From: a virus
IMG/VR virus record: IMGVR_UViG_3300005525_000034
Coordinates: 1-64,000 of that record
DNA length: 64,000 nucleotides
Reading direction: 5' to 3' (one strand)
Position numbers and translations under genes: made by a program. Shown here piece after piece: positions 1 to 64,000 of this stretch (positions are counted from its first letter, which is position 1; the number at the start of each line of letters is the position of its first letter). Under the pieces are notes generated by a model. It ran no database searches. It had not been told where the DNA came from and saw nothing but the letters and a program-made list of their open reading frames with translations.

Positions 1-18
1 CGGAGGAGTGTTTTGATT

Positions 19-1392
19 ATGGGCACACGTGACGGTAGGAGGCCGGCTGCAATGCACGAACCGGACCCCGATCACCGGATAGTGGTGGGCTATGCCCGGG
101 TCTCCAAGAAGCAGGAGGAGCAGGGCATCAGCCTGGAGGGCCAGGTCAACCAGCTGGAGCGCGCTGGCGTCGATCGTGTCATCGCCGAGAAGGGAAGCGC
201 CTCGAGGGGCCGTCGGGCGGGCTGGACGGAGCTGCGGCTGCTGGTGGCCCAGGGCCGGGTCAAGCGGGTGCTGATGAACGACCTATCACGCCTGGCGCGC
301 GATGGCTCGGACATGGACTTTCTGGAGGAGTGCGCAGCCGCCGGCACCGAGGTGCGCGATCTCTACGGGCAGGTGTGGGAGAACCAATCGATCCACGGCC
401 TGGCCTCCAGTGGCATTACCAGCCTGATGAACAGGATTCAGGCCCGCATGATCGGACTGAAGTCGGCCGATGGGATCCGGCGGCGACGAGAGGCAGGTTT
501 CCTGGCTCGAGGGCGCTTGCCCTTCGGCTACAAGGCGGTGAATCATCAGCCAGCGATGGATCCCGAAAGGTGGGAGCAGGCGCGATGGCTGTTCGAGCTG
601 CTTCTGAGCTCTCAGGTGGATCTGACTGGGACGATCAGGGCGCTGCCTGATGACTTTCCCTGGCTGCCGACCCGCGAGGGCCTGCTGAACTGGGCACTGA
701 ACCCGATGCTGCGCGGCGGCATCGCCTACGGGCGCCGAGCGATTGGGGACTGGGAACGGGTGGAGTGGGGGCGGGCACCGCGGCTGATCACCACGGAGGA
801 GTACGACTCAGCCCTGCGGTACTACCTGTCACGCAGAGATGGCAAGTCGCGCCTGCGAAGAACTGGGGAAGCGCACCTGCTGACCAGCCTGCTGAGGTGC
901 GTTGCCTGCGGGAAGAACATGGGCTGGAAAACGAAACGCGAGCCGCATCACGCCGCGCGGTATCAGTGCAAGAACCGTCGCTGCAGCTTCTGCGGGAAAA
1001 CGGTGCGCGAAGACGTGATCCGACAGGAGCTCGCGCGGGTGCTGACAAAGCAGGCGAAGAAAATGGCTGATCTGGCGATGACCGATGCGCCGGTCGAGAT
1101 CCCGCCGGAAGAGGCGAAGCTGCGGGAGCAGCTGCGTCAGCTTGAGGATCTTGAGGCCCAGGGCGTACTGAACCTGCGGAAGGGGATCCTGGCGCTGCGG
1201 GACCAGATCGCGATGATGCGCATGGATCGGATCGTGGACCCCTGGCTGGCGCCCGACTACCAGGACCTGTTCTCGAACGAGAGGGCGTTCCTGCTCACCT
1301 CAGACGAGAACCTTCGCCCGATCCTGCTGAAGTTCGTGAAGCGGGTGGAGTACCGCTTCAGCAGCAAGGCGATCCGCGTGGTGCTGCGCTGA
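19..1392 (+). CDS. Large serine recombinase (phage integrase, XisF-like)
   Basis: This is probably the integrase/excisionase of the element. The resolvase catalytic domain spans roughly residues 20-165 and opens with GYARVSKKQEEQ, whose serine is the expected nucleophile. A recombinase domain follows (about 165-275), then a zinc ribbon with paired cysteines (CVACGK ... CKNRRCSFC, about 290-335) and a short charged helix. Length (about 457 residues) and domain order fit large serine recombinases, including the cyanobacterial fdxN-element protein XisF. A GGAGGAG Shine-Dalgarno lies at 2-8. The ATG at 19 is preferred, but an in-frame TTG at 13 is possible. No attachment site could be recognised, because the left flank is cut by the window edge. 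Confidence 0.93.
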   Translation: MGTRDGRRPAAMHEPDPDHRIVVGYARVSKKQEEQGISLEGQVNQLERAGVDRVIAEKGSASRGRRAGWTELRLLVAQGRVKRVLMNDLSRLARDGSDMDFLEECAAAGTEVRDLYGQVWENQSIHGLASSGITSLMNRIQARMIGLKSADGIRRRREAGFLARGRLPFGYKAVNHQPAMDPERWEQARWLFELLLSSQVDLTGTIRALPDDFPWLPTREGLLNWALNPMLRGGIAYGRRAIGDWERVEWGRAPRLITTEEYDSALRYYLSRRDGKSRLRRTGEAHLLTSLLRCVACGKNMGWKTKREPHHAARYQCKNRRCSFCGKTVREDVIRQELARVLTKQAKKMADLAMTDAPVEIPPEEAKLREQLRQLEDLEAQGVLNLRKGILALRDQIAMMRMDRIVDPWLAPDYQDLFSNERAFLLTSDENLRPILLKFVKRVEYRFSSKAIRVVLR

Positions 1393-1485
1393 CTCGAGGC
1401 GACGGCGCTCCATTTCCTCGGCGGCGATGTTCCTGAGCGCCTCGGCGACGGTGAGCGGGCGGCGGCCGGCGGTGAGGCTGCTCAT
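1300..1485 (-). CDS. Small hypothetical protein antisense to the recombinase end
   Basis: A 61-residue frame starts with ATG at 1485 and runs into the 3' end of the recombinase on the other strand. The first 35 residues (MSSLTAGRRPLTVAEALRNI and following) have a normal amphipathic helix composition. The remainder is antisense to the recombinase and may be fortuitous. No Shine-Dalgarno is obvious. It is oriented like the leftward genes to its right and could be their last member. No family was recognised. Confidence 0.3.
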   Translation of the reverse strand: MSSLTAGRRPLTVAEALRNIAAEEMERRRLESAQHHADRLAAEAVLHPLHELQQDRAKVLV

Positions 1486-1655
1486 GGATCAGAACTGAGC
1501 GGGGTGACGTTCGGTTTCTTGGATCCCGGCGGTGTCTTGGGCTTCAACGCCGCGGCCCGACGAAGAGCGGCGCGATGAAGAGCGGCGGCCACGGCCTCAG
1601 ACCTTCCCGGTGGTTCTGGGATGCCAGCGCTCTTGAGGATCGCGGACCAGTCCAC

Positions 1656-1880
1656 TCAGGCAGATGCGGGGGCGGGGGTGAGGACAACGCAGTGGGAACC
1701 GGGCCATTCGCGGACCACGCCGGATTCAAGAATCTGAACGCGGTAGCGGATCTGCCGGCGTCCCAGCTTATCCGAGGTCGTGAACGCTTCGAGGATGCGT
1801 GCCTGGTTCTGGATGCGCCGCGTGCCGCGTGCCTGGCGGGAGACGATGGTGCCGACTGGAAGGATCGGAGCGGGTGCCAT
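1656..1880 (-). CDS. Small basic beta-rich hypothetical protein
   Basis: This 74-residue protein begins MAPAPILPVGTIVSRQARGT and reads as a compact beta-rich domain. VGTIVSRQARGT ... RQIRYRVQILESGVVREW resembles a small SH3-like fold, although no family is recognised. The start ATG at 1880 lies inside the preceding leftward gene, and the two frames overlap by 113 bases. That is unusually long, but the composition of this frame is clearly protein-like while the other frame degenerates here. It is part of the leftward group 1.6-4.7 kb. Confidence 0.5.
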   Translation of the reverse strand: MAPAPILPVGTIVSRQARGTRRIQNQARILEAFTTSDKLGRRQIRYRVQILESGVVREWPGSHCVVLTPAPASA

Positions 1881-2139
1881 GGAGGTTGGAAGCGAGAAGG
1901 GCCAGTGAGGCGAGTGCCGGCAGTGGCAGAGCAGTGATGGCGGCGGTGAACAGCTGCAGGCCGCGGCCGGTGTGCAAGTGACAGAAGAGTTGGAGACCAG
2001 GGGAGGTGATCTGGTCGGAGGCGGGATCGCGCCAGCCGGAGGCGGTAGCGAGTGAGGTGACCCACCAGCGGAGCGCTGAGGGGTCTGCATCAATCAGGGC
2101 GTGACGGATCTGCTGACGGGTGTGCTGCAGCAGGGTCAT
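1768..2139 (-). CDS. Hypothetical helical protein
   Basis: This 123-residue frame starts at ATG 2139, 50 bases inside the end of the upstream nuclease-like gene. The first 85 residues look genuine: MTLLQHTRQQIRHALIDADP is followed by hydrophobic helices such as LPLPALASLALLASNL. The last 35 residues are His/Pro/Arg-rich and overlap the next gene, so the functional part may end near 1880. The function is unknown. Confidence 0.5.
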   Translation of the reverse strand: MTLLQHTRQQIRHALIDADPSALRWWVTSLATASGWRDPASDQITSPGLQLFCHLHTGRGLQLFTAAITALPLPALASLALLASNLHGTRSDPSSRHHRLPPGTRHAAHPEPGTHPRSVHDLG

Positions 2140-2809
2140 TGCGCCGGCGCCTGGACTTCAGTTTGGATTCGAAGCGCGCGAGATCAACCGCATCAGTCCA
2201 GAGGCCGAGGCAGATGTCTGGGTGGTGGTATTCGGCCTCCGTGTTGCCTGGTGCGGCCCAGAGGGTGATCGCGTGGTTGACCCAGACGACCTGATGGTCG
2301 GCGAGTGCCGCAACGATGCCGCCGAGCTCAGCACGGGCAGCGTCGACCAGGTGATCTTCCCTGCGGGTGGTGTGCAGGGCGATGACACCGACTGAGCCGT
2401 CAGGATGCCGAATGATGACGTCGACGATGCCAGCGACTGGCGGGCGGCGAAGGTAGAGAAGAAAGGGTGCGGCGATGACCGCGTTGTGCCAGATGGGGTG
2501 GGCGAGAAGCGGGGCGATGGTGGAGCGGAAGAGGGTGTATCGGGCGTCTTCCGGCCGCCAGGGCCCGCGGTGCCTGTACTTAGGGTGGTGAAGATGCCGC
2601 AGTGTGGCGCAGAGGGCACGGCGCACCTCGAGGGTGCGTCGGCGGATGCGCTGCCGAGGTTGGTGGACTTCATTGACCAGCTGCTCAAAGGTGCGATCGA
2701 TTGGTGGCACCGCCGGAGTGAGATCCCGTGGGGGGCGCACGAAGAACTTGCCGGCCTCCCAGCTGATGGGGAGCGGACTGAGCCAGCGCAACGGTTCAGA
2801 GGTGCTCAT
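2090..2809 (-). CDS. Putative divergent PD-(D/E)XK (RecB/Cas4-like) nuclease-fold protein
   Basis: A 239-residue protein whose centre resembles the core of RecB/Cas4-type nucleases. It has a hydrophobic strand with GIVDVIIRHPDGSVGVIAL, where GIVD would match motif II. After it comes TTRRE, at the place where these enzymes carry ExK-T-x-R, and then a helix (DAARAELGGIVAALAD) resembling the QL region. The acidic residue and lysine of the ExK motif are missing, so it may be inactive or the assignment may be wrong. It overlaps both neighbours by 4-50 bases in the leftward operon below the replication initiator. A processing role in replication is only inference. Confidence 0.5.
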   Translation of the reverse strand: MSTSEPLRWLSPLPISWEAGKFFVRPPRDLTPAVPPIDRTFEQLVNEVHQPRQRIRRRTLEVRRALCATLRHLHHPKYRHRGPWRPEDARYTLFRSTIAPLLAHPIWHNAVIAAPFLLYLRRPPVAGIVDVIIRHPDGSVGVIALHTTRREDHLVDAARAELGGIVAALADHQVVWVNHAITLWAAPGNTEAEYHHPDICLGLWTDAVDLARFESKLKSRRRRNDPAAAHPSADPSRPD

Positions 2810-3114
2810 GGCTGGATGGCTGAGGTGGGATCAGGGGAGCCGCTGCTCTCCCGGGCGAGGGTGTCGCGCAACATCGACTCCCACTCGGATGGGTTCTGAG
2901 CGATCCACTCGCGAGCGAGGTTGCTCCAGTTGTTGGGAGGCGGGAACACGTGGCCGCGGCCCTGTCGCTGGGCGCGATTGTTGGCGACGCGGCGATCAGC
3001 CTCGAGGGCGTTCCAGTAAGTGGTGGGCGAATCGAGGTCCTCGAGGGTCATCAGGCCCTGGAGGGCGAAGCGGGCCAGCAGACGGCCCGGCAGCTCCGTC
3101 GAAAAGAGGGTCAC
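2806..3114 (-). CDS. Hypothetical small phage protein
   Basis: A 102-residue soluble protein (MTLFSTELPGRLLARFALQG), with aromatic residues in NNWSNLAREWIAQNPSEW and a Ser/Pro-rich tail. The family is not recognised. It overlaps the start of the nuclease-like gene downstream and the end of the gene upstream by 4 bases each (ATGA type), so translation of this leftward operon is probably coupled. Confidence 0.6.
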   Translation of the reverse strand: MTLFSTELPGRLLARFALQGLMTLEDLDSPTTYWNALEADRRVANNRAQRQGRGHVFPPPNNWSNLAREWIAQNPSEWESMLRDTLARESSGSPDPTSAIQP

Positions 3115-3557
3115 AGCTTCACTCCGGTCTGGCTGGCGAGCTGACTCAGGTGCCGGAACAGCTCAGATGTCGACATGACGGGCACCGGCTCCGGCTCACA
3201 CGGCACAAGGACACGGCGATGCGCTTCGATCGTGACGAGGGGATGAAATCGATCGGGCTGGCGCAGTCGCTCATCCAGATCAGGGCGGAGGCCCTGCTCA
3301 ACGGCCGGCATGCCGTTGTGGAGTGGATAGAGGTAGACGAGCAGCTGAACGTGAATTGCGAGCTTCTCGCGCGGCTCAGGGTCGAGCAGGCGCTGCTTGG
3401 CCGCATAGGCGATGAGCTGCGGCGTCAGCTGACGTTTCGCAAGGTCTGGGAGGCTGCTCCAGGCGAAGGAAAGGCCGAGCTCGGAAAGGGCCTTGTGATG
3501 CGGGAGCGACTCGATCAGCCCGGCGAGGAGATGGATGAAATCGGGTGCGGTGAGCAT
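3111..3557 (-). CDS. Hypothetical alpha-helical phage protein
   Basis: A 148-residue protein starting MLTAPDFIHLLAGLIESLPH. An ATG at 3557 is preferred over the upstream starts, because residues before it are Arg/His-rich and overlap the initiator C-terminus. Helical content is high, with LAIHVQLLVYLYPLHNG in the centre. No family is recognised. It lies directly downstream of the replication initiator, the slot where phages often keep a helicase loader or a second replication protein, but no P-loop or other motif supports that role. Confidence 0.6.
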   Translation of the reverse strand: MLTAPDFIHLLAGLIESLPHHKALSELGLSFAWSSLPDLAKRQLTPQLIAYAAKQRLLDPEPREKLAIHVQLLVYLYPLHNGMPAVEQGLRPDLDERLRQPDRFHPLVTIEAHRRVLVPCEPEPVPVMSTSELFRHLSQLASQTGVKL

Positions 3558-4696
3558 TGCGACACGGACGATGTGGCGAAGATGGCGATGGCGCGTTCTG
3601 CTGCATCCGACTGCCTGGACGTCGGACGAAGCGCGGGGCCCCGGCCCGCTGGTCGCCGCACCATACAAGATCCTGGATGGTCGGTGCAATCGGTCGCGAG
3701 CTGCTCAGTCGCGAGTCGATCGATCAGGTCGCGGTGTCCATCGAAACCCAGGCTGAGCCAGCCGGAGTCGGCAGCGAGATCGGCGAACGCCACCAGGACG
3801 CCGAGGCTGTTGGCGTAGGCCAGGGCGTTGACGGATCGGGAGGTGAGGGCAGAGCCAGCCGCAGCCCTGTGGCGCTGCTTGCGAAGGCGCCACCAGGCTT
3901 CGAGCTGTACCCGAACGGGCTCGGCGAAATCGGGGAGGGTGGCCGCGGCCCTACTTGGCGCTCTGCGGACCGCCAGGGCGCCTTCAGCGGGCACGCAGGT
4001 ATCAGCACACCCATCGGACGGTTCGACGGCCTTCCTGCGGCTCCTGGATGGCGCTGGCGATGCGTCCTGGTCTGTGGATGTCTGCGGGATCCGGCCTGAA
4101 TCGCTGTTGGCCTGTCCGCCGGTTGATGGGATGGTCCCCCCGTGGGGGATGTCTTCCGAACGAAGTGAGGAAGATAGGGGGTTGTCTTTGGTTTTTGGAT
4201 TTAACTCCTTCTTGTTAGGGGGTCCGTTTGGGGTATCCCCTTTCTGGGGTAGGGGTGACCCATTCGGGGTAGGGGTCAGGCCCTCAACCCCTAGCCCTTT
4301 CGGGGAAGGGGTAGCCCGTTGAGGCCTGGCCTTTTTGGGGGATGTCCCATTTAGGGGAGGGGTTGCCTGAGACGGTTTGGTGTGACTGCGTTTTGAGCCG
4401 GCCCGTTCGGTTCTCACGTGGAACAAACTGGTGCGTCCTGGCCGTTCAATGCGCTTGATCCATCCAGCCTTGGCCAACCAGGTCAGGGCCCGCCGCACGT
4501 CACGGCTGGCCATGTGACATTCGGCCGCGAGACGTTCGACACTGGGGAAGGCTTGGTCGTCCTTTCCGGCGTAGTGCCAGAGCCAGATGTAGACGAAGAG
4601 CCAGCTTTTCCGATCTGCACAGGCCTCCGCCAATTCGATAGGCACCATCGAGAAACGAGTCCGCGAAATGGCTTGGTTCGCTGTTTGCTCCTTCAT
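3515..4696 (-). CDS. Replication initiator with N-terminal winged helix and internal repeats
   Basis: A 393-residue protein. Residues about 15-100 form a winged helix of the replication-protein type: AFPSVERLAAECHMASRDVR, then ALTWLAKAGWIKRI. Residues about 100-200 are low-complexity (Pro/Lys/Gly/Asn) and are encoded by iteron-like GGGG-rich repeats at 4227-4367. The C-terminal part is helical, with LEAWWRLRKQRHRAAAGSAL. The arrangement recalls lambda O, where the N-terminal domain binds iterons within its own gene. The start ATG at 4696 has no clear Shine-Dalgarno. A hairpin (4726-4753) sits in the leader. No ATPase motifs are present, so a separate helicase would be needed. It could instead be a regulator with the same HTH type. 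Confidence 0.65.
   Translation of the reverse strand: MKEQTANQAISRTRFSMVPIELAEACADRKSWLFVYIWLWHYAGKDDQAFPSVERLAAECHMASRDVRRALTWLAKAGWIKRIERPGRTSLFHVRTERAGSKRSHTKPSQATPPLNGTSPKKARPQRATPSPKGLGVEGLTPTPNGSPLPQKGDTPNGPPNKKELNPKTKDNPLSSSLRSEDIPHGGTIPSTGGQANSDSGRIPQTSTDQDASPAPSRSRRKAVEPSDGCADTCVPAEGALAVRRAPSRAAATLPDFAEPVRVQLEAWWRLRKQRHRAAAGSALTSRSVNALAYANSLGVLVAFADLAADSGWLSLGFDGHRDLIDRLATEQLATDCTDHPGSCMVRRPAGRGPALRPTSRQSDAAERAIAIFATSSVSQCSPHPISSISSPG
4181..4367. other. Candidate replication origin: AT-rich stretch plus iteron-like repeats
   Basis: An AT-rich stretch at 4181-4217 in an otherwise GC-rich region is followed by six degenerate direct repeats of the form TTN(0-2)GGGG-N-AGGGGT-N-RCC inside the initiator gene. 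Initiator gene, internal iterons and adjacent AT-rich DNA are the lambda-type origin layout. The function is inferred only. Confidence 0.45.
4227..4367. repeat. Six degenerate GGGG/AGGGGT direct repeats
   Basis: Units start at 4227 (TTTGGGGTATCCCC), 4241 (TTTCTGGGGTAGGGGTGACC), 4263 (TTCGGGGTAGGGGTCAGG), 4298 (TTTCGGGGAAGGGGTAGCCC), 4332 (TTTTTGGGGGATGTCCCA) and 4350 (TTTAGGGGAGGGGTTGCC). Spacing is 14-35 bases. They encode the Pro/Lys/Gly-rich linker of the initiator. Confidence 0.75.
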
Positions 4697-4725
4697 GCTT
4701 TATGATGTTGATGACTGATGAAATT

Positions 4726-4759
4726 GCCGGCGGGAAATCGCAGCCTCGCCGGCTTTTTT
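4726..4759 (+). terminator. Hairpin with T-tract
   Basis: The 7-bp stem GCCGGCG (4726-4732) pairs with CGCCGGC (4747-4753) around a 14-base loop and is followed by six T residues (4754-4759). It reads as a rho-independent terminator on the plus strand. On the minus strand it lies in the leader of the initiator gene, preceded by A residues and followed by a weak T stretch, so it could be bidirectional or an attenuator. Confidence 0.5.
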
Positions 4760-4909
4760 CATGGTCATGCACAGCTACAGGCCGCGGCCGTCGGCTGACG
4801 TCATGCCCATTCCGCCATTGTGTGGCGGCTGGCAGGTGGCTGGATTGAAGGTCGAAGCCGTCAACCCAGCTGAATGCCGAACAGACCATACAGGTTCTTG
4901 GACGGGCTG

Positions 4910-5104
4910 TCAGTGGTCTCGGCTGGAGCGGTACAGCTGCTCGAGATGCTGTCTACAGAACTCCAGCTGCATCTGCGCCGCAAACACGCGGCATTGTTGC
5001 GATGTGGCCCTGCGGTACTGCAGGATCAGGACCCTGTCGACGCGGAGGCTTCTGAGCAAGAGCCTTAACAGCAGGCGTTCATGCCAACGAAGAGGGCGGG
5101 TCAC
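4910..5104 (-). CDS. Possible small basic hypothetical protein
   Basis: A 64-residue frame with a GTG start at 5104. The sequence is protein-like (RVDRVLILQYRRATSQQC, then a helix QMQLEFCRQHLEQLY), leucine- and arginine-rich. It lies in the otherwise unassigned 4697-5185 interval upstream of the initiator. A plus-strand frame over the same bases (4761-5189) is cysteine-rich and less convincing. Apart from this frame, the hairpin at 4726 and the palindrome at 5132, nothing was seen in the interval. Confidence 0.35.
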   Translation of the reverse strand: MTRPLRWHERLLLRLLLRSLRVDRVLILQYRRATSQQCRVFAAQMQLEFCRQHLEQLYRSSRDH

Positions 5105-5131
5105 CGAACAGACTCTGATGATCGATTTTAC

Positions 5132-5147
5132 GAACGCCCTAGCGTTC
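5132..5147. promoter_or_regulatory. Perfect palindrome, likely operator
   Basis: GAACGC-CCTA-GCGTTC is a perfect 6+6 inverted repeat, 38 bases upstream of the regulator start at 5186. It is a plausible autoregulatory operator for that helix-turn-helix protein. Confidence 0.45.
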
Positions 5148-5185
5148 AGTTCACCGACTATGGGGTTCAGGGAGAAACTGGAGGA

Positions 5186-6034
5186 ATGACGAAGCGCATT
5201 GCGGACATCGAGCGACTGGAGCGCCATGAGCAGGGCCGCCAGGCCTTCCTGGCCATGATGCGGGCCTGGCGATCGCGATCAGGCTTGTCCCTGTCCGATC
5301 TGGCGGACCTGTGCGAGGCAGCGATGCGCGCGGATCTTGCGCCGGGTGTCCCGGACTGGAAGCCGCGGGCCTATGCCGCTGGCGAGCTGGTGGTGGCCAA
5401 CGGCCAGGTGTGGCGGGCCAAAGGTGCGATCGAGCACTCAGAGCTGGCACCGCAGCGCAGTGGTCCCCATAGCGGCTTCGAGCCGGTGGCGACCGTGCGG
5501 CGCCTGTACTCCAGCCAGCTGCACACGTTGGAGACGGGCAAGGCTCAGAACTTCGGTCCGGCGGTGTTCGACACGCTCGGGACCTTGAATCACTGGCTGG
5601 CGAACATGCGCAGGGGGCAGGCGCTGCCACTGACGGGTCGGCTGGCGGAGAAGGCCCAGCAAGCCAGCGTGATCGAGGACAGCGATGGCCCCTACGGTCC
5701 GGAGGAGCTGCTGGCGGTGTACCTGGGGCTGCTCCAGCCGCCGTTTTCTGTCACGCGGATGACGCAGGAGCAGGCGAACCAGCAGAGCCAGCAGCTGGCG
5801 CGTCGGATCCGGCAGGGGATGGTGGAGGCCGGCCTGGACCTGGTGGACGACTGGGCCCGCTTGGTGGCCGTCTACCCGACAAACGACAAGGAACGGCTGG
5901 CAAAGGTGAGGGACGTGGCGCAAGGCAGGGCGATGTGGTCCGCTGAACAGGTGGAAGACGAGACCGCAGCGGTGGAAATTGCGCTGGCCAAGCTCAGTCG
6001 CTCGGCAGAGCGGGCAACTGAGGGGAATGGCTGA
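5186..6034 (+). CDS. XRE-like regulator with its HTH split by a carbohydrate-binding-like insert
   Basis: A 282-residue protein, start ATG at 5186. Upstream in-frame residues look non-native, and purine-rich AGGGAGA/GGAGG sequences precede the ATG. Residues about 24-46 (MRAWRSRSGLSLSDLADLC) look like the first helices of an XRE helix-turn-helix. Residues 105-138 (RLYSSQLHTLETGKAQNFGP) look like its recognition helix and following helices. Between them, residues 51-101 carry a W-Y-G-V-G-W pattern (DWKPRAYAAGELVVANGQVW) typical of family 5/12 carbohydrate-binding modules. The rest is helical and unrecognised. It heads the rightward recombination gene group and is probably its regulator. The split-domain reading is inference. 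Confidence 0.6.
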   Translation: MTKRIADIERLERHEQGRQAFLAMMRAWRSRSGLSLSDLADLCEAAMRADLAPGVPDWKPRAYAAGELVVANGQVWRAKGAIEHSELAPQRSGPHSGFEPVATVRRLYSSQLHTLETGKAQNFGPAVFDTLGTLNHWLANMRRGQALPLTGRLAEKAQQASVIEDSDGPYGPEELLAVYLGLLQPPFSVTRMTQEQANQQSQQLARRIRQGMVEAGLDLVDDWARLVAVYPTNDKERLAKVRDVAQGRAMWSAEQVEDETAAVEIALAKLSRSAERATEGNG

Positions 6035-6251
6035 GCTTGACACCTGAGCCATCTGGCGACTCCCAGCAGATCTCAAGGGCCGCGGCGCCGTTGCTTAGCT
6101 GCAGGAGCCGCTCACGCTGTTGCCAGGCGTGGTCGACGACGGTTTCACTGCTGGACACAAAGCGCCAAACACGCCCCCTATCGGTCTGAACCTCCTGAAG
6201 CTGGGCCACGACTTTGCATGGGCGCTCCAGGGGAGCAGATTTGTCGAGCAT
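5994..6251 (-). CDS. Hypothetical small protein
   Basis: An 85-residue protein starting MLDKSAPLERPCKVVAQLQE. It alternates beta-like segments (RVWRFVSSSETVVDH) with a helix, and its composition is normal. The start at 6251 is chosen because residues further upstream are Gly/Asp-rich and antisense to the ERF gene leader. It converges on, and overlaps by 41 bases, the end of the regulator gene. The function is unknown. Confidence 0.5.
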   Translation of the reverse strand: MLDKSAPLERPCKVVAQLQEVQTDRGRVWRFVSSSETVVDHAWQQRERLLQLSNGAAALEICWESPDGSGVKLSHSPQLPALPSD

Positions 6252-6317
6252 GGCGTTTAAGTTCCTGAATGGACTGCTAGGGTCTGCGTCGTCCAGAGTT
6301 CTGAACGCGCGTGCATC

Positions 6318-7199
6318 ATGGTCCCCACTGAGCAAAGCCGGCGAGAAACCCAAGATTCCGGGATCGTCGCCGCCGAGACCGCCCCCCCTCAATCATCAAG
6401 ATCCCTATCCCCCGAAACGGCTGACGGCCCGCCCCAAGCGGAGGAGCGCGATCTGGCGTGTTCGATTGTAGAACTCACTCAGCGCATGGATGCAATGAGT
6501 GAATGGGCCTCCAAAATGCAGTCAAGACTGAAAGCGCTGGGAGAATCTCAGCAGTCATTTGACGAAAGGCTAGCTGCAACAGGAAATCTTCAGAAGCTTG
6601 TCGAAAACCTGATGGGTCGGGTCAGCGAATTGTCGTTTGATCAGCCGCGGCCTCTCATTGATGGTGCGATCGGGTATCAACCGACCCCAGATCAACAAAG
6701 CCTCCTGTTTGCTTCGCTGGCGGAATGGCAGAGCAGCGCTACCTCTGTGGACAAAGGCCAGACGGCCAGGATCAAAACCCGCGCCGGGGATGAGGTCAGC
6801 TACCGCTACGCCGACATCGGTGCGGTGAGCGAGATCGCGCGGAGCGCCGGCAAACACGGCCTCTGCCATTTTCACCGCGAGATCGTGCTGGCCGGTCAGT
6901 GCTTCATCCGCACCTACCTGACCCATTCGGGTGGCGGCTGGATCAGCTGCGATGTGCCGCTGCTGGTCAGGGAAAACAACATGATCAGCTCGCTGCAGCA
7001 GTGGGCCTCAGCGGCGACCATGGCGCGCCGCTACGGACTCTTCCTGGTGCTTGGCATCGCGGTTGGCGAGGAGGATGACGATGGGGCTGGTGCAGGAGTG
7101 CCCAGCCGCAGCCGAAACAGCAGCGCTCCTGCCGCAGCTACCCAGGGTGGGAGCAACAGGCCCGCGCCCACCACCTACCGCAACGCTGAACCGCGATGA
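6318..7199 (+). CDS. erf: ERF-family single-strand annealing recombinase
   Basis: A 293-residue protein. After a disordered N-terminus and a coiled coil (about 50-105), the ERF core runs from about 115 to 250. It contains YRYADIGAVSEIARSAGKHG, FIRTYLTHSGGGWISCDVPL and QQWASAATMARRYGLFLVLG followed by acidic EEDDDG, the typical ERF order. ERF proteins anneal complementary single strands in phage recombination and genome circularisation. The tail is Ser/Pro-rich. The stop overlaps the ATG of the SSB-like gene (ATGA). With the SSB-like protein and the nuclease downstream it forms a recombination module. Confidence 0.88.
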   Translation: MVPTEQSRRETQDSGIVAAETAPPQSSRSLSPETADGPPQAEERDLACSIVELTQRMDAMSEWASKMQSRLKALGESQQSFDERLAATGNLQKLVENLMGRVSELSFDQPRPLIDGAIGYQPTPDQQSLLFASLAEWQSSATSVDKGQTARIKTRAGDEVSYRYADIGAVSEIARSAGKHGLCHFHREIVLAGQCFIRTYLTHSGGGWISCDVPLLVRENNMISSLQQWASAATMARRYGLFLVLGIAVGEEDDDGAGAGVPSRSRNSSAPAAATQGGSNRPAPTTYRNAEPR

Positions 7200-7726
7200 C
7201 CATCTACCTCACTGGTTCCATCAATCTCCTATCCCAGGAGCAGATTCAGCGGGAAGCGGAGCGCTACGCCGCAAACGGCTGGGAGTACCGCGATCCGACC
7301 ACCCATAGGGTCTCAGTGCAGGTCGCGCAGGAGGACATCGAGGCCTTCTGCGACTACCTGCGCAACAGGCCGCTCGACCGCCAGCCGAAGGTCTGGCGCG
7401 ATCGCGACGGCAATCAGCACCAGACCCCGACCGTCACTTTTTTCCTCAACGGCAGCGAGATGACCGGCAACTGGATCCGGCTGCGCTCCGCTCTCAACAG
7501 CACGCCCCAGGCCAGTCCCCAGGTAGGCGCCGCGACGACCTCGCAGCCGGTGCGCCGCACCCCCGCTCCTGCCCCCGTCCGCCGCGCCGCTGGCGCATCA
7601 GCCCCGGCGGCTGCAGCCCCGCCGACTGTTGCCGTCCCCCAGCCCCGTGCAACACCGGAACAGCCGCCGGTCTGGAACTCCGACCCTCTCGACCCGGAAG
7701 ACGATGACGACTTCCCCCCCTTCTGA
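7196..7726 (+). CDS. Putative single-stranded DNA-binding protein with SSB-type acidic tail
   Basis: A 176-residue protein. The N-terminal 100 residues are compact and beta-rich (PTVTFFLNGSEMTGNWIRL) but do not match a standard bacterial SSB closely. An Ala/Pro-rich linker (about 105-158) leads to an acidic tip ending DPEDDDDFPPF, which resembles the SSB C-terminal peptide (DDDIPF type) that recruits recombination and replication partners. Its overlap with the ERF gene by ATGA strongly suggests joint function in annealing. Calling it an SSB is inference from tail, linker and context. Confidence 0.65.
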   Translation: MTIYLTGSINLLSQEQIQREAERYAANGWEYRDPTTHRVSVQVAQEDIEAFCDYLRNRPLDRQPKVWRDRDGNQHQTPTVTFFLNGSEMTGNWIRLRSALNSTPQASPQVGAATTSQPVRRTPAPAPVRRAAGASAPAAAAPPTVAVPQPRATPEQPPVWNSDPLDPEDDDDFPPF

Positions 7727-7892
7727 CAATCGGCTTGAGGCGTATCTCCGGCTCACCTGGCGCACCGGCGAAGGCCATCAGAGTCGCCTCTACCGCATCG
7801 CCGATCCAGCCTGGCGGCAGGTTCACTCCTACCTCGCTGGCATCCCTTCTGCTCACGTCCGCATCGTCTACGACCATGCCGCAACGCTTTGA
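7704..7892 (+). CDS. Small hypothetical protein
   Basis: A 62-residue protein (MTTSPPSDNRLEAYLRLTWR) starting inside the end of the SSB-like gene at 7704. It ends in RIVYDHAATL, overlapping the next gene. Aromatic and basic residues (SRLYRIADPAWRQVHSYL) suggest a folded domain. Chained overlaps on both sides indicate coupled translation. The family is not recognised. Confidence 0.6.
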   Translation: MTTSPPSDNRLEAYLRLTWRTGEGHQSRLYRIADPAWRQVHSYLAGIPSAHVRIVYDHAATL

Positions 7893-8268
7893 TCTCTGTG
7901 TTGGTGCCGGGGTTCTTCACGCCCCGTTTGCTGGCACCATCCTCGATGGCGAACGCGCCATTCCCCTGGTGGTGCGCTTCGACATCAGCGCCATCGCCGC
8001 CGATGGACGACTGGTTTCGATCGATCGGCCGACGGAATGGCCTGACCAGGCCTTCCCGTCCTGGATGGAGCTGCAGCTGCAGCGAATGGGCCCCGATCAG
8101 ATGGCCGCGGCCTGCAGCCTCGTCGAACACATGCTTGATCTGCCCCACGGCACCCTCTCTGCCGAGAGCCTGATGCCATCGCTGAAGGTGGCCGCGGCCT
8201 GCTGCACCGGCTCGCTGCTGCAGCTGCAGCTGCGTCTCAATCCTTGGAACTCCATCCAGCCTGTATGA
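7876..8268 (+). CDS. Hypothetical protein in recombination operon
   Basis: A 130-residue protein starting MPQRFDLCVGAGVLHAPFAG, with a beta-rich N-terminal half (IPLVVRFDISAIAADGRLVS) and a helical C-terminal half (QMAAACSLVEHMLDL). The start at 7876 overlaps the previous gene, and its stop overlaps the ATG of the nuclease gene (ATGA at 8265). No family is recognised. A role beside the nuclease is likely from the coupling only. Confidence 0.6.
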   Translation: MPQRFDLCVGAGVLHAPFAGTILDGERAIPLVVRFDISAIAADGRLVSIDRPTEWPDQAFPSWMELQLQRMGPDQMAAACSLVEHMLDLPHGTLSAESLMPSLKVAAACCTGSLLQLQLRLNPWNSIQPV

Positions 8269-8669
8269 AGCGCTCTCACCTCGAGGTGCGTTTCGCCGCG
8301 CAGTGGACCGTGCGCTACCCGGAGCTGCCGTTCGAGCGTGAGCACGTCATTCCCGGCTGGCGGGGCTGGGCAGCAGAGAAGAAGGCCATGGGCCTCACCA
8401 CCAAGGCGGTGCCGATGCGCGCCGATTTCGCCTGGCCGGCTGCCAGAGTCGCGCTGGAGATTCAGGGCGGACAGTGGGTCAAGAGCGGCCACTCCAGCGG
8501 CAGCGGCCTCGAACGTGATGCCGCCAAGGCGTTGCTCGCACAGCTCGATGGCTGGGCCCTGATCGCCCTCACCGAGCGGATGCTCACCCGACAGGCCGAG
8601 ATCTGGCTGCCGCGCCTCGAGCAGCTGATCCGCACACGACAACCCGGCACCGACACCGATGCGCCTTGA
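8265..8669 (+). CDS. PD-(D/E)XK-like endonuclease (VSR/DUF559-type fold)
   Basis: A 134-residue protein matching the small restriction-like endonuclease layout. MRADFAWPAARVALEIQGG supplies an aspartate on one strand and an E-x-Q pair on the next. An H and a downstream ERDAAKALLAQLDGWALI helix-strand follow, as in Vsr/DUF559 proteins. Such enzymes resolve branches or nick DNA. Together with ERF and the SSB-like protein it suggests a recombination/repair set. The start at 8265 (MKRSHLEV) is chosen for the ATGA overlap. The exact substrate is unknown. Confidence 0.7.
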   Translation: MKRSHLEVRFAAQWTVRYPELPFEREHVIPGWRGWAAEKKAMGLTTKAVPMRADFAWPAARVALEIQGGQWVKSGHSSGSGLERDAAKALLAQLDGWALIALTERMLTRQAEIWLPRLEQLIRTRQPGTDTDAP

Positions 8670-9231
8670 TGGAAACAAGATCTGGCACCTCCAGCTGGTG
8701 GGGCGCTGGATCGAGCACGACCAGCAGCAGGGACCGCCGCAGCAGATCGGGCCCCGGATCTTCCTGCAGCCAGGCACACTTGCCGATGGCGGCAACGGCC
8801 TGGGCTTCACCAATCAGACGGGGGTGGCCCTGCCGGCCGATGCGCTGGTCAATCCCTGGTTGCTCGAGGGCTATGAGCTGTGGGATGGCCCCGTTGGTGG
8901 TGCCCAGTGCATCTGGATGCCGCTGGTACAACCGCAGCTGATCCATCGGCCGGTGATGGAGCTGCTGCCGCCCTGTGCGCTTCAGCCCGATCGCGATCGC
9001 CAGCCGACCTTTGAGCTCAGCCGCGCCGAACGCAATCCCTGCCCAGGGTGGTCGGAGCGGGTGCATCTCTACCAGAACCCGGGCAAGCCCTTTGAAGCCA
9101 GCGCGGTGGTCTACCTCAACGGCCAGGGGCAAATCGCCGCGGCCGAGCTGTTTCAGGTGCCGCTCCGCTCCGCGCAGCACGATGGCGCCATGGTGCCGCA
9201 GCGCCGGGCGTGGATTCGGTTCTCGTTCTGA
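8659..9231 (+). CDS. Hypothetical protein
   Basis: A 190-residue protein (MRLDGNKIWHLQLVGRWIEH), overlapping the nuclease end by 11 bases. It is Trp/Pro/Gln-rich and beta-strand-rich, with no membrane segment and no recognised motif. It is the last gene before the endolysin in the rightward operon. Confidence 0.6.
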   Translation: MRLDGNKIWHLQLVGRWIEHDQQQGPPQQIGPRIFLQPGTLADGGNGLGFTNQTGVALPADALVNPWLLEGYELWDGPVGGAQCIWMPLVQPQLIHRPVMELLPPCALQPDRDRQPTFELSRAERNPCPGWSERVHLYQNPGKPFEASAVVYLNGQGQIAAAELFQVPLRSAQHDGAMVPQRRAWIRFSF

Positions 9232-9256
9232 TCCCTACCCTGAACCATGAACCTGA

Positions 9257-10456
9257 ATGCGCATGACAGCCTCCGGTGATGTCCTGAAGACCCATGCCGC
9301 CGGCATTGCCGTGCTGCAGCAGTTTGAGGGGTGCGAGCTGACCGCCTACAGGTGCCCGGCGGGCGTGTGGACGATTGGGTGGGGCAGCACACGCGGCATC
9401 GACGGCCGTGCGGTGCAGGAGGGTGATCAGATCACCGAGGCCGCGGCCGATCAACTGCTGGCAGACGTGCTCGAGGCAGATGTCCTGCCGGCCCTGCGCA
9501 AGATCCCCCACTGGGGGGAAATGAGTGCCGAGCAGCAGGGTGGCCTGATCAGCTTTGCGTGGAACCTCGGCTGGAACTTCTACGGGGCTGAGGGCTTCGA
9601 GACCATCAGCCGCCGACTGCGCGAGAAGGACTGGCAGAAGGTGCCGGAGGCCTTGCTGTTGTACCGCAACCGTGGCAGCGTCTTCGAGGAGGGCCTACGG
9701 CGACGGCGGCAGGCGGAGGGCAAGCTGTGGCGCCAGGGCCTGGCCGCGACCCAGGCCCCTCAGAGCGACGAGACCCAGTCGGCACTGTTCACGATCGAGA
9801 CGCTGCAGAACACCTGGCTGAAGAAGCGGCCTCTGCAGGCGGCCGAGCTGAAGGACGGGGAGAAGCTGGCGGTTCAGGCCGATCGCACCTTCGGCGTGGT
9901 CAGCCTGACGGAGATTCCGGCCGATGGCCATGCCCGAGTTCAGCTGGCGTCCAAGGCCGGCACGTGGGTGATCTACCTGCCGCACTGGCGCGTCGATCAA
10001 CCGATTGGCGAGGCATTGCCTGCAGAGGTGGACTGGAGCGACTTCAACTGCCCTGTCACTATCAACCTGACGGTGGGGGAGGTGCTGCAGTGGGATCTGC
10101 GGCGGATTCCAGGGCCCAACAGCTCGGTGCGGTCTCGGCTGATCGACAGCGCCCGGGCCTTCCAACAGGTGCGGGACGCCTGGGGCAGTCCGCTCGGCGT
10201 GACCTCCTTCTATCGGCCTGAACCGATCAACAGCGAGGTCGGGGGCGTGCCCAATTCCAGGCACGTCACCGGTGAAGCCTTCGACATCTACCCCGTCGAT
10301 CGGTCGTTGGAGGCGTTCTACCAATGGATCCGGGTTCGCTGGACCGGCGGGCTCGGCGACGGGCGGAACAAGGGGTTCATCCACCTGGATCGACGAAACG
10401 ATGGTGGCTTCGTCCCCGGGGCTGGGGTCAGGCCCTACGCCGAGTGGCTGTACTGA
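9257..10456 (+). CDS. Endolysin: GH24-type lysozyme plus M15 peptidase
   Basis: A 399-residue two-domain cell-wall hydrolase. The N-terminal lysozyme of the T4/lambdoid GH24 type has the E-x8-(D/C)-x5-T triad as E24, C33 and T39 (FEGCELTAYRCPAGVWTIGW). The central section (about 175-240) looks SH3-like. The C-terminal section carries D,D/L,D-carboxypeptidase-type zinc ligands: SRHVTGEAFDI (H and D) and a late HLD, typical of peptidase family M15. The protein would cut both glycan strands and peptides. It has no signal peptide, so a holin is expected. It runs rightward and meets the leftward holin-like genes tail to tail, with stops abutting at 10456/10457. Confidence 0.9.
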   Translation: MRMTASGDVLKTHAAGIAVLQQFEGCELTAYRCPAGVWTIGWGSTRGIDGRAVQEGDQITEAAADQLLADVLEADVLPALRKIPHWGEMSAEQQGGLISFAWNLGWNFYGAEGFETISRRLREKDWQKVPEALLLYRNRGSVFEEGLRRRRQAEGKLWRQGLAATQAPQSDETQSALFTIETLQNTWLKKRPLQAAELKDGEKLAVQADRTFGVVSLTEIPADGHARVQLASKAGTWVIYLPHWRVDQPIGEALPAEVDWSDFNCPVTINLTVGEVLQWDLRRIPGPNSSVRSRLIDSARAFQQVRDAWGSPLGVTSFYRPEPINSEVGGVPNSRHVTGEAFDIYPVDRSLEAFYQWIRVRWTGGLGDGRNKGFIHLDRRNDGGFVPGAGVRPYAEWLY

Positions 10457-10753
10457 TCAACCTCGCTTCAGGAACCGGCCCTTCTCGTCGCGCTCGGGGG
10501 ATTGGGCAGGTTCCTCCGGGCGGAGGCTGGGATTGAAGGTGTTGTAGCCGACGCTGAATCCGCCACGACCAGCGACGCCGATTCCCATCATCGGCAGCGC
10601 GGAGAGGTAGCAACGGTCGACGGCATCGGCGCCGGAGGCGTGAGTGCGGCAGTCGACGAGGTAGATCGCCCCGACGATGATGGCGAGTGAGCTCGCGGTG
10701 TTCAAAACCTTGGCGCTGCACCCGAGGGCGGCAAAAAGGGTGTCGAGTTTCAT
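10457..10753 (-). CDS. Small membrane protein, lysis-associated candidate
   Basis: A 98-residue protein with one clear hydrophobic segment (SLAIIVGAIYLV, about 22-34), several cysteines (positions 12, 35 and 48), a glycine-rich middle and a charged C-terminus. The start overlaps the stop of the upstream coiled-coil/TM gene (ATGA). It lies next to the endolysin and is the last gene of the leftward late operon. A role as holin partner or spanin-like protein is inferred from position only. Confidence 0.55.
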   Translation of the reverse strand: MKLDTLFAALGCSAKVLNTASSLAIIVGAIYLVDCRTHASGADAVDRCYLSALPMMGIGVAGRGGFSVGYNTFNPSLRPEEPAQSPERDEKGRFLKRG

Positions 10754-11157
10754 TTCGTCACCGGGGGAAGGGGTTGCTCGTTGCGCTGTTGGATCGCTTC
10801 GCGGTTGGCTCCAACACCCACCAAGGCCAGTACTGAGACCGCGAGAGCGAGCCAGGTGGCGAGGTTCGAGACACTCCAGCTGACAGCGCTTCGGCCGCCG
10901 GATTGGCGAGCGTCGGCTGCGACCAGTGTGTCGACCTTGTCGGCGAGAGACTTCAGATCGTCCCGAGTGACCTGGCGTGTTTCGAGCTCGACCAGCCGTT
11001 GCTCAAGGCGTTCGACGCGGGCTTGGGAGCCGGCCCATTGAGCTTGAGACTGGGAAATGGACGATTGCAGGCCGACCAACAAGCCTTCCAGGCGTCCCAG
11101 GCGATCAACGATCGCCATGGTGGTTGACTGATCAGATTCGCCCATGGGCCGGAGCAT
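10750..11157 (-). CDS. Putative holin: coiled coil plus C-terminal transmembrane helix
   Basis: A 135-residue protein. Residues about 15-85 form a long amphipathic helix or coiled coil (RVERLEQRLVELETRQVT), and residues about 100-120 are transmembrane (LATWLALAVSVLALVGVG), with a short hydrophilic tail. This is the layout of XhlA-like holin/antiholin proteins. A second ATG at 11145 is possible. It is next to the endolysin and the other membrane gene. The family assignment is not certain. Confidence 0.55.
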   Translation of the reverse strand: MLRPMGESDQSTTMAIVDRLGRLEGLLVGLQSSISQSQAQWAGSQARVERLEQRLVELETRQVTRDDLKSLADKVDTLVAADARQSGGRSAVSWSVSNLATWLALAVSVLALVGVGANREAIQQRNEQPLPPVTK

Positions 11158-11240
11158 TCAATCCAGTCTGCCGAGCTCGGGGGATCAAGGGTGACGACAT
11201 AGAGAACTTCAGATTTATTTTGTCCTAGTGTGAAGTTGGT

Positions 11241-11945
11241 TTATGACAGCACCCACTCCAGGCTTTCCCGCGCCGGGGTCGCCGGGTCGTCCGGCAGGAA
11301 CTGGCCCTCCGGGTCGCGGGCCTGGATCACTCGCCACTGGCTGCCGTCCGGGGCGGACCAGGTCTGGCCGACCGACTGGGCGAAAGGGCGGGTGAGCTCG
11401 ATGATGAACGGTGCGGGCAGGTGGCAGGCGACCGCCAGGGCGCCGATCGTGATCAACAGGTCGGCTGGGATCAGGCCAGCGGCCCGCAGCGCGCGCCAGG
11501 TGGCATGGAAGTCGCTGGCGTCACCACCGGCAGCCACGGCCATCAGGGCTGCCGGCAGGGCCAGCACGGCGCTGGGGGCCACCGGCAGGGCCTGGGCCAG
11601 GGCGGTGTTGGCGGCAGGGTCCGACAGAAGGGCAGCCTTGAACCGCGCCCAGTCAGGCGCCGGGGCGTTGGCGGCATCCCAGGCCGCGATGTGCTCGGGC
11701 GAGGCGGGGATCACCTGCCACCGCTGGCTGTAGACGCCATCGGCGTCGGGCTCGGGGGGTAGCTCCTCAATCTGCTCGGAGCGGGGGTTGAACGCCGGCT
11801 GATCGGAGGGGTGGACGAACCGGCAGCCGAACAGCTCGATGTCGTCGTCGGTGGGGTTGGCGGGGAATGAGACGTTCGGGTTGTCTCGGCGCAGTTGCCA
11901 GAGGCTGAACGGGTATTCGCTGGTGGTCAGGTTGATCAGGTTCAT
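11241..11945 (-). CDS. Tail fibre assembly-like protein
   Basis: A 234-residue protein. Its N-terminus (EYPFSLWQLRRDNPNVSFPA, then a D-x-ELFG-like segment) is the motif common to tail-fibre accessory/assembly proteins encoded next to fibres. The C-terminal half is Ala-rich and helical. The downstream gap to the holin-like gene (11158-11240) is AT-rich with a weak AACTTC/GAAGTT inverted repeat and no gene. It is coupled to the gene above by an ATGA overlap. Confidence 0.6.
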   Translation of the reverse strand: MNLINLTTSEYPFSLWQLRRDNPNVSFPANPTDDDIELFGCRFVHPSDQPAFNPRSEQIEELPPEPDADGVYSQRWQVIPASPEHIAAWDAANAPAPDWARFKAALLSDPAANTALAQALPVAPSAVLALPAALMAVAAGGDASDFHATWRALRAAGLIPADLLITIGALAVACHLPAPFIIELTRPFAQSVGQTWSAPDGSQWRVIQARDPEGQFLPDDPATPARESLEWVLS

Positions 11946-12184
11946 GGCTCCTGGAGTTGGTCCGCGATCACGTCGCGGATAATGCGCATTCGCAACTGCT
12001 GACGCAGTTCTTCGGCTAGGCGTGCCTCTAGGTCGGCGCGGAACTCGGCGAGGTCGGCGTTCTCGGGATGCTCGGCCTGGATCTTGGCGATAGCCAGTCG
12101 GTAGTTGTCAATGTTGATCTGGTAGCCCAGAATCTCATTGTCGCGAGCCTCAAGGGCTTGAGTGAGGATGTCTGTTTTGTTCAT
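11942..12184 (-). CDS. Small coiled-coil protein
   Basis: An 80-residue, entirely helical, charged protein (MNKTDILTQALEARDNEILG ... LAEELRQQLRMRIIRDVI). The start ATG at 12184 overlaps the stop of the propeller gene by 4 bases. It lies within the fibre cluster and is probably a fibre-associated factor. The family is not recognised. Confidence 0.6.
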   Translation of the reverse strand: MNKTDILTQALEARDNEILGYQINIDNYRLAIAKIQAEHPENADLAEFRADLEARLAEELRQQLRMRIIRDVIADQLQEP

Positions 12185-13227
12185 TCGTTGAAACGATAGG
12201 CAACAGCGCCAGGAGAGCTCTGACCTGCTTGGGCTATTGCAGCTCCAGTTGGAGAGAAACTGCAACACCAATAACCACTATAATCAATAGTAGTATTTAT
12301 GCTAGCGTAGCGGGCGCCGAAACCCGAAGCAGACCATTCGTAAACTGATAAATAGGGAATAGCATTAGCGGTAAGTGCGATCGCGTTACCAGTAGGTGAA
12401 AAACTCACAGACCAGCCATTGCTAGCTGCTAATGTGACAGGATTGGCATACTTAGCGCCAAACCCAGAGGAAGACCATGCCCATGCCGTGATGTAAGGCG
12501 AGGTGTTATGGCCAACGGCTAGCGCGTCACCCGAAGGCGAAAAACTTAGATTATTGGTATGCGAGAAACTGGCTTGTGGTGTTGCAGGGTTTGAGTACCG
12601 TGTCCCAAATCCAGACGAAGACCACCGGTAAGCATAAGTTGCTGCTGCAAAAGAAACCGCGACCGCGTCGCCTACAGGAGAAAATGCCACCGATAAGCCA
12701 ATATCAGTTGGCAGGGAAGACGGATTAGCGAACTTGGTTCCAAATCCTGAGGAAGACCATCGGTAAGCTGAGATAAAAGGGCTTACATTATGTGCAATCG
12801 CGACAGCGTCACCTGCGGGGCTAAATGCGATTCCATTGACGTTGCTGGGTGGCAATGTAGCAGGATTAGCGTATTTAGTGCCGAACCCGGTCGCGGACGA
12901 CCAGGGCCAGGCATGAATAAATGGAGTACCAACCTGACCCACAACGATTGCATCACTAGCTGGAGAGAACACAGCATCGTTACATTCGCCAGTCGGTATA
13001 GTAGTCGGGTTTGCATATTTTGCTCCAAACCCAGATGAGTCTGACCAAGCGTAGACGAATATGTACGGTGAAGTGGTCGAAGCGACTGCGACGGCATCTC
13101 CGCTTGGGGCAAACTTAACGCTATTAGCGATGTTCCCTGGAGTCGGGGACGGAGATGCCAGTTGTCCGTTGAAGCCGATTCCAGAGCTATTTGTAGGGCC
13201 CAGTAGTGCATTGCGACTTAGCATCAT
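12181..13227 (-). CDS. Seven-bladed beta-propeller protein, likely virion-distal
   Basis: A 348-residue protein made of seven repeats of about 45 residues. Each follows a pattern of FSP-x-GDAVAV, then SPYI-x-AYRWSSSGFGTKYANP. The N-terminal piece (SSGIGFNGQLASPSPTPG) matches the second half of a repeat and the last repeat is short, so the ring would close in the usual velcro way. WD40-like propellers bind proteins or glycans; here it follows the tail fibres and may be a receptor-binding part. Base composition is visibly more AT-rich than its neighbours, suggesting separate acquisition. It overlaps both neighbours by 4 bases. Confidence 0.75.
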   Translation of the reverse strand: MMLSRNALLGPTNSSGIGFNGQLASPSPTPGNIANSVKFAPSGDAVAVASTTSPYIFVYAWSDSSGFGAKYANPTTIPTGECNDAVFSPASDAIVVGQVGTPFIHAWPWSSATGFGTKYANPATLPPSNVNGIAFSPAGDAVAIAHNVSPFISAYRWSSSGFGTKFANPSSLPTDIGLSVAFSPVGDAVAVSFAAATYAYRWSSSGFGTRYSNPATPQASFSHTNNLSFSPSGDALAVGHNTSPYITAWAWSSSGFGAKYANPVTLAASNGWSVSFSPTGNAIALTANAIPYLSVYEWSASGFGARYASINTTIDYSGYWCCSFSPTGAAIAQAGQSSPGAVAYRFNE

Positions 13228-16200
13228 GCCCTCCCCTTCAGTGGTGCAACCTCAATGGTCGTAGTTCCCCCAACCACTTCAATCACGATCTTCTCAGTCT
13301 GACTTGCCGTTGGAGTCATGGCGCTGCCGCCGTCCCACTTGACGGTGTAGCCGCTGTTGCCGGTGAACCAGCTGATGGTGCCGCTGGTGTACGCGAACGA
13401 GAGCACTCCGCGCCACAGGTAGCCGCTGGGGATGTTGGCGAGGTTGGCGAGGTTGATCGTCGTCGCCCCGGCGATCGCGGCGCTGGTCACGAACTCGTTG
13501 CCGGCCTGAACGTTCAACGAATAGGTGCCGCTGCTGGCCGTGACAGTCAGCCGGCGCTGGGCCAACGAGTCAGCGATCACCAGATCCCAGCCGCTGACGG
13601 CGGCGGTGCCCAGGCCGAGCTCCGCAAACTGCGGTGTCGAACTGGTGCCCAGGCCGAGATTGCTGCGAGCAGTGGCTTGATTCGACAGATTCGCCAGGTT
13701 GTCGGCCGCGTTGAGCAGCAGGCGCTCAGTGTTGGTCGAGTCGCGGTAGCGAAGCGTGTCGGCAACTGAGTAGAGATCGCCGTAGGTGGGACTGGCGGGT
13801 GCGCCATTCGGGAGGGTCAGCTTCAGGGTGGCTGTCACACCGGCGAATGTCGGTGTGGAGCTGCTTCCCAGTCCGACATCTGCAGGCACACCTGCACGGA
13901 AGGACGGTGCCGCGGCGGATCCGGTGGCTGGCCCCGCAAAGATCAGATTCGCGCTCTGGTTTTCCCAGGCTGCGGTGAGTGTCCCCGAGCCTGTGACAGG
14001 GCTGCCGCTGACGGAGAATTGGGAGGGGAGGGACAGCCCAACGGAGGTGACACTACCGGAACCTGCTCCCGAGCTCGGGGTCGAATACCCGATGACACCG
14101 GTGACTGGGTCATAGGTGATGGAACCACTGCCGCTGATACTCTGCCGTGCTCGGGATTGCGTGAAGTAGAGGTTGACGCTGCCCTCGCTGACGGCATCGG
14201 TGCTGGGCAGCAGCGTCGAGGGGATCAGGCCCGAGCCGTCCAGCCGGGCCAGGCCGTTGGGAGCATTGAAGGACAGCTCGATGTTCCGCGAGCGGGTCCA
14301 GTAGCCCCCGCTGTCCTGCGTGCTGGTGTCAGTGACGGTCAGCGGTTGACCAGACGTCGCTGTGACGTCCGCCAGGAACCGATTCGTGGTGAAGCTGCGG
14401 ACCGCGAACTGGGTCGGGGCTGTGTTTCCGTCAGAGGCGCCGGTCGAAGCCAACAGCGAGGTGTTGTTGGAGACTTCGCGCAGCTGCTCGCCAACGGTAG
14501 AGATACCTCCATTGCGCGAGAAAGGACCGATGAAGTTCAAACCAGATAGGTTGAACTGATCAGTGTTAATCGTGACAGACCCGGACGTGCCGTCAACTTT
14601 GAACTGACTGCCGACAGCAAAGTCCCCGAGCTCGTTGGTGTTGCTGCTGTAGACGCGACCATTGTTGGTTTCAACAATGGCGTTCGCAGGAACAGGAACT
14701 CCGCCGTTCCAGGGCAGCGCATCGTAGTTCGTGCCTGCCCCCACGAACTCGAAGGTGTGACCAGGGGCGGAAATCTGAGAGCGATTCCTGAAGTCCAGCT
14801 TCTGCCCAGCGGAAATGGCGTCTCTCAGACCACCATTGAGACCTGAGTAGAACAGCACGCGATAGCCGGCTCGGGTCGCAGCATCATTCGCAACGGGGTT
14901 GCCACTGGCGTCAATCGGCACTGAGCTGGTGACGATGTAAGCCGACGATGGGCAGAAAAAGGCCAGATTGCTGACTGTGACGTTGCCGTTCCCTGCAGGC
15001 AGTTGAGTCTTTGTCGTCAGGGTGACCAGTCCGGTGTTCTTGTCGTAGACCGCATCTGCGACACCGTAGTCGGTGTCACTGATCACTGCGCTGCCACCAC
15101 TGACGTACTGGTGATCCGGTCCTGAGGCCGCCGCGGCCTCGGTGAACGTCAGGGTGAAGTTGCCGGTGCGGGTGTAGGCGAAGCTCTTGCTCTCCGGCAG
15201 CTTGGTTGTGGCGTTGCGAGGAAACACCAGCTGCGGGAACATCAGCTGCCCGGCATTGGGCCTGGAAGCAGAACTGCAGGAGAACGACAGCCCGGACAGG
15301 GTGACGCTGGCGCCGATTGTCGGCGCGTAGCCGGAGGCGGTGAGAACGGTCTGGCCGGTGCTGTTGTTGTAGGAGGCGCTGGTGATGGGGTAGCTGGTCC
15401 CGCTCACCGTGACGGTGCCGCCACCGACGAACTCGTGGGTGATCGTGCTGGTGGCCAGGGTGACCGTGAAGCTGCTGCCGGCGGTGCTTCCGCCACGCGC
15501 TGAGATGGTGACGGCGTTGCCGGCGCTGCCCAGGCTTCCGGCCGTGGGGTACTTGATCTGACGACCCAGACGATTGGCGGTGAAGCCGGTGACGTCGATC
15601 TCGGTGGCGCCCTGGCGTAGGAACTGGTAGGCCCCAGTGGCCGACCCGCTCATGTCGATCGTGCTTCCGCTGGGCGTTGCAGAAACCCGGAAGGCGTTGG
15701 CTGTGAGGCCGCTGGCGATCACGTAGTAGATCTGGTTGGCCACCAGACCTGTCGGCAGGGTTCCCTGCGTCGCCGAGAACATGACCTGATCACCTGCGAC
15801 CAGCGTGTGACCAGTGCAGGTGAAAAGATCTGTGCTGGTGTCGATCGTGACGGTCTTCTCTGCTCGCAGGGCTCCGTAGGCGGCGACCCGGGCGGAACCT
15901 GTGTAGAGGGGTGAGCGGGATTGTCCATCGGCCATGAGGCCGTAGATGCCAAAGTCGCTGGTGCCACCACCGGAGAGATTGACCTGTCCACCGGTCTCGC
16001 AGCGAACGTGGTAGGTGCAGAAAGTCCCGAAGAAGGAGACGAGCTGCGCGTATCCGTCGTTCAGGACGAGGCACCCGGGGCCGCCCAGATTGACCTGGGT
16101 GTAGCTGTCCACCACCATCGAACGGATGGGGCTGTTGGCCGTACACACGCTGCCATCGACCCGGATGCCGCCCCCGGTGTTTCCGGTGCTGACGCTGCCG

Positions 16201-17132
16201 GCGAGGCCGGAGTCATCCTCGGCTGTGATCGACGAGCAGTTCTGGATGTAGGGGCTCTTGAACACGTAGGCCCCAAGGCCAATGGCGCCGATCGAACGGT
16301 TGTCCGCGAGTTCATCGAAGCTGACCGCCCAGGCCTGCCTCGTGTTGTCGGCCTGATGCCCGGCGAAGGTGATGCCCCAGCACCAGAACCCGCTGTCGAC
16401 CTTGAAGACGTCGTTGAACTCCTGACCGGCGGCGGGTTGAACAACGGTTGAGCGGAGGCCTGAGCCGAAGATCGTGACGTCCCGGCGCCAGCGGATCGGG
16501 AGGATCGTCTCGATGTAGAGGCCTGGGGCCACGAACACCACATCCCCGGGCTGCGCCAGGGCGGCGGCTGCTCGAAGCGATGCCAGCGGGGCGTCGACGG
16601 CCCCGGAGTTGCTATCAGAGCCGGACTCGGCGACGTAGAGACAGTTCGCGTGCTGCAGCGCCGCCAGCCGGCTGAGGATCGCGCTGACTGCGTCACCGGC
16701 GGCGACCGTGCCGGCCTGCGTACCGACGTTGAGGAACGCTGCGGCACCGAACTGGGGTCGGCCTGCGAGCTCGGAGTAGTTGAGTTGGCGAAAGGTCGGA
16801 GCCGCGGCCGATCCCGAGCTCGGTCCAGCAAAGACGAGATTGGCGCTCTGAGTGGCGAGGTTGGCAGTGAGGGTGCCAAGGCTGGTGACAGGGCTGCCGG
16901 TGACCGAGAAGAGCCCGCTCGGAAGACTCAGGCCGACGGAGGTCACCGTGCCAGTTCCGCCACCATTGCCTGCGACGAAACTGATGGTGCGAACTGTACC
17001 GTTGCCGTCCTTGATGGAAAGGAACGGACTCGTAGGGTGCCAGTTGACGCCAATCTCGCCCAGCTTCAACTGCCAGGGTTCAGGGGCTTTGCCCAGAACG
17101 CCGCTGTTTTTGTTGACCTTCTCAAGCGTCAT
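13224..17132 (-). CDS. Tail fibre / spike with pectate-lyase-like region and duplicated GTVTSVGLSLP unit
   Basis: A 1302-residue fibre. The N-terminal 50 residues (LKLGEIGVNWHPTSPFLSIK) resemble the virion-attachment start of cyanophage fibres. A unit of about 55 residues (TVTSVGLSLPSGLFSVTGSP ... SANLVFAGPSSGSAAAPTFR) occurs near residues 60-115 and again near 1025-1080. Residues about 160-420 contain a right-handed beta-helix-like section starting YVAESGSDSNSGAVDAPLAS (DUF1565/pectin-lyase style). The remainder is beta-rich with Ser/Gly/Thr. It is the longest distal adhesin candidate with the next gene. Confidence 0.8.
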   Translation of the reverse strand: MTLEKVNKNSGVLGKAPEPWQLKLGEIGVNWHPTSPFLSIKDGNGTVRTISFVAGNGGGTGTVTSVGLSLPSGLFSVTGSPVTSLGTLTANLATQSANLVFAGPSSGSAAAPTFRQLNYSELAGRPQFGAAAFLNVGTQAGTVAAGDAVSAILSRLAALQHANCLYVAESGSDSNSGAVDAPLASLRAAAALAQPGDVVFVAPGLYIETILPIRWRRDVTIFGSGLRSTVVQPAAGQEFNDVFKVDSGFWCWGITFAGHQADNTRQAWAVSFDELADNRSIGAIGLGAYVFKSPYIQNCSSITAEDDSGLAGSVSTGNTGGGIRVDGSVCTANSPIRSMVVDSYTQVNLGGPGCLVLNDGYAQLVSFFGTFCTYHVRCETGGQVNLSGGGTSDFGIYGLMADGQSRSPLYTGSARVAAYGALRAEKTVTIDTSTDLFTCTGHTLVAGDQVMFSATQGTLPTGLVANQIYYVIASGLTANAFRVSATPSGSTIDMSGSATGAYQFLRQGATEIDVTGFTANRLGRQIKYPTAGSLGSAGNAVTISARGGSTAGSSFTVTLATSTITHEFVGGGTVTVSGTSYPITSASYNNSTGQTVLTASGYAPTIGASVTLSGLSFSCSSASRPNAGQLMFPQLVFPRNATTKLPESKSFAYTRTGNFTLTFTEAAAASGPDHQYVSGGSAVISDTDYGVADAVYDKNTGLVTLTTKTQLPAGNGNVTVSNLAFFCPSSAYIVTSSVPIDASGNPVANDAATRAGYRVLFYSGLNGGLRDAISAGQKLDFRNRSQISAPGHTFEFVGAGTNYDALPWNGGVPVPANAIVETNNGRVYSSNTNELGDFAVGSQFKVDGTSGSVTINTDQFNLSGLNFIGPFSRNGGISTVGEQLREVSNNTSLLASTGASDGNTAPTQFAVRSFTTNRFLADVTATSGQPLTVTDTSTQDSGGYWTRSRNIELSFNAPNGLARLDGSGLIPSTLLPSTDAVSEGSVNLYFTQSRARQSISGSGSITYDPVTGVIGYSTPSSGAGSGSVTSVGLSLPSQFSVSGSPVTGSGTLTAAWENQSANLIFAGPATGSAAAPSFRAGVPADVGLGSSSTPTFAGVTATLKLTLPNGAPASPTYGDLYSVADTLRYRDSTNTERLLLNAADNLANLSNQATARSNLGLGTSSTPQFAELGLGTAAVSGWDLVIADSLAQRRLTVTASSGTYSLNVQAGNEFVTSAAIAGATTINLANLANIPSGYLWRGVLSFAYTSGTISWFTGNSGYTVKWDGGSAMTPTASQTEKIVIEVVGGTTTIEVAPLKGRA

Positions 17133-17191
17133 GGCCTATGCAGGCGTCGGTACCCTATGCAGGGCTGGTCACAGGCTAGCCCCGGCGCGTG

Positions 17192-20100
17192 TCACGCTTT
17201 GATGGTGACGATCATTCCATGCGCCGGGTGCTCGTTGACCACGGATTGGGCATTCAGGACTTTGTGCAAGTAGAAGATTTCGTGGAGACCTTCAGACAGG
17301 GCCCTGGCCCATTGAGAGCCGGCGGTGCTGTTGTTGTATGACTGCTCTCCGTAGAAAGCATCGTCTGGCTGCGTGGTGGTGGAGTCGATCCCAGGTGCAA
17401 CGTAAGTGATGGAGCCATTGCCTACCGTCTGCGCACCAACCCAGTTGTTGTAGATGTCGAGAAAGGCTGTCACCAGTGTCTCTCTACCCTGCACAAAGCT
17501 GATGCGAGGATTCGTGGCATAAACAGACGTTGGCGGTGGCGACAGCGTTGAGTACACATGAGTCCAGGATGTGCCAAAGAAATACACAGCACGAGCGTCG
17601 TACTGGTTGTAGTAGTTGGAGAGATAGAGTCGGGGGTAGTTTGCGCTTTCGGCCCCGGTGATGGTGCCCCCGAGGTCGATGGTGCTGGTCCCTGCAGTCG
17701 TCGTTCGCACGACACCAATCAGGCGTCTGGAGGGGTTTCCGTTACGGACCACAACTCCATTCTGGTTTCCACGTGTTGGTGGGGTCAGGTTGCCCGGCCA
17801 GGCCAGGTACTCCACAGCCAGGGTGGGATTCAGTGATGTGCCGGAGTTGTAGAGGTAGATGTCGTAGTTAGTGTTTGCAGCCGAAGCCCCAGCCAGGCTA
17901 AACGTTTGAACACCAGTGAAACGGACAACTTGCCACCGAAGTGAAGTTGTGGAGTACAAGGCAATTTCATTGCCGTTGTACGGATGCACATAGATGTTCG
18001 TCGCGTTCAGCTGATCACCCTTGGGTACAGCGCTGCTGGCGGACAGGCTGAGGCGCAGGTTGACCACGCTCTTGACGGCATCTCCCAGAGCTTGAATCAG
18101 CGTCGCGGGCGTCACCGCCAAGTCGTCCCGGAGGAACTCCTGAACCTCCAGGCCGGTGGCCAGCTCGATGATCCCCCGTTGGGACGTCGTGGCGTTCGGC
18201 AAGGCCGGCAGCGTCCCGCCAAATCCGCCTTCCCAGCTGGGTGCCCCGCGCACGACGCCGCCGAGATTGAGCTCGGTGTTGACCGTGAGCTTGTTGGCGA
18301 TCAGCTCATCGAAGCTGGTCGGGAAGGCAACCTCGTCAATCGGAATCTCCGCCTCACCGAGGGCCTCGAAGCTGATCTCGGTCCCGGTCGCCAGGTTCTG
18401 CAGTCCCTGGGGGGTGACCAGAAAGCCTTCCTCGTTGAAGCCGCTGCCGTAGACCCGCCCGCCGTTCTGGTTGGTGAAGAAGTAGGTGAACTTGTTGATC
18501 GGCCCCAGGTCCAGCTGGTACTCGGGCAGGCTCTTGGTGTAGTTGAGGAAACCGCTCCATTCCCAGGCGTGGCCAAACAGGCGGATGTTCGAGGGCCGGC
18601 GGAATTGGATCGCCCAGTTGTTCCAGCCGGTGGCGGCACCGCTGGGGGCGGCCAGGCCATCGAGGGCGCTCTGGGGATTGCGCTCGCGGGTGGTGGGGGT
18701 CTTCGGCAGCAGGATCGTGTGGGCGTTGCTGGCGCTGAAGCCGAGACTCACCAGCAGGGAGTGAACGCCGAGGTAGTCGACGGCTGAGCGGAACTGCTTC
18801 TGCACCGCAGCATCCGTCGACCAGACGGTGGTCAGGTTGTAGCCGCAGGTGAGCGTGTTGTCGTTGGGGTCGCTGTCGTTGTCGAAGATCACCGCCGGCT
18901 GAGTGTTCTTCCAGTAGTCCTCCGGCCGGTAGGCCTCCTCCATGTGGACGTAGGCCTGCTCCCACTTGTTCGGATCCCAGCTGGTGTCGCTGTTCTGGGT
19001 CTTGCAGCTCCAGCTCTTGGAGAGGTAGCGGACCGTGTCGCCAGGCCGGTAGAGGGTGCCGCTCGTCCAGGTGTTGGCGGCATTCATCCGCCGCAGCTCG
19101 ACCGACGCGGAGCGCTGCACCCCGGCGCCTTCTGGCGCGACATTGGAAGCCGCGGCCACCACCAGCAGCTGACTGTCGGGGATGGCGCCGACGATCCCAC
19201 CGGTCCCCACGGTGGTCTGCAGCACGTAGTCGCGCACGGGGGTGCGAGAGCTGGCGGCGGAGCTGTTGCAGCGCAGGGAGTAGCGGCGTTCGTCGACAGT
19301 GCGAACATCTTGCAGGCGGCGCACGTAGAGGCGGGCGCCAGCGAGAGAAGGCCAGGTCTGACCGGTGTCGAAGCCCTGGCTGTTGATAATTGCCTGACCG
19401 GGCGCATTGCCGTCCTCGTTCTGGAGGGCAGCGGTGACGACGATCTGATCTGCGGTGGCGCCGCTCCAGGGGGTGGCCGCCAGCTGGGCGCGGTAGTCAA
19501 CGCCACGCGGGTTCTCGACCCAGATGTAGGAGCCGGCCACGAGGCTGTAGCCATCACGATCGAGGATCCTGGGCTGGGCTGGGTTGTTGAGACCAGACTC
19601 GAGCGCCGCGGTGAGGGTGATGGAGGTGGCGTTGTTGGCGGTCGACTCAGCGACTTGCCCCAGGTAGATCTTGCGGACGTTGTTGCGCTTCTCTGCCAGG
19701 TTGGTGGCGACACGGATACTGCCGACGTTCCAGTTGCTGTCAGCGGCGAAGGCGACGCTCTTATAGCCCTGGGCCAGGGCAGCGCATCCGCCGAAGTTGC
19801 TGTTGGAGTTGGTGATCGTCAGCTCGCCGCCGCTCTGAACCCAGTGGTGGATGCCCTGGCCGATCGCGAAGACACTGACTTCCTGCATGATCGCGTCGTT
19901 GATGGCGCGAATGTGGAAGGAACGGCGTGCCGGGTGCATCCGCACGTCGTTCGGGTCGCTGTTGATGTAGTCGGCGTAGTTGGCGAAATAGTTGCCCCAG
20001 GCAGGGCTCTGGTTGCTGAGATACTTCTGCCAGCAGCTGAGATCGCGCTGCAGGCTGACGCCAGTGAACTGGGCGAGCACCATCGACCTGAAGCCCGTGG

Positions 20101-21094
20101 GCTTGAGGCCATCCGCGAAGATGCCGCACAGCCCGTAGTTGCTGCGGATCGAGCAGTTGAAGACGTAGGGCGAGGCCGACAGGGTGGTGTCGGTGTTGAC
20201 GTCCTGGTTGCCGGAGGCCGGCCGCGGCCCGACGATCTGGTATTCGCTGTTGCGGGTGACGGCGAGAGCCGGGTCGATGCCGCCCGTGTTGTTGGCGCCG
20301 GCGAAGGCGGAGCGGATCTTGCTGTAGAACTCGTCCAGCTCGGCCTGACTGGCGAACTCGAAGCAGTGCAGCAGGTGGTGGGAGCTGGTGCTGCCCACCT
20401 TGTCCATGAACGTCAGCCCCCAGTAGTAACCGGTGCCGGTGACCTTGAAGATGCTGCGGCGGTTGCTGGCGTCCGCTGCTTCATCGGCGGGGGTGGGCAC
20501 AGCGACTGGCCGCAGGATGGTCTTGCGCAGATCACTGGAGACCGCGACGACGCTGCAGCCGCGGGGCAGCAGGATGCCACCAGTGGCCGCGGGGTTGAAG
20601 GCCTGCAGCTCGGCATCGGTCGGGTCCTTTCCGCCCTCCCATTCGACGACCATGGCGGCGCCGGCACCGTTGAGCACGTTCGTCGCGCCGGGGGCCAGCA
20701 CGATCGACACCAGATCGTTGTTGCCGAGAGGGGCTTCGTAGTAGGACTTGGCGGTGATGATGCCTGCTTCAATGATCGCTCGGTTGAGCGTCTTGAATGG
20801 CCGGGTGGGCTGGTAGCCGCATTCGAGGCGCTGCAGATCAATGCGCTGGGTGGCTGAACCGCTGGTGGAGTAGCTGCCGCTTACAAACCGGTCGCTGCCG
20901 ATGTAGGGATTGACGTAGAGGACGTAGGGGGCATTGAGGGGATCATTGACGACATCGCCGGGCCCGATCTCCGGGGCGCCGCCGAGCTGACGCACCGCAT
21001 CGATCAGAGCAGCGAGCTGCTGACGAAAGGTGCCCTGAGAGACACCGATGTTGTTGAGCGCACCAGGCAGGCCCGCGCGGGTCAGCTTCGTCAC
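17192..21094 (-). CDS. Tail fibre / host-recognition protein with embedded CBM5/12-like motif
   Basis: A 1300-residue structural protein. Its N-terminus (MTKLTRAGLPGALNNIGVSQ ... FRQQLAALIDAVRQLG) is like that of large cyanophage fibre proteins. The middle is a beta-helix-like array (PFKTLNRAIIEAGI; FNCSIRSNYGLCGIFADGLK). Around residue 690 there is a compact W-Y-GD-V-W-C motif (WTSGTLYRPGDTVRYLSKSW) resembling family 5/12 carbohydrate-binding modules. The C-terminal part is probably the receptor-binding head. The 60-base gap to the next fibre holds two copies of CCTATGCAGG. Confidence 0.8.
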   Translation of the reverse strand: MTKLTRAGLPGALNNIGVSQGTFRQQLAALIDAVRQLGGAPEIGPGDVVNDPLNAPYVLYVNPYIGSDRFVSGSYSTSGSATQRIDLQRLECGYQPTRPFKTLNRAIIEAGIITAKSYYEAPLGNNDLVSIVLAPGATNVLNGAGAAMVVEWEGGKDPTDAELQAFNPAATGGILLPRGCSVVAVSSDLRKTILRPVAVPTPADEAADASNRRSIFKVTGTGYYWGLTFMDKVGSTSSHHLLHCFEFASQAELDEFYSKIRSAFAGANNTGGIDPALAVTRNSEYQIVGPRPASGNQDVNTDTTLSASPYVFNCSIRSNYGLCGIFADGLKPTGFRSMVLAQFTGVSLQRDLSCWQKYLSNQSPAWGNYFANYADYINSDPNDVRMHPARRSFHIRAINDAIMQEVSVFAIGQGIHHWVQSGGELTITNSNSNFGGCAALAQGYKSVAFAADSNWNVGSIRVATNLAEKRNNVRKIYLGQVAESTANNATSITLTAALESGLNNPAQPRILDRDGYSLVAGSYIWVENPRGVDYRAQLAATPWSGATADQIVVTAALQNEDGNAPGQAIINSQGFDTGQTWPSLAGARLYVRRLQDVRTVDERRYSLRCNSSAASSRTPVRDYVLQTTVGTGGIVGAIPDSQLLVVAAASNVAPEGAGVQRSASVELRRMNAANTWTSGTLYRPGDTVRYLSKSWSCKTQNSDTSWDPNKWEQAYVHMEEAYRPEDYWKNTQPAVIFDNDSDPNDNTLTCGYNLTTVWSTDAAVQKQFRSAVDYLGVHSLLVSLGFSASNAHTILLPKTPTTRERNPQSALDGLAAPSGAATGWNNWAIQFRRPSNIRLFGHAWEWSGFLNYTKSLPEYQLDLGPINKFTYFFTNQNGGRVYGSGFNEEGFLVTPQGLQNLATGTEISFEALGEAEIPIDEVAFPTSFDELIANKLTVNTELNLGGVVRGAPSWEGGFGGTLPALPNATTSQRGIIELATGLEVQEFLRDDLAVTPATLIQALGDAVKSVVNLRLSLSASSAVPKGDQLNATNIYVHPYNGNEIALYSTTSLRWQVVRFTGVQTFSLAGASAANTNYDIYLYNSGTSLNPTLAVEYLAWPGNLTPPTRGNQNGVVVRNGNPSRRLIGVVRTTTAGTSTIDLGGTITGAESANYPRLYLSNYYNQYDARAVYFFGTSWTHVYSTLSPPPTSVYATNPRISFVQGRETLVTAFLDIYNNWVGAQTVGNGSITYVAPGIDSTTTQPDDAFYGEQSYNNSTAGSQWARALSEGLHEIFYLHKVLNAQSVVNEHPAHGMIVTIKA

Positions 21095-21139
21095 AGCTCA
21101 AGGCATCACTGCATCAGTCTAGGAATGCCGCTCAGAGGC

Positions 21140-22261
21140 CTAGTTCCCGCCGACTCTGAGATCGATCTTGCCGACGGTGACGAAATTGGCAGATCCCGCG
21201 ATGTACTCAGTGGCCCTGGTGTTGATTGCCATGGAGGTGATCATCATGCGGGTGTCGTAGAAGAGGTCACCGGGCAGCAGCTCGCCTGCATCGACCTGAT
21301 CGTCGATCATCCAGAACTGCGCGTCGGCGGTGCAGCCGCGCTCGGCCATCAGCAGCAGCTGCATCAGCTGGGTGGAGTCAGCCCGCGGGGCGCCGCTCTG
21401 ATCAAGGCCGACCCGGCGGGTGACAATGAAGTCGAGGGAGCCGCCGCCGGTGATCAGGGCCTTGATCGATTCCCCGTAGCGTTCGCCCAGGGCTGTCGTG
21501 TCCACTTCCTGGGAGGTGAGACTGAGGCTCCACTCGGCCAGGTCGCCTTGCACGGTCCAGAAGCTGCGATCGGGCGGGCGGTTGACGTCTGATCGGGGGC
21601 TGACGTCGGCGTTCTCGTAGTCGCCGGTGCCGGCCGCCGGCGCCTGGTAGCTCGGGGCGGAGGCGCAGATCGAAGTGAGGGTTGCCTCGTCCAGCACGTC
21701 GCTGTTCTGGTAGTCGGTGCCGTCGAGCTCCTCGTTGCAGAGCAGCAGGGCGTTCTGGTAGTCGGCGCTGCCCCATGGGGCAAGGATGAGGCTGCCGAAG
21801 TCCACACGGGCCAGGGCTACCCGCTGGCTGCGGTCCCCCCGCAGGGCGGCCTCCTGGTCGGCGTAGAAGCTGACGCGATCCATGCGGTCGCGGTAGATGA
21901 AGAAGCTGGCGGAGTCCAGCAGGCCCACGTCTTGCTCCCGCAGGTAGAAGGCCACGTTCCCGTCAGGCTCATCGGCGTAGAAAGGATCCTCGTCAGCGGT
22001 GATGTGGTCCCGGTTGGAGCCAACAAGCCAGTCGCTGCCGACGTAGACCCCATGGCCATCCGGGCATGGGACGGCGCCGCCCTGCGTGACGATCGGCAAG
22101 CCGGTGCTGCTGATCAGGTTGACCTCGTCACCGGACCAGAAGGCCTCGCTACGGACCACAAGGCCATTGCTGTAGGCGTGGACCGCAGAGGGCTGCAGCA
22201 CGACCGGATCGGGCGCCTCGCGGCGCAGCCACAGCCGACCGCGGTGCCCGAGAACCGCCAT
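21140..22261 (-). CDS. Tail protein (tube- or distal-type), hypothetical
   Basis: A 373-residue protein between the fibre and the small tail protein genes. It is beta-rich, with a section near residues 245-350 (EWSLSLTSQEVDTTALGERY ... GGGSLDFIVTRR) that resembles tail-tube-like domains of siphoviruses, and a C-terminus FVTVGKIDLRVGGN. The 1-base stop/start overlap with the next gene suggests a functional pair. The exact role is unknown; a distal tail or secondary tube protein is inferred. Confidence 0.6.
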   Translation of the reverse strand: MAVLGHRGRLWLRREAPDPVVLQPSAVHAYSNGLVVRSEAFWSGDEVNLISSTGLPIVTQGGAVPCPDGHGVYVGSDWLVGSNRDHITADEDPFYADEPDGNVAFYLREQDVGLLDSASFFIYRDRMDRVSFYADQEAALRGDRSQRVALARVDFGSLILAPWGSADYQNALLLCNEELDGTDYQNSDVLDEATLTSICASAPSYQAPAAGTGDYENADVSPRSDVNRPPDRSFWTVQGDLAEWSLSLTSQEVDTTALGERYGESIKALITGGGSLDFIVTRRVGLDQSGAPRADSTQLMQLLLMAERGCTADAQFWMIDDQVDAGELLPGDLFYDTRMMITSMAINTRATEYIAGSANFVTVGKIDLRVGGN

Positions 22262-22656
22262 CAGTAACCTCCGCCGATCGCACCGGTGATCTGGAAGTTG
22301 AGGCTGCAGGCGGTGAGATCACCGACCCGCACCGGTGTCGACACCTGAGTGGTGAGGGCCCGGAAGGCCAGGGCCTTGTTGGTGCTGGTGTCCAGGACAG
22401 CGGCGAACTCCTCTCCGCCGCGGCCATTGCGGAAGATGGAGCCCACCAGGTCGACGGTGCCGGGGTCCTCTTCGTCGTAGAAGACGGTGGCGCTGCCGGT
22501 GGAGCCCCGCATGCCTTCCACGTACTCCCGGTCATAGGAGCCGAGGGTGGAGGAATCGAGGGCATCGCGACTGGTCTCGATGCTGAACTCGCGGCACTTT
22601 GCGACACGCACCCCGCGGTAGCGCAGCTCGCCATTACTGCCGGTGATGAGCGACAT
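22261..22656 (-). CDS. Small tail-tube-like protein
   Basis: A 131-residue protein (MSLITGSNGELRYRGVRVAK) with a pattern typical of tube-fold proteins: strands, DREYVEGMRGSTGSATVFYD, a short helix, then FRALTTQVSTPVRVGDLTAC and a final strand. It may be a paralogue-type partner of the preceding 373-residue protein. The main tail tube is more likely the gene at 33903. Confidence 0.55.
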   Translation of the reverse strand: MSLITGSNGELRYRGVRVAKCREFSIETSRDALDSSTLGSYDREYVEGMRGSTGSATVFYDEEDPGTVDLVGSIFRNGRGGEEFAAVLDTSTNKALAFRALTTQVSTPVRVGDLTACSLNFQITGAIGGGY

Positions 22657-22676
22657 TGCCCATTGGTCTGAAGTGC

Positions 22677-23084
22677 CTACTGCACTCTAAGTTCGGCCAC
22701 CAGCGTGACTTTCGCTGAGCAGATGCCCGGAACGACGCTTTCGATGTCGGGGGTCTGGCCTTTCTTGAAGAACCAGCGGAGGCCATCGGCAGCCAGCTGT
22801 TCCTGCAGCCAGGCAGCCATTGGCCCGCTGTAGCCGGCAAAGATCGAGGGAGGCAGCTTGAGCTCATGGGTGGCCCCCTTGGCCTGCCGATGGGCGGCGA
22901 GGATCTGCTGGCCGATCTCGTCGCGGATGTTGTTGAAGCCGAGGGCCAGCTGGCCGTCGCCGGCCTTGCTGCCCCAGAGGCGGACGCTCACGGTGCCGCT
23001 CTGGCTGCGTTTCTCGCTGGTCGGCCAGTCGGGCGCGATAAAGCGGCGCGTGCTGGGCTCGATGTCGGGGAAGGGCACGGCCAT
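22677..23084 (-). CDS. Hypothetical tail protein
   Basis: A 135-residue protein (MAVPFPDIEPSTRRFIAPDW) with a central helix (IGQQILAAHRQAKGATHELK) and beta flanks (AKVTLVAELRVQ at the end). It overlaps the stop of the tail hub gene by one base. Its position directly after the J-like protein suggests a tip-associated structural role. No family is recognised with confidence. Confidence 0.55.
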   Translation of the reverse strand: MAVPFPDIEPSTRRFIAPDWPTSEKRSQSGTVSVRLWGSKAGDGQLALGFNNIRDEIGQQILAAHRQAKGATHELKLPPSIFAGYSGPMAAWLQEQLAADGLRWFFKKGQTPDIESVVPGICSAKVTLVAELRVQ

Positions 23085-26000
23085 CAGTCGAGGATGATCC
23101 AGTTGGTTTCATCATCGAAGCCGGCGGCCAGCAGCAGGATGCCGTCGTCGTTGGTGGGCATGTGAACGGCCTCGATGCTGTAGCCGCCGTCCTCCGGTGG
23201 GGTGATGCGCTCGATCTGGTAGGTGAAGGCCTGGGTGGCGCTGTTCACCAGGGTGAAAATCACGCCGGCGGGGGTAGCCCGGCTGCCGCCGGCGTTGACC
23301 GAGAGGGTGGTGATCGCCGGCTCGCTGTTGCTGCTGCCGTCCCAGGCCAGGACCGAATAGGCCCCATCCTCGAGGGGCTGGGTCGAAACCAGGGAGCCAT
23401 CGCCCAGCACGGCCCCGTTGCGGAGCTCCTGGGTGTGGGTGACGTCCATCACCACCCGGATGAAGTCGCCAGGCGCCAGGGGCGCCACCAGGGCCTCATG
23501 GGTGGTGGAGAACCGGACGGCGTGATCAGGGATGCGGCGCATCCGGGCCACGAACTTGCCGGCATCGATCGCGTGCCGCCGGCTGGTGCAGTAGTCCGAC
23601 AGGTCCAGTGACTCGATCGGGTCGGTCTCGCTGGCGAAGGGTGAGGCCTCGCGCACCAGCACCTCCCGCTCGACCGGAAACAGGCCGGGGTTATCGAAGC
23701 TGGTGGAGAGGCGCTCCTCCCGGTAGCGGACGGAGACCTGAATCGGCCGGCGGTCCTCCGGCTCGAAGAACTGAAGCGAGAACGTGCCCTCCTGGATGAA
23801 GCCCGCGGTGAAGATCCCTCGGATCTCCACCGGCTCAGGCCGGGCGACGGTGCCGGGCCAGGCCGGCCGCAGCCAGAACCGCCCGCCGCTCTCGCCGAAC
23901 AGGAGCAGGTGGGCGGCACCGACATCAGCGCCCCACTGGCGGATGTTCACCCTGCCGACGGCGCCACCATCGAAGAACAGACGCCGCTCGTAGCACCAGG
24001 TCGCCGCGGCCTCGAAGCTCTCCACGTCAATCTGCTCGAGGGTGATCAGGTCGCCGCGGCCGTAGTCCGGATTGGTCATTGCATCCAGCAGCACCTCCGG
24101 GAACAGGTGGGTGGCCTGCAGGCCCTGGGTGACGTAGACGGAGAGCTGGCCGAACTGCTGGAACTCTGGGCCGCTGCGGACGTTGAAGCCAAGCACTGCC
24201 AGGCGGTCGTAGAGGGGTGCGACGGGGTTGGGGATGATCTCGTTGATGTTGACGACCTCATGCTCCGGGCCGCCCTCGGCACTGGTGCGCACCTCCTCGT
24301 AGATGAACGCCTCGGCCAGCTTTCCCCAGCGATCGAGGTAGCTGTTGCCGTTGGCATAGCCGATGCCGATCTCGCCGCGGCCGCCGCGCTGGACGCTGGT
24401 GAGCTGGAAACGGCTGTCGCCCTCGCTGGTGCGGTTGGCCGCCGGGATGAACGGACCGGAGACCGAGACGGCGCCACGAAACTGCAGGGTCACCGCGCCG
24501 GCGGTCACGCTGCGCTCAGATGTGAGGCTGGAATCGATCAGCTCCAGATCACCGGTGGCGGTTCCGGAGCGGATCTCCCAACCGGAGAGGGGCTCGATCT
24601 GGAACTCCCACCGCTTGACGTCGGGCATGACCAGACGGAGGTCGTTGAAGACGTTCTGCTGGGTGATCCCACGCACGCCCAGGCAGGGTTCCAGGTCGAT
24701 AAAGGGGCCCTGGGTGCCGGCCTCGCGGTAGCGCAGGCGGAAGAAGCTGTAGCGCTCCTCCGAGCTGTTCATCTGGCCGCTGTTGAAGAGGTCGACCGTG
24801 AGGTAGTCGCCGGGGGCGATCTTGTTGTCCTCCTTGTCGTAGCAGGCCCTGTCGTCGATCTCGTTGTAGGTGAGGGTGTCGCGGAAGTTGCAGAGGCCAG
24901 CGATCCGGATCCCGAGGCTGCTGCGGATGCAGATCTCGACGATGCGGCACTCGCGCAGGGTGGCGAAAGTGGCGATCGCGACGCGGAACAGGTGGGGGAA
25001 GTCGGTCGCGACCTTGAATGCCGGGTCGTCATCGGCATCGCGCTGAAGGTCCGCCAGTGGGATCGTCTGGGCGGTGCCGGGCCGGATCACGGTCAGGGTG
25101 ACGTCGATGGCATTGCCCTGGCTGGGGATGACAGGCTCGAAGTCGGCGTCCGAGTTGAAGCCGATGGTTGAAGGGCTGCGGGCGGTGACGATCGCCAGGG
25201 CACTGCCCATCTTGATCAGCTCACCCACCTGCAGGGCGTCATCCCAGGTCTTCTGCCGGCCAGCCACTGCCGCGGCCACATCACCAGAGCGCTCCTGGTG
25301 GACGTCCAGGCGATCGTTGACCGAGACGGTGATGATGGCGCTGGCGTTGGTGTAGGTGAAGGAGACCACCGGCGGCGAGCCGGCAGTGGTGACCTTGCTG
25401 ACGCTGACGAGGTGCTCGGTGAAGATCTGTTTGCTGCCCCGCTCGAAGAAGATCGAGTAGTCGATCACGTAGGTGCCGTCGTCCTCGAGCGCGAGGGCGA
25501 GCTCGATCGCCGTGGTGTTGAGGGTCGCCAGAGACGACAGCTGGTTGCTGGTGGCCAGCACAGGCCCCATCGACAGCCAGCCCTTGACGGTCGCGTCGGT
25601 GATGTCTGGGAAGGGGTTGGTGGCGACCTCGATGCGGGTGTCCCATGCGCTGACGTCCGGACCGGCCGAAAACGTGGTCTCCGCGTCGGTGGTGTTGCTG
25701 AGGTGGTAGGTCCAGGTGTCGCCGTTCTGCAGGATCAGGCCGCTGCGACCGGAGAAGCGGGCCTGGAACTTCTTGCGCTGCGCCAGGCTCACGTAGTCAG
25801 GCTCGCAGACGACACGGCCTTCGGCCTTGGTGTTCTTCTTGCTGCCGTTCACGTCGACGGTGATCTGGGCGTTGACCCCGGGCCGGAGGGTGGGGTTGAC
25901 GCGCAGGCCGAAGCCGTTGCCGATGAGGGTGTAGACCCCGAACTGGGTCTGACTGGTGGGCCGGTGGGCGTGGCAGAAGTCCGGGGCGAGATCGCCGGCG

Positions 26001-26695
26001 GCATTCGGCACCACGTAGGCGTCATCGGCCTGGAGGCTGCCCGGGTCGTTGCCGGTGCCGATCAGCCGATCAGCGCTGGTGATCCGGCCGCCATTGGGCC
26101 GGTAGTAGACCGTGAAGCGGGCGTTATCGGTGTTGCCCAGCAGGTAGCTGCCGAGGGTGTTGTTGCCGATCGCGATGTTGGCCGGATCGATCTGGAGGTT
26201 CGGATCGCCCTCGCCGATCAGGAACATGGCGCGCAGCAGCTGCGACTTGTCGAGGGCCTGGATCTGGCTCCAGATCAGCGGCACGTTCACCCGCACGCCT
26301 CCGTAGAACTGCCCATCGATCAGTTCCCGCTTGGCGTAGACCAGGGGGATGAAGTCGCCGATGCGGGCCACTTCCTGCAGCGAGTCGAAGCCATTCCGCG
26401 GCACGAAACGGCGCACATCGCTGACGGTCTGGCCCTGGGTCTGGTTCTGCTGCAGCCGCGGAGGCTGCTGCTGCTTGGGCTTGAAGAAGCTGGCGACGAT
26501 CGTCAGGCCGACGCTGATCAAGGTGGCGACCAGCGAGATGGTGGCGAGGGTGGCCGGCTCATTCACCACCGCCGGGCGGGGCTGCGCCGCGGCCCGCCGT
26601 CGCACCTCCGCCTGGTAAAGGCGGAACTGATCCTCTGTCAGGCCGAGCAGATCGGCGATGTAGCGATCTGACGGCAGCAGGGGCAGTTCAGGCAT
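23084..26695 (-). CDS. Tail tip / central hub protein (lambda J-like)
   Basis: A 1203-residue protein. After a basic N-terminus, residues about 48-72 form a hydrophobic helix (ATISLVATLISVGLTIVASF). Next comes a Gln/Pro linker and a large beta-rich body, including the early segment RIGDFIPLVYAKRELIDGQF that is typical of tip-attachment proteins. It follows the K-like protein, giving the lambda order L-K-(I)-J when read leftward. It would form the baseplate hub and carry host-specificity determinants. The start ATG at 26695 overlaps the preceding gene by 8 bases. Confidence 0.8.
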   Translation of the reverse strand: MPELPLLPSDRYIADLLGLTEDQFRLYQAEVRRRAAAQPRPAVVNEPATLATISLVATLISVGLTIVASFFKPKQQQPPRLQQNQTQGQTVSDVRRFVPRNGFDSLQEVARIGDFIPLVYAKRELIDGQFYGGVRVNVPLIWSQIQALDKSQLLRAMFLIGEGDPNLQIDPANIAIGNNTLGSYLLGNTDNARFTVYYRPNGGRITSADRLIGTGNDPGSLQADDAYVVPNAAGDLAPDFCHAHRPTSQTQFGVYTLIGNGFGLRVNPTLRPGVNAQITVDVNGSKKNTKAEGRVVCEPDYVSLAQRKKFQARFSGRSGLILQNGDTWTYHLSNTTDAETTFSAGPDVSAWDTRIEVATNPFPDITDATVKGWLSMGPVLATSNQLSSLATLNTTAIELALALEDDGTYVIDYSIFFERGSKQIFTEHLVSVSKVTTAGSPPVVSFTYTNASAIITVSVNDRLDVHQERSGDVAAAVAGRQKTWDDALQVGELIKMGSALAIVTARSPSTIGFNSDADFEPVIPSQGNAIDVTLTVIRPGTAQTIPLADLQRDADDDPAFKVATDFPHLFRVAIATFATLRECRIVEICIRSSLGIRIAGLCNFRDTLTYNEIDDRACYDKEDNKIAPGDYLTVDLFNSGQMNSSEERYSFFRLRYREAGTQGPFIDLEPCLGVRGITQQNVFNDLRLVMPDVKRWEFQIEPLSGWEIRSGTATGDLELIDSSLTSERSVTAGAVTLQFRGAVSVSGPFIPAANRTSEGDSRFQLTSVQRGGRGEIGIGYANGNSYLDRWGKLAEAFIYEEVRTSAEGGPEHEVVNINEIIPNPVAPLYDRLAVLGFNVRSGPEFQQFGQLSVYVTQGLQATHLFPEVLLDAMTNPDYGRGDLITLEQIDVESFEAAATWCYERRLFFDGGAVGRVNIRQWGADVGAAHLLLFGESGGRFWLRPAWPGTVARPEPVEIRGIFTAGFIQEGTFSLQFFEPEDRRPIQVSVRYREERLSTSFDNPGLFPVEREVLVREASPFASETDPIESLDLSDYCTSRRHAIDAGKFVARMRRIPDHAVRFSTTHEALVAPLAPGDFIRVVMDVTHTQELRNGAVLGDGSLVSTQPLEDGAYSVLAWDGSSNSEPAITTLSVNAGGSRATPAGVIFTLVNSATQAFTYQIERITPPEDGGYSIEAVHMPTNDDGILLLAAGFDDETNWIILD

Positions 26696-27074
26696 TCCGG
26701 AGGCGCCGATAGTTCAGTGGCCGCATGCTGCTCAGCGGCACCCACACGACCCCAAGCGTAGCCCTCACCGTCAGAAGCCCATTGTCGACGACAACGGCGA
26801 TCGAGAAGTCTCCATCAGCCGGAAGGACCGTCATTGCGTATTGCTCTGGCCCCGATGTTTGCTCTGTGAGTGTGAACCAGTCGCGCTCGATTGCGGCCAT
26901 GTCCCGCTGTGCCAGCAGCTGATACCAACGGCGCTCCACCGGCGGCGGGTCCAGGCCGGCATCGCGCAGCACGCTGAGCACCAACCGGATGCAGTCGGTG
27001 CCGCGGCCCTGGCTGGGATCGCCCCCCAGCCGGTAGGGCATGCCGACGTAGCGCATCCAGGCTTTCGCGGTCAC
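26688..27074 (-). CDS. NlpC/P60-type tail assembly protein (lambda K-like), no histidine
   Basis: A 128-residue protein beginning with a GTG at 27074 that overlaps the upstream stop (GTGA). The N-terminal part AWMRYVGMPYRLGGDPSQGR followed by GTDCIRLV is the NlpC/P60 signature with its nucleophilic cysteine. The C-terminal region has DGDFSIAVVVDNG, where family members carry the catalytic histidine, but no histidine occurs anywhere in the protein. It may therefore be catalytically dead or use another base. The order relative to the tape measure, L-like and J-like genes matches lambda K. Confidence 0.7.
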   Translation of the reverse strand: MTAKAWMRYVGMPYRLGGDPSQGRGTDCIRLVLSVLRDAGLDPPPVERRWYQLLAQRDMAAIERDWFTLTEQTSGPEQYAMTVLPADGDFSIAVVVDNGLLTVRATLGVVWVPLSSMRPLNYRRLRNA

Positions 27075-27547
27075 GAGACCGACAGCGAGCCGGTGCTCGG
27101 CAGGCTGCCCACCAGATTGCTGCTGAGGGTCCGACGGGGGATCTGGGAGTCGACCGCGTCCAGGGGGGAGGTGAGGCGCAGAATCGCGGTCTCGTTGCCG
27201 ACGTTGACCTCGGGCCTGCTGCAGACCCAGGTCTCTCGGGTGATCTGGTACTGCTCCTCGAAGGTCTCCGGATCCAGCAGGACCATGCAGATTTCGCATA
27301 ACCACCGCTCGTTGCACGCCTCGACGAAGAGGTTGACGGCCAGAGCGTTGGCCGGGGCCACCACCGCCGAATCGCTGCGGTCGCCTCCCTTGGTGCCGGC
27401 GCCGGGGCTCACCGCGAAGGGCGCGAACAGGTAGGTGACGCCATCGCGCTGCCGCTGTTCACCGATCCAGAAGTTCTGGAAGTCTCGGCCGGCCACGTAC
27501 TCACCTCCGGAGCGGAAGCGGATGAAGTTGGCGAGTGCGACCGCCAT
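27071..27547 (-). CDS. Minor tail protein (lambda L-like)
   Basis: A 158-residue protein (MAVALANFIRFRSGGEYVAG) located between the tape measure and the K-like protein, as lambda L. It contains four cysteines (ACNERWLCEICMVLL and WVCSRPEV); lambda gpL binds an iron-sulfur cluster through cysteines, so a similar property is possible but not shown. The segment RPEVNVGNETAILRLTSPLD resembles related minor tail proteins. The start overlaps the tape-measure stop (TGATG). Confidence 0.7.
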   Translation of the reverse strand: MAVALANFIRFRSGGEYVAGRDFQNFWIGEQRQRDGVTYLFAPFAVSPGAGTKGGDRSDSAVVAPANALAVNLFVEACNERWLCEICMVLLDPETFEEQYQITRETWVCSRPEVNVGNETAILRLTSPLDAVDSQIPRRTLSSNLVGSLPSTGSLSVS

Positions 27548-30500
27548 CAGCCCATCCCCAGCGACTTGCGGACCTTGACGCTGTTGCGCATGTCCTTGAG
27601 GGTCATGGCCCGGCCCCGTTCTGCCGCATCGCGCAAACCCTGCTGGAACTGCTCAGCGGTCACGTACTCCACCCCGTTGATCACCCGGCTCTCGAAGCGC
27701 ACGTCCAGGGGCCTGGCCGGGGCCGCCATGGCGACGGACAGGGCCTGCGCGGCCTGCTGCTGCCGGGTCACCGTGGCGACGGCTGCAACGGCCTCACGGC
27801 TGGCCTCAAAGGCCGCAGCCGACGCCCCCCCGCCGGCGGAGCCGCCGCCCAGGGCGCTGCGGGCCTGAAGCAGCGCCTGAGTCCTGTCGTTCGGGATGAC
27901 GGTGCCGCTGGCGCCCGGCACGAAGAGTTCCATCCCCCGCTCACCGACCAGGTAGGCGCGGTTGCTGGTGACCGGGCCGCCCCGGGCCCGCTGGGGAATC
28001 CCCCAGTTCGGGCCCGCGATGCCGAGGCCGTTGGCCTGGTAGCCCTTGGCCGACATCCCCGTCAGTGCCTTTGACCCACCGAACAGGCTGGTGAGGCTGC
28101 CGATCGAGCCGAACACGCCGGCCAGGCCCATCAGCGTGTTGTAGGTGCCACCGCCAGACATCTGCTGCACGCCGCCGGTGGCCATGGCAACGCCGCCGAG
28201 CACGGCGCCCACGCGGCCCAGGCTCTGCATCAGCCCCTCGAAGCCGCCGGCCGTGCGGCCCGCGGTGGTGGCCACCACGTCGATCACCTGCCCGGCGTTG
28301 TCCATCGACTGCGCTAGGCCGGCGGCGCTGGGCACCAGGGCACCAGCAGCGGCCCCGGTCTCCTGGAAGGGCATTACGGCGAGGGGGACGGGTGCGCCGG
28401 TGCCGCTGCCCCCTGTCAGAGCGCTTGCGGCCTGCCCCAGGGCGGTGCCGGCCTGCTGCAGTGTGCTGCCGGCAGTGTTGAGGCTGGAGGCCGCGGCCTG
28501 CTGTTGGCTTGTTGCCTGCTCCTGGGCCAGCTTGCGGGCCTGCTCCTCCACGTCCACACCGCTGAAGGTGCGGAACAGGTTCTCGGTCAGCTGTTTCTCG
28601 ATCGGCGCCAGGGCTGCCTCCAGCAGGGCGCCGGTGAACCGTTCGGCCATCGTGCGCGTGATGCTCTCAGTCAGCCCCGCCAGGTCGAAGCCCTCGCTGC
28701 TGAACAACTGCCCCAGCAGGCCCCGGATCGTGTTGCCAAGGCTGCCGGCGGTGGCCTCCGTCAGCTGGCCCGCCAGGCGGCCGCGAGGGGTCTTGAGAAC
28801 CTCGGCGGTGAGCTGATCGCGGACGGCCTGGATCCGCAGCTCTTCCGTCTTGGCCCGCTGGCTGGTCGTCAGGGTTTCGGCCTGCAGAGACTGCGTCTGC
28901 ACCAGGTTGGGGATCAGCACGTTGTTCAGGCGCTCCAGAGCCTCCGTGGTGCGCTGAATCAGTGCCGCGTTGTCCCGGATGCTGTTGGCGTTGCTCTCGA
29001 TCGAGTTCTGAAGGCTGGCCGCCTGACCTGCAGCATCAAAGGCCGGAGCGGTGGTCGGCCCAAACCACTGTCCAGGAGAAGAGTTCTGAAGCTCGATAAC
29101 CGCTTGTCGGAGCTTTGCGGTATTCGCATACTGCAAGCCGATCCATTCTTGGCGCAGCCCGCGCATGCCTTGCTCAACGGATACACCCTGAACACGGTTA
29201 CGGGCCAATAGATAGCCAAGCCTTTCCTGTACTTCCGGGGTAAAGCGATCGCTCATGCTGACGCCCGTGGCGCCATAGCGGCCCTGCATAAGCCCCTGCA
29301 GGGTCGAACCAATGATCTGATACTTGCCGACCGCGTGCAGTTGCTGACTACGAGGCACACCAGGAGCCAGCTGACGCCGCTGAATCTCGGCAATCGTCAT
29401 GTTCACAAGGTTCGGATCAATCCCGCTTCCATGTGCGGTGTGTCCGTTATTGCTCCCTCCACGGTTGAACGCTCCGTAGTTCCCTCCGTAGCTTTCGTGG
29501 CTCCCGATCAGTCGGCTCAGCAGCGTGCCACCCACCCCGCCTCCGGGGGTGGCAGCTCCACCTGGCGTAGGGGGGAGGATCGGTGCCGGAGGGTAACCCC
29601 CGCCCACCCAGCTTCCGATCGCCGGACCCGCCTGCGCGTTCTGGATCACAGAGGCGCTGATCTGATCACGCTGCTTCTGCAGCTTCAGCTGCTCCCGCTG
29701 GGCCTCCAGCTCGATCTGCGAGTTCTTCGCGCGCAGACCCTCGATGTTCAGCCGCACCGCCGCCAGCTGCAGCTCGGTGCGTTCCCGTTCCTGCTGAACC
29801 TGCAGCTGCTTGCGCTGAAGCTCCTGCTCCTGCTGCAGCTGCCGCTGACGGGCCTCATAGACCTTGCGGGTGGCATCCGCTTCCGACACAAAGCCCTGCG
29901 CGCCGGCGGCCAGTGCTTCGATGCGGGCGCCGATCACCGCCTGGACGCTGGTCGGGCTGTCGGTCGCGTTCTGCTGCGCCTGGGCCACCTTCAGCTGGGC
30001 CTCGGCCTCCTGCACGGCAGCCGCGGCCTGGGCCTGCTGCAGCTCCAGCCTGGCGCGGTCAACCTTCTCCAGCTCGCGCGAATCCTCCAGTTTCCTCTCG
30101 AGTTTGCGCAGCTCGTTCTCTTGATCGCGGATCTCCTGTTTGCCCTTCTCGAGCCGCTTGTCGCGCTCCGCTGTGATTGCCTGCTCCTTCTGCTGCAGCT
30201 CCGCCAGCTGGGCCTGCTGCTCGCGGGTGGCGCCCGCCAGCTGCTCCTGAATGCCCAGCTGCTGCCCCTTGATGTCCAGCGTCCGGCCCTCGAGGGCGTT
30301 CGTCTGCTGGATCACCCCGACCATTTCGTTGCCGAGCTCAACGGTGCGGTCAACGATCTCCAGCTGCTGGTTCCTGAGCCGCAGCTCCGCCTGGGCCTCA
30401 CTCCGCTGCCGCGCCAGGGACTTGAACTCCGGGCTGCTGGCCCGGACCACCTGCATCCGGCTCGAGATGTCGGCGATGGCGGCCTGAGCCTTCTCCCGCT

Positions 30501-32610
30501 GGATCTGCAGCTCGAGGCGCTGGATGCGCAGCTGCTCCTGCTGCAGCTTCTGCTGCTTCAGCTGGATCTGCAGCTGGGTCTGCAGCATCTCCCGCTCGGT
30601 GCCCAGCAGGGCCCGCCGCTCCTGAATCCGCTGCTGCTCCTGCCGCAGCGCCAAGTCGTTGCGAGCTTCGTCTGCCGCCAGGCGGGCCTCCGGCGAAGCG
30701 GCCACCTGGATGGCGAAGTTGGCACGGTTGGTCTCGAGGCCGCGGCGGCTCTCGGCCAGCTCATTCATCGACTGCTGCAGGCCCTTCTGAGCACCCATGA
30801 GCCGCAGCGTCTGCTCGAGGCCCTGGATCTCGTTCTTGACCCGGTCCTGCACCAGCTGGCTCAGCTCCTTGGCTTCGTTCAGCCGGCGGGTGCTTCCCGT
30901 GCCGAGCCTCGCCTCGCGCTCCTGCAGCAGCTTCTTGGTGCTGTCAGACAGGTTCAGGGACCGCAGCTCGGGCTCTTTCGCTCCCCCCAACGAGGTCGCG
31001 AACTCGGACTCGATCACCGATTGCCGCTGCGCAATCTCCTGCGGCGTCATACCCCGGAGCTTGCCATCAAGCCACGCCACCCCCTTGGCCATTTCGACAA
31101 AGGGCCGCGCCACCGTGGCAGCGGCCCCCTCGGCCTTGGCAATCAGGTCGTCGAAGAACTTCAGGATCTTGTCGAAGAACGAGTCGATGCTGTCGACCGT
31201 CTGACCAGTCAGCACCCGAAGAAAAACACTGATCGGACGCAGCGCGGTCGAGGCAGCCGCAGCCACAAGCTCGAACACCTTGGCGATGACCTGCAGGATG
31301 CCGCCCAAGGCTTTGAAGACTGGCAGCAGGCCCAAGCCGATGAGATTCATCCCCACCGCGCCGACGTCCGCAACGATCTGCACCAGCGAGGCCACCATCG
31401 AGCCGAGAGACACCAGCCAGCCACCGATCTCGCCGAGCATGCGCAGCAGAGGCTCAATCGCTTCCGAGATGCCACGCATGGCGCCGGCAAAGCTGCCCTG
31501 CAGGCTGTCGAGACTGTCGAGGACCGCCTTCAGGCCCATGGCCAGTCCGCGCTCCAGCGCCTGCCCGCCCTCAGTGTTGATTGTCTGAAAAACGTCCTCG
31601 AAGTTGCTCTGAACGTTTGAGAGCGAAGCGCTCAGAACTTCCTGCCCCTGATACAGCTTCTCCAGCTTCTGCATCAGGTCTTCGTAGTATTTTCCCTCTT
31701 CCTTCAGCTGCGCAATCTTCTCCCTGGCGCCAGCGCCATAGAGCTTGTTTGCCAGCTGGTCGTACATCTGGACGTCGCCAGTGAGCAGGGAGCTCACCTC
31801 CGAGCGGTATTGATCGCCCGGAACCCCCAGCACATTGGTGGCCGCAGCCAGGCGGGTGCTGAGCTTGCGGATGTTGCCCAGGTTCTCCCCTTCTTTGCCC
31901 AGCGATGCGCTGTTCTGCAAGATGAGGTTGAAGCCCTCGTAGATCTCGGAAGCGGTGGCGCCCGAGATCTTGGCAACTTCCTTCTGAATCTCCTTGTACT
32001 CCTTGGTGATGACGCCCCGGACGGCGCGCATCTGGTTGGCGGTGCCCTCAATCGCCTTGCCGTCGGGCCCCAGGATCCCGAACGACTGCGATGTGAAGAT
32101 GCCCGCCTCGGCCACCTGCTGGTTGAAGCGGCCGGCCTCTTGCGACAGCTGCTTCAGCGGCGCCAGCACGCTGTTCACCGCGGCCGAGACGCCATAGAAG
32201 ATGGCCTGGAGGCCCTGGGCGGCCAGACCGATCTGGGCCAGGACAGGCAGGGCCCGGCCGGCGGCACCCATCGCCCCGCTCAGGGCGCCGGAGAAGCCCC
32301 CAAGCGCACCACCGGAAGCGCTGAGGCGCGACGACAGGTTGCTGAGGCTCTCTGCCAGGCCCTGGAACGCATTGCCGTCGCCCTGCAGGCCCTGGCCAAC
32401 GGCCGCCAGGATCTGATTGAGGCCGTTCAGCCGGTTCTGCAGCTGATCGATCTCGCGCGACGCCTGGCCGGTGTCGGCGTCGAACTTGACCGTGATGCCC
32501 TGCTTCTCAAGCTGGTCGGTGTAGCGCTTGAGGACCGCCAGCTCGCGATCCAGCGCGCTGCGATCCCCGTAGAGCCGCAGGAATGCTGAGCCGAGGCTGA
32601 TTCCTTCCAA
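27547..32610 (-). CDS. Tape measure protein with embedded muramidase-like domain
   Basis: A 1687-residue protein, the longest in the window, whose length would set the tail length. It holds very long Gln/Leu/Arg/Glu coiled coils (residues about 540-1000), hydrophobic segments (about 390-470) and a C-terminal AYLVGERGMELFVPGASGTV typical of tape measures. Residues about 1030-1130 form a lysozyme-like insert with SHESYGGNYGAFNRGG, then HAVGKYQIIGSTLQGLM. This is the muramidase type found in phage tails for peptidoglycan penetration; the glutamate of SHESYGG is the likely catalytic residue. The start is TTG at 32610. A 12-base element (GCCAGAATGGAG on this strand) lies 17 bases upstream. Confidence 0.93.
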   Translation of the reverse strand: MEGISLGSAFLRLYGDRSALDRELAVLKRYTDQLEKQGITVKFDADTGQASREIDQLQNRLNGLNQILAAVGQGLQGDGNAFQGLAESLSNLSSRLSASGGALGGFSGALSGAMGAAGRALPVLAQIGLAAQGLQAIFYGVSAAVNSVLAPLKQLSQEAGRFNQQVAEAGIFTSQSFGILGPDGKAIEGTANQMRAVRGVITKEYKEIQKEVAKISGATASEIYEGFNLILQNSASLGKEGENLGNIRKLSTRLAAATNVLGVPGDQYRSEVSSLLTGDVQMYDQLANKLYGAGAREKIAQLKEEGKYYEDLMQKLEKLYQGQEVLSASLSNVQSNFEDVFQTINTEGGQALERGLAMGLKAVLDSLDSLQGSFAGAMRGISEAIEPLLRMLGEIGGWLVSLGSMVASLVQIVADVGAVGMNLIGLGLLPVFKALGGILQVIAKVFELVAAAASTALRPISVFLRVLTGQTVDSIDSFFDKILKFFDDLIAKAEGAAATVARPFVEMAKGVAWLDGKLRGMTPQEIAQRQSVIESEFATSLGGAKEPELRSLNLSDSTKKLLQEREARLGTGSTRRLNEAKELSQLVQDRVKNEIQGLEQTLRLMGAQKGLQQSMNELAESRRGLETNRANFAIQVAASPEARLAADEARNDLALRQEQQRIQERRALLGTEREMLQTQLQIQLKQQKLQQEQLRIQRLELQIQREKAQAAIADISSRMQVVRASSPEFKSLARQRSEAQAELRLRNQQLEIVDRTVELGNEMVGVIQQTNALEGRTLDIKGQQLGIQEQLAGATREQQAQLAELQQKEQAITAERDKRLEKGKQEIRDQENELRKLERKLEDSRELEKVDRARLELQQAQAAAAVQEAEAQLKVAQAQQNATDSPTSVQAVIGARIEALAAGAQGFVSEADATRKVYEARQRQLQQEQELQRKQLQVQQERERTELQLAAVRLNIEGLRAKNSQIELEAQREQLKLQKQRDQISASVIQNAQAGPAIGSWVGGGYPPAPILPPTPGGAATPGGGVGGTLLSRLIGSHESYGGNYGAFNRGGSNNGHTAHGSGIDPNLVNMTIAEIQRRQLAPGVPRSQQLHAVGKYQIIGSTLQGLMQGRYGATGVSMSDRFTPEVQERLGYLLARNRVQGVSVEQGMRGLRQEWIGLQYANTAKLRQAVIELQNSSPGQWFGPTTAPAFDAAGQAASLQNSIESNANSIRDNAALIQRTTEALERLNNVLIPNLVQTQSLQAETLTTSQRAKTEELRIQAVRDQLTAEVLKTPRGRLAGQLTEATAGSLGNTIRGLLGQLFSSEGFDLAGLTESITRTMAERFTGALLEAALAPIEKQLTENLFRTFSGVDVEEQARKLAQEQATSQQQAAASSLNTAGSTLQQAGTALGQAASALTGGSGTGAPVPLAVMPFQETGAAAGALVPSAAGLAQSMDNAGQVIDVVATTAGRTAGGFEGLMQSLGRVGAVLGGVAMATGGVQQMSGGGTYNTLMGLAGVFGSIGSLTSLFGGSKALTGMSAKGYQANGLGIAGPNWGIPQRARGGPVTSNRAYLVGERGMELFVPGASGTVIPNDRTQALLQARSALGGGSAGGGASAAAFEASREAVAAVATVTRQQQAAQALSVAMAAPARPLDVRFESRVINGVEYVTAEQFQQGLRDAAERGRAMTLKDMRNSVKVRKSLGMG

Positions 32611-32626
32611 CGATCGTTCGCCTGTT

Positions 32627-32638
32627 CTCCATTCTGGC
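32627..32638 (-). promoter_or_regulatory. 12-base element upstream of the tape measure
   Basis: GCCAGAATGGAG on the minus strand, 17 bases before the TTG start. The identical 12-mer lies 19 bases before the GTG start of the giant polyvalent gene (52719-52730). It may be a promoter part or a translation element. Confidence 0.35.
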
Positions 32639-32644
32639 CGCGCC

Positions 32645-33603
32645 TCAATTCAGCACGTCTGCGCTCTTCAGGTCCTCCATCAGGAAGGCGATCACCGGCA
32701 TCGGCAATGCACGGGTCTGGATCAGCTGCCGCAGCGTCGCTGCTGCATCAGCCGCCAGCCGCGGCCGCCCGTCGGGGTTCTCCATCCGGTAGGGCAGCCA
32801 GTCCTCGAGGGTGGAGGTGGCCTTGCCCATGCTGGCCGCCACCTGCACGGTCATCCCCACCCGTGCCGTGGTGTAGGCCAGGGCGTTGGTCCGCTCGCGC
32901 TCCTGGCGCAGGATCATCTCCAGCACCTTGAAGATCTTGCGGCAGGGCTGCCGCCCGAACTGCGCCGCCTGGTAGCGGGGGTCGGAGAAACCGCTGCTGT
33001 TGATCGCGACGTAGATCTCGTTCAGGTCGACCGGTGGGGTCTTCAGGGCGGTGCGCAGCTGCGCGATCTGGGCGTCGACACTCAGCTGGCCGACGCCTTG
33101 GCCTTTCCCTTGCCGGCCGCGGCCGGTTCTTCGCCGGTCTGCTCCTGGCGGATGAAGGCCAGGATCTGCTGGCGGAACTTGCCGGGCAGTCGGCGGGTGG
33201 CGTCCAGATCCCAGTCATCCATCGGCTGCCAGCCGTCGGGGCCCTCGATCTCCGCGCGCGACAGGATGAACAGGTTGATCATCTGCGAGTCGATCACGCT
33301 CTGGATCGGCAGACTGCTGACCAGCATGAATGCCTCCTCGCTGAACTCCGCGATCCAGGGCGAGTCGGCGAAGGTGCCGCTCGTCAGCTTGTTGATCACC
33401 TCCTCGAAGGGCACCTCTCTGGCATCGCTGATCCGCTTGGCCAGGGTCATCATCGACAGCAGCGCCTGGGTCGATTGCCGCTGAGCCTGCTCCATCTCCT
33501 CGAGCTCGGCGCCCAGCAGATCGATGTAGCGACGAAAACGCAGCTTGCCGATCGTTTCGTAGTCGGTGGCAAAGGAATCAAACAGCAGTTCTTTGCTACT
33601 CAT
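32645..33603 (-). CDS. Tail assembly chaperone G-T fusion made by -1 frameshift
   Basis: The downstream frame 32645-33103 has no ATG, GTG or TTG start before 32926. It is open without a stop back to the heptamer at 33103-33109, inside the G-like gene. Slipping back one base there joins 167 residues of the G-like protein to 152 residues of the T frame (junction KGKGQGVGQ, then LSVDAQIAQLRTALKTPPVD). The T part contains KTPPVDLNEIYVAINSSGFS and FKVLEMILRQERERTNALAY. In lambda, gpG and gpGT are made this way, just before the tape measure gene, and coat the tape measure during tail assembly. The gene position is identical here. Confidence 0.8.
33082..33603 (-). CDS. Tail assembly chaperone (lambda G-like)
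   Basis: A 173-residue mostly helical protein starting MSSKELLFDSFATDYETIGK at ATG 33603. Upstream in-frame residues are Arg/Ser-rich and overlap the previous gene. It ends with a Lys/Ala-rich tail (GKGKAKASAS) that contains the slippery site. Unshifted translation gives this short product; about one base of slippage gives the G-T fusion. The stop TGA lies 19 bases beyond the heptamer. The start overlaps the upstream stop (ATGA). Confidence 0.8.
   Translation of the reverse strand: MSSKELLFDSFATDYETIGKLRFRRYIDLLGAELEEMEQAQRQSTQALLSMMTLAKRISDAREVPFEEVINKLTSGTFADSPWIAEFSEEAFMLVSSLPIQSVIDSQMINLFILSRAEIEGPDGWQPMDDWDLDATRRLPGKFRQQILAFIRQEQTGEEPAAAGKGKAKASAS
33103..33109 (-). other. Programmed -1 frameshift heptamer GGGAAAG
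   Basis: On the minus strand the zero-frame codons read AAG GGA AAG, giving the slippery heptamer G-GGA-AAG, identical to the lambda G-T site. The -1 frame continues to 32645 without a stop. Confidence 0.85.
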
Positions 33604-33848
33604 GTGAGTCTTTTGAGGGGGAGAACGCAGTCGTATCCTTTGTAGCGCTCCGGCTGAGCGATCACTTCTGTGGGAAGTTGCACCAGGTAGGCGACGCCGT
33701 CCATCGTTGGATCCTTGACGGTCAGCCATCCGTCTTCAACGAAGCCATCGACCACCAGCAGAGCCACCTGCAGTTCTGCCGTGTCGGCAGTGCAGTGGAT
33801 CAGGAACACCTGGCTGCGGTTGTCCTGTAGCAGGGCGTGAAAGTGCAT
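33600..33848 (-). CDS. Hypothetical protein between tail tube and chaperone genes
   Basis: An 82-residue protein (MHFHALLQDNRSQVFLIHCT) with alternating strands (LQVALLVVDGFVEDGWLTV). The ATG at 33848 begins directly after the T-tract of the terminator that follows the tail-tube gene, so its transcription depends on read-through. The stop overlaps the chaperone start (ATGA). The family is not recognised. Confidence 0.6.
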   Translation of the reverse strand: MHFHALLQDNRSQVFLIHCTADTAELQVALLVVDGFVEDGWLTVKDPTMDGVAYLVQLPTEVIAQPERYKGYDCVLPLKRLT

Positions 33849-33873
33849 GAAAAAGCCCCGGCGTCCCGGGGCT
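33849..33873 (-). terminator. Rho-independent terminator after the tail-tube gene
   Basis: On the minus strand an 8-bp stem AGCCCCGG (33873-33866) pairs with CCGGGGCT (33861-33854) around a 4-base loop. It ends in a run of five T residues (33854-33850, the first shared with the stem). It lies about 30 bases after the tail-tube stop and would reduce expression of the chaperone and tape measure relative to the abundant tube protein. Confidence 0.8.
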
Positions 33874-33902
33874 CCGTCCACCTCTCGTTCAGGCTAGGCG
33901 CC

Positions 33903-34916
33903 TCAGGCAGTGCGGAAGGTGGTGGTGAATCCCTGGATCGGCTTGCGGAAGCCGCTTGGGGAGGCATTACCGCTGCCATCCACCGCCTGGGTGATGGCAC
34001 CATCTGCGATCCGCAGCCGGTAGATCGTCGCCGCGGCCAGGTCGGTCGTCGGGTTGATCGTGACCACGTTGGAGCCGACGCCACCGAGCGAGACCGCTGC
34101 GGGCACCAGCTGACCGCTGGAGGCCACCTCGAGGCGGAAGCCGCTGCCGTCCTCGCTGCCGAGCGCCAACTGGGTGAGAGCGGCCGTGCCGTTGCTGGTG
34201 AAGGTGACGACCACGTTGCTGGTGGTCGCGACGTCGTCGGCGTTGTCGACGGGGGAGACAGCCGCCTGACGGGTGCCGGCCACCAGGAACAGCAGGGTGT
34301 TCTGGATCTGGCCGATCGTCAGGGGAGCGCCGCCGGCGTTGTAGCGGCCGAACACCGGCCTGCCGCGGCTCATCACGTCGAAGCTGATCTCGGTGAGGCC
34401 CTCGGCCTGGCCGCCGTCGTTGTAGTTGCGGCAGACGCCATTGAAGCCGGCGTAGTCGTAGATGTAGTCGCCGGTGCTGCCATTGAGGCGGCCCATCTCC
34501 TTGAGGATCTCGAAGTAGATCTCGAACTCCTTGTCGTAGCGGGCCCGCTCGATCAGGGCGAAGTCTTCGCTGTAGTCGCCGCGGAACTGGGGCACCGTGG
34601 AGCCAGCCGGCACCTCGATGTCCTTGATGAAGTAGCTCCGCATGCTGGAGCGCACCCGGCTGCCAGTGGTCACCGAGTCGGCCCAGCCGTCATCGCCGAA
34701 CAGGCGAAACTCCTGGTCGTTGTCGTCGACCTGGAAGCTGCCGCTGGTGATGCCCTGCATCTCGATGTAGCCCTGGCTTGGGGGCAGGGTGGGCAGCGAC
34801 ACGAAGCCGGCGCTGTCGCGCACGGCAAACAGGCGCTGCGGTGCCACCAGGGGAACAGCTCGAACAAGGGTGCGGTGCGCCTTGTGGAAGGCCGCGCCGA
34901 TCGCGAAATTGGCCAT
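33903..34916 (-). CDS. Major tail tube protein with C-terminal Ig-like domain
   Basis: A 337-residue protein. The N-terminal 230 residues look like a siphovirus tube protein (YIEMQGITSGSFQVDDNDQE; DFALIERARYDKEFEIYFEI; GLTEISFDVMSRGRPVFG). The C-terminal ~100 residues have the bacterial Ig-like pattern of SbsA/Big_5 domains (VSPVDNADDVATTSNVVVTF ... YRLRIADGAITQAVDGSG). Lambda gpV has the same two-part build. It would polymerise into the tail tube, with the Ig domain outside. It is followed by a strong terminator, consistent with high expression. Confidence 0.85.
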   Translation of the reverse strand: MANFAIGAAFHKAHRTLVRAVPLVAPQRLFAVRDSAGFVSLPTLPPSQGYIEMQGITSGSFQVDDNDQEFRLFGDDGWADSVTTGSRVRSSMRSYFIKDIEVPAGSTVPQFRGDYSEDFALIERARYDKEFEIYFEILKEMGRLNGSTGDYIYDYAGFNGVCRNYNDGGQAEGLTEISFDVMSRGRPVFGRYNAGGAPLTIGQIQNTLLFLVAGTRQAAVSPVDNADDVATTSNVVVTFTSNGTAALTQLALGSEDGSGFRLEVASSGQLVPAAVSLGGVGSNVVTINPTTDLAAATIYRLRIADGAITQAVDGSGNASPSGFRKPIQGFTTTFRTA

Positions 34917-34926
34917 GGTGCTACTC

Positions 34927-35340
34927 CTAGAGCGGGGTGATCAGAACGGGATCGGGCAGCTCGTAGGTGAGCTGCTCGTAGGTGTTGTCGGTCTGGGGGA
35001 GTCCACGTGGCTTCGCCCAGGGCCAGGCCCTGTACGCCAGTAGCTGAACCCCACTGAGGTCCTTCGTGATGTCGTAACAGCGAAACTGGAGGGTCCAGAT
35101 CCGCTGCGCCTTGAGCATTCCGAGGCCTCCCAAGTGCTGCAGGGGCGGCGGATTGGTCAGCACGCATTCGATGCCGCTGACCCGCCAGTCCGGCGGAACC
35201 TGGGACCGGCCGACCACATACAGGGCCGGCTGGGTGGTGCCGTTGGGAAGGGTGTAGGTGCCCAGTTCGCTACCGAACAGCTCGAGCAGGGCCTCACGCA
35301 GCTGGCGGACGCTGCAACCGGCAACCACAGGCAGGGTCAT
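34927..35340 (-). CDS. Tail terminator-like protein
   Basis: A 137-residue protein (MTLPVVAGCSVRQLREALLE). Its position between the HK97 gp10-like protein and the tube protein is the slot of lambda U, the tail terminator. A helix, then strands (QRIWTLQFRCYDITKD) and an aromatic C-terminus fit that fold type, but sequence similarity alone is weak. The start at 35340 overlaps the upstream stop by 4 bases. Confidence 0.55.
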   Translation of the reverse strand: MTLPVVAGCSVRQLREALLELFGSELGTYTLPNGTTQPALYVVGRSQVPPDWRVSGIECVLTNPPPLQHLGGLGMLKAQRIWTLQFRCYDITKDLSGVQLLAYRAWPWAKPRGLPQTDNTYEQLTYELPDPVLITPL

Positions 35341-35735
35341 TGCCCGGCCCTCCGGCGCATGGCCAGCCTGAACCTGGCCTCGAACTGCCGGACCACGGTG
35401 TCGCGGTCGTAGAGCACTGGCCGGGTCCACGGCCTGGCCGGCATGCTTCGGGCGTTGCCCTCGGCATCGGTGGCCTTGAACACCGCCCCGTCATGCACCA
35501 CGGCCGCATAGGGGGCTGTCCAGTCGAAGAAGGTCTCGAGCTCCTGGCTCAGGCCACGGGTGATTCGCAGGCTGCGGCGCAGGTTGCCGGTGTCGACGAT
35601 GTCCCGCGGGGTCGGCTCGCGGGGCCAATCCCACTTTTCGTCAGAGATCTCCTTGGTGAACCGGCGGCCCAGATAGGCCGACAGGTCGTCCCAGGCTTCG
35701 TTGAGGGCGTCGTCGATGCGCAGGTCCAGCGGCAT
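35337..35735 (-). CDS. HK97 gp10-like head-tail joining / tail completion protein
   Basis: A 132-residue protein. The segment RDIVDTGNLRRSLRIT, followed by FFDWTAPYAAVVHDG, is the hallmark of HK97 gp10/virion-morphogenesis proteins. A basic helical C-terminus (RQFEARFRLAMRRRAGQ) completes it. It would act at head-tail joining. Neighbour order (DUF4054-like, gp10-like, terminator-like, tube) supports the call. Confidence 0.8.
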   Translation of the reverse strand: MPLDLRIDDALNEAWDDLSAYLGRRFTKEISDEKWDWPREPTPRDIVDTGNLRRSLRITRGLSQELETFFDWTAPYAAVVHDGAVFKATDAEGNARSMPARPWTRPVLYDRDTVVRQFEARFRLAMRRRAGQ

Positions 35736-35748
35736 GGGTCTGTCCTCC

Positions 35749-36171
35749 TCAGGGGGCTTGTGGGGGCGGTGGAGGGGGAGGCAGCTGCTTGCCGCCCAGC
35801 ACCCGGAACGTGCCGCTGATCGACTGGCGGATGGTCGGATACGCCGACTCGTCCATTGCCAGATCGAACACCAGCTCGAAACGACCGGTGAGGCCGTTGA
35901 TCACCGCCGCGGCCTTGCTGCCGTTCGTGATCCGCTCGTCCAGGACGGCGGGATACAGCAGGCGGCCGTTGCAGCGGTAGAGCGTGGTGTCGACCCCTGG
36001 CTCTGAGCTCCAATCAGGGCCGGAGAGCTTCAAGGCCGCCAGGACCTCGATCGTCTCGAGGCTGGCGACAGGGTTCCCGGTCGCGGCGTCCGTGGTGATG
36101 GCAGAGCCGCTGACTGTGAAGGTCAGCTGGGCATTGCCCCACGGGGCGAAAGCAGCGACGGGAAGGGGCAT
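35749..36171 (-). CDS. Hypothetical head-tail region protein with poly-proline tail
   Basis: A 140-residue beta-rich protein (NAQLTFTVSGSAITTDAATG; TLYRCNGRLLYPAVLDERIT) that ends in a run of prolines. It sits between the DUF4054-like connector and the gp10-like protein. It has a one-base stop/start overlap with the connector gene. The family is not recognised; a neck or stopper role is inferred from position. Confidence 0.55.
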   Translation of the reverse strand: MPLPVAAFAPWGNAQLTFTVSGSAITTDAATGNPVASLETIEVLAALKLSGPDWSSEPGVDTTLYRCNGRLLYPAVLDERITNGSKAAAVINGLTGRFELVFDLAMDESAYPTIRQSISGTFRVLGGKQLPPPPPPPQAP

Positions 36172-36479
36172 CAGACGACGAAGCCGGTGAGCGGAAGGGT
36201 GAGGCGCAGGGCCTCGTACTGCGTGCCGTAGAAGGTGCTCATCACACCTTCTCCAGCGGGATCAGCCGTCCGCTGATCGACGGAGGCGCCCACCTGCCGC
36301 ACCCGCTGGGTCACCAGATGGGCGGCGTAGTAGGCGACACCATCGCTGTGCAGCTCCCCCCAGATGTCCTCACCGCAGACCCGGCCGGCCAGCGCCAGCG
36401 ACCCATCCACGACGGCGTCGGGGTGGATCGCCAGCTCCGGGAACCGAGCCAGAAATGCCGATCGGCTGGGGACTGCCAT
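36171..36479 (-). CDS. DUF4054-like head-tail connector
   Basis: A 102-residue protein with the DUF4054 pattern: FLARFPELAIHPDAVVDGSL, then CGEDIWGELHSDGVAYYAAH LVTQR (helix-rich), then STFYGTQYEALRL near the end. These proteins are connector/adaptor components in siphoviruses and myoviruses with DUF2184-type capsids. The placement downstream of the major capsid gene fits. Confidence 0.75.
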   Translation of the reverse strand: MAVPSRSAFLARFPELAIHPDAVVDGSLALAGRVCGEDIWGELHSDGVAYYAAHLVTQRVRQVGASVDQRTADPAGEGVMSTFYGTQYEALRLTLPLTGFVV

Positions 36480-36481
36480 GG

Positions 36482-36898
36482 TCAGCCCTGCCCCTCCTCA
36501 ATCTCCGCCAGGCGCCGCTTGCAGGCGTTGCGGATCGCCATCCGCTCGTCTGCGTCGTGCCAGGCCTGCAGCTGGGCCGCTTCACGGGAGTGATGGATCA
36601 GCCGCAGCGCCGCGCGCTGCTCGGTCGTGGCAATCGAGATGACGGCCGCGGCCGGGGTCTCGCTGACCTTCTCGGTGGTGAGGTCGATCTCTTCCACCAG
36701 GCGCTGCTCAAGCAGCTCACGGATGGGGGTGAGTTCCTGAGCGCGGGCCCAGAGCTCCTGGTCGATGTTGAAGTTGTTGCCCGGCTTGAGAACCAGGCAC
36801 TTATCTTCTCCAGGGAAGGCGACCACAACCGCGCCGCCGGAAACGTTGGCGAGGACGGGATCAACCAGCTCAGGGGTGTAGGCGATGGCGAGGCTCAT
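36482..36898 (-). CDS. Hypothetical capsid-region protein
   Basis: A 138-residue protein. The N-terminal half is beta-rich (SGGAVVVAFPGEDKCLVLKP GNNF) and ends in an acidic helix. The C-terminal half is strongly helical and charged (QRAALRLIHHSREAAQLQAW; NACKRRLAEIEEG). It follows the major capsid gene by five bases. It may be a head-completion or decoration factor; the family is not recognised. Confidence 0.55.
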   Translation of the reverse strand: MSLAIAYTPELVDPVLANVSGGAVVVAFPGEDKCLVLKPGNNFNIDQELWARAQELTPIRELLEQRLVEEIDLTTEKVSETPAAAVISIATTEQRAALRLIHHSREAAQLQAWHDADERMAIRNACKRRLAEIEEGQG

Positions 36899-36903
36899 GG
36901 GGT

Positions 36904-37833
36904 TCAGCCCTTATCGACGTAGGTGATGGATTTGGGGTAGTAGAGCGCCACGCCGGCGATCTTGGCCTCTGCAGGCACACTCCACGCCAGGTTTTTGGGC
37001 TGGGGTGGGTGGAACTTCAGCGGCATCGGCACGTGGAACTGGAGCTTCCCGGGATCGCGCTTGTAGATCACCATCCGGGGGGCACTGAGAGCGCCGCCGG
37101 AGTTGGCCGGATCAAGCTCATTGATGGGCTCAACCTGGGTGATGTACGGATTGGTGCGCAGAAAATACTCCAGCACCGTGGTATCGGAGACGTTGCTCCG
37201 GGGCGTGGTGCTGATCTTCCGGTAGACGCTGTAGGGAAGCAGCATCGTGTCCGGGCGCTCCACCATGTTCGAGGCGTTCACCTGGTAGGTAATGCCCTCG
37301 TTCAAGATGGCCAGCATCTGATCGGGGGTGACACTGGCGGAGTCGAACCAGCCATCGCTGGACGAGCCGGTGACCACGATCTTGTCGACCGTCGGGTGGT
37401 TGAAGAAACCCCGCAGGCCGGTACCGGGGTAGCCGAAGAGGGCCACCTTGTTGGCGCGGCGCTCGTAGGCGTCACGCACGGCGTCGGCGCGGCGCTGCTC
37501 CAGGGACACCTTGGCGAACTGCGCCTTGCGCAGCTCCTCGGTGGTGTAGACAAAGGAGCCGCCGAAGTTGCGGATCGTGTTGATGATCTCCCCGCGACGG
37601 ACGTCGGAGGTGGGGAGATCACTGGCGAAGTCACCGACCAGGTCGAAGTCACCGACCTTGTCATAGATCTCGTACTTGTAGGTCTCGGCGCCTTCCGGGA
37701 CCTCATTCGAGACGGGGACGATCCGCGAGTAGGGGATCTCCGCGTAAGTCTTCTCGAAAACCTTGGGCAGGATGTGCTCGAGTTCACGCAGGAGGAACAC
37801 TCCCGGCGTGGCGTTGTCCATGCGAACAGTCAT
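36904..37833 (-). CDS. Major capsid protein (DUF2184-like)
   Basis: A 309-residue protein starting MTVRMDNATPGVFLLRELEH at ATG 37833. The pattern LEHILPKVFEKTYAEIPYSR, KYEIYDKVGDFDLVGDFASD, then FVYTTEELRKAQFAK, ANKVALFGYPGTGLRGFFNH and MLLPYSVYRKI is that of the DUF2184 major capsid family (HK97-like fold). There is no prodomain, which fits a separate protease/scaffold gene upstream. Order protease/scaffold, decoration, capsid is typical for this family. Confidence 0.88.
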   Translation of the reverse strand: MTVRMDNATPGVFLLRELEHILPKVFEKTYAEIPYSRIVPVSNEVPEGAETYKYEIYDKVGDFDLVGDFASDLPTSDVRRGEIINTIRNFGGSFVYTTEELRKAQFAKVSLEQRRADAVRDAYERRANKVALFGYPGTGLRGFFNHPTVDKIVVTGSSSDGWFDSASVTPDQMLAILNEGITYQVNASNMVERPDTMLLPYSVYRKISTTPRSNVSDTTVLEYFLRTNPYITQVEPINELDPANSGGALSAPRMVIYKRDPGKLQFHVPMPLKFHPPQPKNLAWSVPAEAKIAGVALYYPKSITYVDKG

Positions 37834-37847
37834 TGGTCGATGCCTCC

Positions 37848-38432
37848 TCAACCGGGTGCGGTGTCAGCGGTGAAAGTGAGCTGGGCTGGAGTGTTGATCT
37901 CCAGCGCCAGCACCAGGCCAGCAGCGCCGGCCTTGCGGATCACCCAGCCGCCGGCAGCCAGCGCGAGGGTGTTGCCATTGCTGGCGGTCTTGCCCCACTT
38001 GCCGGCATGGGTGCCGGATTTGTGGAAGCGCAGGGTGTCGCCAGGGCCGACCGCCTCCATCACCTCCAGGTAGATCGTCCCTTGGGTGAGGATGTTGACG
38101 GCCTTGAGGCTCGGGACCCCTTCGCTGTAGTTGGGGGCCGAACCGATCGCCGGGATGTTCTGCTTCTCCTGGGTGGAGGAGCGGGCAGTGATGCCGAGGA
38201 TCGCGCCGGCGGCGGTGGCCAGCTGGCAGCTGTTGGCCAGAACGCCGCCGCTGTTGGCAACGACGGGGACGCCATAGGCCAGCAGGTTGCCGGTCTCGTT
38301 GGCGCCAGTGATCACCCGCAGGGTGGCGAGATCAGCGATCTGGCCGGGGAGGCCGCGATCGAGCTGCAGGGGGTAGTTGAACTGCGCGCCCTCGCCGGAG
38401 CTGACCGCAGTGGGCGTGAAGGTCTGAGCCAT
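37848..38432 (-). CDS. Capsid decoration / cement protein (DUF2190/gp24-like)
   Basis: A 194-residue protein (SSGEGAQFNYPLQLDRGLPG, then the beta-rich LAYGVPVVANSGGVLANSCQ and TIYLEVMEAVGPGDTLRFH). It has the layout of structural cement proteins found between the head protease and the major capsid gene in DUF2184-type phages. It would bind the capsid surface and stabilise it. It overlaps no neighbour; the spacing to the capsid gene is 14 bases. Confidence 0.75.
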   Translation of the reverse strand: MAQTFTPTAVSSGEGAQFNYPLQLDRGLPGQIADLATLRVITGANETGNLLAYGVPVVANSGGVLANSCQLATAAGAILGITARSSTQEKQNIPAIGSAPNYSEGVPSLKAVNILTQGTIYLEVMEAVGPGDTLRFHKSGTHAGKWGKTASNGNTLALAAGGWVIRKAGAAGLVLALEINTPAQLTFTADTAPG

Positions 38433-38436
38433 GGGA

Positions 38437-39774
38437 TCACTCCTTGGTGATGGTGAGGGCCCGGCGGGAGTTCTCCTGCTGGGCGCGGATCATGCGCGCA
38501 CGGGCCGCGTCCTGGCCGCCGGAATCGGCGGGGATGCCATTGATCGCGCTCAGCAGCGGGTCGGCGCTGTCGCTGCGGCCCATGCCCTGCTCCGCGTAGG
38601 CGTCGAAGGTGGCCGTCACGTAGTCGTCGCTGCGGCCCTCGAAGCGCTCCGGATCGACGCCGACCTTCTCGAGCGAATCGATCATCAGCTCGCGGTTACT
38701 GAGACCATCGAACGTGGGTCGTTCGCCGGTGATGGCCGTGGCGCGATCGATCAGCTCCAGGCGGGCGGTGACCAGGGCGTCGATGTCGAGGTCGTCCGCA
38801 TCGGTGCGGCTGTCGATCTCGAGCTCGAGCGAGTCGAGTCGATCGACGAGGGCATCGAGGCGGCCCAGGTCGCGCTCATGGGCCTCGATGGCGTCATCGC
38901 GCTCGGCGCAGGCCCGGTCGTACATGGCCTTGGGCACCATCTTCCCGCCGCCGTCCTTCTTGGAGACCATGTAGGAGCCGAGATTGGCGGCGCCACCGCC
39001 GTCCATTTCGTCCTCGTCGCACTGTTCCATTTCCTCGTCGTCACTGCCTTCCCGGGCCTCTTCGTCCTCCTCCATTGCCATGGGGGGAGGTGCCTTCTTC
39101 CTGCCCTTGGCGTCGGCCCGAACCTGGGCTGACAGGGCGGAAGCGAGGGCCTCGGTGGCATTGCTGAGCGCTGCCACAGCGGTCATGGAATCCTCCGTTT
39201 GGGGTTGTGGTTGGCCGTCGGCCGGGATGGGATCAACGGCGTAGGCGGAATCCATGTGCAACCGCACCTCAGGGCCTGCACGGCCCTTGCGCACGATCGC
39301 CACGTGGTTTCCTGAGATCTCCCTCTGGACGCCGTCGTATCGCTGGCCGTCGGGGGTGACGCCGGGGGTGGCGTCGAACTTGACCCGATAGCCCACGGAC
39401 ACCTCACGGGCATCACCCCGCTTGATGGCGTCGATGGCCTCCCGGTCAGTGACCGTGACGAAGCCCACCGCGAACGGTGAGCGGTACTCGACCATCGATC
39501 CGGTGTGACCCCGCTGGTACTCCCGGCACGTCTCAGGTGTCAGCAGCTCCGGCGGGTGCTCCAGGGTGACCGGGAGGTTCGCCAGGGAGAGCAGGGCGTC
39601 CTTGCGGGAGACCTCTTCCTCCGGCCGGTACTCGATTGCCTCCTTCCCGTCCTGACGCCGATAGCGCTGCAGTCCGGTGCGCGCGAAGGTGGCATTGATG
39701 CGCAGATAGCCCTCGGGAGTTTCCTCCCAGTCGGACGAGATCTCGGCGCGATCAAAGCGCAGCGCTTCGCTCAT
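38437..39774 (-). CDS. Head maturation protease-scaffold fusion (DUF2213)
   Basis: A 445-residue protein, start ATG 39774. The N-terminal ~190 residues match the DUF2213 protease region: LANLPVTLEHPPELLTPETC, REVSVGYRVKFD, then ISGNHVAIVRKGRAGPEVRL. A very acidic stretch (about 235-260) and a coiled coil (about 290-345) form the scaffold. The end carries FDGLSNRELMIDSLEKVGVD and DDYVTATFDAYAEQG, also typical of DUF2213 proteins. The protease would remove the scaffold during capsid maturation. It is divergently oriented to the XRE gene at 39846. Confidence 0.85.
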   Translation of the reverse strand: MSEALRFDRAEISSDWEETPEGYLRINATFARTGLQRYRRQDGKEAIEYRPEEEVSRKDALLSLANLPVTLEHPPELLTPETCREYQRGHTGSMVEYRSPFAVGFVTVTDREAIDAIKRGDAREVSVGYRVKFDATPGVTPDGQRYDGVQREISGNHVAIVRKGRAGPEVRLHMDSAYAVDPIPADGQPQPQTEDSMTAVAALSNATEALASALSAQVRADAKGRKKAPPPMAMEEDEEAREGSDDEEMEQCDEDEMDGGGAANLGSYMVSKKDGGGKMVPKAMYDRACAERDDAIEAHERDLGRLDALVDRLDSLELEIDSRTDADDLDIDALVTARLELIDRATAITGERPTFDGLSNRELMIDSLEKVGVDPERFEGRSDDYVTATFDAYAEQGMGRSDSADPLLSAINGIPADSGGQDAARARMIRAQQENSRRALTITKE

Positions 39775-39830
39775 GGCCAATCGAAACCTGCCTGCATCCT
39801 GCGAGGTGGCATCTATGGTTTGGGCTGAAT

Positions 39831-39845
39831 GTTCCTGAGCGGAAC
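39831..39845. promoter_or_regulatory. Inverted repeat GTTCC-N5-GGAAC, likely operator
   Basis: A perfect 5+5 inverted repeat ending one base before the GTG start of the XRE regulator, in the divergent region shared with the head protease gene. A plausible site for autoregulation. Confidence 0.45.
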
Positions 39846-40073
39846 GTGTTTTCAATCGCGCCCGACGACTACGTTCTCAGCCAGCTGGGCGCCAGGGTGC
39901 GGGTGCTGCGGCAGGCGCGTGAAATGACCCAGGCGCAGCTGGCGGAGCAGCTGGGTGTGCAGCATCCATGGGTCGCCAAGGTCGAGGCCGGCACGTTGGC
40001 ACCCACGCCAGGCCGCCTGCGGGCCCTCTCGCAGGTGCTCAACTGTTGCCCTTCGTATCTGCTTGCTCTCTGA
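39846..40073 (+). CDS. XRE-family DNA-binding regulator
   Basis: A 75-residue single-domain helix-turn-helix protein with the complete XRE signature: LGARVRVLRQAREMTQAQLA, EQLGVQHPWVAKVEAGTLAP and a final helix LRALSQVLNCCPSYLLAL. The start is GTG at 39846, directly after an inverted repeat. Rightward orientation inside the leftward late operon and its position next to the capsid genes are unusual for the main repressor, so it may be a Cro-like or moron regulator. Confidence 0.85.
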   Translation: MFSIAPDDYVLSQLGARVRVLRQAREMTQAQLAEQLGVQHPWVAKVEAGTLAPTPGRLRALSQVLNCCPSYLLAL

Positions 40074-40259
40074 TAGGATTTGGGTGTTGGAGAGAGGCCT
40101 GGATCTGGCCCTCCAACGGCAACAACGGCTCCAGGGCCTTGGGCACCTTGACATAGCGGCTTCGGCCGCCGCGGGCGGTCAGCCCCGCACTCGGCAGGTG
40201 GCCTCAACCGGCACCTCTGAGTCCCCCGCCGGAGGACTCGCCACCTACCCGAGATGCAC

Positions 40260-40460
40260 ATGGCTGATTCGACCCGCACCGCCCCCGCCACGGGCAACCC
40301 CGATCTCGACGATCTGTTCGCCGAGATCGATGCGGCCCTCGAGGCGTATGGACGCTCCCTCGATCAGGGCTTGGCACTGGCTGCAGAGATGCGCCAGCTT
40401 GCCGACACGATCGACGCCGGACTGGCTGACAGCCAGGCCGAGCTGATGGAGTGGTTCTGA
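40260..40460 (+). CDS. Small acidic helical protein
   Basis: A 66-residue protein (MADSTRTAPATGNPDLDDLF, then acidic helices AEIDAALEAYGRSLDQGLAL and MRQLADTIDAGLADSQAELM). ATG at 40260 is used; another in-frame ATG lies at 40254. It follows the XRE gene by 186 bases, a stretch holding only a GAGTCC/GGACTC hairpin (40219-40239). An interaction partner or antirepressor role is possible but unsupported. Confidence 0.55.
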   Translation: MADSTRTAPATGNPDLDDLFAEIDAALEAYGRSLDQGLALAAEMRQLADTIDAGLADSQAELMEWF

Positions 40461-40470
40461 GGGCGCCCCC

Positions 40471-40486
40471 GGGGCCGCAAGGCCCC
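40471..40486. terminator. Stable GC hairpin with GCAA loop between convergent genes
   Basis: GGGGCC-GCAA-GGCCCC, a 6-bp stem with a GNRA-type tetraloop, lies between the ends of the convergent genes at 40460 and 40508. There is no T-tract, so bidirectional termination is only likely from position. Confidence 0.45.
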
Positions 40487-40507
40487 ACTGACTCTCACCG
40501 CCACGGA

Positions 40508-40816
40508 TCAGCCGTCTTGCGGCTTCCGCTTGCCCTTCTGATCACCGGCCTGCCAGCTCTCGCTGGCCGATCGGTTGAGCTCCACCATCGTGCGGGCCTC
40601 GCTGGCCACGTTCGCCCAGTCGATGCCGCCATCGGCCGCGGCCGGCTGGGTGACCTCTTTCTTGTTGCTCACCGCTGGATCGGCATCTGTCCGACTTGAT
40701 CCTGACAGCAACTCAAGCCAGCGCCAATGGAGACGCTCGGCCTCGTTCAGATCGCCACGGTCCATGGCCTTTGGATAGGCCGCCCATGCCGTGATGTGCT
40801 CGGGGATGTTGCTCAT
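40508..40816 (-). CDS. Hypothetical protein after the kinase-like gene
   Basis: A 102-residue soluble protein (MSNIPEHITAWAAYPKAMDR; LHWRWLELLSGSSRTDADPA) with a charged C-terminus (AGDQKGKRKPQDG). The start overlaps the kinase-like gene stop (ATGA). It is the last gene of the Cys-module effector array and might be a partner or modulator of the kinase-like protein. The family is not recognised. Confidence 0.6.
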   Translation of the reverse strand: MSNIPEHITAWAAYPKAMDRGDLNEAERLHWRWLELLSGSSRTDADPAVSNKKEVTQPAAADGGIDWANVASEARTMVELNRSASESWQAGDQKGKRKPQDG

Positions 40817-42171
40817 GCGGCCTCCCAGGCGGCGTAGTGGCGGTCAACGGCCCGGCGGAACCTCTCCAGGTGCTTGGGGCCGAACGTCCGGTCCCGGGCC
40901 GCTTCTGCTTGCCTGACGACGGCAGCAGGCAACGGCGGCAACAGGCCCACCATCCGTTCGGCCGTGTGGAAGTCAACGCCGGTCTTGACCAGCGCATTGG
41001 CCTGCTGGATGCGCTCGCCCGGGTTCTTGACGGTGTCCTCAAACCCGGCGGCCCACTGCTCTTCGTCGAAGGCGTCGGTCACGTCCTTGTAAGCCTTGGC
41101 GGCCTTGAAGCTCATGCTCATGCCGTGGCCGACCAGACGATCGATCGAAGGCTTCAGGCGCGCCAGCCGGCGGCTCTTGGTGTCCGTGCCGTTGACCTGC
41201 TCGTTGATCTTGACCAGGTGACCGCCGAGCACCGCCAGCGCCGCGGCCTCGGTTCGGATCTTTTCGTGCGGCAGGGTGTTCTCCACCTTCCGGGCCATTC
41301 CCCAGTCGATCAGGGTCGGGGTGCCATCGGGGCCGAGCAGCACGTTGCCGCCGTGCAGATCGCCGTGATGAAAGCCAGCATCGGCCATGGTGCGGGCGAT
41401 GCGTGCCACACCGGCGGCATAGCGGGCCATGGCGCCAGGCTGGCGCAGCACCTCTGCAGCCTCCGGGGTGATGTCCATCGCCCGGTGGTCGGCGGCCAGC
41501 TTGACGCCGGGCAGCATTTCGTAGGCGAAGGCCAGCCGGCCGTCCTGCAGCTTCTGCACCGGGCCGATCGGGCGGGGCCCAAGGCCGAGCGCATGGGCGC
41601 GCTCCATGCTTGCCCGCTCGCGTTCGACCATGTTGCGGCGCTGCGTCGGGCGGTCCGGCGGCTCGTAGCTGGTATCCAGCGGATCGCCATTGGTGAGGCG
41701 GTCGACCTTGACGACCACAGGCCCCGATGGCGTCTCGGCCATGAAGGTGTCCCCAAAGGCGCCGCCGCCCAGGGCCCGGGCCGGCGGCTGGCCGTTGATC
41801 AGCAGCGTCCCGTCGTCCTGCAACTTGATGGCGACCGGCAGGGTGGCAGTGCTGTTGGCGCGGTCCTGGGCGGCACGGGCCTGCTGTTCAGCGGCGGCCC
41901 GCTCTCGTTCCGCCGCCTTGCGGGCCTGCGTCGCCTGATGCAGCTGCATGAAGCGGCTGGGCTTGGCGGCGGCCGGCGCTCCACCTGCACCCTTTCGGCA
42001 GGTCTTTCTCGGGTCGATCCAGCCGGCGCCGCACTTCTCACCACCGGGGCCCGGAGCGCCGCCGCCGGTGAGGTCGAGCGCCAGCTGGCCGGGGCTCACC
42101 TTGATCCGACGCGCATCCAGGCGATCCTCCAGGGCATCCAGGCGGATCTGCAGAACCTGGATCGGGTGCAT
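40813..42171 (-). CDS. Protein-kinase-like protein with N-terminal WIDP cysteine module
   Basis: A 452-residue protein. Residues 1-62 hold a short helix (RLDALEDRLDARRIKVSPGQ) and module A, C47 and C58 in EKCGAGWIDPRKTCRKG. A helical linker follows. Residues about 133-400 have protein-kinase hallmarks: glycine loop GGGAFGDTF (135-143), a lysine in VVVKVD (K155), catalytic loop HGDLHGGN (269-276) and a DWG (289-291) in the DFG position. It is thus a kinase-like fold and probably active. It lies in the effector array between MuF and capsid genes, so I infer an injected protein that phosphorylates a host target or another phage protein. The target is unknown. Confidence 0.8.
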   Translation of the reverse strand: MHPIQVLQIRLDALEDRLDARRIKVSPGQLALDLTGGGAPGPGGEKCGAGWIDPRKTCRKGAGGAPAAAKPSRFMQLHQATQARKAAERERAAAEQQARAAQDRANSTATLPVAIKLQDDGTLLINGQPPARALGGGAFGDTFMAETPSGPVVVKVDRLTNGDPLDTSYEPPDRPTQRRNMVERERASMERAHALGLGPRPIGPVQKLQDGRLAFAYEMLPGVKLAADHRAMDITPEAAEVLRQPGAMARYAAGVARIARTMADAGFHHGDLHGGNVLLGPDGTPTLIDWGMARKVENTLPHEKIRTEAAALAVLGGHLVKINEQVNGTDTKSRRLARLKPSIDRLVGHGMSMSFKAAKAYKDVTDAFDEEQWAAGFEDTVKNPGERIQQANALVKTGVDFHTAERMVGLLPPLPAAVVRQAEAARDRTFGPKHLERFRRAVDRHYAAWEAA

Positions 42172-42174
42172 CGC

Positions 42175-42462
42175 TCAGGTGGCAGATGGGCTCAGCAGCA
42201 GAGCACTGGTCTCCGCGTAGGCCAAGTCTGCGCGCTGCGCCACCAGCGCAATCGGCGTCGAGGTGGCCTGGTTCTGGATCACGACATCTGCCCAGGCCTG
42301 CTCAGCGGGAGTGCTGCACAGGGGCGCGAAGGCCTCGATCTGGGCACCCAGACGCTGGCGTTCGGCGCCGGCCGCGGCCCGGTAGCGCTTCAGCCACTTC
42401 AGCATCCCGTCCTTGAGCGCTGGATCCATCTGGGAATGGGAACCGGTGGCTGTCGCCATCAT
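42175..42462 (-). CDS. Small hypothetical protein in the effector array
   Basis: A 95-residue helical protein (MDPALKDGMLKWLKRYRAAA GAERQRL; NQATSTPIALVAQRADLAYA). The start at 42462 overlaps the stop of the metallopeptidase gene. It lacks the cysteine modules and lies between two module proteins, so an accessory or protective partner is conceivable. No family is recognised. Confidence 0.6.
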   Translation of the reverse strand: MMATATGSHSQMDPALKDGMLKWLKRYRAAAGAERQRLGAQIEAFAPLCSTPAEQAWADVVIQNQATSTPIALVAQRADLAYAETSALLLSPSAT

Positions 42463-43859
42463 CGCTTGACCTCCGGAGTGGCCTGGGCGCGTCGCAGCAC
42501 GTCATCCACCCAGTCGTAGACCTCGGGCGACCGCTGGCGTAACGCCGCCGGTGAGACGACGAAGGCGGTGAAGGCCTCTGCGAACATTTCCAGCCGGTTC
42601 GTCATCGCGTAGTCGCTGACGAAGTGCCGAGTGTCGCCAAGCAAGCCGCCAAGAGGGTTGCCGGGTTCGGCGTCGCGGATGTTGCCCTCCAACGCTGGGC
42701 TGATCTTCACGATCGTGTTGCGGGTATCGCCGGAGGCGAAGTGAACCATGTGGCCGACCTCATGGACATAGGTGGCCATCAGCTGATCATTGCGGGATGA
42801 CAGGAATGAAGTGGTATAGGCGCCACCCTTGTAGCCGGGCTGGCCAAACTGGCTGACGTGCCGATCAAGACTTGCTGTCATCCCTTCAGGGTTGAGTCCG
42901 GCGCCCCTCCAGGCGGCGTCATCAGGATCATCCATCATGCAGATGATGCCGTTTCGGTGTGCAAGGCCGCCGGCTCCTGGCCTGCCCATCAGCTGCGCAG
43001 CAAGCAATCGATAGTCCAACTGGAGCTGCTGTTTCGCCAGCTGCAGCTCTTGCTTCTGATGCGCGAGTGCTTCATGCGTGGCAGCAGGAGTATCCCACCC
43101 CATTCGGCGATCATCCTCCATGCTGGTTTTGATGTTCCGAATCTGGCCGTTCACATACTTCACTCGTTCTTTCTCGAAGACAATCTCGCCAACAATCCGC
43201 CTGATGTTCGGGCTGTTCACTTCCACCTTCTTCAGCACCTCCTCGCTTAGCAGGTGCTCCATGTCTGAATCCTTGATCGGCCCGTCGATCTTGCTGTCTC
43301 TGCGCAGGTGTGGAGCAATGCTGTCGACCGCGACCAGCACGTTGGAGCCCATCAGGAACTTGGCCATCCGGCGGGCATTCCGGCCCACCTCCCCGGGCTG
43401 ATCGCAGAGCTTCAAGGTGGCCGCGGCCAGGGTGTTGCCGTCGTAGCTGGCACCAGGCCGGGCGATGGAGCGCGCACGCATGTGTTTCACGAAGGCCATG
43501 CGGGCCTCCGGTGTGCTGACGTCCAGCTCGTCATCGACGCGGGTGTGGCTGCCCGGTTCGACATACCAGGCCGGCTTGATGCCGGTGCGCTGGAACTTGT
43601 TGATCTCCAGCGTCAGCTGGTCGCGCTGCTGCGGCGTCAGGTTGCCGATGCCCCTCGGCTTGATCTCGCCTCTCGCCAGGGCCATCAGGCGCTCGGCCCG
43701 CTCTCTGCTCAGGCTGCTCTGCGGATCGCTGCGGCACTCCTTCTTCAGGCTGATGCAGGCATTGCCGCAGCTGTAGCCGGTCTTGCATTTCCGCTTGGCC
43801 GCATCGAGGCGCAGCTCCAGGGCCGCCAGCCGGCCGCGCAGGTCCATCAGATTGTTCAT
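42459..43859 (-). CDS. Zincin metallopeptidase-like protein with CxxxxxCGxxC module
   Basis: A 466-residue protein, start ATG 43859. Module B lies at residues 25-42 (KCKTGYSCGNACISLKKEC; C-x5-C-x3-C-x6-C), followed by the conserved extension RAERLMALARGEIKPRGIGN. The C-terminal domain has H366-E-V-G-H370-M-V-H, a classic HExxH zinc site, and a downstream helix NRLEMFAEAFTAFV with E424/E428 as likely third ligand, as in gluzincins. It is probably an ejected protease acting in the host or on the capsid/DNA-bound proteins. Start and stop overlap neighbours by 4 bases. Confidence 0.8.
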   Translation of the reverse strand: MNNLMDLRGRLAALELRLDAAKRKCKTGYSCGNACISLKKECRSDPQSSLSRERAERLMALARGEIKPRGIGNLTPQQRDQLTLEINKFQRTGIKPAWYVEPGSHTRVDDELDVSTPEARMAFVKHMRARSIARPGASYDGNTLAAATLKLCDQPGEVGRNARRMAKFLMGSNVLVAVDSIAPHLRRDSKIDGPIKDSDMEHLLSEEVLKKVEVNSPNIRRIVGEIVFEKERVKYVNGQIRNIKTSMEDDRRMGWDTPAATHEALAHQKQELQLAKQQLQLDYRLLAAQLMGRPGAGGLAHRNGIICMMDDPDDAAWRGAGLNPEGMTASLDRHVSQFGQPGYKGGAYTTSFLSSRNDQLMATYVHEVGHMVHFASGDTRNTIVKISPALEGNIRDAEPGNPLGGLLGDTRHFVSDYAMTNRLEMFAEAFTAFVVSPAALRQRSPEVYDWVDDVLRRAQATPEVKR

Positions 43860-46057
43860 GCTCTGCCCCTCCGGATCCGCACGGCTCTGAAGACGTTGTT
43901 GAGGCCCCATACCCACCGGTCATACTCGCCGTGCTCGGGCACGATCCAGTCCTCGAAGCGGGGATCCCGGTGGCGCTCTTCCCGCCGCTGCTGCGCTGCG
44001 CTGATGTCGCCGGACAGGATCCGTGAAGCGGACATGAACCGCCGGCCGGCGATGTAGCGTTCTGCGTCAATGCCGATCGTCTGCGTGCGGGCGGTCCAGC
44101 GGTCGTCCTTCGAGAACTCCTCAGGCCCCCCGTAGCGTGTGATGTCGTCATCGATGTTCGCCTGGGAATCGTCGAACCACTCCCGCAGGTCCTGGCGGCC
44201 GGAGGCGTAGACCTTCTGCCGGATCTGCTCCGTGGCCCACTTGAGCTCCTCGGTGGTCATCCGCTGCATCACCGCCGCCTCAAACAGGCTGCCCGCCAGT
44301 CCCGGCGCCCCTTTGGGCTGTGGATAGCGGATGTAGCCGTCATCCCCGAAGAACGTCTCGTCGTTCTTGGTGGCCATCTTCTTCAGGCCCGTTGGCCGCG
44401 GCAGGCCCTCGCCTTTGGGCTTCAGGGGGCGTTCCGGGAAGCTGGGCCGCTTGGGCCTCACCACCCGTTGCTCTCGGCCGTCCTTGGGCTTCTCCTTCTG
44501 ATCAGGGACGTCGCCCTGGCCCTTGCCATCCAGGGGCTTGGCGCCGACGAAATTGCCCTCGGGCATCCAAGCGCCTCCCGGATACCAGTGGCCGTCCGGC
44601 CCGTGCTCGCCGCCCGGCTTGGCCCGGCGGAGCTTGACCACGACGCTCGGTTTGCGGGTGCCGTTCTTGGCCGCCTCGGCCTTGTGCCGTTCCCGCTCGG
44701 CCTTGACCACCGCCTGCTGCTCGGCGCGTTCGGTGCGGAGCTTGTCGGCCAGGGCCCGGGCTTCCTCGGGCTGTGGGTTGCCAATGCCGCGGGGCTTGAT
44801 CTGTCCCTTGGCCAGCTGCTCAAGGCGGCTGATGCGTTCGCGGCTGGTGGTGGCAGTCGGCTGGCTGCGGCACTCCTTCTTGATGCTGATGCACGCGGCC
44901 CCGCAGGCGTAGCCGGTGCTGCAACGGCGCTTCAGGGCATCCAGGCGGGCCAGCAGGCTGTCGATCCGGTCGGCTGAGTCGGAGCGGATCGTGGCCTCTA
45001 TTCCGCGGATCGTGGCCCCTATTCCGCCCCCCCTGGAAACGCGGGAGAAACCAGTCAGGGACTGGGATCTGAGGTCGTTTTCGTGGCTATTTTCGTTTCC
45101 GCCCGGATTGGAGCGGGTCTGCGCCATCAGCTTGGCCTCAGCACGCGCCAGGCGCTTCGCCAGATCTTCGCGGTTGCGGCGCAGATAGCCGCGCATCGCG
45201 GTCTGCCCCTGCCCCTTGTAGTCCCAGCCGCGTTTCTCCATCTCGACGGCTATCCAGCGGGCCCAGATGTGGGCTGCCTGCTCCTGGTCGGTGTCGACGC
45301 CGAGCTGATTCCAGATCTGATCCTGCTGGACATCACCGGCGCGCCAGCTGCGGCGGCGATACCCCTCACGGGGCCAGCCCGGTGGTTCCTCCGACCATTC
45401 CCCGACCTCAAGCGGTGGCCGCGGCATGGCCCCAACCTCATCCCAGTCCTTCTGCCAGCGCTTCTCCTGCTGATCGAGCTCCTGCTGGGCCATGCGCAGC
45501 CTGGCCACGGTGCGAGCGCTGCTCTTGAGGCTGCCGAAGGCCTTGCGATCGGTCTCGCTCAGGAAGCCCATCAGCTTCAGGGCCGATTCAGCGCTGACGG
45601 TGCGCGTCTCGCCGCCCACCTCCACCTGGAACTGGTGGACGACGTTCCGGCCGGTTTCGACGTTGGCAATGCTCTTCTCCCAGTCGGAGACACGCTTTTC
45701 GACCGGTTCGCCGCGGTGGTCAACGTCTTCGGTGAGGGTCCACTGCCAGGTGTAGGCGGTGAGCTTGGCGCCGGTGGGACCCACGATCGGCTCAGGGAAG
45801 ACGATCGTCTCCTTGGGCTTGCTCCGCTTGGCCTCATAGGGCCGATCGATGGGATCTCCCCCCTCCCCCTTGCGGCAGGTCTTCTTGGGATCGATCCAGC
45901 CGCCACCGCACTTCTCCCCGCCGCCGGGGCCCTTGCCAGCCGCCGGTGCGCCGCCGGTCAGGTCCAGGGCCAGTTGGCCGGCGGCCTCGGCGCGCCGGCG
46001 GGCATCCAGGCGGGCCTCCAGGGCACCCAGGCGGGTCAGCAGTGCGGTGATGGTCAT
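43856..46057 (-). CDS. Large polyvalent-type protein with both cysteine modules
   Basis: A 733-residue protein, start ATG 46057. It has module A at residues 50-61 (GEKCGGGWIDPKKTCRKG), a middle region of about 300 residues with no recognised family (includes HQFQVEVGGETRTVSAESAL), module B at 379-396 (RCSTGYACGAACISIKKEC) plus the extension RLEQLAKGQIKPRGIGNPQP, a basic linker, and a C-terminal domain of about 150 residues (FEAAVMQRMTTEELKWATEQ; ERYIAGRRFMSASRILSGDI). The last domain may be the effector part, but no catalytic motif was seen. A 21-bp tandem repeat (44984-45025) duplicates ATIRGIE-like residues just before module B. Confidence 0.75.
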   Translation of the reverse strand: MTITALLTRLGALEARLDARRRAEAAGQLALDLTGGAPAAGKGPGGGEKCGGGWIDPKKTCRKGEGGDPIDRPYEAKRSKPKETIVFPEPIVGPTGAKLTAYTWQWTLTEDVDHRGEPVEKRVSDWEKSIANVETGRNVVHQFQVEVGGETRTVSAESALKLMGFLSETDRKAFGSLKSSARTVARLRMAQQELDQQEKRWQKDWDEVGAMPRPPLEVGEWSEEPPGWPREGYRRRSWRAGDVQQDQIWNQLGVDTDQEQAAHIWARWIAVEMEKRGWDYKGQGQTAMRGYLRRNREDLAKRLARAEAKLMAQTRSNPGGNENSHENDLRSQSLTGFSRVSRGGGIGATIRGIEATIRSDSADRIDSLLARLDALKRRCSTGYACGAACISIKKECRSQPTATTSRERISRLEQLAKGQIKPRGIGNPQPEEARALADKLRTERAEQQAVVKAERERHKAEAAKNGTRKPSVVVKLRRAKPGGEHGPDGHWYPGGAWMPEGNFVGAKPLDGKGQGDVPDQKEKPKDGREQRVVRPKRPSFPERPLKPKGEGLPRPTGLKKMATKNDETFFGDDGYIRYPQPKGAPGLAGSLFEAAVMQRMTTEELKWATEQIRQKVYASGRQDLREWFDDSQANIDDDITRYGGPEEFSKDDRWTARTQTIGIDAERYIAGRRFMSASRILSGDISAAQQRREERHRDPRFEDWIVPEHGEYDRWVWGLNNVFRAVRIRRGRA
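44984..45025 (-). repeat. 21-bp tandem duplication
   Basis: Two head-to-tail copies of GCGGATCGTGGCC(T/C)CTATTCC with one mismatch, in frame inside the two-module protein gene. It gives a repeated ATIR-containing heptapeptide. Confidence 0.85.
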
Positions 46058-48159
46058 CGGGCACCCGCCATGGCGTGCATGAACCGCCAAATCCGTTCGT
46101 CGCGGCTGTCGTTCCGGTTAGTGGGCCCCGGGAAGTCGTCCTGCCGCAGCCGGGCAATCAGCGCATCGAACATTGGCTCCATCGCCTCTGCCTGCTGCCG
46201 GGTGGGCCACAGGCCGTCACCCGCCTTGGGGTCCGCATTCCCCTTGTTCATGCCGCTGTCATGCAGCTCGCGGGTCAGGTAGGTGTTGCTCCTGCCGGCC
46301 TTGCTGAGCTTCAGCGAGACATAGGCCTCGAACGACCGTGCGAAAAGCTCCACATGGCTCATCCAGTATTTCTCGTTCACCATGCCACCGGCCTTCTTTA
46401 CGGCCCGAAGAGTTTCGTGGCATTGCCGGACGTATCCACTGTTCATCCAGGCATCCACCACAGCGGTCATGGCCTGACGTTTTTCGGGTGATCCACGGAA
46501 ATCCGACAGGAAGCCGTCCCCCCTGGCACTATCAGAGGCGTAGTTGTCCAGGGCGTGAGCCCATTCGTGCGATAGCGAACCGACGCCGTTCTTGCGGGTG
46601 AGATTGATGACCTTGAGACCAGACTCGTAGTGGGCAACGGCGCCACCCTTTCCGCGAGCACCGATCGCCAACCCCAACGTGCCGTTCAGGCCGATCGCGC
46701 TGTCGGGCAGGCCAATCGCATCCGCGAGGTCTACCAGTGCCTCGGCCGCCCTCTGAACGTGATGGGCGCGCTCGTCATCGGTGACTGAGTTGCCGTACTG
46801 CAGGCCCCGAAAGCCCAAGTCCTTGATGATCGTGTCCGTCGCCGCTTGCGGTGTGCCGCCGACCTTTCGGCCGCCTTCTCGACGAGTGTGGCCGACATAA
46901 CGGTCGGCAGCGCTGAATCGCCACTTGCCATTGGCACCCTTCTGATCAAACGCTTCATTTAGGCTGGCGCCTTCCATGATCCTGGTCGCCGGCTCGACCA
47001 TGCGCTCAAACGTCCCGCGCGCGTCACTCTTGTCGATCCCGCCGGTGCTGGCCAGCGCCTTGCTAAATTCATTCAACTGCCCATAAACAGTCGCCTTGCC
47101 GCCGGCACGGAGGCGGTTATACATGGAGATGAGCGCATTGCCGACCGGGTTGTAATGGTCGCCATGAGTTTGGAAATAGCCTGCGCCTTCTGTTTTGCGG
47201 TATTTGTCGATCAGCTTATGAACTTCGGCCTGCAGCTTCTTGCGTAGCGTGCCCGGCTCTACATCCTTGTTGTCCTCAACAAACTGACGGATGGTTTGGA
47301 ATGCCTCGAAATATTGTCGGCGAACAGTTTTGGCGTCAACGGTCTGATGGGGCTCCTGCTTCCTGCCGGTCGTGTTTTCCAGGCTCTGCCTGTTGCGTTC
47401 CCGGAGCTCGGACCCGCTGATGTAGGCGTCGATCTCCTTGGCCGACAGGTTCGGGAAGGCCCTGAGGCAGTAGTGGGCCTCCAGTCGGCCCAGAACGTTT
47501 TCGGGCGTCACCCCACTCACCAGATCAGTCGGGAAGTTCTTCAGGAGGTTGTCGCGGGTGAGGATCTTCTCGATCTCCCCTGAGGCCTCGGCCTCCTCGA
47601 TGGTGCGAAACGCATTGCGCCGGTGGCGAGCCGAGTTGGCGATGTCCTCCCCGGCGTTCTGAATGGCGCTCTTGCGGGCGAACTCATAGTCGCCGGAGCC
47701 CTCCACAGTCTCAGCCTCACCTCGTGGAGTGCCCTTGCGGGCCCGCGAGGCCCGGCCGGCGGTCGCCTCCTTGGCCTTGGCGGCCTCCTGCGCTTTGGCA
47801 GCCTCCTGCGCTTTGGCAGCCTCCTCTGCGGCCTTGGCCTCCCGGGTAGCCTTGCGCTGCCCCAGGAGTTCCTGTGCCTTGCTGCCGCGGGCGCCGCGGA
47901 GCCTTTCCGCCATGGCCGCGGCCTCAGCCGGCTTGGGGGTGCCCAGACCGCGGGGCTTCACCTCTCCCCTGGCCAGCTGCTCCAGCCGACCAATCCGCTC
48001 CTTGCTGATCGCGGCGCCGCCTTCGCTGCGGCACTCCTTCTTGACGTTGATGCAGGTGGACCCGCAGCCGTAGCCGGTGGTGCATTTCCGGCGGGCGGCG
48101 TCCAGGCGGGCCTCGACCAGTTCAAGGCGATCGCGCAGGGTCAGGAGTCGAGTGGTCAT
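46054..48159 (-). CDS. LPD1-type polyvalent metallopeptidase-like protein with cysteine module
   Basis: A 701-residue protein. Module B lies at residues 26-43 (KCTTGYGCGSTCINVKKEC) with the extension GRLEQLARGEVKPRGLGTPK. A Lys/Ala/Glu helix follows (AKAQEAAKAQEAAKAKEA). The C-terminal domain (about 445-545) matches LPD1, a large polyvalent-protein-associated domain: FRGLQYGNSVTDDER, SAIGLNGTLGLAIGARG, AHYESGLKVINLT, then SLSHEWAHALDNY with H531-E-W-A-H535 as zinc site. LPD1 proteins were described in phage and conjugative elements as proteins thought to enter with DNA. The GGAGGTGA upstream of ATG 48159 is a strong Shine-Dalgarno. Confidence 0.85.
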   Translation of the reverse strand: MTTRLLTLRDRLELVEARLDAARRKCTTGYGCGSTCINVKKECRSEGGAAISKERIGRLEQLARGEVKPRGLGTPKPAEAAAMAERLRGARGSKAQELLGQRKATREAKAAEEAAKAQEAAKAQEAAKAKEATAGRASRARKGTPRGEAETVEGSGDYEFARKSAIQNAGEDIANSARHRRNAFRTIEEAEASGEIEKILTRDNLLKNFPTDLVSGVTPENVLGRLEAHYCLRAFPNLSAKEIDAYISGSELRERNRQSLENTTGRKQEPHQTVDAKTVRRQYFEAFQTIRQFVEDNKDVEPGTLRKKLQAEVHKLIDKYRKTEGAGYFQTHGDHYNPVGNALISMYNRLRAGGKATVYGQLNEFSKALASTGGIDKSDARGTFERMVEPATRIMEGASLNEAFDQKGANGKWRFSAADRYVGHTRREGGRKVGGTPQAATDTIIKDLGFRGLQYGNSVTDDERAHHVQRAAEALVDLADAIGLPDSAIGLNGTLGLAIGARGKGGAVAHYESGLKVINLTRKNGVGSLSHEWAHALDNYASDSARGDGFLSDFRGSPEKRQAMTAVVDAWMNSGYVRQCHETLRAVKKAGGMVNEKYWMSHVELFARSFEAYVSLKLSKAGRSNTYLTRELHDSGMNKGNADPKAGDGLWPTRQQAEAMEPMFDALIARLRQDDFPGPTNRNDSRDERIWRFMHAMAGAR

Positions 48160-51100
48160 CGGGCATCACCTCCAAAGGTCAGCAGGGCCAGGATCAGAGC
48201 GTCCAGATCGACCGCATCGCCCGCATCCAGGCGATCACCGCGGGCGCCCTCGATTCGGCTGAGCCTGCCATTGCGGACAACGGCAATGCCAGTGCCATCG
48301 ATGAACGTGAACCCGGCGCGCTCATAGAGCGATCGGCGCTTGTCGCCATAGCCATCATCCTCATGTGCCTTGCAAAGCACGATCTGGCCCTCCTCCATGT
48401 TCGACACCAGGCCCTTCACCTGCTTTGAGACCTCCATGGCAAACCGCCGCGCCACGTTCGTTGGCAGCTCCATGCGGTCTGCGCCCATGAAGGCCTCGCC
48501 TCCACCGGCGCCAGTCAGCCAGGCCAGTTCCAGGGCGTTGTTGACCTGCCCGTGGCTCAGATTGATGCCCTGCTCCCCCAGCTTCCTGGCGATAGGCTTC
48601 GCGTTTGCCTCTTCCACCGCGACCTGGAAGCTGAGCTTGTCCACCAAGCGGGGTTCCTTGCCTGGTCTTACTGGCAGGCGGAGAGGCTCCTCGAGCTGCA
48701 CCTCGTAGCGGGATTCATGCCAGACGACGCCCTTGTCGCCGCGGCCACGCACCTCGTTTTTCTCTACCTGTTTCACGCCCCATTCCTGGGGCCCGCGGCT
48801 GAGCAGCTCCTCCTCGCGCGCTTTCTCCTTGGCCTGCCTTTCGCGTTCCTCCCGCTGGCGGGCGGCTGCCATCTGCTGAATGCGTTCCGCTGCGGCCATC
48901 GCATCCGCTTCTGACACCTTTGCGCCGCGGCCCAGCAACCGCCGGCCCAGGCCCTTGATCCGCTGGCCCAGGCCCCGCGCGGCGCCAGCCAGCTTTCCCT
49001 TGCGGCATTCCCCGCTGGTGCCGTAGTAGCTGCCGTCTGGCCGCTTGCAGCGCTGATCTAGGCGCACACTCAGGGCCGTCAAGCGATCGATCGCGGCATC
49101 AAAGCGACCGTCGACCGCATCACGCCGGCGGCCGCGGCCCAGCCGGCGCCGGTTGCTGGATCCCCCCAGGGTGGGGTCATCCCCCTCGCCGCCGAACTGT
49201 TCCTCGGCTCCCACCCGGAGATCGATGGCCTGCCGGGCCAGATCGTTCAGCCGGTCGTCGGAGGCCTTCATCTCCTCCAGCAGGCTGCGCATCGCGCCGG
49301 AGACGCTGCCGCTTTCTGCGGCCCGGCGGCCCATTTCTGCCCGGCGGGCCGCAGCCTCCGGAGAGTTGGCCTCTTCTTGCAGTTTCTGCATGAACTCGAC
49401 CTTGTATTGCTCCCGGGCCTCGTCCTTGCTCATGCCCCGGTAGCGGCCGCGGCGCTCCAGCAGCCAGTCGGTCTCGAATAACTGCTCGGCCACCATGCCC
49501 ATCTGGCGGGCATCGGCCGCTTTCATGGCATTGAGCGTCTCCCGCATGATGCTGACGATGCTGCCCGGTCGGCCGCTGCTTGAGCCGGGCTGCACCACCT
49601 CTGGCGTCACCACCTCAGGGGTCACGGCCTGAGCCGATCCGCCGGTGGGCACCAGGACCCCGCCAGCGGGCCGGCGCTGGGCGCGCTGCCTCCGCAGCTG
49701 GGCCGCCTGCTCCGACCGGGAGGCCTTGATCTCCTCCGCCTTGGCCGCGGCCGCACCACCCTTGAGGCGACCGATGCCGCGGCCGGTGGCACCGCCCTGA
49801 GCGGCCTGCTCGAGGCGCTTCAGGCGCTCCTTGCCGGTGGTGGCCCGGCCCTCCGATCGGCAGTCCTTGTCGGCGCTGATGCAGCTGCTGCCGCAGGCGT
49901 AGCCGGTCTGGCATTTCCGACGCAAGGCATCGATGCGGGCAAGCAGGCTGTCGAACCGATTGGCCGAGTCGAACAGGTTCATGGTCAGCTCATCCACCGG
50001 GGCAGCCTCTTTGCGCAGCCCAAGGCGCTTGAGCTCCTCTTCCATGGCCTGCACGACCTGCTGACGCAGCTCCCGGGCCACCTTGTTGCGGTTCTCGCCT
50101 GCGGTGACACGGGCCGCGGCCTGATCCAGCGCAACGGCCACAGGGCCCGACACGCTCTTCAGCTGATCGAAGAACCGCAGCACCGAGCTGGCCTCATCGG
50201 CCTGCTGCTGGCTCTGTTCGACGTTGATCGTGTTGCCGCCCTTCTGTTCGAGCAGTTCCACCGCCTGAGTGCTTTTTGAGACGGCCCCAAGCAGGCGGGC
50301 CTCGCGGCCCAGGGACTTCTTCAGACCGTTGGCCAGCTCCGCCCGCGCCAGACCAGTGTCAACCGACTTCTCTTCGGTACCGAACAGATCGATCTCTTCC
50401 TGCGTCTGCCGGCTGCTGACAGCGAGGTGCTGGACATACTCCTCGAGCGTTTCGTCGGTCATCTTCGGCCAAGCCTTGAGGACCTTGTAGACCTCCCGCT
50501 GCTTGTCCTGATCGAGGCCGGAGCCGCCGATCACGGCCGCTCGCCGCATGCGCAGCTTGCCCTGCACCACGTCGTTGAACATCTCGTCGGGCAGCTGGGC
50601 CAAGGCCAGGCCCTTCTCGGCCTTCCCGCTCCTCAGCGGCAGGCCCAGGGCCTTCACTTCTTCGAGGGTCTTGAGGCCGGAATCCCGGAAGAACTTGCCG
50701 GCATCGATTTCGGTGCCGGCCCCCTCGGCGATGTTCTGCATCGCCCCGATCGCCCGCGCCTCCTGCGCACTGCCGGCCTTCAGGTAGCGGACCGTCACCT
50801 CTTCGGCTCCAAGACGTTTGGCCAGCGCCAACCGGTTGTGACCGTTGACCACGTAGGTCTTGCCGTCTTTCGGGTCCTGCCAGACCGAGATCACCCCCGC
50901 CAGGTTGGGATCCCAGCGCTCCACACCCGACAGCGAACCCACCTCGCCGGAGGCGCTGGAGCCGATCTTGTACTGGAAACGCTCGGGATCCACTTCCACG
51001 TCACCAGGCGCCACATCACGCACTTTTCCAGGCTTGGCTGCAGCCGCCGCGGCTTCAGGCACCTTGCCGGTGCGGACCATTTCAGCCACCCGCGGGTCCT

Positions 51101-52700
51101 CGAGCATTTTCTCCAGCCGGGCCGTCTGCCGCCCCTTCACCAGGCTTTGGGCCTTGGCCTCCCGCTGCATCTGCAGCTCCTGGGCCTGGGTCGCGGCGTT
51201 CTGGTCACCCTCCTGGGCCAGAGCCTGCAGCTGTCGCAGCCGCACCTTGCCGATCGCACTCGTCGGCTGCACCCGGCATTCCTTGCTGAGGCTGATACAG
51301 GCTGATCCGCAGCCGTAGCCCTTGCTGCACTGGCGTTTGGTGGTCTTCTGCTGGAATTTCAACGCCCGCTTGTAATCCAGGCGTGCGGACGGATCTCGGG
51401 CCGCCAGGAACCCCTCGGATCGCAGTTCCCACTGCCGTTCATCGATCCCCTCCCAGGCCGGCTGGTACCCGATCGATGCCGAATCAAGGCGGAAACGGTA
51501 GACCAGCCCCTCGGACACCGCGCGGCCGGCGGTGATCCCCCGGGGGTGGCGATTCCAGTCGAGCACCTGCGCGCCAGGCAGCTGCTCTCGCAGGATGCTG
51601 CTGCACAGCCGGGCCACCGGATCGACGCTGTCCCGCCGCTGCCGGAACAGGGGCATGGTCTCGTCGTACTCGGTGACGCCAAACAGGGATTCCTGGTTCT
51701 GCTGGCCGCGGCTGAGAGCGCCCTGCAGGCGATCGCGCTCCGCGGCGCGCTCCTGCTGCCGCCAGGCCTCGGCGGCCTTCTGATCACCGGCCTCCTGGGC
51801 GGCCTTGCGCTGCTGACGGGCCAGCTGCGCCTGCCCGGACGAAGTGGTCACGTCCTGGGCATTGATCCCCGCCGGCTTGGCCTTTGGCGCCAGGCCGGGG
51901 TCGTAGCGGTCCGGGTTGGTCAGCACCGGCTCCTCATTGACCTCCGGAGGTGGCTCCGCCTCCTGCTTGCCCCGACGATCGAAGAACCCCTCGCGGATCG
52001 GCCGCGAATGCTTGTTGCCGGCGATCCGGACATCCACAACGGTGCCGCCACGGGTCGCCTTGCCAACAAAGGCCCGATCCTCCGCGAACACCAGCATGTC
52101 GTAGTCGCCGACATCACGCAGCATGTTTCGGTGTGCCGAATAGGAGGCCTTGAACTCGGCCTGCCATTCCTTGCTGCGACGCTTGTCCGATCCGACCTCC
52201 GCATCAGCATCGGCCTTGGCGTCATCTTCCGCCATCCAGTGCGCGGCTGCTTCCTTGTCGCGGAACCAGTAATGATAGCCAGGCCGACCGTTAGTTGAGC
52301 GCCAGAACCTCAGTCCGCCCTTGTGCTTTTCGCGTTCCTGAGCAACGTCAAAATCCTTGTCGCCGCCGCTGGCGATACTCATGGGCTTGGCCTGCATGCC
52401 GCCGCTCACCTGCGGGGTTTTCTTGCTGCCGCTGCTGCCACCGTTCAGGCCGCGGCCGTCAGGCGCCGTGCCGGATGGCCCGTTTTTGCGGCACTCCTTC
52501 TTCGGATCGATCCAGCTGCCACCGCACTGCTCGCCACCTCCAGGGCCTTTGCCGGCCGCGGCCGCAGGCTTCGGTTTCGGAGGCGGGGCAGCAGGTGCGC
52601 TGAAGTCGAGCCCCAGCTGGCCGGGCGACACCTTGACCTTGGCATCCAGGCGCGCCACACGCTCCTCAAGTGCCCGCAGGCTCAGTTCAGCAACGTCCAC
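48156..52700 (-). CDS. Giant polyvalent protein: cysteine modules, ParB-like domain, GNAT-like end
   Basis: A 1514-residue protein, GTG start at 52700 (no in-frame start before an upstream stop). Domains in order: module A (C59, C70; GEQCGGSWIDPKKECRKN); an unassigned N-terminal part; module B at 458-475 (QCSKGYGCGSACISLSKEC); a ParB/DdrB-like region about 555-860 with VVNGHNRLALAKRLGAEEV; module B again at 930-947 (KCQTGYACGSSCISADKDC); a degenerate third copy near 1213-1230 (GECRKGK); and a C-terminal part ending with GYGDKRRSLYERAGFTFIDG, which resembles the last strand-helix of GNAT acetyltransferases. Polyvalent proteins of this kind are thought to be packaged and act at DNA entry. The role of each part is inferred. 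Confidence 0.75.
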   Translation of the reverse strand: MDVAELSLRALEERVARLDAKVKVSPGQLGLDFSAPAAPPPKPKPAAAAGKGPGGGEQCGGSWIDPKKECRKNGPSGTAPDGRGLNGGSSGSKKTPQVSGGMQAKPMSIASGGDKDFDVAQEREKHKGGLRFWRSTNGRPGYHYWFRDKEAAAHWMAEDDAKADADAEVGSDKRRSKEWQAEFKASYSAHRNMLRDVGDYDMLVFAEDRAFVGKATRGGTVVDVRIAGNKHSRPIREGFFDRRGKQEAEPPPEVNEEPVLTNPDRYDPGLAPKAKPAGINAQDVTTSSGQAQLARQQRKAAQEAGDQKAAEAWRQQERAAERDRLQGALSRGQQNQESLFGVTEYDETMPLFRQRRDSVDPVARLCSSILREQLPGAQVLDWNRHPRGITAGRAVSEGLVYRFRLDSASIGYQPAWEGIDERQWELRSEGFLAARDPSARLDYKRALKFQQKTTKRQCSKGYGCGSACISLSKECRVQPTSAIGKVRLRQLQALAQEGDQNAATQAQELQMQREAKAQSLVKGRQTARLEKMLEDPRVAEMVRTGKVPEAAAAAAKPGKVRDVAPGDVEVDPERFQYKIGSSASGEVGSLSGVERWDPNLAGVISVWQDPKDGKTYVVNGHNRLALAKRLGAEEVTVRYLKAGSAQEARAIGAMQNIAEGAGTEIDAGKFFRDSGLKTLEEVKALGLPLRSGKAEKGLALAQLPDEMFNDVVQGKLRMRRAAVIGGSGLDQDKQREVYKVLKAWPKMTDETLEEYVQHLAVSSRQTQEEIDLFGTEEKSVDTGLARAELANGLKKSLGREARLLGAVSKSTQAVELLEQKGGNTINVEQSQQQADEASSVLRFFDQLKSVSGPVAVALDQAAARVTAGENRNKVARELRQQVVQAMEEELKRLGLRKEAAPVDELTMNLFDSANRFDSLLARIDALRRKCQTGYACGSSCISADKDCRSEGRATTGKERLKRLEQAAQGGATGRGIGRLKGGAAAAKAEEIKASRSEQAAQLRRQRAQRRPAGGVLVPTGGSAQAVTPEVVTPEVVQPGSSSGRPGSIVSIMRETLNAMKAADARQMGMVAEQLFETDWLLERRGRYRGMSKDEAREQYKVEFMQKLQEEANSPEAAARRAEMGRRAAESGSVSGAMRSLLEEMKASDDRLNDLARQAIDLRVGAEEQFGGEGDDPTLGGSSNRRRLGRGRRRDAVDGRFDAAIDRLTALSVRLDQRCKRPDGSYYGTSGECRKGKLAGAARGLGQRIKGLGRRLLGRGAKVSEADAMAAAERIQQMAAARQREERERQAKEKAREEELLSRGPQEWGVKQVEKNEVRGRGDKGVVWHESRYEVQLEEPLRLPVRPGKEPRLVDKLSFQVAVEEANAKPIARKLGEQGINLSHGQVNNALELAWLTGAGGGEAFMGADRMELPTNVARRFAMEVSKQVKGLVSNMEEGQIVLCKAHEDDGYGDKRRSLYERAGFTFIDGTGIAVVRNGRLSRIEGARGDRLDAGDAVDLDALILALLTFGGDAR

Positions 52701-52718
52701 AGACCAGCATCATCCCTG

Positions 52719-52730
52719 CTCCATTCTGGC
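52719..52730 (-). promoter_or_regulatory. 12-base element upstream of the giant polyvalent gene
   Basis: GCCAGAATGGAG on the minus strand, 19 bases before the GTG start. Identical in sequence and nearly in position to the element before the tape measure gene (32627-32638). Confidence 0.35.
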
Positions 52731-52767
52731 TGGACTTGCTGACTGCTCTTTTCTCGAAATCAGCCAT

Positions 52768-53205
52768 TCAGCGCAGGTTCTCGAGCTTGTAGAGCGTCGT
52801 GTCGACGAGGGTGAGAACCGTGTCGATGTCGTTCTGGATCTCGCTGTCAGTGGCGACACCAGCGCGCACGCGCCGGACGTAGTTGCTCAGCTGGGTCGTG
52901 AAGGCCACGGGGTCGTCATTCGGCTGCGACGGGCCCATGGGGTAGCTCTGGATGATGCCGTATTTGCCCTGGTAGCTCTCGATCAGACCATCGGCCAGGT
53001 CCTCAAGCTCTTCGTAGAACTCGCCCAGGGCCGAGTGCTGGGAGAACGAGCGCGACTGCAGGTGGAGCAGGTGGGCGGCGGTGACGGCATCCAGCAGCGT
53101 CTTGAAGAACTCGGCCGCCACCGCGCGGTCGGTCGTGCCGGCGTCGGGGGCGTCCTGGCGGGCAACGAGAGATTCGTAGCCGGGGGCCCAGAAGGAAGGG
53201 GTCAT
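52768..53205 (-). CDS. Ferritin-like helical protein (DUF5856-like)
   Basis: A 145-residue four-helix-type protein. LLHLQSRSFSQHSALGEFYE followed by LEDLADGLIESYQGKYGI gives the H/E/D-rich helix pattern of the DUF5856 family, which has a ferritin/Dps-like look and occurs in phages. It could bind metal or DNA, or be a small virion component. It lies between the J-domain and giant genes in the effector array but lacks the cysteine modules. Confidence 0.7.
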   Translation of the reverse strand: MTPSFWAPGYESLVARQDAPDAGTTDRAVAAEFFKTLLDAVTAAHLLHLQSRSFSQHSALGEFYEELEDLADGLIESYQGKYGIIQSYPMGPSQPNDDPVAFTTQLSNYVRRVRAGVATDSEIQNDIDTVLTLVDTTLYKLENLR

Positions 53206-53223
53206 GGTCGTCGGTCGTGGTGA

Positions 53224-54279
53224 TCAGGCGGAGCGCTCCAACACCTCGCGGTAGGCGTCCCGGCGAGAGGCGCTCCAGCGGTTGCGCAGCGCCAGGCGAG
53301 ACAGGGTCAACTCCTTGAGCAGTTCGGCCAGATCGGGTTCCGCGGAGTCTTTGCGGCGGCTGGCCGCCTTGCGCGAGTCGGGCATGAAGGCCAACATCGA
53401 GTCCCGCATCTTCTTCAGCCGTTCCGGCATGCGGGGATCACCGCCCTGGTCCGGGTGATGCTTCATCAGCAGCTTCCGGAACTTGGCACGCACCTCATCG
53501 GCGGTGGCCGTCTTGGGGTCCAGGCCGAACACATGCCAAGGCCGGAAGTTCTTGATCACGTCAATGCCGTTGATCACGGTCGGACCGTCGGGCAGGCCTC
53601 TCTCATTGTCGGGAACACGCACATGAGCCCTATAGACCTTCAGCCAGTCCTCCTTGGTCCTTAGCGGGTTGTCAGAGCCTGACATCGCCATCTGGAACAT
53701 CTCGTCTCGCTTCAGCTCCGCGACTGTCTTGACGCCGAACGTCTTAAGCACTGCGGCTTTCACGTCCTTCATGCTTGGGGCCTTACCGGCTCCCTTGCCA
53801 GAGGTCGCCGGGGCCTCGCTCTCGCCACTGCCTGATTCCTTGGCTGGCGCTTTCTTGGCAGGCTTCTCCGCTGCAGGCGCAGAGGCCCCGCCACCGGCAT
53901 GCTTGACGATGGCGGTCACCTTCTGGGCCGCGGCCCCACCCTTGGCCTTGCAGATCTTCCCCTTCTGGATGCAGGTGGCGCCGCAGGGATAGCCGGTGGT
54001 GCAGTTGCGGGGCTTGCCTTGGGCGGCATCCAGGCGCGGACTTGCCCACACCTCCTGGTCGGTCGCATCGGAGCGATCGCCACCGCCGCCGGCGCCGACC
54101 GGCCGGTAACGAACGGCGCCGCCGCCGATTGTGTAATCAAACAGGACACCATTGGAGCGGAATCGCCCCGAAACGTCCCCGGTGTCTTTGGACGGGTTGA
54201 CCGATAGGAGCTGCACCGGCCGGATCAGGGTCAGCAGTTCTTCTCGGACAAGGCGGGCAATTTCCTGAAGGTTAGTCAT
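53224..54279 (-). CDS. J-domain (DnaJ-like) protein with cysteine module
   Basis: A 351-residue protein. Residues 1-85 are beta-rich (SGRFRSNGVLFDYTIGGGAV). Module B lies at 93-110 (NCTTGYPCGATCIQKGKIC). An Ala/Lys/Glu-rich linker follows. A compact J-domain runs from about 248 to 297 (WHVFGLDPKTATADEVRAKF, then LLMKHHPDQGGDPRM), with H275-P276-D277 as the diagnostic HPD loop that stimulates DnaK. The protein could recruit host DnaK at entry or during assembly. It is the first module protein of the array after the rightward island. Confidence 0.85.
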   Translation of the reverse strand: MTNLQEIARLVREELLTLIRPVQLLSVNPSKDTGDVSGRFRSNGVLFDYTIGGGAVRYRPVGAGGGGDRSDATDQEVWASPRLDAAQGKPRNCTTGYPCGATCIQKGKICKAKGGAAAQKVTAIVKHAGGGASAPAAEKPAKKAPAKESGSGESEAPATSGKGAGKAPSMKDVKAAVLKTFGVKTVAELKRDEMFQMAMSGSDNPLRTKEDWLKVYRAHVRVPDNERGLPDGPTVINGIDVIKNFRPWHVFGLDPKTATADEVRAKFRKLLMKHHPDQGGDPRMPERLKKMRDSMLAFMPDSRKAASRRKDSAEPDLAELLKELTLSRLALRNRWSASRRDAYREVLERSA

Positions 54280-54282
54280 GGC

Positions 54283-54579
54283 TCAGCTCCTCTCAGGACC
54301 AATGTCGACGTGAGCGCCGCCGGTGCGCTTGCCTTTGCGGCGCAGCTGCTCATTCTCATCTGCCGGGGTTTCCGGCGCCTTTGGCACAGGCGACGGACAG
54401 ACCACCACGTCAGCCGCGATCGAGGCCTCCTCCAACGCCGCGGCCAGCAACTCACTGGATTCAGCCCCCTCTGCCAACGCGCTGCACTGGGCAAGCACAT
54501 CACGGATCTCATAGATGCCGTGGTTGCGGCACCACTGGCCCAGCGTGAGAAGGGCAAAGGCGCGATTGGTTTGAGGCAT
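54283..54579 (-). CDS. Hypothetical small helical protein
   Basis: A 98-residue protein (MPQTNRAFALLTLGQWCRNH GIYEIRD; LLAAALEEASIAADVVVCPS) with a basic, disordered tail (NEQLRRKGKRTGGAHVD). It is upstream of the J-domain gene with a 3-base gap and is probably in the same transcript. The family is not recognised. Confidence 0.6.
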   Translation of the reverse strand: MPQTNRAFALLTLGQWCRNHGIYEIRDVLAQCSALAEGAESSELLAAALEEASIAADVVVCPSPVPKAPETPADENEQLRRKGKRTGGAHVDIGPERS

Positions 54580-54669
54580 CGACCAGGACAGGGCTGCACC
54601 ACGGTAGGCAGGAACAACCTGGGGCCTGAATACAGCAGCCTCGCCCTCAGGTCCACGGATGGCAGCCCA

Positions 54670-54692
54670 GGCCGTTCAGGATCTTGTATGCT
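54670..54692 (+). promoter_or_regulatory. Shared upstream element, copy 1
   Basis: AGGC-C-GTTCAGGATCTTG followed by TATGCT, matched at 62721-62744 with two mismatches. It precedes the first gene of the rightward small-gene island. A promoter for the phage sigma factor or an operator is inferred. Confidence 0.45.
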
Positions 54693-54906
54693 GCTGAAGC
54701 CGCTTGGTGCGGTCATCCTGCCTTCACTGCGTGCCATGCCTCGTATTCGGTCCGTTTCTCGACGGGAAGCAGCCCTTGAGATTTCCCTGCTGCTCGCCCT
54801 GGCCCTCTTGCCGATCACTGCGCTACTGGGCTTCAGCTGCATGCGCGACAACTATGCGCTCAACGATCTGCGCGCACCGATTGCCGCTCCACCATTGCAT
54901 CAGTGA
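54688..54906 (+). CDS. Small membrane protein heading the rightward island
   Basis: A 72-residue protein with a single hydrophobic helix (EISLLLALALLPITALLGF). The start is ATG 54688, which lies in the shared upstream element; a second candidate is ATG 54736 (MPRIRSVSRREAAL). The C-terminus is short and Pro/Ala-rich. The role is unknown; it may act at the host membrane. Confidence 0.5.
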   Translation: MLLKPLGAVILPSLRAMPRIRSVSRREAALEISLLLALALLPITALLGFSCMRDNYALNDLRAPIAAPPLHQ

Positions 54907-54961
54907 TCAGCTTGTTTCACGCCTCCCACTCATCGAACATGACACAATCCATCGTCACATC

Positions 54962-55192
54962 ATGAACTCACTCATTCAGGCGCCATTGCACTACGAAAAC
55001 ACCTTGCTGGATCGTTGCCGACGTGCCTACGACGAAGCTCCTGCAGCCGGTATGGCGAGCCGCAGCGGACTGACCCTGGTGCTGGAGCATCTGGCCGCAG
55101 AGATCATGGCTGCGCAGCACATGCGCGGAAACATGAGCGGGCACGACGCTGCGCGCATGTTGCTGGAAGGTGCCAAGCCGCAATCTCCGTGA
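54962..55192 (+). CDS. Small helical hypothetical protein
   Basis: A 76-residue protein (MNSLIQAPLHYENTLLDRCR RAYDEAP; LTLVLEHLAAEIMAAQHMRG). The stop overlaps the next ATG (TGATG). No family was recognised and it has no membrane segment. It is part of a chain of coupled small genes. Confidence 0.55.
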   Translation: MNSLIQAPLHYENTLLDRCRRAYDEAPAAGMASRSGLTLVLEHLAAEIMAAQHMRGNMSGHDAARMLLEGAKPQSP

Positions 55193-55449
55193 TGACTGAC
55201 GTGATCTACGAGAGCCCACGGGTTGACGATCATCCTCCCTCGTGGCGCATCACGAAACAGGCGAATGACTGCACAAATACGGCCATGGTTCGCTTCCATC
55301 GTGTCAATCGATTTCGTACCCTGCTGAATCAGACAGCAGCATGGACACCCAACGGCTGGGATGATCGCCATTGGATCCCCACTATTTACAAGGTGCCTCG
55401 CCACCTGCTCGACATGGTTGAACAGCACATGCAGCAGCAACAGCCATGA
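55192..55449 (+). CDS. Small hypothetical protein, paralogue 1
   Basis: An 85-residue protein. From about residue 16 it reads SWRITKQANDCTNTAMVRF, then WTPNGWDDRHWIPTIYKVPR and an amphipathic C-terminus ending EQHMQQQQP. It resembles the 85-residue protein at 55573 in length and in the W-x-P-x-GWD-x-x-W-x-P pattern. The pair flanks a tiny membrane protein. The function is unknown. Confidence 0.6.
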   Translation: MTDVIYESPRVDDHPPSWRITKQANDCTNTAMVRFHRVNRFRTLLNQTAAWTPNGWDDRHWIPTIYKVPRHLLDMVEQHMQQQQP

Positions 55450-55580
55450 GACGTGCTGGATTTATTGCTGGGATTTTGCCCATTTGCATCTGGGCATGGA
55501 TCCTTCAGGACAACTGCGGCCTGCAAGGAGATGCCTGGCGGAAATGCTGGAGTGCTGAACTGGAGTATCGCCGTGGCTGA
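55446..55580 (+). CDS. Tiny membrane protein
   Basis: A 44-residue protein with an N-terminal hydrophobic segment (GFIAGILPICIWAWIL) and a polar Cys-containing C-terminus. It begins with an ATGA overlap with the preceding gene and overlaps the GTG of the following gene. Coupling on both sides supports a real gene. Confidence 0.5.
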   Translation: MRRAGFIAGILPICIWAWILQDNCGLQGDAWRKCWSAELEYRRG

Positions 55581-55830
55581 AGTGCTTCACTATTCCACTC
55601 ACCCCACTCGCGGCACGCGTTGGGCAATCATCCGCCATCCTGAAGGCACCACCGATCCACGGCTGGTGAGCTTCGTCAAGCACGGCCGCAATGGCAAGCT
55701 GCTGGACCAGGTTGCCCGCTGGGGCCCTGATGGCTGGGATCTCAGTCGTTGGGTGCCGAAGTCCCCTCAAATACCGCAGTGGATTCTGCAGAAGATCACA
55801 ACACACATGCAGAGGAGTTTTCATGGCTGA
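55573..55830 (+). CDS. Small hypothetical protein, paralogue 2
   Basis: An 85-residue protein with a GTG start at 55573. It reads TRWAIIRHPEGTTDPRLVSF, then ARWGPDGWDLSRWVPKSPQI and a basic helix end (ILQKITTHMQRSF). It aligns along its length with the protein at 55192, indicating a duplication. The function is unknown. Confidence 0.55.
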   Translation: MAEVLHYSTHPTRGTRWAIIRHPEGTTDPRLVSFVKHGRNGKLLDQVARWGPDGWDLSRWVPKSPQIPQWILQKITTHMQRSFHG

Positions 55831-56044
55831 TCACTATGGCTACCCGCCGCTGGATGAGCAGCGCTGTGAGAACTGCCGCTACAGCCGGCCGATGGCCGGG
55901 GTGAACATCACGGCCATGCGATGCGCGCGCCATGCGCCGCAGCTCTCCGAGGCCATCACCGTGGCTGCCTTCACGACCCGTTGGGGCTGTTGGCCGGCGG
56001 TGGTGCCGGAGAGCTGGTGCGGTGAATGGGGGCCGCAGCCATAG
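55823..56044 (+). CDS. Small cysteine-rich (zinc-ribbon-like) protein
   Basis: A 73-residue protein with CENCRYSRP near the start, then AMRCARHAPQ and a later C/W-rich region (GCWPAVVPESWCGEW). The CxxC plus C-x3-H spacing suggests a metal site. It starts inside the end of the preceding gene. A DNA- or protein-binding role is possible only. Confidence 0.55.
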   Translation: MADHYGYPPLDEQRCENCRYSRPMAGVNITAMRCARHAPQLSEAITVAAFTTRWGCWPAVVPESWCGEWGPQP

Positions 56045-56052
56045 GCGTAGTC

Positions 56053-56223
56053 ATGAATGACCACTGCGTTTTCGACTACAGCCGGCAACCTCCCCGGCTG
56101 ATCTGCACCCGCTGCGGCTACGAAGAGACGATCACCCTGCCGATGCCGATCAGGCAGGTGGTGGTGATCAGCGACTCGTTCGTCATGGAGCACCGCTCTT
56201 GCAGGGAGGCTCCCGATGGGTGA
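56053..56223 (+). CDS. Small zinc-ribbon-like protein
   Basis: A 56-residue protein (MNDHCVFDYSRQPPRLICTR CGYEE), with a CxxC pair, early and late cysteines, and hydrophobic strands (RQVVVISDSFVM). The stop overlaps the next start by 8 bases. It looks like a small metal-binding regulator; the function is unknown. Confidence 0.5.
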   Translation: MNDHCVFDYSRQPPRLICTRCGYEETITLPMPIRQVVVISDSFVMEHRSCREAPDG

Positions 56224-56497
56224 CCCCACCCGCTCGGATCGCCTGCGCCAGCTGGAACGGGCCTCAGCCCTGGCCCGCACAAGGCGCAGCCGCGCACGCA
56301 AGAAGGGCCTGCTGCCACTGCATCCTCTATGCCCGGCATGTAGCCGCAAAGTCCTGCAGGAGAGGACACTGCCGCTGTGCAGCAGATGCTGGAGCCGCAC
56401 GCCGGAGGGCCGGGCCGCGGCGGTGCAGCGGGTTCAGGAGTGGCGCCGCAGGAGGGCAAATCAGGCCTGCCTACCGTCAAATCAGCGTCAAGTTTGA
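56216..56497 (+). CDS. Small basic protein with two CxxC pairs
   Basis: A 93-residue protein with an Arg-rich N-terminal helix (RLRQLERASALARTRRSRAR), then two CxxC knuckles (LCPACSRKVLQERTLPLCSR CW) and a basic C-terminus. The layout is that of a small nucleic-acid-binding zinc finger. It overlaps the preceding gene. Confidence 0.55.
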   Translation: MGDPTRSDRLRQLERASALARTRRSRARKKGLLPLHPLCPACSRKVLQERTLPLCSRCWSRTPEGRAAAVQRVQEWRRRRANQACLPSNQRQV

Positions 56498-56499
56498 CG

Positions 56500-56673
56500 A
56501 TGACAGCCATGCGCCAGTGGTTCGTGACGGTGGCGGATGAGCCGCAGCGCACTCGAGATGTCCTGGTGCCGGGCCACAGCGCCTGGTCCGCCGGCTGGCT
56601 GTATCGGCACCTCCATCCGGGCCAGTCGATCCTCATGATCCGGCCGGCCCAGAAGCGGCCTACAGGTCCCTGA
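56500..56673 (+). CDS. Small hypothetical protein at the end of the island
   Basis: A 57-residue protein (MTAMRQWFVTVADEPQRTRD, then HSAWSAGWLYRHLHPGQSIL). It ends within the 3' end of the convergent MuF gene (14-base overlap). Its composition is protein-like, but no family is known. It may be the last gene of the rightward island. Confidence 0.4.
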   Translation: MTAMRQWFVTVADEPQRTRDVLVPGHSAWSAGWLYRHLHPGQSILMIRPAQKRPTGP

Positions 56674-58027
56674 CCTCGGCCACCACCGCCTCGTAGGCCA
56701 TCCGGGCGTTGGGATCGAGCCAGCCCCGCCGGGGACACCAGACCGGATCACCCGACGGCCAGGGCCTTGAGCCGGCGTTGCGCGGGTCATCGCTGGGGAT
56801 GCCCGGCCTGGCCTTTGTCTGGGGCAGCGCCGTCTTCTCCATCAGCGGGAAATCCCGGGGGCCCCGGGCCTGTCCTGCCCCCCCGATCGGCTTCATCGCT
56901 GCCCCCTCGCCGTTGAGCTCCTCGAAGTGGCGCTGCACCGCCGCGGCCGTGGCGCGGGCCTCCGCCTCCCAGGTGCCGTCCTCCCCCTCGGAGAAGGCGT
57001 TCTGCAGGGCCAGGCTCTCCAGGGTCACCGGGGCGAGGTCACAGCGGCATTTGGGGTGGATCGGGGTCTTGACGCTGCCGATCCAGTAGAGGCAGCCGGC
57101 GCGCGGCGCGCAGAACTCGCAGGTGCGGTCGTCCAGGGTGGCGACGTACTGCACGAAGCCCACCCGCAGCTTGCGATAGGTGCGCTCCTGAGCCTCGCCG
57201 CTGGCCATCAGGGTCTCGGTGCGGGCGATGGTCTCGGCCCGGTTGCGGAAGGCCTCGTTGACGTTGGGGATCGCCTTCTGCAGCTCCCGCTTGAGGCGGC
57301 GGGGATCGGGCCCGCTGGCCATCTGCCGGGCGGTGAGGAAGCTCACGGTCTCCCCCCAGTGCCGCCACCACTTGAAGTAGTAGTGCTTGCTGGCGGCCAC
57401 GTGGGCATCGGTGGCGATGTCCCGCTGGCGCCGGTAGTTCATCGCCAGGCTGCGGAAGTCCCGCTCGGCGGCGGCGATCGAGCCGGCCATGTCGAACAGG
57501 CGCGAGAAGCGCTGCCCCTCCTGGTAGCGGCCCTGCTCACGGTCAGGCCACTGCTCCAGCACCGGATCCCGCTCTGGCGGCCGCTGGGCCGCGCGCAGGG
57601 CCGGATCGAGCTCATCGCGGGTCATCTGGATCGCATACTCGGTGCCGACGTCCTGGGCCCGGATGAACAGCTCCGCCAGCTCTTCCTCCAACCGCAGCTC
57701 CTGCTGGGGGGTGAGCGACAGCTCGGTGAGCACCCGGCGCAGGTCCTGCAGCAGCTGCCCCTCGAGGTAGAGGGCCGCCTGGTTCTTCTCGATGGGGGTG
57801 ATCGGCACCGGCCCGTCCGGAGTGGAGCCGGCGAAGGCGCCCGGGGTGGTGATCGGGTCGTACTCCGGCTGGGCTTCGATCCCATCGAGCAGGCGCATCA
57901 CCCTCCGGATGGTCTGCCGCAGGGCGCTTTCCCAGATCTGGCCGATGCGCGCGATCTGTTGGTCCTCGAGGCCGCGGAGCTCTTCGCTGAGCTGCTGGGC
58001 CAGCTGTTCCCGCCGCTCCTGGCTCAT
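56660..58027 (-). CDS. MuF-like phage minor head protein
   Basis: A 455-residue protein. The C-terminal half has the Mu gpF/SPP1 gp7 signature: ARTETLMASGEAQERTYRKL, TLDDRTCEFCAPRAGCLYW and HPKCRCDLAPV, including the CxxC and CxC cysteines near residues 315-345. The N-terminal half is a long acidic helical region typical of such proteins. MuF proteins sit at the portal and are packaged and sometimes ejected. It lies directly after the portal-linked genes and before the effector array, supporting an entry-related context. Confidence 0.9.
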   Translation of the reverse strand: MSQERREQLAQQLSEELRGLEDQQIARIGQIWESALRQTIRRVMRLLDGIEAQPEYDPITTPGAFAGSTPDGPVPITPIEKNQAALYLEGQLLQDLRRVLTELSLTPQQELRLEEELAELFIRAQDVGTEYAIQMTRDELDPALRAAQRPPERDPVLEQWPDREQGRYQEGQRFSRLFDMAGSIAAAERDFRSLAMNYRRQRDIATDAHVAASKHYYFKWWRHWGETVSFLTARQMASGPDPRRLKRELQKAIPNVNEAFRNRAETIARTETLMASGEAQERTYRKLRVGFVQYVATLDDRTCEFCAPRAGCLYWIGSVKTPIHPKCRCDLAPVTLESLALQNAFSEGEDGTWEAEARATAAAVQRHFEELNGEGAAMKPIGGAGQARGPRDFPLMEKTALPQTKARPGIPSDDPRNAGSRPWPSGDPVWCPRRGWLDPNARMAYEAVVAEVRDL

Positions 58028-58263
58028 GGTTTCCCCTCCAGCCCGGCGGCCAGCTGCCTCAGGCGCTGATTCTCAGGCCTGTCCGGCGGGAGGTAGGCGT
58101 CGCACCACAGGGTCACGATCTGCGGCGGCAAGCTGCCGTCGCGATTGCGGAGGGCCATCCGAACGTCCGGTGTGGCCCCCAGGCGCTGACAGTCGTGGCA
58201 CTCCTCCAGCCAATCCTCAGGGCCATCTCCCCAGCCGGGGCAACGGGCAACGGGGTCAGCCAT
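58024..58263 (-). CDS. Small cysteine-containing hypothetical protein
   Basis: A 79-residue protein (MADPVARCPGWGDGPEDWLE ECHDCQRLG) with C-x-x-C spacing and late WCDAYLPPD, suggesting a small metal site. The ATG at 58263 overlaps the end of the upstream gene, and its stop overlaps the MuF start. The function is unknown. Confidence 0.55.
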   Translation of the reverse strand: MADPVARCPGWGDGPEDWLEECHDCQRLGATPDVRMALRNRDGSLPPQIVTLWCDAYLPPDRPENQRLRQLAAGLEGKP

Positions 58264-58489
58264 GGCGCCCCTCCAGCTCGTCGGCGTAGTGGCGCATCTG
58301 GTGAGCGGACCACCGAACTCCGGTGTGCTCCTGGTAGCCGTGCCAGATCGAGTCGGCCTCGGTGAGATCTGCCGCAGCGCGGAGAACAGCAGCAGCAATC
58401 AGCCGGCGGGTCGGCTCATGGTCGTAACTGCGGTGCATAGCCCCCAGCACCTTCTGCGCGCCAGGGGAAAGCGGCGGTCGATCAGCCAT
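58256..58489 (-). CDS. Small helical hypothetical protein
   Basis: A 77-residue protein (MADRPPLSPGAQKVLGAMHR; RRLIAAAVLRAAADLTEADS), start ATG 58489 overlapping the dNTP diphosphohydrolase-like gene. The last residues YADELEGRHG resemble the end of that neighbour (LQELEGRHG), which may reflect a local sequence duplication. No family is recognised. Confidence 0.55.
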   Translation of the reverse strand: MADRPPLSPGAQKVLGAMHRSYDHEPTRRLIAAAVLRAAADLTEADSIWHGYQEHTGVRWSAHQMRHYADELEGRHG

Positions 58490-58826
58490 GGCGCCCCTCC
58501 AGCTCCTGCAGGATGAGCTCAAGACGGGCCAGGGCGTTCCAGGCCGTGTGGGCCGCATGGAGCAGCCCGGAGTCGGGATCGCACTCCAGGCCCTGGGCCT
58601 CCTCCAGCAGGTGGCGCCAGAGGGCATCGGTGTAGCGCTCCTGCCCGGCGGGGACGCTGCGCCAGCCATTGTCGGTGTATTTGGCCGCCCCGAAGGTGCC
58701 GACCTGGGCAACCTTCTCGAGGGCCCGGCTGAAGCCCCCCAGCACCAGGCCGCAGCGGGGCTTGCCGGCGTCCAGTTTCGCGCCGGGCTCATGGGCGCTC
58801 CGGCCGGTGGGATCGAGCTCAACCAT
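58482..58826 (-). CDS. dATP/dGTP diphosphohydrolase-like protein (DUF5664 type)
   Basis: A 114-residue all-helical protein matching the DUF5664 family, now named for dATP/dGTP diphosphohydrolase N-terminal domains: KLDAGKPRCGLVLGGFSRAL, GTFGAAKYTDNGWR, then YTDALWRHLLEEAQGLECDP and SGLLHAAHTAWNALARLEL. The conserved W/RH/D-SG-H-H-N pattern is intact. Such enzymes hydrolyse purine dNTPs, and related phage proteins (MazZ) feed aminoadenine genome synthesis. No PurZ was seen here. It overlaps the portal stop (TGATG). Confidence 0.75.
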   Translation of the reverse strand: MVELDPTGRSAHEPGAKLDAGKPRCGLVLGGFSRALEKVAQVGTFGAAKYTDNGWRSVPAGQERYTDALWRHLLEEAQGLECDPDSGLLHAAHTAWNALARLELILQELEGRHG

Positions 58827-60919
58827 CAGTCCTCCACCTCATAGGCATCGCAGCGGACGCCCATGGCCACCAGGTCGACGCTGTCCAGCCGGCGCACGGT
58901 CGCATCAGGGCCGGCCGCGGCCTGCAGGGCCTGTTGATCGGCCACGCCCACCACTGCGAACCAGTCGCCGCAGGAATCCATTACCTCCCACAGGCCCGTG
59001 GGATCGGGGCCGACCACCGCCTGATGGGGCGTGGGGGTGCCGTAGGGGCCGATCAGGGGGCCGGTGCCGTCGGCGCCCACATCGACGATCACCCCAGCGA
59101 CCTTCAGGCGTGCCGGCAGCTCCCAGGCGTCCTCGCGCACGGTGCGGCGGCGGCCGGCGCGCCGGCGCGGCCTGCTCTTGCCCGCGATCGACAGGGCGAT
59201 GGCGATCGCCTGCTTGCGGCCATCGGGATAGCCCACCTTTCCGCGATGCTCACCCTTCTTGCCGGTGCCGGAATGCAGCGTGCCGTGCTTCCAGCGGTGC
59301 ATCACCTGGCCGACCTCGTCGGGGTGGGTGTGGTTGGCCGGGTCATCGTCTTCTTTCTTGCAGCTGCTGCCGTCGCAGTCGTCCTCGCACTCATGCCCGC
59401 GGGCGCAGGAGGCGCAGCAGGCCTCCTCGGCCGCGTCGGTCGTGGGGCGCTGCTGGCCGCCGCCGGCGACGTCTCCCGCCAGGGCGGCGCCATCGAGGCC
59501 CGGGCCCTCACCGCCCGGCTGCCCCTGATCCTGGCCCTGCTGCTGGCCGAAGTCGCCACCGAACTGCACCTGGCTCATGTCCTGCTCTTCCTCCTTGATT
59601 GAGCCGTCGGGCTCCCGATCGATCAGGGTGGTGTCGAGCGAGAACTCAGGCCGCCCGAAGCGCGCCAGGGCCACCTCGTTCGGCGTGAGCACCCCGGCCT
59701 GGATGTAGGACACATCGGCCGCGGCCACCTGCTGCCGCAGGCCAGCCATCTCCTCGTCGTTCATCACGAAGGTCGGGCGGAACTGCACCCGCCAATCCTC
59801 CGGGGGCTCCCCGGTGAACGGCCCCTCGCTGCACTTCATCAAGGTTTCGTAGAACTGCCGCAGTGGGTCCTGCAGGTAGTCCTCCTGGTACTCGGCGACG
59901 TCCTGCGCGAAGCCCCGATCCTCGCTGCGGCCGGTGGCGCCCAGGCCGCTGGGACTCTCCCCCCAGAGCTTGGTGTGGGGCATGCCCGAGGCGCCGGTCA
60001 CCTCCTGAGTGAGGCGATCGAGCACATCGGCGACGCCGGCCGCCGAGCGGGTGATGAACTGCGCATCCTCGTTGGCATCCAGGACCAGGGCCCGATAGAC
60101 GCCGCGAGCCATCTGGTTCACCTCCAGCCGGCGGGTGATGGCCTCCTGGTTCCCGCTGCTGATCATCTGGCCCAGGCCCGGGATCTTGTGGACAAACTGG
60201 TCGAAGTCATGGAGCAGGGCCGCGGCGCTGGTCTGCCCGGTTTCGTAGCGCTTGAACACCTCCCAGATCGGTTGCAGCACTGACACCCCCCACCAGTTGA
60301 AGTGGGATCGCCACCGCCAGGGCACCTCCTCCCCCTCGAAGCGCAGCACGCGGCTGCCGTGGATTCTCACGGTTTCGGCCCCCTGAAGGCCGAGCTGCGC
60401 GAGGTCGTTGTCGCGGTTGGTGTTGAACTCGTAGCTCTCCGGCTGGCCGATGCCGGACCAGCCCGGTGCGGGCCAGATCCGCCAGCGATCGAGGGCGTAG
60501 AGGCCCTTGATCCGTCGGAGATTGCGCCAGTTGATCGGCTTGGCGAAATCCTGCACGCCGTCGTCGACCAGCATGATCAGCACGGCGCCACCCTGATGCC
60601 GCGCCAGCTGCACCGCCCGCCGGACGTGTTTGCGCAGCCGCAGCCTTTCCCCGGCGGCGACCAGGGCGTCGGATTGCTTGCGGGCCTTCCTGCTGTCGTC
60701 TCCCAGGGCGATGTCCCAGCCCATCCGGGTGGCTTCGGAGGCCCAGAGGTTGACGACCTTGCGGCACAGCCAGCTGTTCAGGTAGAGGCTGTCCAGGTCG
60801 GCCTGGTTCAGAAACTCCGGTGTGGCGATCATCGTCGCCGTGGTCCGATCGCGCGTGGTGCCCATGCCGGTGAGGGCGTTGACCAACACCCCGTCCTGCC
60901 GTTCCTCGAACTCCGCCAT
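58826..60919 (-). CDS. Portal protein (DUF1073-like) with cysteine-rich C-terminal extension
   Basis: A 697-residue protein. Residues about 1-460 have the portal/DUF1073 pattern: YLNSWLCRKVVNLWASEATR, INWRNLRRIKGLYALDRWRI, GWSGIGQPESYEF, the tunnel-loop helix SGASGMPHTKLWGESPSGLG, and DDFQ-like acidic ends. A Gln/Gly linker follows. Around residues 497-526 is a cluster CCASCARGHECEDDCDGSSC. Around 535-560 is HRWKHGTLHSGTGKKGEHRG and QAIAIALSIAGKS, a short domain found in other phage and bacterial proteins (DUF6496-like). The C-terminal ~100 residues are unassigned. The extension is unusual for a portal. The adjacent upstream region is divergent to the sigma gene. Confidence 0.82.
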   Translation of the reverse strand: MAEFEERQDGVLVNALTGMGTTRDRTTATMIATPEFLNQADLDSLYLNSWLCRKVVNLWASEATRMGWDIALGDDSRKARKQSDALVAAGERLRLRKHVRRAVQLARHQGGAVLIMLVDDGVQDFAKPINWRNLRRIKGLYALDRWRIWPAPGWSGIGQPESYEFNTNRDNDLAQLGLQGAETVRIHGSRVLRFEGEEVPWRWRSHFNWWGVSVLQPIWEVFKRYETGQTSAAALLHDFDQFVHKIPGLGQMISSGNQEAITRRLEVNQMARGVYRALVLDANEDAQFITRSAAGVADVLDRLTQEVTGASGMPHTKLWGESPSGLGATGRSEDRGFAQDVAEYQEDYLQDPLRQFYETLMKCSEGPFTGEPPEDWRVQFRPTFVMNDEEMAGLRQQVAAADVSYIQAGVLTPNEVALARFGRPEFSLDTTLIDREPDGSIKEEEQDMSQVQFGGDFGQQQGQDQGQPGGEGPGLDGAALAGDVAGGGQQRPTTDAAEEACCASCARGHECEDDCDGSSCKKEDDDPANHTHPDEVGQVMHRWKHGTLHSGTGKKGEHRGKVGYPDGRKQAIAIALSIAGKSRPRRRAGRRRTVREDAWELPARLKVAGVIVDVGADGTGPLIGPYGTPTPHQAVVGPDPTGLWEVMDSCGDWFAVVGVADQQALQAAAGPDATVRRLDSVDLVAMGVRCDAYEVED

Positions 60920-60952
60920 GCCCTGCCGACTCGACAGGTCAGGCTAGGAGTG

Positions 60953-60970
60953 GTTCAAGATGCTGGATCT
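60953..60970 (+). promoter_or_regulatory. Related upstream element before the sigma factor gene
   Basis: GTTCAAGATGCTGGATCT resembles the GTTCAGGATCTTG elements at 54674 and 62726 and lies 58 bases before the sigma start. The similarity is partial. Confidence 0.3.
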
Positions 60971-61008
60971 GGGCATTCATAGCCGTGGATGCGAGCGTTC
61001 TTTAAGCT

Positions 61009-61024
61009 GGTTCCGTTCTGAACC
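61009..61024. promoter_or_regulatory. Inverted repeat GGTTC-N6-GAACC
   Basis: A perfect 5+5 inverted repeat 4 bases upstream of the sigma factor ATG, in the divergent portal/sigma intergenic region. A likely operator or leader hairpin. Confidence 0.4.
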
Positions 61025-61028
61025 CTGA

Positions 61029-62072
61029 ATGGCTGTGGCTCAAACCGCTGTTGACCGCATGCTCGACTCGTTCGGTCGGTATGTGGTCCTCGGTCACGAG
61101 GAGCAGCTGGAGGCCGGCCGGCTGATTCGGAAGTGGCTGGACTGGCCGGATGGGCCGGATGTAGCCCCTCCGGGGGTGCGGCGTGCTGGGATGCGGGCCA
61201 AGCGACGCATGGTCGAGACGAACATGCGCCTGGTCGTCTCGGTCGCCAGGAAGTACCAGAGGATGGGCCTGCCATTGGAGGATCTGGTGCAGGAGGGCGC
61301 CATCGGCCTGAGCCGGGCCGCTGAGCTCTACGACCCCAGCCGGGGGTATGCCTTCAGCACCTACAGCTACTGGTGGATCAGGCAGAGCGTCACCAGGGCC
61401 CTGTCGAACCTCAATGGCCAGATTCGGATTCCCTCCAACATCTCCGACAAGCTGCGAAACGTCGAGGCCTATCTGCAGGCGCCGGAGAATCGCAACGGCC
61501 GGCCCAGCGACGAGCAGATCTGCAGGGACCTGCGGATCACCGATGCCCAGCTCGGTCTGCTGCGCACCGCGGCGCAACGGCGCTCGGTCGTCAGCCTCGA
61601 CAAGCCGGTGGGCGATCAGATGAACGGCCTGTGGGATGCGATCGCCTGCCCCCGCAGCGCCGCTGACCCATTCGAGGCGGTGGAATCCAGCGTTCATCAA
61701 GAGATCCTGCGGCGGCTGCTGCCACGCCTGAATGATCGCGAGCGCCAGGTGCTCGAGGGCGTCTACGTCCACGGACTCAACCTCACGCAGGTGGGCCGCG
61801 AGATGGGGCTCAACCGCGAACGGGTGCGGTCGCTGGAGAGCAAGGCGCGCAACAAGCTGCACCTCTGGATGACTCAGCAGGGACAGGTGTCGGAGTTCGA
61901 CGGCGTGCCGCCGGCGCCACCGCTGCCGGAATGGAGCGACCCGGAAGAAGATCCAGAGCAGCTGGCCCTGGTGGCCGTGCCGACGATCAAGGTGCGGCAC
62001 CAGCCGCGGCGGCTGTACCGGCGGCGACAGAGCGATGTCAACCCAAATCAGCTGCCACTGATGACCGCGTAA
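61029..62072 (+). CDS. RpoD-family (group 2-like) sigma-70 factor
   Basis: A 347-residue sigma factor. Region 2 (about 55-125) includes [40 protein letters not shown] and [17 protein letters not shown], which is the cyanobacterial RpoD/SigB-SigE style. Region 3 (about 135-200) contains [13 protein letters not shown]. Region 4 (about 235-285) has [20 protein letters not shown] and [20 protein letters not shown]. It lacks region 1.1 and has a 60-residue basic C-terminal extension ([20 protein letters not shown]). It would direct host RNA polymerase to phage promoters and is probably the late or middle switch. Confidence 0.92.
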
Positions 62073-62075
62073 GGG

Positions 62076-62176
62076 GTGCCGGCCATGGATCCTGTTCCCC
62101 CGGCGGATTGAACCCAGCGCCGACACCCCTCAGGCCATTGCTGGATTGCGCGCCATGGGCCCAGGGGGCCGGCACT
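62076..62176. repeat. Inverted repeat pair flanking the region after the sigma gene
   Basis: GTGCCGGCC (62076-62084) and its complement GGCCGGCAC (62168-62176), about 80 bases apart, with similar flanks (GGGG/CTCC). No gene was found in 62073-62228. They could form a long stem after the sigma stop. Whether it works as a terminator is unknown. Confidence 0.4.
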
Positions 62177-62228
62177 CCAAACTAGGCATCCAGGATTCTG
62201 GTCAGACTGGTGCAATCGCTCGCTGGCC

Positions 62229-62462
62229 ATGGCTGAACCGCTTCACCGGCTGCCTCTCGAAGCCGAGCTGAAGTTGCAGATCATGCGCAGCGACGTCCAG
62301 GCCGCCGGTGATCTGGAGCAGCTGCGGCAAGTTGCCCTGCGGGTGGTCGACATGGCCGAGATGCAGGCCCGGCTCACCGGAGCGATGCTCCGGCAGGCCT
62401 ATCTCAAGCCGCGGCCGTTTCATCCGGCGCTGCTGCAGGGTGAGCTGGGGCCTCCCGCTTGA
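62229..62462 (+). CDS. Small helical protein with NblA-like pattern
   Basis: A 77-residue protein (HRLPLEAELKLQIMRSDVQA, then LEQLRQVALRVVDMAEMQAR). The order of L-E-x-E-x-K-L, a Q/V helix, and a second helix with L-R-x-x-A-L and M is reminiscent of NblA, the phycobilisome-degradation adaptor also carried by some cyanophages. The conserved C-terminal residues of NblA are not clearly present, so this is weak. The alternative is an unrelated helical hairpin. The 3' end overlaps the convergent gene at 62404. Confidence 0.5.
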   Translation: MAEPLHRLPLEAELKLQIMRSDVQAAGDLEQLRQVALRVVDMAEMQARLTGAMLRQAYLKPRPFHPALLQGELGPPA

Positions 62463-62673
62463 CTAGGGAGTAGGTGGTTTCTGCACTCTGCAGGGTGGTG
62501 AGGCCTTCGGTCTCATACCACTCAGCCAGGGCCTCGATCTCCTCGGTGGTGAGGATGCGCTCCACCGTCATGCAGGCCAAGGCATGGGGCCTGAACTCGA
62601 GGCTCATGCTGATCGTGTTCGGGGGGAGGTCCAGGGCCTCGATCAGACGGGCCATAGCGGATTGACAGAGCAT
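62404..62673 (-). CDS. Small hypothetical protein
   Basis: An 89-residue protein (MLCQSAMARLIEALDLPPNT, MSLEFRPHALACMTVERILT TEEIEALAEWYE). The central part is a strand-helix pattern with normal composition; the tail is Ala/Pro-rich. The start could also be ATG 62655. It converges with the gene at 62229 (59-base overlap). It resembles small phage proteins of unknown function. Confidence 0.5.
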   Translation of the reverse strand: MLCQSAMARLIEALDLPPNTISMSLEFRPHALACMTVERILTTEEIEALAEWYETEGLTTLQSAETTYSLVKREAPAHPAAAPDETAAA

Positions 62674-62720
62674 TGCTTCTGGATTGCGACAGGGCCGTGG
62701 CGAAACGTGATCGCCACCTT

Positions 62721-62744
62721 AGGCTGTTCAGGATCTTGGATGCT
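62721..62744 (+). promoter_or_regulatory. Shared upstream element, copy 2
   Basis: AGGC-T-GTTCAGGATCTTG followed by GATGCT, 22 of 24 positions equal to 54670-54692. It ends 5 bases before the ATG of the alpha-CTD-like gene. Confidence 0.45.
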
Positions 62745-62749
62745 TTTCA

Positions 62750-63313
62750 ATGACCGCCACCGCATGCCCGCAGGAGGTGATCCCAGAGCGTGTCACCGTT
62801 GGGCTCTGGGCCCGCCGCTCACACCTGCCTGAACGCGAGCGGGTGCTGGCCTTCTGCAACGACCTGGTGATGGCTCTGCGCAATGGTCAGATGCCAGACG
62901 TTCCCCGCACGTCACTTGGGGAGCTCGAGCTCAGCACCATGACGATCAATGCGCTGCGCCGTTCAGGCTTCTTCTACCTCGATGAGGTTGAGCTGTTGTC
63001 CGCCGAGCAGCTGTGCAGCATTCACAGGATCGGCGCATTCAGCGCCGCCGAGATCCTTCAGGCCGTTCGTCGTCACCAACGCAGGGTGGCCCGAGAGCGA
63101 CTGGCCACCACCTTCGAGGTTTTCCCCGCTCTGGAGCCGCCGGCACCGGAAGCGCTGCAGGACCAGGCGCGCAGCCTGATCCAGGCCTTCTACATCTGCA
63201 CCGAAGATCAGGAGCGGATGGCAGCGCTGCTGTTGCGTGCTGCGGACCTGGCGTCTGGCGGCCCGGCCCACCTGCGCAACCTGGCCATGGCCCTGCTGGA
63301 GCAGCCGGCATGA
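62750..63313 (+). CDS. RNA polymerase alpha C-terminal-domain-like protein
   Basis: A 187-residue protein. Residues about 50-112 follow the alpha-CTD helix-hairpin pattern: TSLGELELSTMTINALRRSG, FYLDEVELLSAEQLCSIHRI and GAFSAAEILQAVRRHQ. The key glycine of the HhH turn (RIGAFSAAEI) is present. The N-terminal 45 residues and C-terminal 70 are helical and unassigned. The domain binds DNA or activators in RNA polymerase. With the nearby sigma factor it may alter host transcription. The stop overlaps thyX (ATGA). Confidence 0.65.
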   Translation: MTATACPQEVIPERVTVGLWARRSHLPERERVLAFCNDLVMALRNGQMPDVPRTSLGELELSTMTINALRRSGFFYLDEVELLSAEQLCSIHRIGAFSAAEILQAVRRHQRRVARERLATTFEVFPALEPPAPEALQDQARSLIQAFYICTEDQERMAALLLRAADLASGGPAHLRNLAMALLEQPA

Positions 63314-64000
63314 GCACACCCATCAAGGACCCGCTGTTCCGGGTCGAGCTGATCACCGCCACGCCCAACCCGCAGCAGGCCTGCTGGGTCGGGATGCACC
63401 AGGACTACAGCGAGCATTTCGTGGCGGACCATCGCGACAGCTGGCCGGAGGAGACCCGCGCAGGGGAGATCTGCGTCAACCGTCTGCTGAACGGCGATCG
63501 GGGGCACTACGGGCCCCTGGAACACGTCGGCATCGTCCTGAACGTGGGCTTCTTCCCCCATGGGGTGATGCAGCAGGCCCGTACCCATCGCATCGCCTCA
63601 TTCGATGTGCAGTCGATGCGTTACACCGGCGACCGAATCTGCCAGGCCTCGGCCATCGGCACGGTGGAGGCGATTGAGCGCGCCTTCTACCTCCGGCCCG
63701 TGGGCCGCTACCGCGACCGGCAGGGCAAGGCCTACACCTACAGCCAGGCCGATCGGAACATCGACCTGGGCCTCTGCTCCTGTGCAGCCCACCGCTACCG
63801 GGAACTGATCCGACAGGGCTACGCCGAGGAGCACGCCCGCGGGATCCTGCCCTTCGACTATCGGCAGCACTTCGTCGTCAGCTTCAGCCTGCGGTCGCTG
63901 ATGCACTTCCTCGATCTGCGCTCCAAGGCCGATGCCCAGCCAGAGATCCAGGCGCTCTGCCACCTGATCTGGCCGCACTTTCAGGCCTGGGCCCCGGAGC
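63310..64000 (+). CDS. thyX: Flavin-dependent thymidylate synthase ThyX (3' end cut by window)
   Basis: An open frame of 230 codons running past the right edge. It contains the ThyX signature RTHRIASFDVQSMRY (RHR-x7-S-x-R type), plus YGPLEHVGIVLNVGFFPHGV before it and ILPFDYRQHFVVSFSLRSLM (the C-terminal substrate-binding region) after it. ThyX makes dTMP from dUMP using FAD and methylenetetrahydrofolate, and is common in cyanobacteria and cyanophages. The start ATG overlaps the upstream stop. Confidence 0.93.
   Translation, partial: MSTPIKDPLFRVELITATPNPQQACWVGMHQDYSEHFVADHRDSWPEETRAGEICVNRLLNGDRGHYGPLEHVGIVLNVGFFPHGVMQQARTHRIASFDVQSMRYTGDRICQASAIGTVEAIERAFYLRPVGRYRDRQGKAYTYSQADRNIDLGLCSCAAHRYRELIRQGYAEEHARGILPFDYRQHFVVSFSLRSLMHFLDLRSKADAQPEIQALCHLIWPHFQAWAPE

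Follow-up and report, generated by a model that had tools for sequence, protein, structure and literature searches.

The O gene of phage lambda encodes a protein with a winged-helix N-terminal domain, carries iterons just after the codons of that domain, continues into an AT-rich tract, and is followed by a helicase-related gene (PMC7466680, PMC5043065; the anatomy was also taken from record NC_001416). The same layout is found in gp15 of phi80 and in gp18 of P22, where gene 18 is directly followed by the helicase gene 12. The DNA analysed here, called the window, is a stretch of 64,000 nucleotides from a virus of freshwater cyanobacteria (positions 1 to 64,000 of IMG/VR record IMGVR_UViG_3300005525_000034). 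Gene 4696-3515 of the window is in all likelihood a lambda-O-type initiator hosting a candidate cognate origin. To judge from sequence comparisons, replication of the viral DNA very probably starts inside the gene of the protein recognising the start site, according to the lambda plan. The appropriate class for the locus is that of lambda-O-type initiators and origins, here in a cyanophage; elements of this kind are already known. What is new is the host group, the exchange of a DNA-binding domain together with its iterons, and the uncharacterised protein of 148 aa encoded where lambda has its helicase loader. Searches of the open-access literature retrieved no description of an origin for cyanophages of this group. 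The locus gives one cyanophage lineage an origin candidate whose position is defined and which can be tested, and would extend the lambda origin-in-initiator logic to cyanobacterial viruses, with recognisably lambda-like iterons.

The initiator gene and its repeat array

The initiator protein matches Pfam HTH_36 (E 1.4e-9) and PHROG families of replication initiation or O-like proteins (E 1.3e-13 to 4e-6), namely PHROGs 391, 678, 345 and 8540, labelled 'replication initiation O-like'. In the AF2 model a winged helix (pLDDT mostly >90) and a helical C-terminal domain (pLDDT ~86-98) are separated by a Pro/Lys/Gly-rich linker (residues ~100-250), predicted to be disordered. Foldseek searches with the model returned generic winged helices alone, with no match below E 0.001, and PDB searches by sequence and structure found nothing beyond them. 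Features of the locus are collected in Table 1.

Table 1. Position of the putative initiator, of the elements within its gene, and of the adjoining reading frame (window coordinates)
Feature	Position	Strand	Description and basis
O-like replication initiator gene	3515..4696	-	ORF, 393 aa; Pfam HTH_36; PHROG; relatives
Winged-helix domain, residues ~12-98, proposed iteron-binding	4403..4663	-	AF2; hhalign
Iteron 1	4343..4364	-	AACCCCTCCCCTAAATGGG; matrix score 16.5
Iteron 1b, partial	4326..4347	-	CATCCCCCAAAAAGG; matrix score 13.4
Iteron 2	4291..4312	-	ACCCCTTCCCCGAAAGGG; matrix score 19.0
Iteron 3	4255..4276	-	ACCCCTACCCCGAATGGG; matrix score 12.8
Iteron 4	4235..4256	-	ACCCCTACCCCAGAAAGGGG; matrix score 23.1
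Iteron 5, partial/weak	4219..4240	-	GATACCCCAAACGG; matrix score 2.6
AT-rich tract, proposed unwinding element	4182..4221	-	62% AT; directly 3' of last repeat
Two short inverted repeats, tentative	4135..4174	-	TCTTCC..GGAAGA; TCCCCCACGGGGGGA; 3' of AT tract
Helical C-terminal domain, residues ~256-339, proposed partner-binding	3680..3931	-	AF2; identity in L235-L237
148-aa ORF, lambda P position, candidate helicase loader	3111..3557	-	overlaps initiator 3' end

The first-pass annotation had located six repeats in the part of the initiator gene that follows the winged helix. Their placement was confirmed by a matrix trained independently on 55 sites from 13 cyanophage relatives, window and lambda being excluded, which sets six copies of a gapped palindrome (four full, two partial), about ACCCCTNCCCCNAAANGGGG, at 4364-4219, past the winged-helix codons. 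Successive iterons are spaced by 17, 35, 36, 20 and 16 bp. Five of the six best matrix sites in the 64 kb fall in this array, and the sum of the four top scores of the gene was reached by none of 300 codon shuffles. A lone high-scoring match (14.0) lies outside the initiator gene, at window position 39190 (-). The gene hosts 11 pairs of similar 18-mers. Codon shuffles contain 2.4 such pairs on average and dinucleotide shuffles 0.9, and in neither set was the observed number reached (0/500 each). The evidence obtained within the window alone is only moderate, because 1179-bp blocks with 11-32 pairs occur elsewhere in the window. A generic repeat finder run over the window listed no copy of the array, because the copies are degenerate.

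The AT-rich stretch noticed beside the repeats is there as well: the tract contrasts with the 37% AT of the gene, of which it represents the most AT-rich 40-50 nt. Taken singly, the inverted repeats found farther on are not significant (p~0.15). Several relatives and lambdoid O genes have hairpins at a comparable offset. GC skew, proposed in the first-pass annotation as a check of the origin, shows no switch at 4.2 kb.

Likeness to lambda O and other phage initiators

The logic of lambda O, in which the initiator gene itself contains an origin-like array, had been recognised from the start, and is sustained by the position of the array, which is kept in relatives. Initiator and repeats had both been described as unrelated to those of lambda, and neither description holds. 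PHROGs 391, 678 and 345 are matched by lambda O as well. HHalign aligned the winged helix with a profile of lambda-type O N-terminal domains (probability 83%, E 9e-6) and with the HTH_36-type O protein of PhiR49 (98%). The former match needed a multi-sequence profile of lambda-type N-domains, since query A3 found no match to lambda O taken as a single sequence. As to the repeats, the cyanophage matrix, when run over the lambda O gene, ranks the four annotated iterons 1-4 (scores 11.9, 9.8, 9.3 and 2.6). The next match scores -3.0, and no codon shuffle out of 300 did as well. Lambda iterons are gapped A-centred palindromes (TCCCTCAAAACGAGGGA), as are the units of the window array. The window gene thus shares with lambda O an homologous N-terminal domain, an in-gene array after the DNA-binding domain, A-centred palindromes, and an AT tract on the C-terminal side.

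The two systems differ in other respects. Lambda O matches the Pfam model Phage_rep_O (PF04492) at 5.7e-36, whereas the window initiator is an HTH_36 protein and leaves that model unmatched, as does its homologue from cyanophage KBS-S-2A. The C-terminal domain has no recognisable match to the lambda O C-terminus, and weak matches or none to the C-termini of PAJU2 and lambda together. Unlike those of lambda, the window iterons have CCCC/GGGG arms and an extra ACCCCT lead, and the protein in the P slot is not lambda P by profile.

The iteron arms of phi80 gp15 and P22 gp18 also differ from those of the window. In phi80 the top-ranked matrix matches are annotated binding sites, and the sites (TTCCCGAAAACGGGAA) are partly found by the cyanophage matrix. 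The arrays of P22, PAJU2 and others, which have different arms, were not found by it. A strong match (CCCCTTACCCCCTAAAGGGGGA) lies at gene position 477 of P22 gene 18 (L227), at the end of an AT-rich stretch and off the repeat array of that gene.

The closest relative in a named phage, by tblastn, is CPKG_00028 of cyanophage KBS-S-2A (HQ634187), 33.7% identical over residues 7-98. The same ACCCCT[A/C]CCCC..AAAAGG array and an AT tract follow its winged helix, and its C-terminal domain is different and shorter. The protein is annotated as hypothetical, and the KBS-S-2A genome paper makes no mention of replication or helicase.

Conservation of the array and exchange of its proposed cognate domain

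Relatives of the initiator were retrieved in 53 viral loci and in one Synechococcaceae MAG contig by a protein-based search in which the motif was not used. An alignment query was needed, as single-protein searches identified the same virus only among viral contigs, and nothing among genome contigs. In turn, when the DNA motif ACCCCTNCCCCNAAAGG alone was run against 2.9 million viral contigs, at least 80 stretches matched. At least 17 contigs (13 distinct genes), two of which are the same virus as the window, encode a homologous initiator whose gene has the motif immediately past the winged-helix codons, and they include, among the matches listed, every contig with at least two strict motif copies. 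Two or more copies are present in 27 of the 45 distinct relatives scored. In some relatives the score for the exact motif is zero, and the linkers that were read host other repeats at the same place, such as CCCCCCAGGGGG, GGTACCAAAAGGTACC and CAGGTCAAAAACGACC; these alternative arrays were picked out by eye, with no blind test. In the 13 genes compared the AT-rich maximum is found directly 3' of the array, with the exception of L028, in which two further repeat copies lie between array and AT tract. The layout has very probably been kept, according to these comparisons, across dozens of related viruses.

The first-pass annotation had regarded the loss or scrambling of the repeats in homologous genes as evidence against an origin. 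The position of the array is kept, and its sequence varies by subgroup, in one case along with the DNA-binding domain. The case is that of L235-L237, close relatives found via the neighbouring 148-aa gene. They are 63-68% identical to the window in the C-terminal domain and 64-65% in the next gene, but only 20-22% in the N-terminal domain. The array in their linker, around GACGGGAAAACCGTC, is unrelated to that of the window, and an AT-rich tract follows it here too. As far as the alignments tell, L235-L237 have had winged helix and repeats replaced as one unit. DNA-binding domain and array have changed jointly, as predicted for cognate sites; the replacement is comparative evidence that N-terminal domain and iterons would constitute a matched specificity unit. 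Comparison among relatives strongly supports the reading of the array as a putative origin inside the initiator gene. The natural pairs, window and L235-L237, provide a ready specificity experiment.

Since the repeats are translated, they could be a mere Pro/Lys/Gly protein linker, their likeness at the DNA level being a by-product of a repeated peptide and codon bias. The linker is indeed rich in these residues and predicted to be disordered, and the dual-use coding suggested earlier was borne out; codon shuffles of some relatives with a highly repetitive peptide, moreover, keep many motif matches. However, the A-tract of successive copies occurs in all three codon phases in L049, L011, L017 and L026, and the CCCC blocks of the window likewise vary, the block of iteron 4 being read in a codon phase unlike that of iterons 2 and 3. 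The copies therefore encode different peptides, and what is conserved is DNA, not peptide. The linker hypothesis is also opposed by the shuffling results reported above for the window gene (0/300 and 0/500), and by the change of the array along with the winged helix in L235-L237, and is highly improbable.

Alternatively, the G/C runs might fold into G-quadruplexes or hairpins, and these would be the functional element. GGGG runs on the + strand could form a quadruplex, but long G runs are missing from relatives in which the layout is the same, as L139/L140 (GGTACCAAAAGGTACC), L142 (CAGGTCAAAAACGACC) and L235 (GACGGGAAAACCGTC). For this reason the G-quadruplex was rejected as a conserved feature, and structures of this type are exceedingly improbable as the functional element.

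Proposed mechanism and the downstream gene

The following proposal leans on the account given for lambda (PMC7466680). The winged-helix protein would bind, probably as dimers, the iterons spelled by its own linker codons, the bound units being the A-centred palindromes, and the array at 4219-4364 would be the active origin of the virus. The complex of protein and array would strain and melt the adjacent AT-rich tract (4221-4182). The C-terminal domain would then recruit the host DnaB helicase, probably via the 148-aa product of the next gene.

The 148-aa ORF is kept directly downstream of the initiator in L127, L026, L107, L098, L095 and L235-L237. Its product is helical in AF2 (pLDDT 82), matches no Pfam or PHROG family, and gave no convincing structure match in PDB or BFVD, the best BFVD hit being an uncharacterised phage protein (E 0.008). 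It may tentatively be assigned to a new phage loader family, unrelated to lambda P, DnaC/DnaI and DciA, which would bring the cyanobacterial DnaB to the origin. The assignment is made because of gene position only, and is on balance doubtful.

In L125 a gene encoding a DnaB-like replicative helicase (L125:5298-6740) directly follows the initiator homologue, an order that resembles gene 18 followed by the helicase gene 12 in P22. In contrast to P22, no DnaB helicase could be recognised in the window record itself, and profiles of DnaB, Pol A, DnaC/IstB, lambda P and DciA found none of these in the record. The independent contig L002 (10107-12593) joins both ends of the 70829-bp record (G000 68343-70829) with 100% identity, which suggests that the genome of the virus is complete, circular or permuted, and about 70.8 kb long. 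Because the ends are joined, the absence of helicase and loader carries some weight.

The array might serve instead as an autoregulation site, either as a roadblock or to control the gene downstream. Autoregulation is conceivable for a winged-helix protein that binds within its own gene, and the next gene starts within the 3' end of the initiator ORF. Autoregulation leaves unexplained the fixed place of the AT-rich tract, the membership in O-like PHROGs and the DnaB neighbour in L125, and as a substitute for the origin is very unlikely. The two functions are not in conflict, and a candidate origin may also be a site of autoregulation.

Other genes were also noticed. By eye, ParB-like and terminase-like genes adjoin a serine integrase (window 13-1392). 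Farther downstream of the initiator, two more ORFs, 2809-2090 (-) and 3114-2806 (-), are kept in several relatives (L119, L110, L107, L127 and L130; L098, L095 and L026).
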